Positions 1 through 41,653 of a stretch of 41,653 bases of DNA are shown here, in pieces. The notes beneath the pieces are model-generated. The model ran no database searches, was not told the origin of the DNA, and saw only the letters and a list, made by a program, of their open reading frames with translations. The first letter of the stretch is position 1. Each line of letters opens with the position of its first letter. This stretch comes from Campylobacteraceae bacterium (GTDB lineage Bacteria > Campylobacterota > Campylobacteria > Campylobacterales > Campylobacteraceae), in the NCBI GenBank assembly GCA_031255525.1, contig JAIRSJ010000001.1, positions 1 through 41,653 on the forward strand, in the 5' to 3' direction. Both the position numbers and the translations under genes were made by a program.

Positions 1-724
<724 letters not shown>

Positions 725-1309
725 TCAATATCTTTTATTGATAGCAGCATTTATCAGAGAAAAAAACTCTTTTCTTGTATCCGCGTTTTTAATAAAAATA
801 CCGCGCAAAGCCGAGGTTGTAGTAGTGGAGTTGATTTTCTCAACACCTCTCATCTCTATGCACATGTGACGCGCTTCTATAACAACGCCAACACCTTTTG
901 GCTTTATCACGTCATCTATTGCATAAGCTATTTGTTCTGTGAGCTGTTCTTGTATCTGGAGGCGACGGGCAAAAATATTAACCATTCTCGGGATTTTTGA
1001 AAGTCCCACAACTTTGCCGTTGGGTATGTAAGCTACGTGCGCTCGTCCGATAATAGGCAAAAGATGATGTTCGCACATAGAGTAAAACTCAATGTCGCGG
1101 ATTAGGACCATTTCATTGTTGGAACTTTGAAAAAGAGCGTCATTTAATACCTGTTTCGGATCAAGACTATAACCTTCGGTCATAAACTCAAATGCTTTCG
1201 CAACTCTTGAGGGAGTTTTCAAAAGTCCTTCGCGATTTATATCCTCGCCAATTAATTCCAATATCTTTTTGACTGCTTGTTCAAACTCTTGTTGTTTTGA
1301 TATTTCCAT
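725..1309 (-). CDS. folE: GTP cyclohydrolase I
   Basis: Catalyses GTP to 7,8-dihydroneopterin triphosphate plus formate, the entry step to folate (and queuosine-type) pterins, in the cytosol. The 194-residue protein has the normal length for the family. It carries the zinc-site motifs: CEHHLLP around residues 79-85 supplies a Cys and a His, and RHMCIEMRG near residue 147 supplies the second Cys. [13 protein letters not shown] near the N-terminus and GLSKIPRMV in the middle are further FolE signatures. The ATG at 1309 is about 36 nt downstream of a TAGAAT -10 candidate. The gene is divergent from tig, the arrangement I recall from C. jejuni, so the 100-bp gap probably holds two promoters. No truncation or missing residue is seen. 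Confidence 0.97.
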
Positions 1310-1344
1310 ATTGTCATCGCTTTTTAAAAATTAGCAAAGCTAAA

Positions 1345-1350
1345 ATTCTA
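1345..1350 (-). promoter_or_regulatory. Candidate -10 box for folE
   Basis: TAGAAT on the minus strand, preceded by a T-rich stretch and about 36 nt before the folE ATG. Campylobacter sigma-70 promoters have a strong -10 and little -35, which fits. Assigned by eye. Confidence 0.45.
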
Positions 1351-1453
1351 CTAAAAATTTGTTTACATGTAAATATACCAAAGTAGCATAAATGAGTTAT
1401 TAAAGAAAACTTTGATATATTCACAAGAAAATTTTTATTACGCAGAGGAATTT

Positions 1454-2758
1454 ATGGAAGTTAAAGTAGTTAAGGTTAATAGTGCAAACGCATCTGCAAC
1501 GGCAGTAATAAGCAACGAAACTATAAAACAAAAAGAGAATGAAATATTAAAAACATTGGCAAAAGATGTTCGCATAGACGGTTTTAGAAAAGGTAAAGTC
1601 CCACCGTCCATTTTAAAGGCAAGATATGGTGATAAGGTAAAAACGGATGCCGAACAAGAAGCCGTAAAAGAGTTATATGACATTGCGGTAAAAGAGTTGG
1701 GAATCGGGGAAGACAATGTAGTAGGAGAGCCGATATTTTCAAAGTTTGAAAAAAAAGAGGACAAAATAGACGTTGAACTCAAAATCTCTTTTAAGCCGGA
1801 AATTAAACTTGACGGATACGAAGAGTGTATTCCAAAATTTGAGATCCCACAAGTTGCGGAAGATGAGATTGCTCAAAGAGTGTCGAATCTCTTAAAAACA
1901 ATCGCTCCTTTAAAAACTATAGAGAGCAAACGAGGCTTGAAAAAGGGCGATTTTGCTGTGATTGATTTTGAAGGATTTATTGATGACATTGCATTTGAGG
2001 GCGGCAAAGCCGAAAATCACACTCTTGAAATCGGCAGTAAAAGTTTTATAGATGGATTTGAAGACGGTTTGGTAGGTTTAAAAGCCGGCGGACAAAGGGA
2101 TATAAAGGTAACATTTCCCGAAAATTACGGCAGTAAAGATTTGGCAGGCAAAGAGGCTGTTTTTAAGGTAAAACTTCATGAGATAAAAGAGAAAGATATA
2201 CCCAAAGAGGCCAATGAAGAGTTTTTGAAAAAACTTTTACCAAACGAGGAGAAACCCACAAAAGAGTTATTGGGAGAGAAGATAAAAGAGCAAATAAAAA
2301 GTGAAAAAATTTCAAAGCTTTATCACGAAGAATTAAAACCGAAATTTGTGGAAGCAATAGTAGGGAAATTCTCTTTTGATTTACCTGATAGCATAGTAGA
2401 GCAAGAGATGGATATTCATTTTAGGAATTCATTTGCTAGTATCAGCAAAGAGGACTTGGAAGAGTACAAAAAAGATCCTCAAAAAGCACAGGATAAAAGA
2501 GAGTCATTTAGAAAAAATGCCGAAGATAGCGTGAGACTTACATTTATCGTGAATGAGTTGGCAATTTTGAATAATATCAACGTAACGGATCAAGAGGTTA
2601 CTCAGACAATATATTATGAAGCGCTGCAATACAGACAAGAACCAAAAGCACATTTTGAAAATTATAAAAAACAGGGCGTTTTGCCTGCCGTTAAGATGGC
2701 CATGATCGAAGATAGACTGTTTCAGACGCTATTTGACAAAGCCAATGAAGGAAAATGA
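1454..2758 (+). CDS. tig: Trigger factor (ribosome-associated chaperone / prolyl isomerase)
   Basis: Binds the ribosomal exit tunnel and helps nascent chains fold. The ORF track starts at a TTG at 1412, but the ATG at 1454 is better: it follows AGAGGAA, and the protein then begins [13 protein letters not shown], a typical trigger factor start. That gives 434 residues. The ribosome-docking signature GFRKGKVP is at residues 43-50. The FKBP-like PPIase domain follows (around 150-235, from [10 protein letters not shown] to [10 protein letters not shown]). The long helical C-terminal arms make up the rest. The stop overlaps the clpP start, so tig, clpP and def form one operon. Placing the chaperone with the protease and the deformylase fits their joint work on new proteins. 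Confidence 0.97.
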
Positions 2759-3348
2759 TGAGTTACTATATTCCTGTTGTTATTGAAAAGACCGGACGAG
2801 GTGAGAGAAGCTATGATATATATTCGCGCCTTTTAAAAGATAGGATCGTGATGCTTAGCGGCGAGATATATGATGATGTCGCTGCTTCCATAGTTGCTCA
2901 AATGCTTTTTTTAGAAGCGGAAGATCCGGAGAAGGATATATATCTTTATATAAATTCACCCGGAGGCGTTGTTACGAGCGGACTTAGCATATTTGATACG
3001 ATGAATTATATAAAACCCGACATCGTAACAATTTGTATCGGTCAAGCCGCTTCGATGGGTGCGTTTTTGTTAAGTTGCGGCGCAAAAGGCAAAAGATTTG
3101 CCCTTCCGAATGCCAGAATAATGATACACCAACCACTTGGCGGCGCACAAGGACAAGCCACGGATATAGAAATACAAGCAAAAGAGATTTTGAGACTCAA
3201 AGAGGTATTGAATGATATTTTGGCAAAAAATACGGGTCAAAAACTTGCCAAAATCACAAAAGATACCGACAGAGATTTTTTTATGAGCTCATACGAGGCT
3301 AAAGAGTACGGACTTATAGATAATGTTTTGGAGAAGAGTTTTAAGTAG
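2755..3348 (+). CDS. clpP: ATP-dependent Clp protease proteolytic subunit
   Basis: Serine peptidase that forms the tetradecameric ClpP barrel and works with ClpX or ClpA unfoldases in the cytosol. The catalytic triad is visible: Ser in GQAASMGA (residue 100), His in [12 protein letters not shown] (125), and an Asp in KDTDRDFFM (about 172-174). The family motif [15 protein letters not shown] is also present. Length of 196-197 residues is normal. Two adjacent ATGs (2755 and 2758) overlap the tig stop in ATGATGA; either is possible, and the second gives [21 protein letters not shown], close to the usual start. The protein has no long propeptide. def follows after a 9-nt gap, so translation is probably coupled through the operon. 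Confidence 0.98.
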
Positions 3349-3357
3349 AGATTTTTA

Positions 3358-3873
3358 ATGATTAGAGAAATTTTGACATACCCAAATCCAAAACTTAGAG
3401 TTATTTCGCAGGATATTACGGAGTTTGATGAGAGTTTGCATATGCTGCTTGATGACATGTATGAAACCATGATACATAAAAATGGTGTAGGTTTGGCCGC
3501 CATACAAGTCGGAATCGCATTAAATGCACTCGTGATAAATTCTGTAAATGAAAATGGAGAACAGATAAAAGAGGATTTGCTGGAAGTCATAAATCCGCAA
3601 ATTATAGAGAGCGATGGAATTATCGTATTTCAAGAAGGCTGTCTTAGCGTACCTAACGTGTATGAAGATATAGAACGTTTTAAGAAGATAAAAGTAAAAT
3701 TTTTCGATCGCTTCGGTAATGAACATATAAAAATTTACGAAGATTTCATGGCAATAGCTTTGCAACATGAGATAGACCACTTGAGAGGACATCTTTTTAT
3801 AGAAAAACTCTCATACTTAAAACGCAAAAAATTTGAAAAAGAGTGGAAGAAACGACCAAAAGAGAAGGTCTAA
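3358..3873 (+). CDS. def: Peptide deformylase
   Basis: Removes the formyl group from the N-terminal methionine of new proteins. All three metal-site motifs are present: GVGLAAIQVG (motif 1), EGCLSVP (motif 2, Cys ligand) and QHEIDHLRG (motif 3, two His ligands plus catalytic Glu). The length of 171 residues is standard and the active site looks complete. It is the last gene of tig-clpP-def, only 9 nt after clpP. A short inverted repeat starts at its stop codon and may end the transcript. Confidence 0.98.
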   Translation: MIREILTYPNPKLRVISQDITEFDESLHMLLDDMYETMIHKNGVGLAAIQVGIALNALVINSVNENGEQIKEDLLEVINPQIIESDGIIVFQEGCLSVPNVYEDIERFKKIKVKFFDRFGNEHIKIYEDFMAIALQHEIDHLRGHLFIEKLSYLKRKKFEKEWKKRPKEKV

Positions 3874-3899
3874 TCGCTATATTCAAGAAAAGTAGCGAT
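3873..3899 (+). terminator. Candidate stem-loop after def
   Basis: ATCGCTA (3873-3879) and TAGCGAT (3893-3899) form a perfect 7-bp stem with a 13-nt loop. The left arm begins at the last base of the def stop codon. No clean T-run follows at once, so it is at best a weak intrinsic terminator or a 3'-end stabiliser. Confidence 0.35.
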
Positions 3900-4895
3900 A
3901 ATATAGAGGATTTTGTCGGTTAGCTTTTTTAGTTATTTATTGCAGTGACTTTTGTTTTTTGCAAGACTTTTTAGTGCATTTTTTGTCCCCTATTTTTTTA
4001 TTTGTCTAAGATTTGCTTATCTAAAATTGGAGAGTTTTTTACCTTGTAAAAAAGCCAAATTACAAAAAACAATCTATCCATTGCCAATGTAAATGTAGTA
4101 TTTTTATGTGAAACACAAATGAGATATAAATAGCTGCTTATATTTATGGCTGTAAAGTTTAATATCAGCACCAACAATGACATTTGCCAACAATTAATCT
4201 GTGGAAATTTTCAATTCGTTTTGGAAAAAAGACGTGCGCCAAAATCTTATCGTGACTGATGTTTCTGGATAGTTAGATCCCTTTTATCTTATTATCAAAA
4301 GACATTTCATCGCTACAAACGTCGCGTAAATATGTCGTTTTTAAAGTTTTTGACATTGCTTTTTAGTTTGCCGGCAAAATTTAGACAATTTACGCTAAAT
4401 AAAAGATGAAAAATGCCAAACACATCAAAAGGTTTTTTGATATTTTTCAACTGCTCGTTTGTTGTTTTGCGCCGATTTTGGCTGTAAATTGTCGGAACTT
4501 TGAAATAGAATAATTACTCTCATTATCTTTTTGCGTTTTACATTCAATTTAAAAGTGGTCTCATTTTTGCAAGCCGCAAACAACATACCCAATCTCTTAG
4601 CATTATAATTAACGTCAAATAAATTATCTTACAATAAGCTTATTTTGTTTTTCAATTATATAGTACATATCCGTTTGTACTTTTTGATTTGCTTCAAAAA
4701 TTATTTTTACTCGCCATTGTAAATTTTGATAAAAGCTGTAAAATTAAGGCTTTTTTTCATGTAAACTACTAAAATAATATTCGTGTAAAATTTATATTTT
4801 TATGATTAGTTTCATATATGTGAAATCTATTGTAACTTTTTGATTAAAATAGATATAATCTCACTTTAAAAAATATCATAAAAAGGCATATACTG
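3874..4895. other. 1-kb intergenic region with decayed-looking coding fragments
   Basis: No convincing gene. On the plus strand, one frame from an ATG at 4146 reads about 37 codons (MAVKFNISTNNDICQQ...) to a TGA at 4257-4259. It then continues open in the same frame for roughly 45 more codons, ending near 4407 (…SLPAKFRQFTLNKR). This could be a degraded gene with one nonsense mutation, but no family is recognisable and no Shine-Dalgarno precedes it. The 61-codon minus-strand ORF at 3998-4183 is hydrophobic and also unrecognised. The last 60 bases hold the comM promoter. Confidence 0.4.
4854..4859 (+). promoter_or_regulatory. Candidate -10 box for comM
   Basis: TATAAT preceded by a T-rich stretch (TTTTTGATTAAAATAGA), 37 nt before the ATG at 4896. 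This is a canonical Campylobacter-type -10. Called by eye. Confidence 0.6.
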
Positions 4896-6413
4896 ATGAA
4901 AAGACTTCTTTGCGCAACTTTAGAAGCAAATACGGCTCATAGTGTTGAGGTGGAATCAACATTTGTGCGCGCTTTGCCGTCATTTTCTATAGTAGGACTC
5001 GCGCAACAGTCCATACAAGAGTCCCGTGATAGGATAAAAGCGGCTCTTGGCAGTATAAATTTCAAATTTCCATCGCAAAAAATCACAGTAAATCTCTCTC
5101 CTTCCGATTTACCCAAATACGGAAGCCATTTTGATTTGGGAGTAGCGCTTTTGGTCGCTTTGCAAAAAGAGAGTGTTGATTTTGGGAATTTTTACTGTTT
5201 TGGGGAGCTTGGACTTGACGGTAGCATTAAAAGTACTGTGTCTATCTTTCCTCTCATACTCTCTCTTGCAAGCAGGCTTAAAAATTTAAGTGTTGTGGTG
5301 CCGAGCGAAAGTATGAAGCTTGTGGCATCAATACCAAATATCAAAGTTTACGGTATAAAAAATTTGCAAGAAGCGGTGGAATTTTTTCAAAATGCAGAAT
5401 TTCGCGAGAGCAGACTTGTCAAAAGTATGCACGAAATATTCAAAAACAGCATCACTATTGCTGATAAAATATATATTGTAAATGATGATTTTGAACTTGA
5501 TTTCGCTGATATAAAAGGACAGGCGCATGCAAAAGAGGCGATGATGATAGCAGCTTCCGGAATGCACAATATCTTACTTGAAGGAAGTCCCGGATGCGGT
5601 AAAAGCATGAGCATAAAAAGACTTTTGTATATTATGCCTCCGCTTGAGATTGACGAGATTTTGCAAAACGCGGCAAATAGATCTTTAAGCGGCGAGGGCA
5701 CGGTTTTTGAGAAATTACGTCCGTTTCGTGCCCCGCATCATACCTCTTCGCGCCCTTCGATTTTTGGAGGCGGAAGTAATTTTGGTGCTAAAATAGGCGA
5801 AGTGGCGTTGGCTCACAATGGAATTTTATTTTTTGACGAATTTCCATATTTTTCAAAACAGATATTAGAAAGTTTAAGAGAACCGCTTGAAGACGGACAG
5901 GTTCTAATCTCGCGCGTAAATTCAAAAATTTGCTATGAAACCAAATTTCTTTTTGCCGCTGCCCAAAATCCATGCCCTTGCGGAAATCTGTTTAGCAATA
6001 TAAAACCTTGCAAATGCTCCGATATTGACATTCAAAGATATAAAGCTAAAATTTCGACTCCATTGCTTGATAGAATAGATATTTATGTGCAGATGGACGA
6101 GAGTGGCATTGAAGATATATCAAATATGAGTTCCAAACAGATGCGTGCAAATGTTTTAAATGCTTTTATTGCCCAAAAAAGACGCGGACAAAAAGAGTTG
6201 AACGGCAAAATGGATGATAAATCCATAGAGCGGTTTTGTAAGATGACGGATGACGCTAAAGAGATTTTAAAAAATGCCGCTATGCGTTTTGGGTTGTCGC
6301 ACAGAGGTGTCGGTAAACTAAAAAAGGTGGCGCGTACAGTGGCGGATTTAGATGAAGCAGACTTGATAAACAAAACCCATATGTTAAAATCGCTTAGCTT
6401 CAGACAAAGATAA
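4896..6413 (+). CDS. comM: YifB/ComM family Mg-chelatase-like AAA+ ATPase
   Basis: AAA+ protein of the ComM/YifB family. In naturally competent bacteria ComM acts as a branch-migration helicase during integration of transformed DNA. Order of parts: N-terminal ChlI/Lon-S5-like domain (about 1-165, with VNLSPSDLPKYGSHFDL), then the ATPase core with Walker A GSPGCGKS (about 229-236) and Walker B GILFFDEF. A Cys-rich metal-binding-like loop CPCGNLFSNIKPCKC follows, and then the C-terminal Mg_chelatase_C helices (SHRGVGKLKKVARTVADL). The 505-residue length is full. The gene is monocistronic with its own -10. Natural competence is known in the genus Campylobacter, so a role in transformation is likely but inferred. 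Confidence 0.93.
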   Translation: MKRLLCATLEANTAHSVEVESTFVRALPSFSIVGLAQQSIQESRDRIKAALGSINFKFPSQKITVNLSPSDLPKYGSHFDLGVALLVALQKESVDFGNFYCFGELGLDGSIKSTVSIFPLILSLASRLKNLSVVVPSESMKLVASIPNIKVYGIKNLQEAVEFFQNAEFRESRLVKSMHEIFKNSITIADKIYIVNDDFELDFADIKGQAHAKEAMMIAASGMHNILLEGSPGCGKSMSIKRLLYIMPPLEIDEILQNAANRSLSGEGTVFEKLRPFRAPHHTSSRPSIFGGGSNFGAKIGEVALAHNGILFFDEFPYFSKQILESLREPLEDGQVLISRVNSKICYETKFLFAAAQNPCPCGNLFSNIKPCKCSDIDIQRYKAKISTPLLDRIDIYVQMDESGIEDISNMSSKQMRANVLNAFIAQKRRGQKELNGKMDDKSIERFCKMTDDAKEILKNAAMRFGLSHRGVGKLKKVARTVADLDEADLINKTHMLKSLSFRQR

Positions 6414-6908
6414 ATGTTCAAAAATTGAGATTTTAGTGGCAACATGGACGGTATTTTGCATATAAAGAGTGTTATGGGTTAATGTCCGGGAAATGTTAAG
6501 CGTTGCAAAAACTGTTTTTATATTCAAAATATTTAAGTCAAAATAGTATCAGCGCCAAAAAATTGCCCGATAAATTACACGCAAGGACAAAAGATAAATA
6601 TTGCGAAAATTCCCCATCATAAAATGATTTATAAAAATGTTCGATAGCAGATTATTGGAATGTTGGCAGTTTTTATCTATAAAGTTCAAATTTTAGGCCG
6701 TTTTTGCGCATAAAGATGTAATTTAGCAGCTCAGTGCCAATATCGCTGTATGCAAAGACTTCTCCATATTTAAGAGCCCACAAAAGCGCTATTAAAAACA
6801 ATCATACATTTTATTTTACGCACAAAAAGTGTATATGCTTTGCTATAATAACTGCCTTGCAACAAAAAAATTTGATTTTTACAAACTAAAATATATATTT
6901 CATGGAGC
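6414..6908. other. Intergenic region with a short protein-like fragment
   Basis: About 495 bases without an assigned gene. The notable content is the minus-strand mini-ORF at 6673-6801 listed separately. A plus-strand TATAAT at 6844-6849 has no plus-strand gene behind it for about 740 bases. No tRNA or repeat was seen. Confidence 0.4.
6673..6801 (-). pseudogene. Short unidentified coding fragment
   Basis: Too short for the ORF track. Reading minus from a TTG at 6799-6801, the frame gives 42 residues ending in YGEVFAYSDIGTELLNYIF and MRKNGLKFELYR. The sequence is balanced and protein-like rather than AT-noise, with codons such as CTG, GGC, CGC and AAC that are less common in the surrounding DNA. 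A TGA lies directly upstream and no Shine-Dalgarno is seen, so it is more likely the C-terminal remnant of a lost gene than an intact small protein. I cannot name the family. Confidence 0.3.
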
Positions 6909-7244
6909 TTACAACTCTCTTATATAAACCGTGATACATGCTAAAATTACTGCCGTCAATACCAAGGCTATTGTTAATGCGCTTTCTTTGCCGATTTTAG
7001 AGTTTTTAAATTTTAGATGATTTCTCAGCGTACCCCGATTTTTGGCAATGTGAAATGCTGCCAATAACACAAAAAAGATACCACTTATAACATGCATCGC
7101 AGTTAAAAAACTCATTATAAACCGGACATAAGCCGGAATAGCAATATTCTCGTCAACCACTATCTCCGTAATTTCTATAATGAATCCCGTCGTAAAAAGG
7201 ATAATGATAAATATAAACATATTTATTGATACAAATGACTTCAT
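6909..7244 (-). CDS. Small membrane protein, DUF4405-like
   Basis: The 111-residue protein has three hydrophobic helices: residues about 5-25, 44-65 and 88-107. Two histidines sit within or next to the second helix, in AMHVISG and AFHIAKN. The pattern 'MH..SG....L...FH.AKN' resembles DUF4405 and cytochrome b561-type small membrane proteins in which such histidines can bind haem. This is a family-level resemblance, not a proven haem site. The ATG overlaps the stop of the upstream ORF by 4 nt (ATGA), but that upstream ORF is doubtful. No strong Shine-Dalgarno is visible. The neighbouring exported NikK/NikL-like pair is divergent, so a shared envelope metal or redox role is only a guess. Confidence 0.55.
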   Translation of the reverse strand: MKSFVSINMFIFIIILFTTGFIIEITEIVVDENIAIPAYVRFIMSFLTAMHVISGIFFVLLAAFHIAKNRGTLRNHLKFKNSKIGKESALTIALVLTAVILACITVYIREL

Positions 7245-7573
7245 ATCGCACTACTTTCGAGAGTATTTATTCGTGATGAATCGGCGCTTGTTTTTAGTAA
7301 AATACTTTTTATCAAATAGTTCGCCCGAACAAACAGCATGCATATTTTTTTCGGTTTTTGCGTTATTTTATTCATATCGTTTCTCTTTGGCATATCATGA
7401 TGCAAAATCCAAAGTATTATAACAGTACAAAACTTAACAGACACAAATAACTTTCGGAGATATTTGCATGCAGATATTTTTGACATTGATGTAAAATATA
7501 CGATAATTTCTCCGCTTAATAATACTGAAATAAATAATGTAATATCATTGCACACGATATTTTGATTTTTCAT
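7241..7573 (-). pseudogene. Doubtful ORF, possibly a disrupted DUF4405-like gene
   Basis: The ORF is open for 110 codons. Its first 30 residues include DITLFISVLLSGEIIVYF, which looks like the first helix of a DUF4405-type protein (helix ending in SG). The remainder is basic, irregular and does not resemble a membrane domain, and another frame gives equally plausible text. No Shine-Dalgarno precedes the ATG. A frameshifted paralogue of the downstream gene is one explanation; a chance ORF is another. Confidence 0.25.
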
Positions 7574-7587
7574 ACTAAGGAGAAAAT

Positions 7588-8376
7588 ATGAAAAAAATGG
7601 TTTTAGCTTTGATAGTTTTTATCACATTTGGCTTTTCATCGCTTTTTGCGCATGAATTTTTTGTAGTTCCCCGCGATGTTAAGGATTATAAAGCAGGAGA
7701 TGAGGTGAAGATTGATGTACTATCTACACACTATTTTATAAAAGGTGAAGAGATAGAAGAGCCTTCGACGCTAAATTCGGTTTATGTTCTACAAAATGGT
7801 AAAAAGACCCCACTTGTTCTTACGGCAAATAGAGACAGACTTTTATATGAAACGTCATGGAAACCGGAAAACGACCATCCTGCGTTGGTAGTAGGCGAGC
7901 GCATAGGCGGTTATTATTGCTATACGACAGAGGGTTATATGGACGGCACAAAAAAAGAGGTTTCAGCCTCCGGTGCGACTGTAAGCAAATGCCTCTATTT
8001 TAATAAGCTTTCAAAAACCTATCTCAATTCCAAAACTAATGATGAAAGTTTCAAAAAACCACTAGGGCAAATCCTTGAAATAGTACCGCTTACAAATCCT
8101 GTCGACATCACTGTAGGTAAAAGCGGTAAATTCCAAGTTTTATATGATGGAAAACCTTTTGCTAACGCCGACATTTTTTCCACATATGATACGTTTGATC
8201 CAAAAAGCGAAAATGCTTATGCAAAGAAAAGCAAAACCGATAAAGATGGTATTGTGAATTTTGATTTTGATCATAAAGGGCTTTGGCTTGTTAGGGTAAA
8301 TTATCACAAACCTTCAAAAATAGCCGATGTAGATGAAGATGACATAAGCGCTATAATGGTATTTAATGTCAAATAG
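7588..8376 (+). CDS. Exported DUF4198 protein, NikK-like metal-uptake accessory
   Basis: Begins with a clear signal peptide (MKKMVLALIVFITFGFSSLFA) with predicted cleavage after residue 21, so the mature protein starts HEFFVVPRD. The rest fits DUF4198: an N-terminal beta domain, then a second carboxypeptidase-regulatory-like domain with GKPFANADIF and KTDKDGIVNFDFDHKGLWLVRV. DUF4198 proteins include NikK, a periplasmic accessory of nickel/cobalt ECF transporters. An N-terminal His after signal cleavage is a plausible metal ligand. Shine-Dalgarno AAGGAG lies 7 nt before the ATG. The next gene overlaps its end, so the two are translationally linked. No transporter core gene (nikM, nikQ, nikO) is next to it, so the metal and the process are inferred. 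Other DUF4198 proteins act in unknown envelope functions. Confidence 0.75.
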   Translation: MKKMVLALIVFITFGFSSLFAHEFFVVPRDVKDYKAGDEVKIDVLSTHYFIKGEEIEEPSTLNSVYVLQNGKKTPLVLTANRDRLLYETSWKPENDHPALVVGERIGGYYCYTTEGYMDGTKKEVSASGATVSKCLYFNKLSKTYLNSKTNDESFKKPLGQILEIVPLTNPVDITVGKSGKFQVLYDGKPFANADIFSTYDTFDPKSENAYAKKSKTDKDGIVNFDFDHKGLWLVRVNYHKPSKIADVDEDDISAIMVFNVK

Positions 8377-8827
8377 CAAACGACTCTTGTTTATGACGAC
8401 TCTTTTGTATGGTTCATTTTTGCTATCTCATGGTGTGGAAGTATCAGAGAGCTACAATAGTGCGAAAGTTATTCGTTTCTCTTACAGTGACGATACGCCT
8501 ATGATGTACGCCAAAGTCAAACTCTATCCGCCTTCGAATCCAACGGTTGAGACGATAAAAAGTCTTAGTGATAAAAACGGATTTTTTGCATTTGTGCCAG
8601 ATGAAGAGGGCAAATGGAAGGCAGAAGCAACAGACGGCATGGGGCATAAAGGTGAAATTGTGATAGATGTAACAAAAACTTCTTCTATCACTGCAACGTA
8701 CAAAGGGGATATAAAGCAAACTTCTTTGTTTTTACGTATAATTTTAGGGCTCAGTCTTATACTTAATATTTTTGCTATATATGGTTTGATTTTCAAAAAA
8801 GTTCGGCAAAATATAGTTAGACAATAA
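8366..8827 (+). CDS. Exported, C-terminally anchored NikL-like protein
   Basis: The 153-residue product starts 11 nt before the end of the DUF4198 gene. A hydrophobic N-terminus (RLLFMTTLLYGSFLLS) is followed by HGVEVSESYN. If cleaved after residue 21, the mature protein would again start with His. A beta-sandwich region follows, with TPMMYAKVKLYPPSN and SDKNGFFAFVPDEEGKWKAEATDGMGHKG, the pattern of carboxypeptidase-regulatory-like domains. A C-terminal membrane helix (LFLRIILGLSLILNIFAIYGLIF) and a basic tail end the protein. This layout matches NikL-type accessory proteins of nickel/cobalt uptake. A start at the internal ATG of MTTLLYG is possible but leaves a weak signal peptide. Confidence 0.65.
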   Translation: MSNSKRLLFMTTLLYGSFLLSHGVEVSESYNSAKVIRFSYSDDTPMMYAKVKLYPPSNPTVETIKSLSDKNGFFAFVPDEEGKWKAEATDGMGHKGEIVIDVTKTSSITATYKGDIKQTSLFLRIILGLSLILNIFAIYGLIFKKVRQNIVRQ

Positions 8828-9036
8828 ATTAATCGCGCAGGTGGCATTTGCAACGCATGTAAAATCGTGGCAAAAGTCCCTCGCGCGCACTGCATTTATC
8901 AAAAAATATGAAGTTTGGCACGCGCTTTGTATGATAGATTTAATGAACTATATTTTCGACAAAGAACAGTAATAATTTTTCCTAAATTTATTATTTATGC
9001 ACTGAATAACGTTTTTGAATTTTGACTTAAAATCGG

Positions 9037-9042
9037 TATAAT
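9037..9042 (+). promoter_or_regulatory. Candidate -10 box for nnrDE
   Basis: TATAAT 26 nt before the ATG at 9069, preceded by a TTTTTGAATTTTGACTTAA stretch with the T-rich periodicity typical of Campylobacter promoters. Confidence 0.55.
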
Positions 9043-9068
9043 TACATATTTTCAAAAGTGGATTTGGT

Positions 9069-10433
9069 ATGCAAAAGATTTTTAATACTACAAATACATT
9101 GGACAAACGTGCCTGCGAGAAGTTTTTTTTAAGCGAAGAGTTGTTGATGGAAAATGCAGCACGCAGTATCGCGGAATTTGTCAGAACAAAAACTAAAAAA
9201 GGTGCGGATATTCTATTTCTTTGCGGCAGCGGCAATAACGGTGCGGACGGATTTGCAGCAGCAAGAATGCTTGAGGGTAGTTTCAATGTATCCGTTTTCT
9301 GTATCTGTGCGCCTAAATCTTCTCTTGCTAAACTTCAGTTTGAGCGTTTAAAATATTTGCGTATAAAAATTTTGAAAGCTTTGCCCAAAACCGCAGATAT
9401 TTATATAGATTGTATAATGGGAAGCGGGCAAAAAGGCACAATAAATGAAGATTTAAAAAATCTGCTTTTGCGTTTAAATATCCGTAAAGGATTAAAAATA
9501 TCTTGCGACATGCCGACTGCTATATATTCAAAAACACCCTTTAAGGCTGATTTTACACTTACTATGGGTGTACTCAAATCGACTCTCTTTGAGGATTTTG
9601 CGAAAGATTATACAGGAGAAGTTATTTGCTGCGATTTGGGTGTTGATAGAAACAAATTTGAAGATAAAACGGATATGTTTTTGCTTGAGAAAGAGGATTT
9701 GATTTTACCCATGAGAGAATGTAAAAACAGCAATAAAGGAGATTTTGGGCATCTTGTTATTGTTAGTGGTGAAAAAGTCGGAGCTTCAGTGTTATCAGGA
9801 CTAACAGCACTCAGTTTTGGTGCGGGACTTGTTAGTTTGTTAGTCAAAGAGAAAATTTTTGAGTTTAATCCTTCATTGATGCAGACATTTTCTCTGCCTG
9901 ATAAAACTACAGCGATAGTAGCGGGTATGGGGCTTGGAGAAAGAGAGGTAAACAATTCTTGGTTTGAAAATCTACCTTTTGTTATAGACGCGGATTTGTG
10001 TTATGATAAAAGGGTTAAAGAGTGGGATAGTCCAAAATGTGTTATAACGCCGCACCCAAAAGAGTTTGCAAGTTTGCTTGAGATATTTGGTTTTGGAACG
10101 ATAGACACTGAGGAGATACAGCAAAAGAGGTTTTTTTGGGCTAAAGAATTTTCACTCAAATTCAGCGGCGTTCTGGTATTGAAAGGCGCTAACACTATAG
10201 TAGCGCAAGATGGTATTTTATATGTTTGTCCGTTTGGTTCTCAAGCTTTGGCAAAGGGTGGCAGCGGCGATATTTTAGCAGGTCTTATAGGTGCACTGCT
10301 TGCTCAAAACCGTTCTGCTTTGGATGCAGCAATCAGTGGCGTATTGGCTCACGCGTTAGCGAGCCTGAAGTTTAAAGAAAACAATTATGCGCTGACACCT
10401 GATGGCTTGATAGAGGAAATTAGGCAATTGTAG
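9069..10433 (+). CDS. nnr: Bifunctional NAD(P)H-hydrate repair enzyme (epimerase + dehydratase)
   Basis: Repairs damaged NAD(P)H hydrates. The N-terminal half (about 1-205) is the NnrE/YjeF_N epimerase, with CGSGNNGADGFAAARML around residues 52-68. The C-terminal half (about 220-454) is the ADP-dependent NnrD dehydratase of the ribokinase-like fold: GDFGHLVIVSGE opens it, VITPHPKEFASLLE lies mid-domain, and AKGGSGDILAGLIGALLAQ carries the GxGD catalytic and phosphate-binding region. A total of 454 residues is slightly short of the E. coli fusion but covers both domains. A good -10 lies just upstream. purN follows after 83 nt; as I recall, this pairing also occurs in C. jejuni near def-clpP-tig. 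Confidence 0.93.
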   Translation: MQKIFNTTNTLDKRACEKFFLSEELLMENAARSIAEFVRTKTKKGADILFLCGSGNNGADGFAAARMLEGSFNVSVFCICAPKSSLAKLQFERLKYLRIKILKALPKTADIYIDCIMGSGQKGTINEDLKNLLLRLNIRKGLKISCDMPTAIYSKTPFKADFTLTMGVLKSTLFEDFAKDYTGEVICCDLGVDRNKFEDKTDMFLLEKEDLILPMRECKNSNKGDFGHLVIVSGEKVGASVLSGLTALSFGAGLVSLLVKEKIFEFNPSLMQTFSLPDKTTAIVAGMGLGEREVNNSWFENLPFVIDADLCYDKRVKEWDSPKCVITPHPKEFASLLEIFGFGTIDTEEIQQKRFFWAKEFSLKFSGVLVLKGANTIVAQDGILYVCPFGSQALAKGGSGDILAGLIGALLAQNRSALDAAISGVLAHALASLKFKENNYALTPDGLIEEIRQL

Positions 10434-10516
10434 AGAAATATTTTATTTGTTGCATATTTGATTTAAGCAGACACTTTTTAAACGATATTTTTTTAAGGTG
10501 AGATTGAAAGGATTTT

Positions 10517-11113
10517 ATGGTTACGAAAAAAATTGCAGTTCTTTTCAGTGGTTCGGGGACGAATTTGGAAAATTTGTTTATAAAGCTTCATCGCAAAGTA
10601 TTTAATGGAGTGAAAATAGAGATAGCTCTTAGTATTTGCAACAATGAAGATGCCGGAGGCATAAGCAAGTCACTAAAATACGGAGTAACTCCTGTGGTAT
10701 TGAAACATAAAGATTTTGCAAGCAGAGGCGATTTTGATAAAAAACTTGTTGAAGTTATAAAAAAAGCCGATATTGATTTGTGCGTTTTGGCAGGATTTAT
10801 GCGGATTTTAACACCTTATTTTACAAAAAATGTGAGAGCTATCAATATACATCCTTCACTGTTGCCTTTGTTTAAAGGTGCTGATGCGATGCACCAAAGT
10901 TATGCCGCAAATGTAAAAAAGGCTGGCGCAAGTGTGCATTTTGTAAACGAGGAACTTGATGGCGGAGAGGTAATAGCGCAAAAAAGTTTTATGCGCACGA
11001 TAGATATGAGCTATGAAGAATATGAGGCGAATATTCATGAGATAGAGTATGAAATTTTGCCAAATGCAGTGATAGGGTTGTTGACGAACAGTAATTTTGT
11101 ATCAAAATCATAG
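10517..11113 (+). CDS. purN: Phosphoribosylglycinamide formyltransferase
   Basis: Transfers a formyl group from 10-formyl-THF to GAR in purine synthesis (cytosol). Motifs: LFSGSGTNLENL at the N-terminus (phosphate/GAR binding), GFMRILTPYF, and INIHPSLLPLFKG containing the catalytic Asn-x-His. VNEELDGGEVIAQ carries the catalytic Asp. The 198 residues are normal for PurN, with an N-terminal MVTKK before the conserved core. An AAAGGA Shine-Dalgarno lies 6 nt upstream. purF, another enzyme of the pathway, is 3 kb downstream. folE near the left end feeds the folate cofactor branch. Confidence 0.96.
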   Translation: MVTKKIAVLFSGSGTNLENLFIKLHRKVFNGVKIEIALSICNNEDAGGISKSLKYGVTPVVLKHKDFASRGDFDKKLVEVIKKADIDLCVLAGFMRILTPYFTKNVRAINIHPSLLPLFKGADAMHQSYAANVKKAGASVHFVNEELDGGEVIAQKSFMRTIDMSYEEYEANIHEIEYEILPNAVIGLLTNSNFVSKS

Positions 11114-11600
11114 AGCGATTTACGCGAAAAATCTCTCAAAATTTGGATGTTACCGTATATCAAAAGTGGAAAAAAGGATAAAAAAGTCGCAAAGTATCCT
11201 ATGGGGATATCAAACAGAGCGATCAAGCCAATCATGGATAACAAATGCGGGGTTTTGATTGATAAATGCACGCCAAAAAGAGATAGCAGATACTCTCTTT
11301 TGGACAAAAGTATTTAAAAAAGTTTGAAGTAATCAGAGGCATAGTTATGAATATGGCCGAAACTTTAGGAGAGGGCAATAAAATAATTTTAGTTATATTG
11401 TGGATAAACAGCCTCACATTAACTGATAAAAGCAATGATAGTTCATCAAATAAAATAGATAAAACCGACTTTTGAATTTAAATCTCACAAAATTGAGAGT
11501 TACAAATTTTTGTTTTTGCACATGATGAAAGGTGCGAAGAGACTATCTATAAAATATGTAAATTTTGCTGCCCTTTAGCATAAATATTTTACAATAACAG
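11114..11600. other. Intergenic region with possible remnant of a membrane-protein gene
   Basis: About 490 bases. On the minus strand, two adjacent frames give hydrophobic, protein-like text: one ends PLITSNFFKYF near 11310, and the next frame continues KREYLLSLFGVHLS and SMIGLIALFDIPIGYFATFL down to about 11115. Together they would make one frameshifted membrane protein running into the 3' end of purN. No family is recognised and no Shine-Dalgarno is evident. The remainder before yraN is plain AT-rich sequence. Confidence 0.25.
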
Positions 11601-11966
11601 ATGTTTAAACTATTTGCAAAAAAACAGACCAAATACAACATGCTTGATTTTGGCAAAAAAGCCGAAAATAGGGCGGTTAAATTTTTAAAAAAGAACGGAC
11701 TCAAAATATTGGAGCAAAATTATCATTCGCGTTTCGGCGAGATTGATATCATTGCGGAGAGTAGGGATGTTTTGCATTTTGTAGAAGTTAAAGCGACAAA
11801 CAATGAGTATGATCCCTTATATAGAATTACTACTGCAAAGATAGAAAAGATAACTAAAACAATTGAATTTTATTTGCTTAAAAATGATGTGCAAAAGGAG
11901 TATCAAATAGATGCCGTTATAATATATAAAGATAATATAGAGTGGATAAAAAATATTTGTTACTAA
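11601..11966 (+). CDS. yraN: YraN family protein (UPF0102, predicted endonuclease-like)
   Basis: The 121-residue protein has the UPF0102 core: KKAENRAVKFLKKNGLKILEQNYHSRFGEIDII, then LHFVEVKA. The GEID and EVK residues match the PD-(D/E)xK nuclease-like pattern of this family; its biological substrate is not established. The annotated ATG gives a short basic extension (MFKLFAKKQTKYN) before the core. MLDFG at 11640 is an alternative start closer to the family norm. It sits directly upstream of trxA-trxB, a linkage I also recall in C. jejuni, but trxA has its own promoter. Confidence 0.88.
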   Translation: MFKLFAKKQTKYNMLDFGKKAENRAVKFLKKNGLKILEQNYHSRFGEIDIIAESRDVLHFVEVKATNNEYDPLYRITTAKIEKITKTIEFYLLKNDVQKEYQIDAVIIYKDNIEWIKNICY

Positions 11967-12012
11967 AATATACTAATTTGTATTGCTATGTTTTTTTTAA
12001 ACTTCTATTAGG

Positions 12013-12018
12013 TATAAT
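12013..12018 (+). promoter_or_regulatory. Candidate -10 box for trxA-trxB-dapB-purF
   Basis: TATAAT 35 nt before the trxA ATG, following TATTAGG in a T-rich context. The trxA Shine-Dalgarno (TTAGGAGAAG) lies between. Likely the start of the trxA-trxB transcript. Confidence 0.6.
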
Positions 12019-12052
12019 TTAGTCTTATTTTAACGTTTTAGGAGAAGTACTA

Positions 12053-12373
12053 ATGGGTAAATACATTGAATTAAATAGTTCAAATTTTGATGATATAGTT
12101 AAAAGCGAAGGTGTCGCTTTGGTAGATTTTTGGGCGCCTTGGTGCGGACCTTGCAGAATGATAGCCCCAGTTATTGAAGAGTTGGCAAACGAGTTTGAAG
12201 GCAGAGCTAAAATTTGCAAATTAAATACAGATGAAGAGCAAGATATTGCTGCAAATTACGGTATACGTTCTATTCCGACCATACTATTTTTCAAAAATGG
12301 CGAGTTAGTTGACCAAAATATCGGAGCTTCTTCAAAGCAGATTTTGTCCAATAAACTAACAGCACTTTTATAA
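12053..12373 (+). CDS. trxA: Thioredoxin
   Basis: Small dithiol redox protein that reduces cytosolic disulfides. The active site WAPWCGPCRM (Cys-Gly-Pro-Cys) is at about residues 28-37. The buried Asp in ALVDFWAPW and the cis-proline of RSIPTILFF are also present. The 106-residue length is standard. A strong Shine-Dalgarno AGGAGAAG precedes the ATG. Its reductase trxB starts 27 nt after its stop, so the redox pair is co-transcribed. Confidence 0.98.
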   Translation: MGKYIELNSSNFDDIVKSEGVALVDFWAPWCGPCRMIAPVIEELANEFEGRAKICKLNTDEEQDIAANYGIRSIPTILFFKNGELVDQNIGASSKQILSNKLTALL

Positions 12374-12400
12374 GATAGATAAAATTTTACAGAGATTAAA

Positions 12401-13348
12401 ATGAGCGAAATATTGGATTTGGCAATTGTCGGCGGAGGACCTGCAGGATTAACTGCCGGTATGTACGCAACACGCGGCGGATTACAGAATGTTGTAATGT
12501 ATGAAAAAGGCGTTATCGGCGGACAGATAACAAAAAGTAGCGAAATAGAGAATTATCCGGGAATTACACAGGTAGTCAGCGGACTTGAGCTGATGGAGAA
12601 GTGGCCTGAACAGGTTATGAGGTTTGGCTTGAAATATGAAATGGCAGAAGTTGTACGTATAAGTAAAGGAAGCGACAATCTTTTTGATATCTCGATAGAA
12701 GGTGACAAAAACGTCAAAGCCAAAAGCGTTATAGTTTGTACAGGTAGCAATCCCAAAAAATCAGGCGTTGAAGGTGAAGATGAGTTTTACGGAAAAGGTG
12801 TCAGTTTTTGCGCCACATGCGATGGGTTTTTTTACAAAAATAAAGAAGTAGCTATTCTTGGAGGTGGAGACGCCGCACTTGAAGAGGCTCTGTTTCTGAC
12901 AAATATTTGCTCAAAAGTTTATATTGTTCATAGACGAGATGAGTTTAGAGCAAGCCCCGCTACTGTGCAGAGAGTTAAGAAAAATAATAAAATAGAGCTT
13001 GTGCTGAACTCTACAGTCAAAAAGATTTATGGAGATATAAGTGGAGTTAACGGGCTTATTATAGATAAGAACGGTGATGAGAGAGACTTGAAAGTTCCAG
13101 GTGTTTTTGTATTTGTGGGGATGAAAGTTAATAACGAGGTTTTGCTTCAAAAAGACGGCAATTTTTTATGCGAAATGAGCAAAAATGGTGAAGTGATTGC
13201 CGATTTAAATATGAAAACTTCACTAAGAGGGCTCTTTGCCGCAGGAGATATTCGTATTGATGCTGCAAAACAGGTGATTTGTGCGGCTGGGGACGGCGCA
13301 ACGGCAGCGATTAATGCCATAAATTATTTAGAGGGTTTACATGAATGA
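12401..13348 (+). CDS. trxB: Thioredoxin reductase
   Basis: FAD- and NADPH-dependent enzyme that reduces thioredoxin. The FAD-binding motif [17 protein letters not shown] is at the N-terminus, the redox-active disulfide CATCDG around residue 133, and the NADPH-binding [13 protein letters not shown] after it. The second FAD contact GLFAAGDIR is near the C-terminus. The protein has 315 residues, full length. Its 3' end overlaps the dapB start by 8 nt, so dapB is translated in the same operon. Confidence 0.98.
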
Positions 13349-14123
13349 AAATTTGCCTCTTAATGTGGGCATTTATGGTTCTACTGGCAGAGTAGGCAGG
13401 GTTTTGATAGAAAATTTACAAAACGACAAAGAGGCAAAAATATCCTGTTTGTATGCTATAGACGAGTTCACATTTGCGCTGCCCGAAAATACAAACAAGA
13501 CAAACTCTTTGGAGACGCTTTTTGAATTGAGCGATGTTATTATTGACTTTACTGCGCCAAGCGGTACGGAGACTTTACTACAATATGCGCTCAAAAGACC
13601 AAAACCGCTCGTTATAGGCACTACCGGATTAAATGACGGACAATTTGCTTTATTAAAACAAGCGGCGCAAAATATGCCCATTTTATATTCTACAAATATG
13701 TCTTTGGGCATTGCAGTTTTGAACAGTTTGGTTGAAATTGCTTCCGAAAAATTGAGAGACTTTGACATAGAGATAGTAGAACAACATCATCGCTTTAAAA
13801 AAGACGCGCCGAGCGGTACCGCTCTGACTTTGGGCGAACATGCTGCAAAAGCAAGAGAGCTTGAACTTAGCAAAGTAAGAGTAAGCGGCAGAGAAGGTAT
13901 GACAGGTCAAAGAAGTAAAGATGAGATAGCCGTTATGTCTTTGCGTGGCGGAGACATTGTAGGACGACATACTGTAGGGTTTTACAATAATGGAGAATTT
14001 ATAGAATTAAATCACACTGCTACAAGCAGAGATACATTTGCCAAAGGAGCGATTTGCGCAGCAAAATGGATAGTAAATCAACCTAATAGACAATATACTA
14101 TCAGCGATTGCCTTGGGCTTTAA
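13341..14123 (+). CDS. dapB: 4-hydroxy-tetrahydrodipicolinate reductase
   Basis: Reduces the dihydrodipicolinate intermediate to tetrahydrodipicolinate on the lysine/diaminopimelate pathway, using NAD(P)H. Supporting motifs are the nucleotide-binding [12 protein letters not shown] at the N-terminus, IGTTGL mid-protein, and the substrate-site signature [20 protein letters not shown]. Length of 260 residues is normal. It starts within trxB, and purF follows 9 nt after its stop, so redox, cell-wall/lysine and purine genes share a transcript. Confidence 0.97.
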
Positions 14124-14132
14124 GGATAAAAC

Positions 14133-15473
14133 ATGTGTGCTATAGTCGGCGTTATTAACTCTAATGAAGCTGCAAAGATATCTTATTACGCTCTTTTTGC
14201 TATGCAGCATAGAGGACAGGAAGCAACAGGAATAAGTGCGTGCGATAATGACAAAATCAAAACCATCAAAGACAGAGGTTTAGTTACAAAAGTATTCAAT
14301 GATAGCTCATTTGAAGTTTTGAAAGGGAGTTTGGCAGTAGGTCACAATAGATATTCTACCGCAGGAAACGACTCCATATTGGATGCGCAGCCGATTTATG
14401 CCAGATATAGCCTTGGAGAAATCTCTATAGTTCACAACGGCAATCTGATAAACAAAAATGAAATACGTGCCAAACTCATAGAAGACGGGGCAATATTTCA
14501 ATCTTCTATGGACACCGAAAACGTCATTCACCTTATAGCACGCAGCAAAAAAGAGCATTTAAAAGAGAGAATAATAGAAGCCCTGCAAGTTATCAAAGGC
14601 GCTTATTGTTTTATCATTTTAAGTCGCCACAAAATGTTTGTCATTAGAGATAGATACGGCGTGCGTCCTCTTTCTATCGGAAGATTAAAAGATGGCGGAT
14701 ATATTGCGGCAAGCGAAACATGCGCTTTTGATTTGGTTGGAGCAGAGTTTATAAGAGACGTAAATCCAGGAGAAATGATAATATTTGAGAGAGGAAAAGA
14801 TGAATATATAAGTGAACAGTTATTCGATATTGATCCTCGTATATGTGCTTTTGAATATGTCTATTTTGCCCGTCCGGATAGTAATATAGAGGGTAAAAAT
14901 GTGTATGAAATGCGCAAAAAAATGGGTGAATTTTTAGCGACCGAAGCACCTGTGCGTGATGTGGATTATGTTATTCCCGTACCTGACAGCGGCGTGGCTG
15001 CGGCTTTAGGCTATGCAGCAAAAAGTGGTATCCCTTTTGAAAACGGTATTGTTAGAAATCACTATATCGGACGTACATTTATAGAACCCACGCAAGAGAT
15101 GAGAAATCAAAAAGTAAAACTCAAACTCTCTCCTATAGCGGCTCTTTTGAACGGTAAAAAAATAGTTGTTATAGACGACAGTCTTGTTAGGGGCACTACG
15201 TCAAAACAGATAGTTTCCATCTTAAAACATGCAGGCGCGCGCGAAGTACACATGAGAATAGCTTCACCCGCCATAAAACATCCTTGTCGCTACGGGATTG
15301 ATACACCAAGCTACCAAGAGTTGATAAGCGCAAATTTAAGCGAGGATGAGGTTAGAGATTATATCGGCGCGGACTCACTTAAATTTTTATCCATAGACTC
15401 TTTGGTTAAGAGCATTGGCGATGAGCGTAAGTATTCGTTGGTAAGCTTTGACGGCAACTATTTCATCCAATAG
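14133..15473 (+). CDS. purF: Amidophosphoribosyltransferase
   Basis: First committed step of purine synthesis: PRPP plus glutamine to phosphoribosylamine. Cys2 (MCAIVGVINS) is the nucleophile of the N-terminal Ntn glutaminase domain after Met removal; GHNRYSTAG and IVHNGNL are further glutaminase motifs. The C-terminal PRTase domain has the PRPP loop VVIDDSLVRGTTS. Of the B. subtilis-type Fe-S ligand positions, the Cys of RICAFEYVYFARPDS and of HPCRYGID are present. The C-terminal CxxC pair is absent (the protein ends VSFDGNYFIQ), so an Fe-S cluster is unlikely. No propeptide precedes Cys2. The 3' end overlaps the next gene by 26 nt. Confidence 0.96.
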   Translation: MCAIVGVINSNEAAKISYYALFAMQHRGQEATGISACDNDKIKTIKDRGLVTKVFNDSSFEVLKGSLAVGHNRYSTAGNDSILDAQPIYARYSLGEISIVHNGNLINKNEIRAKLIEDGAIFQSSMDTENVIHLIARSKKEHLKERIIEALQVIKGAYCFIILSRHKMFVIRDRYGVRPLSIGRLKDGGYIAASETCAFDLVGAEFIRDVNPGEMIIFERGKDEYISEQLFDIDPRICAFEYVYFARPDSNIEGKNVYEMRKKMGEFLATEAPVRDVDYVIPVPDSGVAAALGYAAKSGIPFENGIVRNHYIGRTFIEPTQEMRNQKVKLKLSPIAALLNGKKIVVIDDSLVRGTTSKQIVSILKHAGAREVHMRIASPAIKHPCRYGIDTPSYQELISANLSEDEVRDYIGADSLKFLSIDSLVKSIGDERKYSLVSFDGNYFIQ

Positions 15474-16434
15474 CAAAACAAAAGTTATTTTTACTATCGG
15501 GCGTTACTTTAGAGATAAGTTTGGTGTAAAGGTCTATAAAACGCCTATATCCATCATGGGCTTTACATGTCCTAATATCGATGGTACTGTGGCAAAAGGC
15601 GGCTGTATATATTGCGAAAATGAATCGTTTAGCCCAAATCTTTCAAAAGAACACAAAGCTTTTAAATTAAATCCGCATTTGATAGAAAATCCGCATCTTG
15701 ACAAGCAGCTTTTGCAGCTTGAAAGTCAATACAATAGATACAAAAAACGACTCGCCAAAAAATTCGGCGCAAAAAAATTTATAGTCTATTTCCAATCTTT
15801 TACCAATACTTACGCGCCTTTTTCTACACTCAAAGCGCTGTATGAAAAAGCGTTTGAACTTCCGGATGCCATTGGTATAAGCATAGGTACAAGAAGTGAT
15901 TGTATGAGTGATAAAGTGCTGGAATTTTTACGTTTGAAAAAATACGAAGGTAAAGAGATATGGATAGAGTATGGCGTGCAGTCTGCGTTTGATGAGACGC
16001 TTAATATCATTAACCGTGGGCACAGCTTTGAAAATGCTGCTTTGTGGATAAAAAAGACAAAAGAGGCGGGATTAAATGTATGTGTACATCTTATATTTGG
16101 ACTTCCGGGTGAAACCCAAGAGATGATGCTTAAAAGTGTGCAAAGTGTTATAGATTTGCGCGTAGACGCCATAAAATTTCACTCACTTTATATCACGAAG
16201 CAGACAAAACTTGCGCATGATTTTAAAAATGGACTTTTCGTTCCTATCAGCGAGGAACTCTATCTTGATACTCTTATTAAAGCTATAAAAATGTTGCCGT
16301 CAAATATTGCTTTGCAGCGCATCACAGCCGGTGTACAGGACGATACGCTTTTGGCACCCGCATGGTGTTACGACTCCCATACGCAGAAGAACCGCGCTAA
16401 AGAAGCGCTGAAAAAAGCTGGACTGGAATATTAA
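15448..16434 (+). CDS. YhcC-type radical SAM protein (TIGR01212 family)
   Basis: The N-terminal part VIFTIGRYFRDKFGVKVYKT followed by GFTCPNIDGTVAKGGCIYC matches the YhcC/TIGR01212 group, which binds a [4Fe-4S] cluster with this atypical spacing of cysteines. FGLPGETQEM and RITAGVQDDTLLAP are further conserved stretches. The family's substrate is not settled as far as I know. The TTG at 15448 inside purF is the likely start: no ATG lies between it and the conserved N-terminal block, although this leaves a 12-residue extension. Length of 328 residues fits the family. It is coupled to purF by the overlap. Confidence 0.88.
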   Translation: MTATISSNSKTKVIFTIGRYFRDKFGVKVYKTPISIMGFTCPNIDGTVAKGGCIYCENESFSPNLSKEHKAFKLNPHLIENPHLDKQLLQLESQYNRYKKRLAKKFGAKKFIVYFQSFTNTYAPFSTLKALYEKAFELPDAIGISIGTRSDCMSDKVLEFLRLKKYEGKEIWIEYGVQSAFDETLNIINRGHSFENAALWIKKTKEAGLNVCVHLIFGLPGETQEMMLKSVQSVIDLRVDAIKFHSLYITKQTKLAHDFKNGLFVPISEELYLDTLIKAIKMLPSNIALQRITAGVQDDTLLAPAWCYDSHTQKNRAKEALKKAGLEY

Positions 16435-16614
16435 AATTCTACAAAATAAGATTTGCATTGTGTTGTTTTAGGAAATTTATAAATACCAAAAATATACGCT
16501 GTAACAGTAATTTATATTGTTATGAAACAGACACAAATTTGTCTTATTATTCTTGAATTTGAAAGATTTTTTACCTCACGATATTGTTAGTATTGTTTTT
16601 GATTTGAAATGATA

Positions 16615-16635
16615 TAAAAATGCTGTAAAACAGCA
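16615..16635 (-). terminator. Hairpin with T-run on the minus strand
   Basis: TGCTGT (16621-16626) and ACAGCA (16630-16635) make a 6-bp stem with a 3-nt loop. Read on the minus strand it is followed by TTTTTAT, the shape of an intrinsic terminator. No minus-strand gene lies upstream within the 950-bp gap, so either it serves the plus-strand transcript ending at 16434 or it ends an unannotated minus-strand RNA. Confidence 0.35.
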
Positions 16636-17358
16636 ATGTACTCTTATCAAGAATGGTTGCTGTTCCAAGCACACACAACTAAATCGTTTTTAATTACAAA
16701 ATACGTAGTGTTTAACATAAGAATATATGCAATATTTTGTAAAATGGAAAATTTTACGTTTATTCATGATTTTGATTTGGAATAGCACCTTTGCTCTCAT
16801 CACTCCAAGCAAACACGATGATTTTTACAATTTAAAACATGCTTTAATCTATTAGTGTATTGTGTGACACCAAATTATTTTGCGCGATATTTGTGTCAGA
16901 TTAATAATTACAAAGTGTTTGGTGCAGTTTTTGCATCAAATTTAACGATGAAATGTGCAAAAAATGAAACAATTATTGAAAATATTTCAATACAACATTT
17001 GTATCAGTTCAAGATTATAATGGATATAACACAAGAACACAGCGGTTCATTTCAATACAGATATTTTGACAAAGACAATATTAACAGATGGTTGGAAAAA
17101 TTTGGAAGCATAGAAGCTTAAAAGATAAACCGATAAAATGTTTGATTGTATTTTAATTGGCAATCAATATCTTTTAACCATATGATATAAATAACTTTAT
17201 ATTTTTTGTTATGATATACATCATTTTAAATATGATATTTTTTACTGCTGCACTTCATGATTTAATTTTATGTGCAAAAACTTTTCACTTTCTTATTATC
17301 AAAAAAGCTGTTATTTGGGTTATTTGGCATATAAAATAAAAATTTCACATTTTTTTGA

Positions 17359-17364
17359 TAGAAT
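17359..17364 (+). promoter_or_regulatory. Candidate -10 box for topA
   Basis: TAGAAT after a T-rich TTTTTTGA stretch, 22 nt before the topA ATG. A Campylobacter-like promoter called by eye. Confidence 0.45.
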
Positions 17365-17385
17365 TCCACAAACGAAATAAAAGGT

Positions 17386-19476
17386 ATGGTATTGAAATCT
17401 TTAATCATAGTAGAATCACCCACGAAAGCAAAAACAATATCCGGTTTTTTAGATGACGGCAAGAAAGATAAAAGCTATCAGGTTATTGCTTCAAAAGGAC
17501 ATGTGAGAGATTTGCCAAAAAACAGCTTCGGCATTAAAATAGAACAAGATAGTTTTATCCCAGAATACAAAATAGCGAAAGAACACTCTAAAATAGTCAA
17601 AGAGATAAAAGAGCTTGCCCAAAAAAGCGATGAAGTATTTATAGCAACCGACGAAGATAGAGAGGGTGAAGCTATAGGATTTCATATCGCAACAGCTATC
17701 GGCAAAAAACCGGAATCACTTCCAAGAATAGCTTTTCATGAGATAACAAAAACAGCCATTTTGAACTCGCTTAAAAATCCGCGTAAAATAGATATCAATA
17801 GCGTAAACGCGCAACAAACAAGAAGGCTGCTTGATAGAATAGTTGGTTATAAACTTTCGCCGTTGCTTGGTTTAAAAATTCAAAAGGGCTTGAGTGCCGG
17901 ACGTGTGCAGTCGGCTGCTCTGAAAATAGTAGTAGACAAAGAACGCGAAATAAGAGCTTTTAATAAAGAAGAGTATTGGACGATAGATGGAGTGTTTAAA
18001 AAAGATGTAAAAGCTTTGCTTGTGGAGTTCAAAGACAACAAAATAGAAAAAATGAGCATTAAAAACGAAGCAGAGGCACTCAAGATAAAAGAGACTCTTA
18101 AAGACGATAATTTTATTGTGGCAAGCATAGAAAAGAAAAACAGAACGAGCGCGCCACAACCTCCGTTTATGACTTCAACCCTGCAACAAGCAGCGTCTTC
18201 CTTGCTTGGATTTTCACCAAAAAAAACAATGAATATAGCTCAAAAATTATATGAAGGCGTGACAACGCATAACGGCACAAGCGGCGTCATAACATATATG
18301 AGAACGGATTCTCTAAATATATCAAAAGAAGCCATAGAAGAGAGTCGTAAAGAGATATTGAAAACTTACGGCAAAGACTATTTGCCAGAAAAAGCAAGAT
18401 TTTATGCTACAAAGTCTAAAAGCGCTCAAGAAGCTCACGAAGCAATAAGACCTACTATCATAGATTTTTCACCAAATATAGCCAAAAAATATTTAGATAG
18501 TGATGAGTTTAAGCTTTACGCTTTGATATATAATCGCTTCCTGGCTTCTCAAATGACAAATGCGGTATTTGAGTCTCAAAATGTAATGTTTGCCTCCGAT
18601 AACAGCAAATTTAAAGCAAATGGACGAAAACTTATATTTGACGGATTTTACATAGTTTACGGTGAAAGCGATAAAAATACACTTTTGCCAAATCTAAAAG
18701 AAGGCGAAAATATAGAAGCAAAAGAACTGGAAGCAAACCAGCATTTCACAGAACCGCCATCAAGATATTCTGAGGCGAGCTTGATAAATAAACTAGAAAG
18801 TCTTGGCATAGGACGTCCATCTACTTATGCGCCCACAATCTCTATATTGGTTTCGCGCGATTATATAAATATAGAAAAAAAACAGTTAATTCCAACGGAG
18901 ATTGCCTTTACAGTCACAAAAATGCTTGAGGACAATTTTCCGAATATAGTAGATAGCAATTTCACCTCTCTTATGGAAGATACTCTGGATCTAGTGGCGG
19001 AAGGGAAAAAAGATTGGCAAATGGTGCTTATGGAGTTTTATACGCCGTTTGACGAAAAAGTTACGAGAGGCAAAAAAGAGATACAAAGCGTCAAAGTAGC
19101 AACGCCTACGGGTGAAAAATGCCCTGAATGCGGAAGTGAACTTGTGTTAAGAAAAGGACGTTTTGGAGAATTTGTCGCATGCAGCAGCTACCCAAAGTGC
19201 AAATATACAAAAAATATATCCGCAACTCTAAAAGCAGAACCAATAAAATTATCCGTTAAATGCCCTGAGTGCGACGGAGATATTATAGAACGCAAATCAA
19301 AAAAAGGTAAATTTTTCGGCTGCTCAAATTATCCGAAGTGCAAATTTATCTCAAATAACGAACCGATAAATCAAAAGTGCCCAGAATGCGGCTACATATT
19401 GGTAAAAAAAATACTCAAAAAAGGTGAGCAATTAGAGTGTTTAAAATGTAAGCACAAAGTAGACAAGGAACAATAA
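17386..19476 (+). CDS. topA: DNA topoisomerase I (type IA)
   Basis: Relaxes negatively supercoiled DNA. The TOPRIM domain opens with SLIIVESPTKAKTISGFL (about 3-20) and includes the acidic ATDEDREGEAIG. The catalytic Tyr lies in GVITYMRTDSLNIS, preceded by LSAGRVQSAAL. The C-terminus has three zinc-ribbon repeats, each with CPEC at its start: CPECGSELVLRKGRFGEF, CPECDGDIIERKSKKGKF and CPECGYILVKKILKKGE; the last ends in CLKCKHKVDKEQ. The protein has 696 residues, full length for this lineage. It has its own -10 and Shine-Dalgarno-like AAAAGG just before the ATG, and stands alone. Confidence 0.98.
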   Translation: MVLKSLIIVESPTKAKTISGFLDDGKKDKSYQVIASKGHVRDLPKNSFGIKIEQDSFIPEYKIAKEHSKIVKEIKELAQKSDEVFIATDEDREGEAIGFHIATAIGKKPESLPRIAFHEITKTAILNSLKNPRKIDINSVNAQQTRRLLDRIVGYKLSPLLGLKIQKGLSAGRVQSAALKIVVDKEREIRAFNKEEYWTIDGVFKKDVKALLVEFKDNKIEKMSIKNEAEALKIKETLKDDNFIVASIEKKNRTSAPQPPFMTSTLQQAASSLLGFSPKKTMNIAQKLYEGVTTHNGTSGVITYMRTDSLNISKEAIEESRKEILKTYGKDYLPEKARFYATKSKSAQEAHEAIRPTIIDFSPNIAKKYLDSDEFKLYALIYNRFLASQMTNAVFESQNVMFASDNSKFKANGRKLIFDGFYIVYGESDKNTLLPNLKEGENIEAKELEANQHFTEPPSRYSEASLINKLESLGIGRPSTYAPTISILVSRDYINIEKKQLIPTEIAFTVTKMLEDNFPNIVDSNFTSLMEDTLDLVAEGKKDWQMVLMEFYTPFDEKVTRGKKEIQSVKVATPTGEKCPECGSELVLRKGRFGEFVACSSYPKCKYTKNISATLKAEPIKLSVKCPECDGDIIERKSKKGKFFGCSNYPKCKFISNNEPINQKCPECGYILVKKILKKGEQLECLKCKHKVDKEQ

Positions 19477-19507
19477 GTAAGCCAAGAAAGTAAATATATC
19501 CAAAAAG

Positions 19508-19527
19508 AAAACCGCATACGTGGTTTT
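19508..19527 (+). terminator. Candidate stem-loop after topA
   Basis: AAAACCGC (19508-19515) and GTGGTTTT (19520-19527) pair over 8 bp, including a G-U pair, with a 4-nt loop. It lies 32 nt after the topA stop. The right arm itself supplies the T-run, so this resembles a short intrinsic terminator. Confidence 0.45.
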
Positions 19528-19788
19528 GTCAATGATGCACTTTGTCGCTATTGATATTTTGAGAGAGTATTTGATAAAAATAGATAGATGGAGGGTTGTT
19601 TTTGATTTTCAATGTCTATCTCAAGCATACTTTTTGGATAAACAGAATCGATATTTGATGCAAATGTTGTCTTGAAATCAGTGATTGCATGCGTGTTTAT
19701 CGTGACACTTATAGCCGCCATTTTATTTTAAATATACGGATTGAAAGCTGCAAGCTTGATAAACAGCTTTTGAAACGATTAGAAAAAT

Positions 19789-19881
19789 GACAGATAACCT
19801 TGGGTTTGCAAAATGCATTGTTGTAAGCAAAGCGACTTTGGTTGTAGGCCATGATAACTTTCTTTTAGTTCCTAACAGCTG
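19789..19881 (+). pseudogene. Possible remnant of an esterase-like phytase domain
   Basis: Plus-strand frame from an ATG at 19789 reads MTDNLGFAKCIVVSKATLVV then GHDNFLLVPNS and stops. The spacing of 'DNL.G' to 'TLVV..DNF' recalls the conserved block in esterase-like phytase-domain proteins (NLEG...TLLLVSDDNF). In-frame stops lie just upstream and there is no Shine-Dalgarno, so any such gene is long dead. Weak resemblance only. Confidence 0.2.
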
Positions 19882-19922
19882 AAAATACAATATGCTATAT
19901 AACGAAAACAAAGGGGTTTTAG

Positions 19923-20015
19923 ATGGTATCTACGTTTACAGTTGTAATTGTAGCCTTTGTAATAGGCGCAATTTACGCAATAGTAAAATACGTCAAAACA
20001 GGCAAAGCCTATTAA
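19923..20015 (+). CDS. 30-residue single-helix membrane peptide
   Basis: Below the ORF-track cutoff. ATG at 19923 follows AAAGGGG with 8 nt spacing. The product is 30 residues: one hydrophobic helix (VVIVAFVIGAIYAIV) followed by a basic tail KYVKTGKAY. Strong Shine-Dalgarno, a clean transmembrane segment with a positive-inside tail, and normal codon use support a real gene. It could be a small subunit of a membrane complex, or a peptide of the sort found beside FeoB or cytochrome oxidases, though it has no cysteines. Function unknown. Confidence 0.5.
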   Translation: MVSTFTVVIVAFVIGAIYAIVKYVKTGKAY

Positions 20016-20032
20016 TTATAATCGTTGAGTTA

Positions 20033-20200
20033 TTATCAAGATTTGTAGCAAAATTACAACAATTAAAATCGCAATACGTAACTGGGCAAGAGAAATCATT
20101 TGCACATTACTATCTATTTTATAGTACCACTATTTGTTTTATATCTCGGCAGTATTTTCATTTGTACCCATAATAATTTTATGAAAATTAAAGGGATTTA
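20033..20200 (+). pseudogene. Possible frameshifted small membrane-protein gene
   Basis: One frame reads KITTIKIAIRNWAREIICTLLSIL and stops at TAG. A different frame through the same junction continues IVPLFVLYLGSIFICTHNN and FMKIKGI to the TAA at 20198-20200. Joined, they would make a protein of about 55 residues with a basic amphipathic N-terminus and one membrane helix, which suggests a one-base frameshift near 20120. Either a recent mutation, an assembly error, or coincidence. Confidence 0.3.
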
Positions 20201-20202
20201 AT

Positions 20203-20271
20203 AATGAAATATATTATTTATGCTTTTGTGGTAATAACTATAACTTATACTATGACTAAAAAATACACATA
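20203..20271 (+). CDS. 22-residue membrane peptide
   Basis: ATG at 20203 is preceded by AAAGGGA at 8 nt. The product MKYIIYAFVVITITYTMTKKYT is a single short hydrophobic helix with a Lys-rich end. It immediately follows the broken ORF, so these tiny reading frames look like a small cluster. Very short, so chance cannot be excluded. Confidence 0.35.
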
Positions 20272-20625
20272 ATCTTAAGATAAGCTATCTGCCACTTCTA
20301 TATTTTCTCGAATAGTTTTTGATTTACTTGTCTCTTTTGTTTTCTTAATTGTACTCTTATCTAATATTTTTGCGTAAAATCTTAATTAATGGTTTCGTTT
20401 ATCATTGCAAAGCTTGTAAACTTACATGCGCAGCTAATTATAAAAGTTGCATTTGCGCATCGATTTCAAATAGATATTAGAGTTTGATGTGTAATAAGTT
20501 TTTTGTCTGACACAATTACTTTCTACGAAAGGGGAGAAATCTGAAAATATTTTCTGACTTTAGTGTCGTAATTTTTGCTATTTAGAGACATCATCAATCA
20601 AATATAGTGCGTAATCTACCGTTTA

Positions 20626-22089
20626 TCATATATAGTAATCTATTGCTGTCATTATAGGTTCTACAAAAAATATAGCTGCTGCTGCAACAATTGCTGCTAC
20701 TCCGACAATAACCATAAGAGGTCTTGAAGCGTTTTCTATATAAACTGTACCTTCTGTTTGTAAAGGCTCTTTTAGGAACATAAAAACTATCAATTTCAAA
20801 TAATAATATATCGCTATCGCGCTATTTAAAGCCATTATCACGGCCAAAATGATAAAGCCTTCTCGTATGGCAACACTCATGATATATATCTTTCCCCAAA
20901 ATACTGAAAATGGCGGAATACCGGCCAATGAGAGCATAAATAAAGCCATAATTACGGCGCCCATAGGAGCTACTTTTATCATACCTGAAAATTTGGAATA
21001 CGGATGCTGATAGCGTTCATCATATAAATTCTCTTTATTTCTTGCTATCCACAAAAGTGTAAATGCACCGAAATTTACAAACATAAATAGCGTCAAATAT
21101 AAAAATATCGCTTCATTCGCTTGCTTAGAATTTAGTAAAACAGCACATAGAACAAACCCGACATGCGAAATGGAGCTAAATGCCAGCATTCTTTTTACGT
21201 CCGATTGAACAAGTGCCATGAGATTTGAGAGTGTCATGGTTACTACAGCCAATACATATAATATATCATTAACCCACATCAACTGTTCGCTCATAAGTGC
21301 TTCAAATAGTCTCATTACGACTATAAAACCTGCCATTTTAGGTACTATCGACATATATCCTGCGAGCGCTGCGCTACTTCCCTCATAAACATCGGGTGTC
21401 CAAGTATGAAAAGGTACGATTGAGAGTTTAAAGGCAAAAGATGCCAAGATAAACGCCAAAGCGCCAAGCGTTGCCGCCATAGGCTCAAAGTTTTTTTGCG
21501 CGAGTGTTTGCACTATGATATTTATGTCAGCACTTGAAGTTAATGCGTAAAGTATCATTGCGCCCATCGCAAAAAACCCGCTTGAAAGAGCTCCCATCGT
21601 AAAATATTTCAAAGCGGCTTCAATAGCGTTATTTTTATTATGCATAGCTATCATTGTATACAAAGCAAGCGAAGCAGTTTCAAGACCCACAAATATAAGT
21701 ATCAGATTATTTGTCGAAACCATAAATAAAAAGCCGGTTACGGCAAATAAAAGAAATGCGAAATATTCGGCAAATTTTTGTTCATCAAACTTCTTGCCGC
21801 TCAAAATCAAAGGAGCAAACAGCAAAGACGCAATCAAAATGATAATTTGCGCCAATTTCGCCATTCCATCCACTACTATCATATCAAAAAATCCATGTAC
21901 ATTTGTGTCGGAAATAATGACAAAGATCAAACTAATAATCAAAAAAAGTATGCTGAGCATAGCATAAAAGCTTCTTGAAAGCCCGCTTTTAGCTATATCT
22001 ATGCAGATAATGCAAAGCGCGCCCAAAGATAGAATTATCATAGGAGTCAGTACGGATAAGTTTAAACCTTCAAAAGTCAAATTTTCCAT
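20626..22089 (-). CDS. nuoN: Complex I subunit N (proton-pumping antiporter-like)
   Basis: One of the three Mrp-antiporter-like subunits in the membrane arm of complex I. 487 residues with about 14 hydrophobic helices. PFHTWTPDVYEGSSAAL carries the discontinuous-helix region with its conserved residues, and MLAFSSISHVGFVL is the other family signature. Last gene of the nuo operon: its ATG sits at the nuoM stop (22089 shared). No strong terminator was seen after it. Confidence 0.97.
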   Translation of the reverse strand: MENLTFEGLNLSVLTPMIILSLGALCIICIDIAKSGLSRSFYAMLSILFLIISLIFVIISDTNVHGFFDMIVVDGMAKLAQIIILIASLLFAPLILSGKKFDEQKFAEYFAFLLFAVTGFLFMVSTNNLILIFVGLETASLALYTMIAMHNKNNAIEAALKYFTMGALSSGFFAMGAMILYALTSSADINIIVQTLAQKNFEPMAATLGALAFILASFAFKLSIVPFHTWTPDVYEGSSAALAGYMSIVPKMAGFIVVMRLFEALMSEQLMWVNDILYVLAVVTMTLSNLMALVQSDVKRMLAFSSISHVGFVLCAVLLNSKQANEAIFLYLTLFMFVNFGAFTLLWIARNKENLYDERYQHPYSKFSGMIKVAPMGAVIMALFMLSLAGIPPFSVFWGKIYIMSVAIREGFIILAVIMALNSAIAIYYYLKLIVFMFLKEPLQTEGTVYIENASRPLMVIVGVAAIVAAAAIFFVEPIMTAIDYYI

Positions 22090-23612
22090 TATCTGTCCCC
22101 TTTATTGCCGACTTTTTCCAAAAATAGTTTTGTTTCATACTTTTCGGCATTGCCATACATTGTTTCTATAGTATTTTTGACGCTTGTTTCTATCGGAAAG
22201 AGTAGAGGTTTTGGATAAACTCCCAAGATTATCACCAATAATGCCATTGGAACAAGTGCGCAAATTTCGTGCGCATATAAATCTTTGAGTCCTTTATTCT
22301 CTTTTTTTGTCACTACGCCGAAAAATGATTTTCTATAAAGTTTTAACATATAAATTGCACCCAAAATTATACCGCAGCCGCCAAGCGCAGTCAAAAACCA
22401 GCTCACCTTGTAAAATCCAATCAAGGATAAAAATTCTCCAACAAATCCTATCGTAAGCGGAAGTCCCACGCTACCCATCATAATAACGGCAAAAATAGCG
22501 GCATACAGCGGCATAACCGAAGCAAGTCCGCCAAATTCGCTCATAAGTTTTGTATGGCGTCTATCGTATATCACACCGACTAGCATAAATAGAGCTCCAC
22601 TTACCACTCCATGGCTTATCATAAAAAATACAGAGCCGCTCACACCCTCTATATTCAGAGCAAACACACCTAATATTATAATGCCCATGTGCGATATTGA
22701 ACTGTATGCTATGACTTGTTTCATATCATCTTGTGCAAATGCGACTAAAGCCGCATATATAACCATTATGACCGATAAAATTGCAACCGGTGTTAAAAAA
22801 TACACAACCGCATCCGGAAACAGCGGCAATAAAAATCTTACGAATCCATAAGTTCCCATTTTAAGCAGCACAGCGGCGAGTATCACAGAACCAATTGTAG
22901 GTGCTTGTCCGTGCGCGTATGGAAGCCATGTATGAAATGGAAACATCGGAACTTTTATGGCAAAACCCAAGAAAAATGCGCCGAATAACCAAAGCTGGAT
23001 ACCAAAGGGGACTTTTAGTGTTTGCCAGTCTACAAATGAAAAGCTCCAAACCCCGCTCGAAGTATAATACATATAGGCAAAATACAGTATTCCTACCAAC
23101 ATAAGAACAGAACCGGAAAATGTGTATAAAAAGAATTTAACGGCAGCATATATGCGTTTATCAGCGCCCCATGCGCCTATAATATACAGCATCGGTACAA
23201 GCGATAGCTCCCAGAATAGATAAAAAATTATCATATCAAGACTCAAAAATACGCCTATCATTGTCATCTCTAAAAACAGTATGGAGATGATAAGATTTTT
23301 TAGATTTTGCATATTCCCAAGACTTATCAGGGCTATAAAAGTTATAAATGCGCTTAAAATTACCAAAAAAAGTGATATACCGTCTACTCCGAAAATAAAA
23401 TTTATGCCGAAGTTTGAAATTATCGGAATGTTTGTTAACATTTGAAATCCACCGAATGAATTATCGAAAAACCCCCATATTATAAGCGTGAAAACAAACT
23501 CCAAAAAAGTTACCACTATACCGTAAACTTTTATGCTATCTTGATTCACCATAAATCCCAAAAATCCTGCAAGCGCCGGAAAAACAGTCACAAAAATCAA
23601 TAAATATTCCAA
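22089..23612 (-). CDS. nuoM: Complex I subunit M (proton-pumping antiporter-like)
   Basis: Membrane-arm proton channel. 507 residues, about 14 helices. ILFLEMTMIGVFLSLD contains the conserved Glu of helix 5. FPFHTWLPYAHGQAPT and ILAAVLLKMGTYGFVRF are the helix 7-8 signature with the pumping Lys, and VIAYSSISHMG follows. A typical NuoM with no missing key residue seen. nuoL ends 12 nt upstream and nuoN starts at its stop. Confidence 0.97.
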   Translation of the reverse strand: MEYLLIFVTVFPALAGFLGFMVNQDSIKVYGIVVTFLEFVFTLIIWGFFDNSFGGFQMLTNIPIISNFGINFIFGVDGISLFLVILSAFITFIALISLGNMQNLKNLIISILFLEMTMIGVFLSLDMIIFYLFWELSLVPMLYIIGAWGADKRIYAAVKFFLYTFSGSVLMLVGILYFAYMYYTSSGVWSFSFVDWQTLKVPFGIQLWLFGAFFLGFAIKVPMFPFHTWLPYAHGQAPTIGSVILAAVLLKMGTYGFVRFLLPLFPDAVVYFLTPVAILSVIMVIYAALVAFAQDDMKQVIAYSSISHMGIIILGVFALNIEGVSGSVFFMISHGVVSGALFMLVGVIYDRRHTKLMSEFGGLASVMPLYAAIFAVIMMGSVGLPLTIGFVGEFLSLIGFYKVSWFLTALGGCGIILGAIYMLKLYRKSFFGVVTKKENKGLKDLYAHEICALVPMALLVIILGVYPKPLLFPIETSVKNTIETMYGNAEKYETKLFLEKVGNKGDR

Positions 23613-23624
23613 ACAGTACCCCCT

Positions 23625-25472
23625 TTAAGCGCTATAAAAAATTGCTGCCGTTAAAAGCAGCGCGAGACCAAAAACCATCCATCCTAACATTGCAGAAAGA
23701 TTTCCGCTTTGCATACATCTTGCTTTTTCTCCGCCGTATTTCATCATATTTGCAATCATATCAACAGTAGCGTCAATCATCTTTTCGTCAAGTTTTTTCC
23801 ACGAAAACTCAGCAAGTTTCTCAAAAGGACACACTATATAATTCGCATAAAATTTTGGAATGTAGTATTGATTAAAAAAGAGTTTGTAAAAAAAGTTTTT
23901 CTCCAATTTTTTGGAAAAGCCGCCGCATATGATATACATATAAACTGCAAAACCTATACCTAAAAGTGCGATGACAGATGTTGCTGATATCATAATAATT
24001 ACCAAAAAATGTTCCAATGTAAATTTATAACGCGGCAACAAAGAGGTTACAAAGTTATTAAATTCATTTTCAAACAAACCGCCGGAAATGACAGCCAAAA
24101 TACCAAGAGGAATCATAGACGCTATAGCCAAAGCGGAAGCCTCGTGAGGATGAATGTGGAGTTTTTCATACCGTTTTTCACCAAAAAATACAAGGCAAAT
24201 GAGTCTAAAACTATAAAACGCCGTCAATCCCGCTCCAATCCAAAGAGCGGCAAAAAGTACATAAGCATGTTCATTTAGCGCGACTTCCAAAATTTTATCT
24301 TTTGAGAAGAATCCGGCAAAAGGCCATATGCCGGCAAGGGCGACGGATGCTATTATCATCAAAATTGCAGTATATTTCATAGCTTTATACATGCCGCCCA
24401 TTTTTTTGATATTTAGCTCATCGTGCATGGCATGCATGACATTTCCTGCACCCAAAAAGAGAAGGGATTTGAAAAATGCGTGTGTCATCAGGTGAAACAA
24501 AGCTATCCAGTAAGCTCCAAGTCCCGCTGCTACAAACATATAGCCGAGCTGCGAAAGCGTAGAGTAAGCTATGATACGCTTAAGATCATTATTTACAAGT
24601 GCCATAAAAGCAGCAAAAATTGCTACAAACGCGCCAAGACTTGCTATGAAAAACCCTACATTTGGTATTAATGAAAAGAGCGGATTGGCGCGAATAACAA
24701 GATAAACTCCAGCCGTTACCATCGTGGCTGCGTGAATCAATGCGGATACCGGCGTAGGTCCTTCCATAGCATCTGCCAACCATGTATGGAGCGGGAATTG
24801 CGCCGATTTGCCCATAGCGCCTATAAAAAGCAATATACCAATAACCGCTATAGTTGCATTATCCAAAGAAGGAGCCGCTGCAAATACCACTTCGTACTGC
24901 AAACTTCCGATTTGCCAATATATAACAAAAATACCAAGTAACATACCAAGATCGGCGATTCTATTCATTATAAAAGCTTCATTTGCAGCCCAAGATGCGC
25001 TGTCTTTGTGATACCAAAAACCAATTAGCATCCATGAGCAAAGCCCAACCCCTTCCCATCCTATAAAAAGTCCAAGAAAATTATCGCTCATAACAAGTAC
25101 GAGCATTGAAAAGACAAATGCCGAAAGGTAGGAAAAATATCTGTTAAAACCTTTATCGTGACCCATATAATATATAGAATAAATATGTACAAGAGTTGAA
25201 ACAATTCCAACCGTCACCATCATAATAACAGATACCTCATCCACAACAAATCCGAAAGGTACGCTAAAATCCCCTGCACTTATCCATTCGCTTAAAGTCA
25301 CATGAAGTCTCTCGCCTCTAAATAAAAGTATAAGTGACGACAAAGCCGAAGAACCAATAAGTAAAGAGTTTACAACTCCTACAAAAATATTTTTTTTACC
25401 CAAAGAGAACAGAGCGGCAAAGACGGAAGCTACAAGCGGCGCAAAAAGGGCTATATATACATATTTTTCCAT
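23625..25472 (-). CDS. nuoL: Complex I subunit L (proton-pumping antiporter-like)
   Basis: Distal membrane-arm proton channel. 615 residues: the antiporter core has LHTWLADAMEGPTPVSALIH, TMVTAGVYLVIR and IIAYSTLSQLGYMFVAAG. It is followed by THAFFKSLLFLGAGNVMHA and a long C-terminal part that includes the lateral helix spanning the arm. Full length for NuoL. Positioned 2 nt after nuoK on the same transcript. Confidence 0.97.
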   Translation of the reverse strand: MEKYVYIALFAPLVASVFAALFSLGKKNIFVGVVNSLLIGSSALSSLILLFRGERLHVTLSEWISAGDFSVPFGFVVDEVSVIMMVTVGIVSTLVHIYSIYYMGHDKGFNRYFSYLSAFVFSMLVLVMSDNFLGLFIGWEGVGLCSWMLIGFWYHKDSASWAANEAFIMNRIADLGMLLGIFVIYWQIGSLQYEVVFAAAPSLDNATIAVIGILLFIGAMGKSAQFPLHTWLADAMEGPTPVSALIHAATMVTAGVYLVIRANPLFSLIPNVGFFIASLGAFVAIFAAFMALVNNDLKRIIAYSTLSQLGYMFVAAGLGAYWIALFHLMTHAFFKSLLFLGAGNVMHAMHDELNIKKMGGMYKAMKYTAILMIIASVALAGIWPFAGFFSKDKILEVALNEHAYVLFAALWIGAGLTAFYSFRLICLVFFGEKRYEKLHIHPHEASALAIASMIPLGILAVISGGLFENEFNNFVTSLLPRYKFTLEHFLVIIMISATSVIALLGIGFAVYMYIICGGFSKKLEKNFFYKLFFNQYYIPKFYANYIVCPFEKLAEFSWKKLDEKMIDATVDMIANMMKYGGEKARCMQSGNLSAMLGWMVFGLALLLTAAIFYSA

Positions 25473-25474
25473 CT

Positions 25475-25777
25475 CTACCCTTTCATGATATTCAAGCTAT
25501 CAAGATCTATAGTGCCTGTGCGTTTATACCAAAGCACCAGTAGTCCTAATCCTACAGCCACTTCGCTTGCGGCTATAGCTATGATAAATAGAGCAAATAT
25601 CTGTCCGTTTATATCCGCATAAAATTTGGAGATCGCAACAAAACCAACATTCGCGGCATTTAATAAAATTTCCGTCGCAAAAAACAGCATCAAAAGACTT
25701 TTGCGTCTCAAAACACCAAGAATTCCTATTGCAAATAAAACTCCCGACAACGCAAGATAATGACCTATTCCTATCAT
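25475..25777 (-). CDS. nuoK: Complex I subunit K
   Basis: Small membrane subunit (100 residues, three helices) of the E-channel region. The essential glutamates are visible: one in LLMLFFATEILLNAANVGFV and one in AIAASEVAVGLGLLVL. The ATG overlaps the nuoJ stop by 4 nt, indicating coupled translation. Confidence 0.97.
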   Translation of the reverse strand: MIGIGHYLALSGVLFAIGILGVLRRKSLLMLFFATEILLNAANVGFVAISKFYADINGQIFALFIIAIAASEVAVGLGLLVLWYKRTGTIDLDSLNIMKG

Positions 25778-26295
25778 TTGGTCTCCTTATCGGTATTCAT
25801 TCTTTTGCTTACTAAAACAATCCCCGCTATCATAGCTGTCAGCAGCATCACAGCGGCAAGCTCAAATACCACCAAATACTCTCTAAACAATACGCGTCCT
25901 ATCATATGAGCGTTGCTAAGTTCGCCACTTGCCAAAAACGATGCGGAAGTATCTTTAACAACAATCGGTGCGCCTAAAACAACAAGTATTAAAATAGCAG
26001 ATGCAATACTTAACGTATATATCAACTTCTTAGAAGATATATTTTCTTTCACATCTCTTGTTGTATCAAAAAACATCATACCAAACGCATAAAGAGCCAT
26101 TACGGAACCTGTATATACAACTATCTGCACTACTCCGATAAATTCGGCATCCAGCAAGAAAAAAAAGCCTGCAATAAATACCATTCCGCCTGCTAAAGCA
26201 CTCATTGAATAAAGAGCATTTTTGCTCAACACCGCTATTAAAAAAAATCCTATGACAAGAGCGGAAAAAACATAAAAAGCAATAATTTCATACAT
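25774..26295 (-). CDS. nuoJ: Complex I subunit J
   Basis: Membrane subunit next to NuoK. 173 residues with five hydrophobic helices. FLLDAEFIGVVQIVVYTGSV and LYAFGMMFFD are the conserved central region (the pi-bulge helix in NuoJ). Located between nuoI (9-nt gap) and nuoK (4-nt overlap). Confidence 0.96.
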   Translation of the reverse strand: MYEIIAFYVFSALVIGFFLIAVLSKNALYSMSALAGGMVFIAGFFFLLDAEFIGVVQIVVYTGSVMALYAFGMMFFDTTRDVKENISSKKLIYTLSIASAILILVVLGAPIVVKDTSASFLASGELSNAHMIGRVLFREYLVVFELAAVMLLTAMIAGIVLVSKRMNTDKETK

Positions 26296-26304
26296 ACAAG
26301 CTCC

Positions 26305-26922
26305 CTAATATGAAAGCGGCGTCTTTTTGACGCATTTATCGGCATTATCACTCAAAGAGCCATATCCTTCAAACTCTTTCTGTCCACCGTTTTTAAATGT
26401 ATCCATGGGTGTTAACATATCTTTCTTCAATCCGAATAAAGAGCGTTGTTCACTCGCATACTCATATTCGTCTCCGTGTACGATAGCAAGCTCCGGACAT
26501 ACCTCAGCGCAAAGCCCGCAATATATGCAGCGTCCAAAATTTATAGTATATTCGCTTACAAATTTGCGTCCTTTATCGTCCGCTTTTGTATCCATTCTAA
26601 TGCAGTTTGAAACGCATATCTTTTCACAAAGCCCGCATCCTATGCATCTTTCGCTCCCGCTTTCCAGTAACCTCAATAATTTATGCACAGAGCGATATCT
26701 TGGTGGTATTTGCATTTTTTCAAGCGGATATTGTGTGGTGTGGCTATTCTTTTTACCTTTTGCCATCTCCCGAAAAACTATCCAAAGTCCTACGAAAAGT
26801 TCTAATTTTATACTTCGTTTAAATACTTGACGAAATCTCTCCCAGCTATTTTTTGCAGGTTTTTCATGTTTATAGTATATATATCCGTTTGTATTGCGAT
26901 TTTTAAATTGATCAAGTTTCAT
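26305..26922 (-). CDS. nuoI: Complex I subunit I (2x[4Fe-4S] ferredoxin-like)
   Basis: Carries clusters N6a and N6b on the way to quinone. The ORF track starts at 27006 inside nuoH. The correct start is the ATG at 26922: it follows a near-perfect TAGGAGGTAAAATT Shine-Dalgarno and lies 11 nt after the nuoH stop, giving 205 residues ([13 protein letters not shown]...). Two ferredoxin motifs are present: [16 protein letters not shown] (around 90-105) and [16 protein letters not shown] (around 130-145). The last Cys of the first motif is followed by I in place of the usual CP pattern ([10 protein letters not shown]), a normal variant. Confidence 0.96.
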
Positions 26923-26933
26923 AATTTTACCTC

Positions 26934-27926
26934 CTACAACAATACCAATCCGGTAATTAAAATATTTAAAAGTGCTATTGGCATCAATACTTTCCAGCAT
27001 AACCACATAAGCTGGTCAGGTCTAACATGTGGCCACGCTCCTCTTGCCCATATAAAGAGGAACATAAAAAACAAAACTTTGAGCAATATCATAATACCGC
27101 CGGGAATTATCCAAAGCGCATTAAATCCGCCAAAAAACATAATACTCACCAGAAATGAGATTAATATCATATTAGAATATTCGCCGAGAAAAAACAGTGC
27201 CCATCGCATGCCCGAATATTCAGTGATATATCCGCTTACTATTTCGGACTCTTGTTCCAATAAATCAAATGGGGTTCTGTTTGTTTCGGCAAATCCAGCT
27301 ATCAAAAACAGTATAAATGCTACAGGCTGTTTCCAGACAAGCCAATCAAAAATTCCGCCGTTTTGAAAATTATTTATCTCGATAAGCGATAGAGAACTTA
27401 CAATCATTATTACAGATAAAATAGAAAGAGCGGTTATTACTTCAAATGATAATAATTGAACGACAACACGTGCTCCACCCAAAAGAGACCATTTATTCGC
27501 GCTGCTCATACCTGCGAGTAGCGGTGCATACATGCCGGCTGAGGAGACTCCCAAAATAAATAAAATACCGACATTTATATCGGAAATTATAGGATAAACT
27601 TTATATCCGAAAAATGTAAATTCAGAAAACATCGGAACAGCTGCAAACGCTGTAAATACAGCCGCTATTGTTATCAGGGGTGCTATTAGAAAAATGATTC
27701 GCACGGAATTTTGCGGTACCATATCTTCTTTCATAAAGAGTTTGATAACATCAGCTAGCGCTTGTAAAATCCCAAAAGGTCCGACATACATGGGTCCTAG
27801 ACGACGTTGCATAAAACCTAAAATTTTACGTTCCACATATGTGGCAAATCCTGCAAGCGAGGCTATAACAACTAAAACCGCTACACCTTTTATGATCGTT
27901 TCTATAATTATGCCGGTTTCATTCAT
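26934..27926 (-). CDS. nuoH: Complex I subunit H (quinone-site membrane subunit)
   Basis: Forms the quinone chamber at the junction of arm and membrane. 330 residues, eight or so helices. The cytoplasmic loop [20 protein letters not shown] and [16 protein letters not shown] hold the conserved acidic residues. [20 protein letters not shown] near the N-terminus is the other signature. Overlaps the end of nuoG by 8 nt. Confidence 0.97.
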
Positions 27927-30309
27927 CTGTTGCCTTCTTTATAAAAACTTCGGCAAATCTGTATTGTTTGTTGAATAGCGGATACACATTCACCTTTTCA
28001 TCAAAAGTCGGCACATAAGCAAACTCGCCTGTTATGCTACTATCCTCTTTTGCATATAAAGATAAAGTCACACCGTTTTTTAAAGATATATCCACTAAGT
28101 CTCCATCTTTAAATCCGCGAAAATATAAAAACTCTTTTGAAGCGTAGAGATATGGAGTAATTTTTGTCTGGCGAGCTGCATTGACAAACGAATTAAATTG
28201 CGAAGGTGGATTTAATCTATAAACTACATCGCCATAAAAAGCCAACTCTTCGAATCCCGATACAGCTTCAGAAATATTTTTCCGACTATTTTCAAGCAGA
28301 TATCCTCTGTGTTCATTCCCATTATTATCATAATAGCTAGTAAGCTCATCAAATTCCGTTTCTTGAAAACCGTGTTTTTTAGGAAGCTTTTTTGTGTAAT
28401 CTATCGTGTATTTAGAATATATCCCTAAAGCATTGGCAATATCGTTCAGTGCATAACCCCTATAAGGAAGCGCGGCATTTGTCGGCACTACTCTTTTATC
28501 TATATTTGTAAATGTACCCTCTTGCTGGTTCAAGGACGGCATATCTAAATCCCCATTGCCAAGCGCACTTATAGTTATATCCCCGAAACGATTGTATCCA
28601 AGGGAGCTGCCTTCTTGAAACTCGTCAAGTTCGCATATAAGGGCTACGCCCAAAGAGTTGGTTTCGTGAGGAATTATCACCGCTTTTATATTGGCCACCC
28701 TTTCTAATACTCCGACTATATAAGCCATATTTTTCCATCTCGGATGCGTTAATATATCTTGCCCTATGATCAGGCTCACATTTTCTTTTGAAGCTTTTAT
28801 CTCTTCTATCCTGGCTCTCATATCCTCCAGTCCTGCTATTTCCCACAATCTTGACGTACTAACGTCAATTTTTTTATCATCTGCGACTTTCGTTTGCGTT
28901 GCATGAAAAGTTTGTAAACACTTGCTTGTAATGTTATCAAGTTCGCTTAAAGGCACAAATATCTCCAGCAAAAGATACAAAATCGCCTCCTCGTTTCCCG
29001 CCTTATAATTTAACTGCAACAAATTTTTGGAGTAGTTTTGTACAATTTTGTCATGTATCGGATGAGCGTATATACCAAAAGCTTTGTTCATTTTAAGAGC
29101 GTTATTAAAAGCATAAGCCAAGTTTGGCATATCATATCTTAACATGCTACCCACGCTTATTATAAAATCGCTTTTTTTTACATTTTCCATAGAGCCCTTA
29201 TATAGGCTATATCCGGAAGTTTTGCCCATAGCTTTTAAAAATCTTTGATAGAGAAATGCGTCTTCGTTTATCAGTTTTAATCCGAACTTCTCTTTCATTT
29301 TTTGCAAAATAAACGCTTCTTCGTTTGTGATAAAACTGTTGAAGGTTATAGTGCCAATACTATTTTGTATAAAATTGACAACTTTATTAAAACCGTTTTT
29401 ATCCTTATGTGTAACATTATTTGCATAGTCATACCCAAATCTCGCCGCTCTGTTTAAAGGTGCAAAATCTTTATCGCCGCTTACTCTGTAAATTTTCGGC
29501 TCGGGATTTGAAATGCTTGTCTGTTTTACCTCGTAATATATCAGCGAGCAATCTGCGCTATGCGGATTTGAAGCCGGGATTTTTTTGAGTTCCCATGCAT
29601 TTGAAGTGTAGTGAAAATCAACACTTGTCAATGCACCTACGGGACATACCGCACTACATTCGCCGCAATCGCCGCAAGAAATTATTTCACCGTTTTCGTT
29701 TTTATTTTTACCGATGATAGATTTTTGCATTTTGTTCCAAACGGCGTATGCATCTTTTGGCATTGTATCTTTATACTCTTTAGGTACTGCAAGCTCTTCT
29801 CCGCGCGGCACTATTTTTAGAGCAGCTTCGCCGATTTTATCTTTGCAAACCGTAACACACCTTTCACACACTATACACAAAGATGGGTCATATCTTGTAA
29901 ACCCCCAATTTTCAATAGCTTTGTATGTATTATCAACAGCGTAATGCTGTTCTTTTACCTTTGCTTCCAACATATAATTTTGCAATTCGCATTCGCCGCT
30001 TTTATCACACACACCGCACTCTAAAGGATGATTTACGGCGTACACTTCCATGATTGCGCGTCTTTCTGCCTCAATCTCTTCCGTGTTGGTTATAACAATC
30101 TGCCCGTCTTTGGCTTTAGCATTGCATGTATAAGCTCTCTTTCCATCAACATCAGCCATGCAAAGTCTACACGCAAGTGTAGGAGAACAACAGCTAAGAT
30201 AGCATATTGCGGGTATAAATATATTGTTCGCCCTTGCAACGTTTAATATGCTCTCACCCTCTTTAGCAGTGCATTTCATACCATTTATAGTTATCGTTAT
30301 ATCAGCCAT
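27919..30309 (-). CDS. nuoG: Complex I subunit G (Fe-S, molybdopterin-oxidoreductase-like fold)
   Basis: Peripheral-arm electron-transfer subunit, 796 residues. The N-terminal [2Fe-2S] region has ICYLSCCSPTLACRLCMADV, the His-Cys3 site HPLECGVCDKSGECELQ, and two [4Fe-4S] motifs: CIVCERCVTVCKDKIG and CGDCGECSAVCPVGAL. The rest is a degenerate MopB domain with no molybdenum site. Residues about 365-560 (for example LNYKAGNEEAILYLLLEIF and SLIIGQDILTHPRWKNMAYI) resemble the NuoF-position protein encoded next to it. Overlaps its neighbours F' and H by 8 nt each. Confidence 0.95.
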   Translation of the reverse strand: MADITITINGMKCTAKEGESILNVARANNIFIPAICYLSCCSPTLACRLCMADVDGKRAYTCNAKAKDGQIVITNTEEIEAERRAIMEVYAVNHPLECGVCDKSGECELQNYMLEAKVKEQHYAVDNTYKAIENWGFTRYDPSLCIVCERCVTVCKDKIGEAALKIVPRGEELAVPKEYKDTMPKDAYAVWNKMQKSIIGKNKNENGEIISCGDCGECSAVCPVGALTSVDFHYTSNAWELKKIPASNPHSADCSLIYYEVKQTSISNPEPKIYRVSGDKDFAPLNRAARFGYDYANNVTHKDKNGFNKVVNFIQNSIGTITFNSFITNEEAFILQKMKEKFGLKLINEDAFLYQRFLKAMGKTSGYSLYKGSMENVKKSDFIISVGSMLRYDMPNLAYAFNNALKMNKAFGIYAHPIHDKIVQNYSKNLLQLNYKAGNEEAILYLLLEIFVPLSELDNITSKCLQTFHATQTKVADDKKIDVSTSRLWEIAGLEDMRARIEEIKASKENVSLIIGQDILTHPRWKNMAYIVGVLERVANIKAVIIPHETNSLGVALICELDEFQEGSSLGYNRFGDITISALGNGDLDMPSLNQQEGTFTNIDKRVVPTNAALPYRGYALNDIANALGIYSKYTIDYTKKLPKKHGFQETEFDELTSYYDNNGNEHRGYLLENSRKNISEAVSGFEELAFYGDVVYRLNPPSQFNSFVNAARQTKITPYLYASKEFLYFRGFKDGDLVDISLKNGVTLSLYAKEDSSITGEFAYVPTFDEKVNVYPLFNKQYRFAEVFIKKATDE

Positions 30310-31120
30310 GCGTCGCCCTTTTTGTTACCCTTGCAACCTCATATCTATATCCTCTTTGCCCATTTACGCCCAAAATTGCTATCATGCCTTTTAATTTATC
30401 CGATATCTCAAATCTTTTTTTATATTCGCCTCTTTTTGTGCTTATAGTTATTTCATCCTTGTCTTTTATTTTTGCTGCTATTGCAAATTGCAAAGAGGCC
30501 AAAAGTTTTTCACTCTCATTTTTTTGCGGACAAAAATATACAGCCATTCCATCAAAGCTGCTTATTCTTTCTATCTGAGGCGGTAAAAGAGCGTTATTTT
30601 CCGAATCGAGCTCCTTTCCGTTTATCAAACTTACATGTAAAGGTCTAAAACGATTTATCAAAGCTATCAATCCGCCGATAATATCGGCATTTGGATGATC
30701 ATTCAAATCATCTCCCAAAAGCAATGTCAAATTATTTTCGCCAAATATTTTCGCGCTTTTTTCTATCTCCTCTTCTCCGACATTGCTCTCTGCGCTTAGA
30801 TATCCTTCATCCAACTCTTCTATGTAATCCGCAGTGTTTTTGTTTAATTTCTTATCTTGCAGTAAAAATTTAGTCAAAAGAGCTAATACTCCGGCTTCCG
30901 AACCAATCTCATATTTTATATACTCATCAGCCCTAACATGCAAAAGCGGATCTTCCATCGGAGAAAAATAGATAATTTTAGGACTATTATCGCAAACTTT
31001 TTCTATGAGCGACTCGTTATCTTTTGAAGGCAAAGTGCCGATAAACAAAATTGCGTTGTTAGTCTCCGGTTTTTTGACACCAACTCCATATTTTTTGAAA
31101 GCTTTTATAAGTTCACTCAT
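30302..31120 (-). CDS. NuoF-position subunit without FMN/NADH motifs
   Basis: The 272-residue protein lies where NuoF sits in other operons. It lacks every NuoF hallmark: no glycine-rich GRGGAGFPTG for FMN/NADH and no Cys cluster for N3 (it has two cysteines only). Instead it aligns by eye with part of NuoG: YEIGSEAGVLALLTKFLLQD against YKAGNEEAILYLLLEIFVPL, and LTLLLGDDLNDHPNADIIGG against VSLIIGQDILTHPRWKNMAY. Known for Campylobacter and Helicobacter, whose complex I does not oxidise NADH; flavodoxin has been reported as donor in C. jejuni. It likely shapes the donor-docking site. Overlaps E' by 8 nt and nuoG by 8 nt. Confidence 0.85.
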   Translation of the reverse strand: MSELIKAFKKYGVGVKKPETNNAILFIGTLPSKDNESLIEKVCDNSPKIIYFSPMEDPLLHVRADEYIKYEIGSEAGVLALLTKFLLQDKKLNKNTADYIEELDEGYLSAESNVGEEEIEKSAKIFGENNLTLLLGDDLNDHPNADIIGGLIALINRFRPLHVSLINGKELDSENNALLPPQIERISSFDGMAVYFCPQKNESEKLLASLQFAIAAKIKDKDEITISTKRGEYKKRFEISDKLKGMIAILGVNGQRGYRYEVARVTKRATHG

Positions 31121-31349
31121 TTAAACTATTCACTCTCACAACTATTGTCCAATCCAACTCATTAAATTTCAAAGAGTTCAGTACTTCGCCGTTTTTTTCT
31201 CTTATTGCGTTGATAATCTCTCTTAACCGATTATCAGGAACACTCTCGAAAATAAATATCAAAACCTCTTTATCCAAACCTTTGCTTAAAACTTCAAGCA
31301 ATCTTGTTTTAAAATCTTGTTCGCAGCCTCTTAAATCGTATCGTCTCAT
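31113..31349 (-). CDS. NuoE-position small subunit without Fe-S ligands
   Basis: 78 residues, in the NuoE slot between nuoD and the F' gene. True NuoE is about 160 residues with four Cys for a [2Fe-2S] cluster. This one has a single Cys (RRYDLRGCEQDF) and no cluster motif. It resembles the short hypothetical proteins at the same place in C. jejuni and H. pylori. It probably helps replace the NADH module, but its role is inferred from position. Its ATG lies at the nuoD stop (shared base 31349) and its end overlaps the F' start by 8 nt. Confidence 0.85.
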   Translation of the reverse strand: MRRYDLRGCEQDFKTRLLEVLSKGLDKEVLIFIFESVPDNRLREIINAIREKNGEVLNSLKFNELDWTIVVRVNSLNE

Positions 31350-32581
31350 TATCTATCCGTTTCACCAAGCAAAATATTTGAACTTGCTATCATAGCGATA
31401 GCATCAGCCAAATAAGAGTCTACCATAATCTCTTGAAAAAGACTGCAATGCCAAAATGAAGGGGTTCTAATTTTCACTCTGTACGGATATGCGTTTCCTT
31501 GCGAATTTATATAAAATCCAAGTTCTCCCTTTGGAGATTCAGTCGCCACATAGACCTCGCCCACGGGCGGCCTCATGCCCTGTGTCACAAGCACAAAATG
31601 CTGCATAAGAGAGTAATTTTGAGTCATTATCTGCTCTTTTGGCGCACTTATAAACTCAGGTGCATCGGCTAAAATTTCCGATGAAGTTTCTTTGTACATC
31701 TCTATAAGCTGCCTTAAAATTCTAACCGACTGACGCATCTCTTCCATATAAAGTTTATATCTGCCGTAACAATCGCATGTATGGGATACCGGCACATCAA
31801 ATTCCACTTCATCATAAAGTTCGTAGGGCTCCTCTTTTCTTATATCCCATTCTATGCCGCTTCCTCTTAACATTACACCCGAAGCTCCCCAGCTTTGTGC
31901 GGCTTCTTTTGTGAGTATGCCTACATTTTCAAGACGCATTCTCCAAATCCTGTTTTCATCCAAAAGTCCTTCGTAAGTCTCAAAAGCTTTAGGTAGTTTG
32001 TCAAGGTATACACTCAAATCATCAAGCCACCTTTTGGGCAAATCAAGCGGAACACCTCCTATCCGCACGGCTGAGTAAGTAAGCCTTGCACCGCAGTAAG
32101 CTTCCAGCAAATCAAGCGTAAATTCCCTTTCTCTGTAAGCGTACAAAAATACGCTCATCGCACCAATATCCAAAGCATGAGTCGCAAGCCAAAACACATG
32201 CGAATTGATGCGATTTAATTCTGCTAATATCATACGTATAACTTGAGCGCGTCTCGGCGCTTTTATACCTATCAGTTTCTCAACCGTCAAGGCAAAGCCG
32301 TAATTATTTGAAGCGGATGCTATATAATCCATTCTATCCGTAACAGGTAAAAATTCATTGTATATCATATTTTCCGCCATCTTCTCTACGCCTCTGTGCA
32401 TATAGCCGATATCGGGTGTTGCTTTTATGATTTTTTCACCGTTAAGTTCCAAGATCAAACGTAGTTGTCCGTGAGCCGATGGATGCTGTGGACCTAAATT
32501 TACAACCATATTGTTATCTTCTCTGTCAAAAGAGATATTTTCAAAAAACGGTTTTAGTCTATTTGGCTGCTGTGTTGTCAT
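31349..32581 (-). CDS. nuoD: Complex I subunit D (49-kDa, quinone site)
   Basis: 410 residues, a degenerate [NiFe]-hydrogenase large-subunit fold that forms the quinone pocket with NuoB. The signature [20 protein letters not shown] contains the quinone-site His; [13 protein letters not shown] and [18 protein letters not shown] follow. NuoC and NuoD are separate here, unlike the E. coli fusion; nuoC ends immediately before its ATG. Confidence 0.97.
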
Positions 32582-33379
32582 TTAATGCCTCTTTTTGAGG
32601 ATAACGGATTTGCTTTTTTTGAATTTTTTTATAAAAAGTACCCCGTCTTTTTCCTGATATTCGCCGATTTGACTGAGTTTTTCGCTGTAAGGCTCGCCAA
32701 AATGTACTTCATGTCCTATTCTTGCATACCCTCTTGTATCCTCTTTTTCTATCAAAGCACTATCTCTTATTTCAGGACCTATCAGCTCTCTATACTCTTT
32801 GCCGAAAATTTGGTCTATCTCATACCACTGTGCTGTTTCATCACCTTGAAGAGGGTAGGTTTTTCTAAGAGGATATCCGCTCCAGTCATCGGGCATCAAA
32901 ATACGCTTCATATAAGGATGTCCCTCTATAACGATGCCGAACATATCATACGCTTCTCTCTCCGCCCAATCTGCGCTTTTGTATATCTGCGCAACACTCT
33001 TTAGAGGTTCCTTTTCTTTTATGCGACATTTGACACGCATACGTCTGCGCTTTTGCATTGAGAGCATTTGATAAAAAATCTCAAACCAACCTTTATCTAA
33101 AAAATCCACAGCACTCATTTCCGAGAGATTATTATAAGCAAGACTATTTTTCAAAAATTTCAATACTTTTATATTGTCGGCAGGTTCTATCCAGATTACA
33201 AGCTGTCCTGCTTCTATGTAGGCGTCGTTTATCTGAAATTTTGAAGATAGTTTGATAAAATCTTTTTCAAAAACATCATCACTACTTGGAGGCATTCTCT
33301 CAAGTACACTACAAACACGGAATCTATCAGTGTAACGCTCTTTTTGCTGAACATTTTTTTTATCTTTAAACGGGCGCAT
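32582..33379 (-). CDS. nuoC: Complex I subunit C (30-kDa)
   Basis: 265 residues. The C-terminal core has the subunit signature [20 protein letters not shown] and [20 protein letters not shown]. The N-terminal extension of about 60 residues ([20 protein letters not shown]...) is longer than in many NuoC proteins. A structural subunit of the peripheral arm. Its start coincides with the nuoB stop (33379). Confidence 0.96.
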
Positions 33380-33888
33380 TAAACAAGCCTTTTAGGTCTG
33401 TTTTGTCTTGTTATTTTTTCAGATCTAATTTTTTTTTGCAATAACATTACGGCATATTGCAAAGTCTCCGGACGAGGCGCACAACCAGGCAGATAAATAT
33501 CAACCGGAATTATTCTATCGACTCCCTGAACAGTAGCATATGTATTAAAAAGCCCTCCTGTGTTTGCGCAGCTTCCCATGCTGATGACCCACTTGGGATC
33601 TGGAATTTGGTCGTAGATTCTTTTCATCAAATGAGCATGTTTTTTTGAAAGTGTACCTGCAACTATAATGCCGTCAGCCTGTCTTGGGCTCGCTCTGAAA
33701 ATAGTTCCGAATCTATCAAAATCAAATCTTCCGGCGCCGGAAGCCATCATCTCAATAGCACAACATGCAAGCCCGTAAGTAGCAGGCCAGAAAGAGTTAC
33801 TTCTGCCCCATTGAACGACTTTATCAAGCGTTGTTAAAGCGATAGGAAGTCCGCCGTTTTGAAAATAGTTTATTTTATGTTGTGCCAT
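33379..33888 (-). CDS. nuoB: Complex I subunit B (N2 cluster)
   Basis: 169 residues; holds the terminal [4Fe-4S] cluster N2 that reduces quinone. The ligands are visible as the tandem Cys of [12 protein letters not shown], the Cys of [11 protein letters not shown] and that of [28 protein letters not shown] is also diagnostic. Its start lies 19 nt inside the end of nuoA. Confidence 0.98.
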
Positions 33889-34259
33889 TCCAGTGCCCCT
33901 TTATTCCACGCATAAACAAACCCTATCCCTAAAAGCAGTATAAAAAGCGCCATCTCCACAAACCCAAATATGCCCAGAACCTTAAAATTTATCGCCCATG
34001 GAAACATAAAAATGATCTCCACGTCAAAAAGTATAAATAATAGTGCAAAAAGATAAAAATGCGGACTGATTCGATTAGGTTGTTTTGTAGTAGGAAAACC
34101 GCACTCGTAGATCGTAAGTTTCAATTTTTCATCATTTCTGCGTGCAAGTTTCTTGCCTATCAAATTTGCCGCTAAAGTTATAACGGTAAACACGCCAAAT
34201 GCCAAAAATAACATAAAAAAAGCGCCGAAATACGGATGAGAAAACTCCATATGAGACAT
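33870..34259 (-). CDS. nuoA: Complex I subunit A
   Basis: Small membrane subunit with three helices. The ORF track begins at 34298, but the ATG at 34259 is better: it follows AAAGGGAGA at about 9 nt, and the upstream codons would overlap the -10 box. That gives 129 residues ([12 protein letters not shown]...). The conserved loop [19 protein letters not shown] and [13 protein letters not shown] identify NuoA. First gene of the nuo operon. Confidence 0.96.
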
Positions 34260-34297
34260 AGGCAAATATCTCCCTTTGATTATGTAACTAAAATACA

Positions 34298-34303
34298 ATT
34301 ATA
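34298..34303 (-). promoter_or_regulatory. Candidate -10 box for the nuo operon
   Basis: TATAAT on the minus strand, 38 nt before the nuoA ATG at 34259. It is the best -10 match upstream of the operon. Confidence 0.6.
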
Positions 34304-34744
34304 TTAAAAATATAACTAAAAAGCTTCTGAATAATAAAATTTTGTGATTAAAAAGATACGAATTTAAAAAAATAGTGTAGATTTTTGTTACATTACGCAT
34401 CTTTTTTATATAATAAACTTATCAAAAAAACGGACTTTTTGCATAAAATTTTAATGCAATTTCAAAACGCTAAAAAAGGTGTAAATACACTTTGTTGAAA
34501 ATTGGAACAAAAATTATATTTTTCCCATAAAAAAACGCTTTAAAAAAACTTTTTTAGATGTGCTGCTTGTTTTGTATATTATAAAAAGTCGCCATAATTT
34601 TCGCGTTGCTTTTTATCCAAAATAAAAGAATTCGGTTTTAACGATAAATGGAAATTTTTTGCCACTTATCGTTATGCTTATTGTATCTATCCGAATTGTT
34701 TGGGTTTTACTCCGGAAGTATTGCCTGCATAGAGTCGAAACTTA
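34299..34744. other. Intergenic region between ssuB and nuoA
   Basis: About 445 very AT-rich bases between two operons on the same (minus) strand. It holds the nuo -10 box at its left end and a nested hairpin (34629-34697), listed separately, near the ssuB end. No ORF of interest. Confidence 0.5.
34629..34697 (-). terminator. Nested stem-loops, probable ssu operon terminator
   Basis: An outer stem AATTCGG (34629-34635) / CCGAATT (34691-34697) encloses a strong inner stem AACGATAA (34640-34647) / TTATCGTT (34666-34673), which extends to 12 positions with one mismatch. On the minus strand the outer right arm is followed by CTTTTATTTT, as expected for an intrinsic terminator. It lies 48-116 nt after the ssuB stop. 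Confidence 0.55.
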
Positions 34745-35530
34745 TTATATAACATATGCAAACGGAACTTCAACATCTCCGAAAAATTCTTTGTATATCG
34801 CCTCTTTTTGAATATTAAACTCATGACTTATTCTGCTCCTTGGATTTGTCAATTGTATATCATGTATTTTTTGTATGCGTCCGGGACGATTTGTCATAAC
34901 AATCACACGATTGCCAAGATACACCGCTTCGTCAATATCGTGAGTTACTAAAATCATAGTAATTTTTTCGCTTTCCCAAATACGCAGCATCTCTTCTTGC
35001 AGTTTTATCTTTGTAATAGCATCAAGTGCGCCGAATGGTTCGTCCAGCAGTAAAACTTTCGGCCGATTTGCCAATGCTCTGGCTATAGCCACACGCTGTG
35101 CCATTCCTCCTGAAAGCTGCTTCGGATAAGCTTTTTCAAATCCTTTAAGATTTACTATTTCAAGTTTTTTACTGATGATATTATCAATATTGGGTGTTTT
35201 GTAAGGCAAGCTGAATTTGATATTATCCTCTACCGTAAGCCACGGGAGCAAGCGAATATCTTGAAATATAAATCCTCGTTTTCTAGAAGGGGTGTTTATC
35301 GGCTTTTTTTGAAAAAGGACTCTCCCTTCATATTCTTCGTCCAATCCGCCTATAATGCGAAGCAGCGTACTTTTACCACAGCCGCTTGAGCCGATAATTG
35401 AGACGAACTCTCCCTCGTTAATCTTTAGATTTATATCCTGAAGTACTTCTATCCTGTTTTTCCCGCTTTGAAATGTCTTTGTAAGATGCGATATCTCGAT
35501 GATGTGTAAATTTTTTCTTTTCAGCTCCAC
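34745..35530 (-). CDS. ssuB: Sulfonate-type ABC transporter ATP-binding protein
   Basis: 261-residue cytosolic ATPase that powers import. Walker A GSSGCGKST (about 48-56), Q-loop FIFQDIRLLPW, signature LSGGMAQRVAIARAL, Walker B VLLLDEPFGALD and H-loop LVTHDIDEA are all intact. The QDIRLLPWLTVEDNI stretch is typical of the SsuB/TauB/NrtD group. It overlaps the end of ssuC by 10 nt. Taurine or another sulfonate is possible as substrate; the ssuD partner favours sulfonates. Confidence 0.88.
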   Translation of the reverse strand: MELKRKNLHIIEISHLTKTFQSGKNRIEVLQDINLKINEGEFVSIIGSSGCGKSTLLRIIGGLDEEYEGRVLFQKKPINTPSRKRGFIFQDIRLLPWLTVEDNIKFSLPYKTPNIDNIISKKLEIVNLKGFEKAYPKQLSGGMAQRVAIARALANRPKVLLLDEPFGALDAITKIKLQEEMLRIWESEKITMILVTHDIDEAVYLGNRVIVMTNRPGRIQKIHDIQLTNPRSRISHEFNIQKEAIYKEFFGDVEVPFAYVI

Positions 35531-36297
35531 CGTATAATCCTTTTGGAGATAAGTCGTAAAATATCATCCATAAGTTTACCTGTAATACCTATTATTATCA
35601 TTCCCAAGATAACTATATCAGGACGGGACAAGCTGCGTCCATCCATCAGCATGTAACCTATTCCGCTATTAGCTGCTATAAGTTCCGCAGCTACCACACA
35701 TATCCATCCCATCCCAAGCCCTATACGAATACCTACCATGATAAACGGAATAGCACCCGGTAATATTACATGCCAGATTGCGCGTATTCTTTGCACCTCA
35801 TAAACACGTGCCAGCTCCAAATAACGCGAATCTATATTTTTAATACCCTCTACAGTATTGATTAAAATAGGGAAGAATGCGCCTATGGCAATGATATAAA
35901 TTTTTGACGCTTCGCCAATGCCAAACCATAATATTGCCAACGGTATCCACGCAATCGGCGGAATAGGTTTAATAATCTGCAACGTAAAATCCATAAATTT
36001 CTCAAAACGAGTGCTTAATCCGATGGCTACTCCCAACAACAGAGCTAAAACTAGTGCTATACCAAACCCCTCCATCACACGCGTAAAGCTGTCTTTGATA
36101 TGTTGCAAAAGTGTCCCGTCATTATAAAACTCAAACGCCGTGATAATAATGTCTTCAGGCGGCGGCATAGTATAAGATACGATATATCCCGCCATATCTG
36201 CTGCTTTCCAAATAACTATAATTAATATTGGTAAAGTAAAATACCAAACAAACCCTGCAAATTGCCTAACCATAAAATCAGATTCCTGCCTGATCAA
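35521..36297 (-). CDS. ssuC: Sulfonate-type ABC transporter permease
   Basis: Inner-membrane permease with six or so helices; up to 258 residues. The EAA-like loop is visible in [20 protein letters not shown] followed by [18 protein letters not shown], typical of the SsuC/TauC group. The first ATG (36297) lies inside ssuA; the internal ATG at 36273 (MVRQFAGF) lies 4 nt after the ssuA stop with an AGGAA upstream and may be the true start, giving 250 residues. Confidence 0.88.
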
Positions 36298-37213
36298 GAT
36301 ATTCGGTCGTAATAAAATCCTTGATATCTACGTCTTTACGGATAATCTTCTCTTTTAAAACGTAGTTTTTAACTTTTTCTATTTCGGCAATATCGCGCGG
36401 TTCAAATTTCGTGTAATACTCAACATGTGAAAAAACCGATTTGAGGATTTCGGGCGAAACCTTAAAAATCGGCGATAAAAGTTTGGAAGCTTCTTCGACA
36501 CAGTTATTGATATAATCCGCGCCGCGCTGCACAGCTTTTATATATGCTTTTAGCGCTTCGGGATGCGTTTTGGCAAAATCTCGTTTAATGTATGAAATGT
36601 TATTGCCGAGCTTAATGCCCGTACCGTCTGCTACTACTCGCGCTTTGTTTGGAACTGTCAGCTGAGAGATATATTGTTCCCACACAACAGCACCGTCAAT
36701 ATCTCCTCTCTCAAGCGCTGCAGGAATATCGCCTGCGGCAAGATTTATCTCTGTGATATCGCTAAACTTCAATCCGCTGTTGTTTAGCAAAAGCGCTAAA
36801 AGATGTTGCGCATAAGTACCCTTGCCGTAAGCTATCTTTTTACCCTTAATATCTTTAACCTCTTTTATGGGAGAATTTGCAGGCACGATGAGTGCAAGCG
36901 CTTTTTCACCTATGCCGAAATTTGCAAATAAAACGATATCTAATCCGACCGATTTGGCTATGATAGCAGGTAGATCCGCCATAATTCCCAAATCTATACT
37001 GCCGCCTCGAACCCCCTCGTTTACAAGAGGTCCGTTGGCAAAAACATTCCATGTATATTGTACGCCTACCTTTTCGAACTCTTCGTCAAGATAACCTAAC
37101 TCTTTTGCAGCCCAGAGCGGCGCGTAAAGCGGATAGGCTTGCACGCCTATTCTAAGCTCCGCACCAAATGCAAATGAGATAAGCGTCAAAAACGCTAAAA
37201 TTATTTTATTCAT
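36278..37213 (-). CDS. ssuA: Sulfonate-type substrate-binding protein, exported
   Basis: Periplasmic binding protein for the ABC importer. The track start at 37258 is upstream; the ATG at 37213 is right, with ACGGAGGAATTGAT before it, giving 311 residues. A signal peptide (MNKIILAFLTLISFAFG) precedes AELRIGVQAYPLYAPLWAAK, a start typical of SsuA/TauA/NMT1-like proteins. GGSIDLGIMADLPAIIAKS and GKKIAYGKGTYAQHLL line the ligand cleft in this family. No lipobox Cys, so a soluble protein. Ligand inferred from the linked ssuD. Confidence 0.88.
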   Translation of the reverse strand: MNKIILAFLTLISFAFGAELRIGVQAYPLYAPLWAAKELGYLDEEFEKVGVQYTWNVFANGPLVNEGVRGGSIDLGIMADLPAIIAKSVGLDIVLFANFGIGEKALALIVPANSPIKEVKDIKGKKIAYGKGTYAQHLLALLLNNSGLKFSDITEINLAAGDIPAALERGDIDGAVVWEQYISQLTVPNKARVVADGTGIKLGNNISYIKRDFAKTHPEALKAYIKAVQRGADYINNCVEEASKLLSPIFKVSPEILKSVFSHVEYYTKFEPRDIAEIEKVKNYVLKEKIIRKDVDIKDFITTEYLDQAGI

Positions 37214-37313
37214 ATCAATTCCTCCGTTTTTTGTAAAAAAATTATTCAATAAATGCACCTTTTAAAAGACTTATCTATTGCAACAAACAAGTGTATCGCT
37301 CAAACCGCGATTA
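37214..37313 (-). promoter_or_regulatory. Leader region between the mini-ORF and ssuA
   Basis: About 100 nt with the ssuA Shine-Dalgarno at its 3' end. On the minus strand, ATCGC...GCGAT (37295-37311) makes a 5-bp hairpin 2 nt after the mini-ORF stop codon. Such a layout could let ribosome position on the mini-ORF affect downstream expression, but no clear terminator/antiterminator pair was seen. Confidence 0.3.
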
Positions 37314-37343
37314 TTATGCGGCAACTAAATCTATCCGTTTCAT
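37314..37343 (-). CDS. Nine-codon leader peptide candidate
   Basis: Far below the ORF-track cutoff. On the minus strand the sequence AAGGAGGTGCGCTATG gives the best Shine-Dalgarno in this operon, directly before MKRIDLVAA, which ends in a double stop TAATAA. It lies between ssuD and ssuA. A small hairpin follows the stop. A nine-residue peptide with such a strong ribosome site is unlikely to be an enzyme and more likely regulates ssuA-C-B translation or transcription. No run of Cys or Met codons is present, so classical sulfur-amino-acid attenuation is not supported. Confidence 0.5.
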   Translation of the reverse strand: MKRIDLVAA

Positions 37344-37425
37344 AGCGCACCTCCTTAACTTGTTAAAATATATGCATTAAATCCCCTCAATACTTATAAA
37401 AGCCTTCTCATTCTTTTATCATCCT

Positions 37426-38574
37426 TCAGGAAGCTTTAACTTGCTTGTTTTTTAAGATCAGTCTTGTATCAAATGCGCCGCCTGTTACTATGTTGTCTTC
37501 AATGGTAAATGGTTTTTTATCAGGCAATAATGGGAACACAAGCTCTGCAAAACGCACAGCCTCCTCCAGATGCGGATAGCCTGAAAGTACGAATGTATCG
37601 ACTCCAAGATCTATATATTCTTGAAGTCTTTTGACTATCGTTTGCGGATCTCCTACAAGAGCAGTGCCGGCTCCTCCTCTTATCAAACCTATGCCGGCCC
37701 AAAGATTCGGACTTATCTCGAGTTTATTTTTATCGCCTTTGTGCAAAGATGTTATGCGGTGCTGTCCTACGGAATCCGAACTGTTTTGACTGGTTTGTGC
37801 AGCGGCTATCAAATCATCATCCAAATGACTTATAAGTCTGCTTGCCGCATCCCATGCCTCTTCTTCGCTCTCTCGTACAATAATCTGAAGTCTTATGCCA
37901 AACTTCACCGTTCGTCCGAGCGCAGCAGCTCTTTTTTTTACATCGGCTATCTTTTCCGCTACCAAATGAGGTGGTTCTCCCCAACTGAGATATGCGTCTA
38001 TATGCTTTGCCGTCAAATCATGAGCAGCATCAGACGAGCCTCCGAAATACAAGGGTGGATGTGGTCTTTGAACAGACGGAAATAGATTTTGAGCATTTTC
38101 CACATGGTAATATTTGCCTTTAAACGTGACTTTCTCGCCACTCAAAAGTTTTCGCCAAATAGTTAAAAACTCATCCGCTGCTTCGTATCTTTCATCATGG
38201 TTTAAAAATACTCCATCAGCCGCAAGCTCCTCAGGCCAAGCTCCTGGAACCACATTTAGTATAAGCCTGCCGTTTAATGCTTCATCTAAAGTAGAGGCTT
38301 GTCTTGCAAAGACCGTAGGTCCGCCCGTAGCTGAAGTTCTCAAGGCTACCAAAAGTTTAATTTTACTTGTTACGTTTGCTAATGTTGCCGCAGTAATAAA
38401 TGGGTCGAGATTGCCGCTCCCGGTAGGTATCAGAAGCCCATCGTATCCAAGTTGTTCGGCCGTAGTGGCAATTTGTTTCAAATAAGCATTGCTCACAGGT
38501 CTTGCCGAAGATGATCTGCCCAAATATCTGCCGTCTCCGCCGGTAGGTAAAAACCAAAAAATTCCTAAACTCAT
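37426..38574 (-). CDS. ssuD: SsuD-like FMNH2-dependent alkanesulfonate monooxygenase
   Basis: Flavin-dependent luciferase-family enzyme that would release sulfite from alkanesulfonates using FMNH2 and O2. 382 residues. Closely resembles E. coli SsuD by eye: [63 protein letters not shown] and [11 protein letters not shown] are all aligned. Three active-site positions differ: His11 is Gly, Cys54 is Asn and His228 is Gln (E. coli numbering), while Arg226, Arg297, Tyr331 and His333 are kept. No ssuE reductase gene is adjacent. Shine-Dalgarno AAGGAG lies 7 nt upstream. First gene of the operon. Confidence 0.88.
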
Positions 38575-38601
38575 AACTCACTCCTTAAAATTTGTAAAAT
38601 T

Positions 38602-38646
38602 TGATACTTTATTAAACTATAGTAAAAAAGTATAGTTAATGTATCA
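38602..38646 (-). promoter_or_regulatory. Large dyad, operator candidate upstream of ssuD
   Basis: Two nested inverted repeats share nearly one axis: TGATAC (38602-38607) / GTATCA (38641-38646) outside and AACTATA (38615-38621) / TATAGTT (38631-38637) inside. It lies between the ssuD ATG and the -10 candidate. A related element TATAGTTTTTATATCTGTTTA recurs at 38694-38714, matching 17 of 21 positions of the copy at 38631-38651. This looks like a multi-site operator. Confidence 0.5.
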
Positions 38647-38657
38647 GTTTAATCAAT

Positions 38658-38663
38658 ATTATA
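38658..38663 (-). promoter_or_regulatory. Candidate -10 box for the ssu operon
   Basis: TATAAT on the minus strand, 83 nt before the ssuD ATG and 11 nt beyond the outer end of the dyad. A transcript starting here would run through the dyad, so a bound regulator could block it. Confidence 0.45.
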
Positions 38664-38861
38664 CAGATATGAAAATTATAATTTACTTAAAAATATAGTT
38701 TTTATATCTGTTTACATTACTTTATTGATCATTTTTTGATATATCTTGTAGACAAGATGAAAACTGTGAGTTTTTAAAATTAACTGTTTACATGTAAAAA
38801 TGTGAATTTTATATGGTTTTCAAACTTTAAATATCTATATCGTTACACATAAATACTTTTT

Positions 38862-40694
38862 ATGCACAATGGTGGCGAACAAGTAAGCGTATTTACCGAA
38901 GCTTACGTATCGGGTGACATAAACATAGCAAAAGACTACTACAACCAAAAAATAAAAACTGGCGGCATACAGTTTGCGGCAGAGAAATCCGGAGTGAACA
39001 AATGGCTGCAAACACCTCTCGAGCAAAAAGTCATTCAAAAAGAAAAACGTGGCATTTGGAATGTAACATTTAATGGCAAGAACTCATATAAAATAAGAAA
39101 GCTTGATGAAGATGCTGTAGTAAATTACGATCATGGTAACAATAAATACGGAGCTATTCACATACAAAAACATCTTAAAGAGGGTGCATTAGGAGAAATA
39201 ACCAAAATTGATTTGGTGAATATGGGTGAAGTTATAAGAAATGGCGAATTTGATATAAATAATGGGCGAAATGTATACACATTAAATAAAAATGGTGCAG
39301 AATATAAAGTTATTACTTGGAGTGATGAAAGCGGCAATGAAAGATTCTTGACTTTTTATAGTGATAAAGGAGTCGGGGATGAGATTTCCTCAATTATCAA
39401 TAACCCGACTCAGAAAAGCATTATACCACAACCCAAAGGAAAAAACAATGAAAACAGTGCAAGAGATGGAGACATTCTTACAGCAGAACATGACACCGCA
39501 GGAACGCCAAGAGTTGACACAGACGGTATTGGAAGGGGAGAAAGCCCTCAAGTCCTCGATTATGCAAATCTCGGCGGGAGCAAAGCAGATGATGCAGGAG
39601 CCATACCAAGACTTGGATCGGATACTATCCCTGATCGCGAGATTCGGGGAGTACCCAAGATCGATGAAAACTTGGACAGACTCGAACCCTCTAACGGCAA
39701 TGAGCCAAGCATTTCAGGGGATAAGTCAAACGATGTGGTACGCACAGAAAATGCGGACGATATCGCTTCAGCTAAGAACACAAACTCAAACAGAGTAGTC
39801 TTTTACAAAAAAGGTACAGACCGCAATGATAAAACACATCTTCAAGAGACGCTGGGAGAGAGGGTAAAGTCCAACGCGAAAGGGTTTGAAGACGTTCCGT
39901 TTGCTATAGCGAAAGATGGCAAATACTATACGATAACCGATATGCAAACAGGAATGGCAGTTTTACCATACGGCGAACATATTAAAACGAAAAAAGAGGC
40001 TTTAGCGATGCTTGATGACAGACTTGAAAAGTTCGGCAGAGCCAAATTTGACGATGTTGTAAACAAAGATAGAATTGAAAATATAGACGAACTGTTAAAA
40101 ACAGCCAATGAACCAAGAGGGACTATTGAAGCCAAAATAGCAATATTAAAAAGAAAAATAGAAGAAGAAGATAATTTTTTTGTAAAAAGAGACAGAGAGG
40201 AGATGAATTATTTTAATGAAAAGTACAAGGATATAGTAGCGCAAACGGGCGAGCCATATACAAGAGATAGTATTATAGACGCAGATAAAAAGATAGCCGA
40301 ATATACTGCGCAGATCCAAAAGCTTGAAAATGATTTAAAGGTTCTTGACGAAACCAAGCCCATAGAGCAGGAGACAAAAGAGGTATTTACCCAAGTGAAA
40401 GAGACAGTAAAAAAGACACGACAAAGACTCTCGGAGGTAAAAAACACAAAAGCAGAGTCAAGCTGGCACGATGAACTCTACGGCATAGAGAAAAAAGCGG
40501 ACGACATAAATCCCGAAGCTATTGCAGAGCCTGATATAGTAAAGCAAAGAGATATAGAACTTCAAACAAAATATGACGAGCTGAAAAGTAAAGCCAACAA
40601 TCCCGAAACAAAACAGGAGTTAAAGACGTTTGAAGATAAATATGTAAAAGAGGGAAGGGTAGTAAACGAGATAGAACAGGCGAAAGGTTGTTAA
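38862..40694 (+). CDS. PBECR-type nuclease domain with coiled-coil tail (polyvalent-protein fragment)
   Basis: 610-residue ORF. Residues about 95-170 (YGAIHIQKHLKEG, MGEVIRNGEF, GRNVYTLNKNGAEYKV, ERFLTFYSDKG) match the barnase/colicin E5-like PBECR nuclease pattern found in phage and conjugative-element 'polyvalent' proteins (DUF3519-like in Campylobacter and Helicobacter). Then come IIPQPKGK and a disordered, Gly/Asp-rich linker (about 196-312), a domain with AIAKDGKYYTITDMQTGMAV (315-405), and a Lys/Glu-rich coiled coil ending EIEQAKGC. The ATG at 38862 has no Shine-Dalgarno, so the N-terminus may have been lost at the element edge. Probably a toxin delivered to or acting in a target cell; the target RNA is unknown. 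Confidence 0.7.
   Translation: MHNGGEQVSVFTEAYVSGDINIAKDYYNQKIKTGGIQFAAEKSGVNKWLQTPLEQKVIQKEKRGIWNVTFNGKNSYKIRKLDEDAVVNYDHGNNKYGAIHIQKHLKEGALGEITKIDLVNMGEVIRNGEFDINNGRNVYTLNKNGAEYKVITWSDESGNERFLTFYSDKGVGDEISSIINNPTQKSIIPQPKGKNNENSARDGDILTAEHDTAGTPRVDTDGIGRGESPQVLDYANLGGSKADDAGAIPRLGSDTIPDREIRGVPKIDENLDRLEPSNGNEPSISGDKSNDVVRTENADDIASAKNTNSNRVVFYKKGTDRNDKTHLQETLGERVKSNAKGFEDVPFAIAKDGKYYTITDMQTGMAVLPYGEHIKTKKEALAMLDDRLEKFGRAKFDDVVNKDRIENIDELLKTANEPRGTIEAKIAILKRKIEEEDNFFVKRDREEMNYFNEKYKDIVAQTGEPYTRDSIIDADKKIAEYTAQIQKLENDLKVLDETKPIEQETKEVFTQVKETVKKTRQRLSEVKNTKAESSWHDELYGIEKKADDINPEAIAEPDIVKQRDIELQTKYDELKSKANNPETKQELKTFEDKYVKEGRVVNEIEQAKGC
39448..39798 (+). CDS. Second open frame nested in the PBECR gene
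   Basis: 116 residues in the +1 frame relative to the PBECR gene. It has its own AAAGGA Shine-Dalgarno 7 nt before the ATG, and the product (MKTVQEMETFLQQNMTPQER..., IARFGEYPRSMKTWTDSNPL) looks helical. The track's version begins further upstream at 39361. Against it: bases at the first position of the main frame are mostly purine and rarely T, as expected if the main frame is the constrained one. T is only about 8 of 117 third positions of the nested frame, unlike this genome's genes. Either a true overprinted gene, or a shadow. No family recognised. Confidence 0.35.
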   Translation: MKTVQEMETFLQQNMTPQERQELTQTVLEGEKALKSSIMQISAGAKQMMQEPYQDLDRILSLIARFGEYPRSMKTWTDSNPLTAMSQAFQGISQTMWYAQKMRTISLQLRTQTQTE

Positions 40695-40714
40695 GTGGTC
40701 AAATTCGACCACTT
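40693..40714 (+). terminator. Stem-loop at the end of the PBECR gene
   Basis: AAGTGGTC (40693-40700) and GACCACTT (40707-40714) form a perfect 8-bp stem with a 6-nt loop, overlapping the stop codon. Only a short T-run follows (TTTAAG), so termination may be weak. Confidence 0.5.
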
Positions 40715-40933
40715 TAAGATAAGCTGATAAGTTGCAAAGTGTGCGCCTAAAAAGTCGCATCTTTTGAAGCTTATAGTGTTGTCGACTGAAAAAACATTAT
40801 AAGTGTTGTCCGCCCATGAGTAACCAACAGGTATTAAAAGGGCTATGGCAGGTGAAAAGCACTATCAATAGACTGTAGTGGTTTATCGGCGTGTGTGTTT
40901 AGTAGCCTGTCTATTTGTAAATAAGGTTGTTAA
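40695..40933. other. Structured gap between the two PBECR ORFs
   Basis: Contains the stem-loop above and a second imperfect hairpin, CTTATAGTGTT (40770-40780) with AACATTATAAG (40793-40803). The 11-mer AAGGTTGTTAA occurs at 40684-40694, the 3' end of the first ORF, and again at 40923-40933, just before the next ATG. A 20-codon ORF at 40816 (MSNQQVLKGLWQVKSTINRL) has no Shine-Dalgarno. The gap looks like a deleted or decayed module. Confidence 0.4.
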
Positions 40934-41653
40934 ATGATAGATTGTTTTTTGAAAAAAGGACTTGAGAAGATAGGCAAGATAATAGGTAAAGCAGGAGATG
41001 TTGAGATCGGAGGTAATATCAAACCAAACGATACGCTTCCTAATAAATCGTATCTTGTGAAAACAAAGAACAGAGAGAAGATAAGAGAGTTTTTCCACAA
41101 TGTAAAAACCAAACCGTTTGATGAAGTAGAGCCTGCAATAGAGTTAGGACGGATCAATGACATTCTTGCAGATAAAATCAAAGAGGCTTTTGGAATTGAC
41201 ATAAAAGGGTTCAAAAGGGTTATTACAAAAGACGGTTTTATACATGTAAAAAATAGACATACCGAGATAAACCCCAAAGATACAAAGCCTATTACCGAAG
41301 ATGATATGTTAAGATACGAGGATATAGTAGATAATCCCGATAAGATAGCTCATACAAAAACACCTCAGGGATTAGATGCTATTGTATATCAAAAACAGTA
41401 TGACGACGCAATCTATATAGTTGAAGAGATAAGAAGCAGCACACGAAGAGGTAAAACTCCATTACTCGCCTTAAAAACAATGTTTAAAAACGATATCAAC
41501 AAATGGAAAAAATATAAAAATGAGAATATAGAATGGATAAATATTGAAAATAAGGGTTATCAGGCGAATAATGCTCAAGCTCTAAAGCCTGAACCTGCAT
41601 CTTACGTCCAAAACGCTCCTGACACTCCCTCTGCTGATATTATACCACAAAAC
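40934..41653 (+). CDS. Second PBECR-type nuclease, 3' end outside window
   Basis: Not in the ORF track since it has no stop in the window. 240 codons are visible from the ATG at 40934; an in-frame TAA lies immediately before it. Residues about 75-185 match the PBECR3-type pattern: DILADKIKEAFGIDIKGFKR, VITKDGFIHVKNRHTEINPK, TEDDMLRYEDIVDNPDKI, then YIVEEIRSSTRRGKTPLLAL. HVKNRH, the acidic EDDM, and the E-x-R with a following K-T are the likely active-site positions. The visible C-terminal end DIIPQN repeats the IIPQ that follows the first PBECR domain, so further modules probably continue beyond the window. Weak Shine-Dalgarno AAGG. Confidence 0.7.
   Translation, partial: MIDCFLKKGLEKIGKIIGKAGDVEIGGNIKPNDTLPNKSYLVKTKNREKIREFFHNVKTKPFDEVEPAIELGRINDILADKIKEAFGIDIKGFKRVITKDGFIHVKNRHTEINPKDTKPITEDDMLRYEDIVDNPDKIAHTKTPQGLDAIVYQKQYDDAIYIVEEIRSSTRRGKTPLLALKTMFKNDINKWKKYKNENIEWINIENKGYQANNAQALKPEPASYVQNAPDTPSADIIPQN

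Follow-up and report, generated by a model that had tools for sequence, protein, structure and literature searches.

To our knowledge, short open reading frames (ORFs) inside operons, unlike those in 5' leaders, have rarely been described as regulators. The mgtQ ORF of Salmonella consists of eight codons led by AGGAGG, lies in the 219-nt gap between mgtC and mgtB, and controls the translation of the transporter gene mgtB; it frees a ribosome-binding site (RBS) held in a stem-loop, and Asp/Glu codons are needed for this effect (PMC8092293). In Campylobacter jejuni the leaders LeuL, TrpL and MetL are translated, the candidate MMYQMR precedes a methionine-transport gene, and CJsORF19, which contains many codons for the amino acid concerned, precedes a substrate-binding-protein gene (PMC11955535). 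The upstream ORFs of 5' untranslated regions, among them mgtM and mgtP, regulate through the translation of a short ORF as such, and mgtM and mgtP sit in the 5' leaders of their operons.

The DNA analysed here (the window) is a stretch of 41,653 nucleotides from a Campylobacteraceae bacterium. The initial annotation had reported a nine-codon ORF with a near-consensus Shine-Dalgarno (SD) sequence between ssuD and ssuA, and we found it on the minus strand with the same coordinates and peptide. Read along that strand, the order between the two genes is AAGGAGGTGCGCT, the ATG at 37343-37341, nine codons encoding MKRIDLVAA, a TAA at 37316-37314 and another TAA at 37313-37311, the second TAA being the stop position that aligns with those of the relatives described below. 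The features of the region, all on the minus strand, are as follows.

37426..38574, minus strand: ssuD, FMNH2-dependent alkanesulfonate monooxygenase (TIGR03565 above cut-off)
37350..37356, minus strand: SD sequence AAGGAGG of the mini-ORF (from the sequence; predicted anti-SD duplex -13.4 kcal/mol; GGAGG in 9/9 genomes)
37311..37343, minus strand: mini-ORF, ATG AAA CGG ATA GAT TTA GTT GCC GCA TAA TAA (from the sequence and the relatives)
37304..37322, minus strand: putative hairpin P2, GCCGC (37322-37318) with GCGGT (37308-37304), stop codon in the loop (pairing and double changes)
37288..37298, minus strand: putative 5' arm of stem P1, CGATACACTTG, 12 nt past the second stop codon (covariation and spacing)
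37251..37261, minus strand: putative 3' arm of stem P1, AAGGTGCATTT, ending 37 nt before the ssuA ATG (covariation and spacing)
37221..37225, minus strand: SD sequence GGAGG of ssuA, kept in all nine leaders
36278..37213, minus strand: ssuA, aliphatic-sulfonate substrate-binding protein (TIGR01728 above cut-off)

The ATG of the mini-ORF lies 130 nt from that of ssuA. The duplex energy of its SD sequence, -13.4 kcal/mol, compares with a best value of -9.5 among the 23 window ORFs that have an ATG start and at least 200 codons. Fourteen AAGGAGG...ATG sites are present in the whole genome, and the mini-ORF is the only one of them with an ORF of fewer than 20 codons outside another long open frame. 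Like mgtQ, it is a very short, SD-led ORF that is placed in an unusually long operon gap ahead of a transporter gene, overlaps with stem-loops and is conserved in relatives; unlike mgtM and mgtP, it is internal to its operon. It also resembles LeuL, TrpL, MetL and CJsORF19, short ORFs of the same phylum that stand before genes for metabolism or transport, and it shares with CJsORF19 a position ahead of a substrate-binding-protein gene (PMC11955535), but, unlike CJsORF19, it has no codon run and lies between operon genes.

An ORF of this size would by itself prove little, and the case for it is based on its conservation in relatives. The comparison set was composed of nine genomes of the same genus, the window's own and eight others, with an ssuA ortholog of at least 84% identity; these are related lineages of one genus, represented by draft genomes and MAG contigs. 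Campylobacterota are mentioned among the MAGs obtained from termite guts (PMC9137090), and partly on this ground we take the same-genus MAGs to be of termite-gut origin, the record titles themselves being silent on habitat. A mini-ORF with a strong SD sequence was found ahead of ssuA in 9/9 genomes, at 130-268 nt from the ssuA start. The encoded peptides, of 9-11 residues, are MKRIDLVAA, MKRVILTAVY, MKQINLIIAY, MKQTDLISAY, MKRLILDAAK, MKRLILVTAK, MKRLILVAAK, MKRLDLTAAY and, as the single case of 11 codons, MKSESNCCLRF. The last of these is read in a shifted frame in genome G001 (leader L008) and is unrelated to the others, yet the SD sequence, the ATG, P2 and P1 are all retained there. GGAGG and ATGAAA are unchanged in 9/9 genomes, compared with 7/90 (7.8%) invariant columns among the four-fold-degenerate sites of ssuA; these sites have diverged to 54% identity while the SD sequence and ATG of the mini-ORF have remained invariant. 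The aligned stop is kept in 8/8 in-frame copies, as TAA in five and TAG in three. The initial annotation had raised the possibility that the ORF or its SD sequence would be missing from close relatives; this is not the case, as both are present in all eight, one of them frame-shifted. On this comparison we conclude that the mini-ORF is conserved and is not a chance occurrence. Further away, G010, whose ssuA is 63% identical, encodes MKSRSFNL behind an AGGAGG in the same position, and G013 (ssuA 53% identical) has no mini-ORF before ssuA.

R1, a covariance model of the leader core, was used to examine the distribution of the element. It scored 73-83 bits at the ssuA leaders of eight genomes, once per genome, and at most 26 bits elsewhere in the genus; nine of the weak genus matches were opened and proved to be mostly ordinary gene starts, many of them of signal-peptide proteins. 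Outside the genus, a sample of 397 genomes of the phylum gave only low scores, from 25 to about 30 bits, and MAGs labelled Helicobacteraceae that have a close ssuA show a short gap between ssuD and ssuA, from which the element is absent. The search for the mini-ORF in other Campylobacterota ssu or tau operons, proposed in the initial annotation, was thus negative outside the genus in this phylum sample, and the element is not a general leader of such operons in the phylum. These comparisons indicate that the leader is real, intercistronic and restricted to the genus. Our literature search found no paper describing it, and nothing published on sulfonate-gene control in uncultured gut Campylobacteraceae.

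RNA structure prediction had also been suggested for this leader, and comparison of the nine sequences uncovered two putative stems; the RNA structure, and above all the long-range stem P1, had gone unseen in the initial annotation. In P2 (GCCGC/GCGGY), 94% of the cells are paired and three of the five pairs show a double change, a level of pairing reached by 8/500 shuffles. P1, which in G002 reads AGAUAC-GCUUU / AAAGC-GUAUCU, shows compensatory double changes at 7/11 pairs, a result obtained with 0/500 shuffles, and slid registers were clearly worse; the arms were registered by hand with one bulge base omitted, which favours pairing somewhat. The mini-ORF stop is 8-12 nt from the beginning of P1, and the end of P1 is 37-45 nt from the ssuA ATG, whereas the span between the two arms varies from 46 to 182 nt. 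The leading edge of a ribosome terminating at the mini-ORF stop would presumably lie roughly at the foot of P1. The window copy of P1 contains mismatches, is among the weakest of the set and is absent from the minimum-energy fold; the window leader is no more stable than its shuffles (z -0.89), while that of G007 is more stable (z -2.57). The covariation count was used for P1 because p-values were mixed when the RNA duplex was tested in single sequences, and because the arms overlap in short leaders. We also asked whether the region of the P1 3' arm pairs with the ssuA start region: the pairing was better than that of shuffles at p<0.05 in 0/9 genomes, so that we identified no switch in which the ssuA RBS is hidden. 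An mgtQ-like sequestration of this site is therefore not supported for its obvious partner, the P1 3' arm, and the locus differs from mgtQ in this respect, as it does in having a conserved stem, P1, that closes a variable insert.

Several other sequence elements were observed in the leaders. Immediately beyond the P1 3' arm, on its 3' side, most of them retain YATTGG (TTATTG in the window, 37243-37250, minus strand), a motif that P1 does not explain; a TTG start within it was rejected, as the reading frame is not conserved and there is no SD sequence. Five long leaders (L003, L006, L007, L009 and L010) have in common a hairpin inside the P1 insert whose loop contains an SD-like GAGGAG or AAGGAG; TTTTCGCATAAGAGGAGTGCGAAAA is one example. 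A small hairpin is found in the early ssuA codons (window 37182-37196, minus strand: AGCGTTTTTGACGCT); its counterpart in G007, AGTG...CACT, is a possible covarying pair, but G005 and G008 lack the hairpin. In the minimum-energy fold of G007, codons 2-4 of the mini-ORF pair with the P1 3' arm; this interaction was dropped because by eye it was present only in G002, G006 and G007.

The gene directly before the mini-ORF differs in at least six relatives, and the element therefore belongs to ssuA rather than to ssuD. It is ssuD in G000, G001 and G010, a radical-SAM gene (NF045502) in G002, G005, G007, G008 and G009, remnants of the radical-SAM gene in G006, and an ssuA paralog in G012. That the leader follows ssuA while the upstream gene changes fits the earlier suggestion that it sets the output of the transporter separately from that of SsuD. 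Often no more than about 18-60 nt separate the stop of the upstream gene from the mini-ORF SD sequence, which leaves little room for a promoter, so the element is probably internal to the transcript in several genomes.

The neighbourhood itself is variable. In most relatives the radical-SAM gene (NF045502) lies between ssuD and ssuA together with a gene of 151 codons that has no confident family assignment (L034 4142-5380 and 5381-5836; also L032, L033, L035 and L036); in the window both are missing at that place and ssuD is directly upstream. In L033 and L042 several ssuD and ssuA-like paralogs follow one another, and for genomes of 1.5-1.7 Mb this sulfonate-type gene set is unusually rich. 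Tandem ssuA copies are present in G008, G012 and G049. Beside the ssu operon of the window is a 610-codon open frame (38862-40694, plus strand), with further open sequence on the same strand from about 40934 (plus strand).

The substitution pattern bears on whether the peptide matters. For the eight in-frame copies, codons 2-10 gave a pN of 0.30, a pS of 0.29 and a pN/pS of 1.03, a ratio that comes from few codons and in which pS is lowered by the overlap of P2 with codons 8-9; the corresponding values for ssuA were 0.069, 0.59 and 0.12. By this measure the mini-ORF is conserved above the neutral level at all of its sites and not specifically at the amino-acid-changing ones. A ratio near 1, together with the frame-shifted copy of G001, speaks against a peptide sensor and in favour of either translation as such or the RNA. 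The eight in-frame peptides contain no amino-acid run, which bears out the initial statement that a Cys or Met run is lacking. Asp occupies codon 5 in 3/8 copies, Ile or Asn being found in the others, and one further copy has Asp at codon 7, so that, unlike the situation in mgtQ, acidic residues are not conserved. Leu6 is encoded by TTA in 8/8 in-frame copies and a second TTA is present at codon 4 in four of them; TTA accounts for 22% of Leu codons in the long window ORFs and for 15% (38/249) in the ssuA set. In the window, the only terminator candidate after the mini-ORF was a weak hairpin of 5 bp with ACACTTGTTT behind it; in the relatives, inspected by eye, nothing convincing was seen, and no antiterminator pairing was found. 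The idea that the peptide senses something, put forward in the initial annotation, is thus not supported. The arrangement of a leader ORF followed by RNA stems is that of the trpL-type ribosome-mediated transcription attenuators, but the present leader lacks a run of codons for any pathway product, a conserved peptide and a convincing terminator/antiterminator pair, and the amino-acid selection expected of a TnaC-type arrest leader is likewise missing, with the limits on pN/pS given above. The leader had no Rfam match up to E 5. A CsrA gene was found in 0/14 genus genomes by a search that detects CsrA in control genomes, and CsrA binding at GGA loops was excluded on this ground.

We consider it very likely, judging from these patterns, that the mini-ORF is translated. 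The reading that we favour, to which we give an even chance, is that the element is a cis-acting intercistronic leader of ssuABC in which translation of the mini-ORF, and not its peptide, would set ssuABC translation through P2 and P1. The invariant SD sequence and ATG, the strength of the SD sequence, the stop with its TAA/TAG interchange, the covariation of P1 and P2 and the constrained outer spacing are consistent with it, as are the tie to ssuA under a changing upstream gene, the little room for a promoter, the pN/pS of about 1, the structurally intact copy of G001 and the precedent of mgtQ. Against it count the mismatches of P1 and the unremarkable stability of the leader in the window, the pairing of the P1 3' arm with the ssuA start region at the level of shuffles, the relatedness of the nine genomes and the manual registration of P1. 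Ribosomes would load heavily on the mini-ORF, terminate within P2, melt that hairpin and stop at the foot of P1, and the frequency of termination would decide the leader fold and the number of ribosomes reaching ssuA. This could occur through altered access to the ssuA start region; alternatively, terminating ribosomes may be handed over across P1, a distance of about 49-56 nt when measured through the fold. The signal would be the act of translation, as for mgtM, mgtP and the other upstream ORFs of 5' untranslated regions, and SsuABC output would be set independently of whichever gene precedes the leader. By analogy, the leader would work like mgtQ but is unrelated to it, the two sharing no sequence relation. 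One form of hand-over, which we regard as fairly improbable, would have P1 act as a bridge that keeps the folded stop-to-start distance nearly constant (49-56 nt) despite an insert of 46-182 nt, with ribosomes that end the mini-ORF passing the structured insert and re-initiating at ssuA, a hand-over device between operon genes.

The retention of P1 and P2 in G001, where the peptide has been lost to a frame shift, would also be expected if translation were irrelevant and the stems and insert formed a module for mRNA processing, stability or regulator binding, with the SD sequence and ATG serving as a standby or 30S-binding site. The further hairpins within the inserts of long leaders and the lack of amino-acid-level constraint also agree with this possibility. 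We judge it unlikely, although it deserves real weight: a 30S-binding site alone needs neither the ATG, nor the SD spacing, nor the aligned stop with its TAA/TAG interchange, all conserved in eight genomes, and two obvious versions of such a module fail, given the Rfam and CsrA results. The same lack of constraint on the peptide, with pN/pS of about 1 and replacement of the peptide in G001, makes it improbable that the leader is a classical leader-peptide attenuator in which ribosomes stall on the mini-ORF in response to the level of a charged tRNA or to a small molecule and thereby alter folding or termination downstream. Its size is typical and its SD sequence strong, TTA is used at Leu6 and codon 4 as described above, and translated leaders and a further candidate are known from C. 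jejuni (PMC11955535); however, there is no Cys, Met or other amino-acid run in the conserved peptides, and the weak window hairpin followed by ACACTTGTTT is not a convincing terminator.

The remaining explanations deny the mini-ORF a function. Codons 1-6 resemble the start of ssuA in the same genomes (MKRLIL compared with MKKLVL of SsuA), ssuA occurs in tandem copies in three genomes, and the weak model matches outside the locus are mostly starts of genes for signal-peptide proteins, all of which would agree with a relic, namely what remains of the start of a duplicated gene for a substrate-binding protein, kept only by recent common descent. Four-fold sites have fallen to 54% identity with the SD sequence and ATG invariant, however, and neither the covariation of P1 nor the constrained spacing is expected of a relic, which renders this account very improbable; an origin from a duplicated gene start is possible, but pure decay is not. 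Ten-codon ORFs are common in any DNA, and one without a role could have arisen by chance. This is scarcely credible here, since the SD sequence and ATG are invariant in 9/9 genomes at a neutral-saturated distance and the mini-ORF is the sole intergenic ORF of fewer than 20 codons among the AAGGAGG-led starts of the genome; as far as sequence comparison can refute chance, it does so.

If confirmed, control of ssuABC by translation of the mini-ORF would provide, in uncultured gut Campylobacteraceae, a compact natural case of a transporter gene controlled by the translation of a short ORF and not by its peptide; here the peptide drifts, whereas the mini-ORF is conserved along with a covarying stem whose geometry is fixed.
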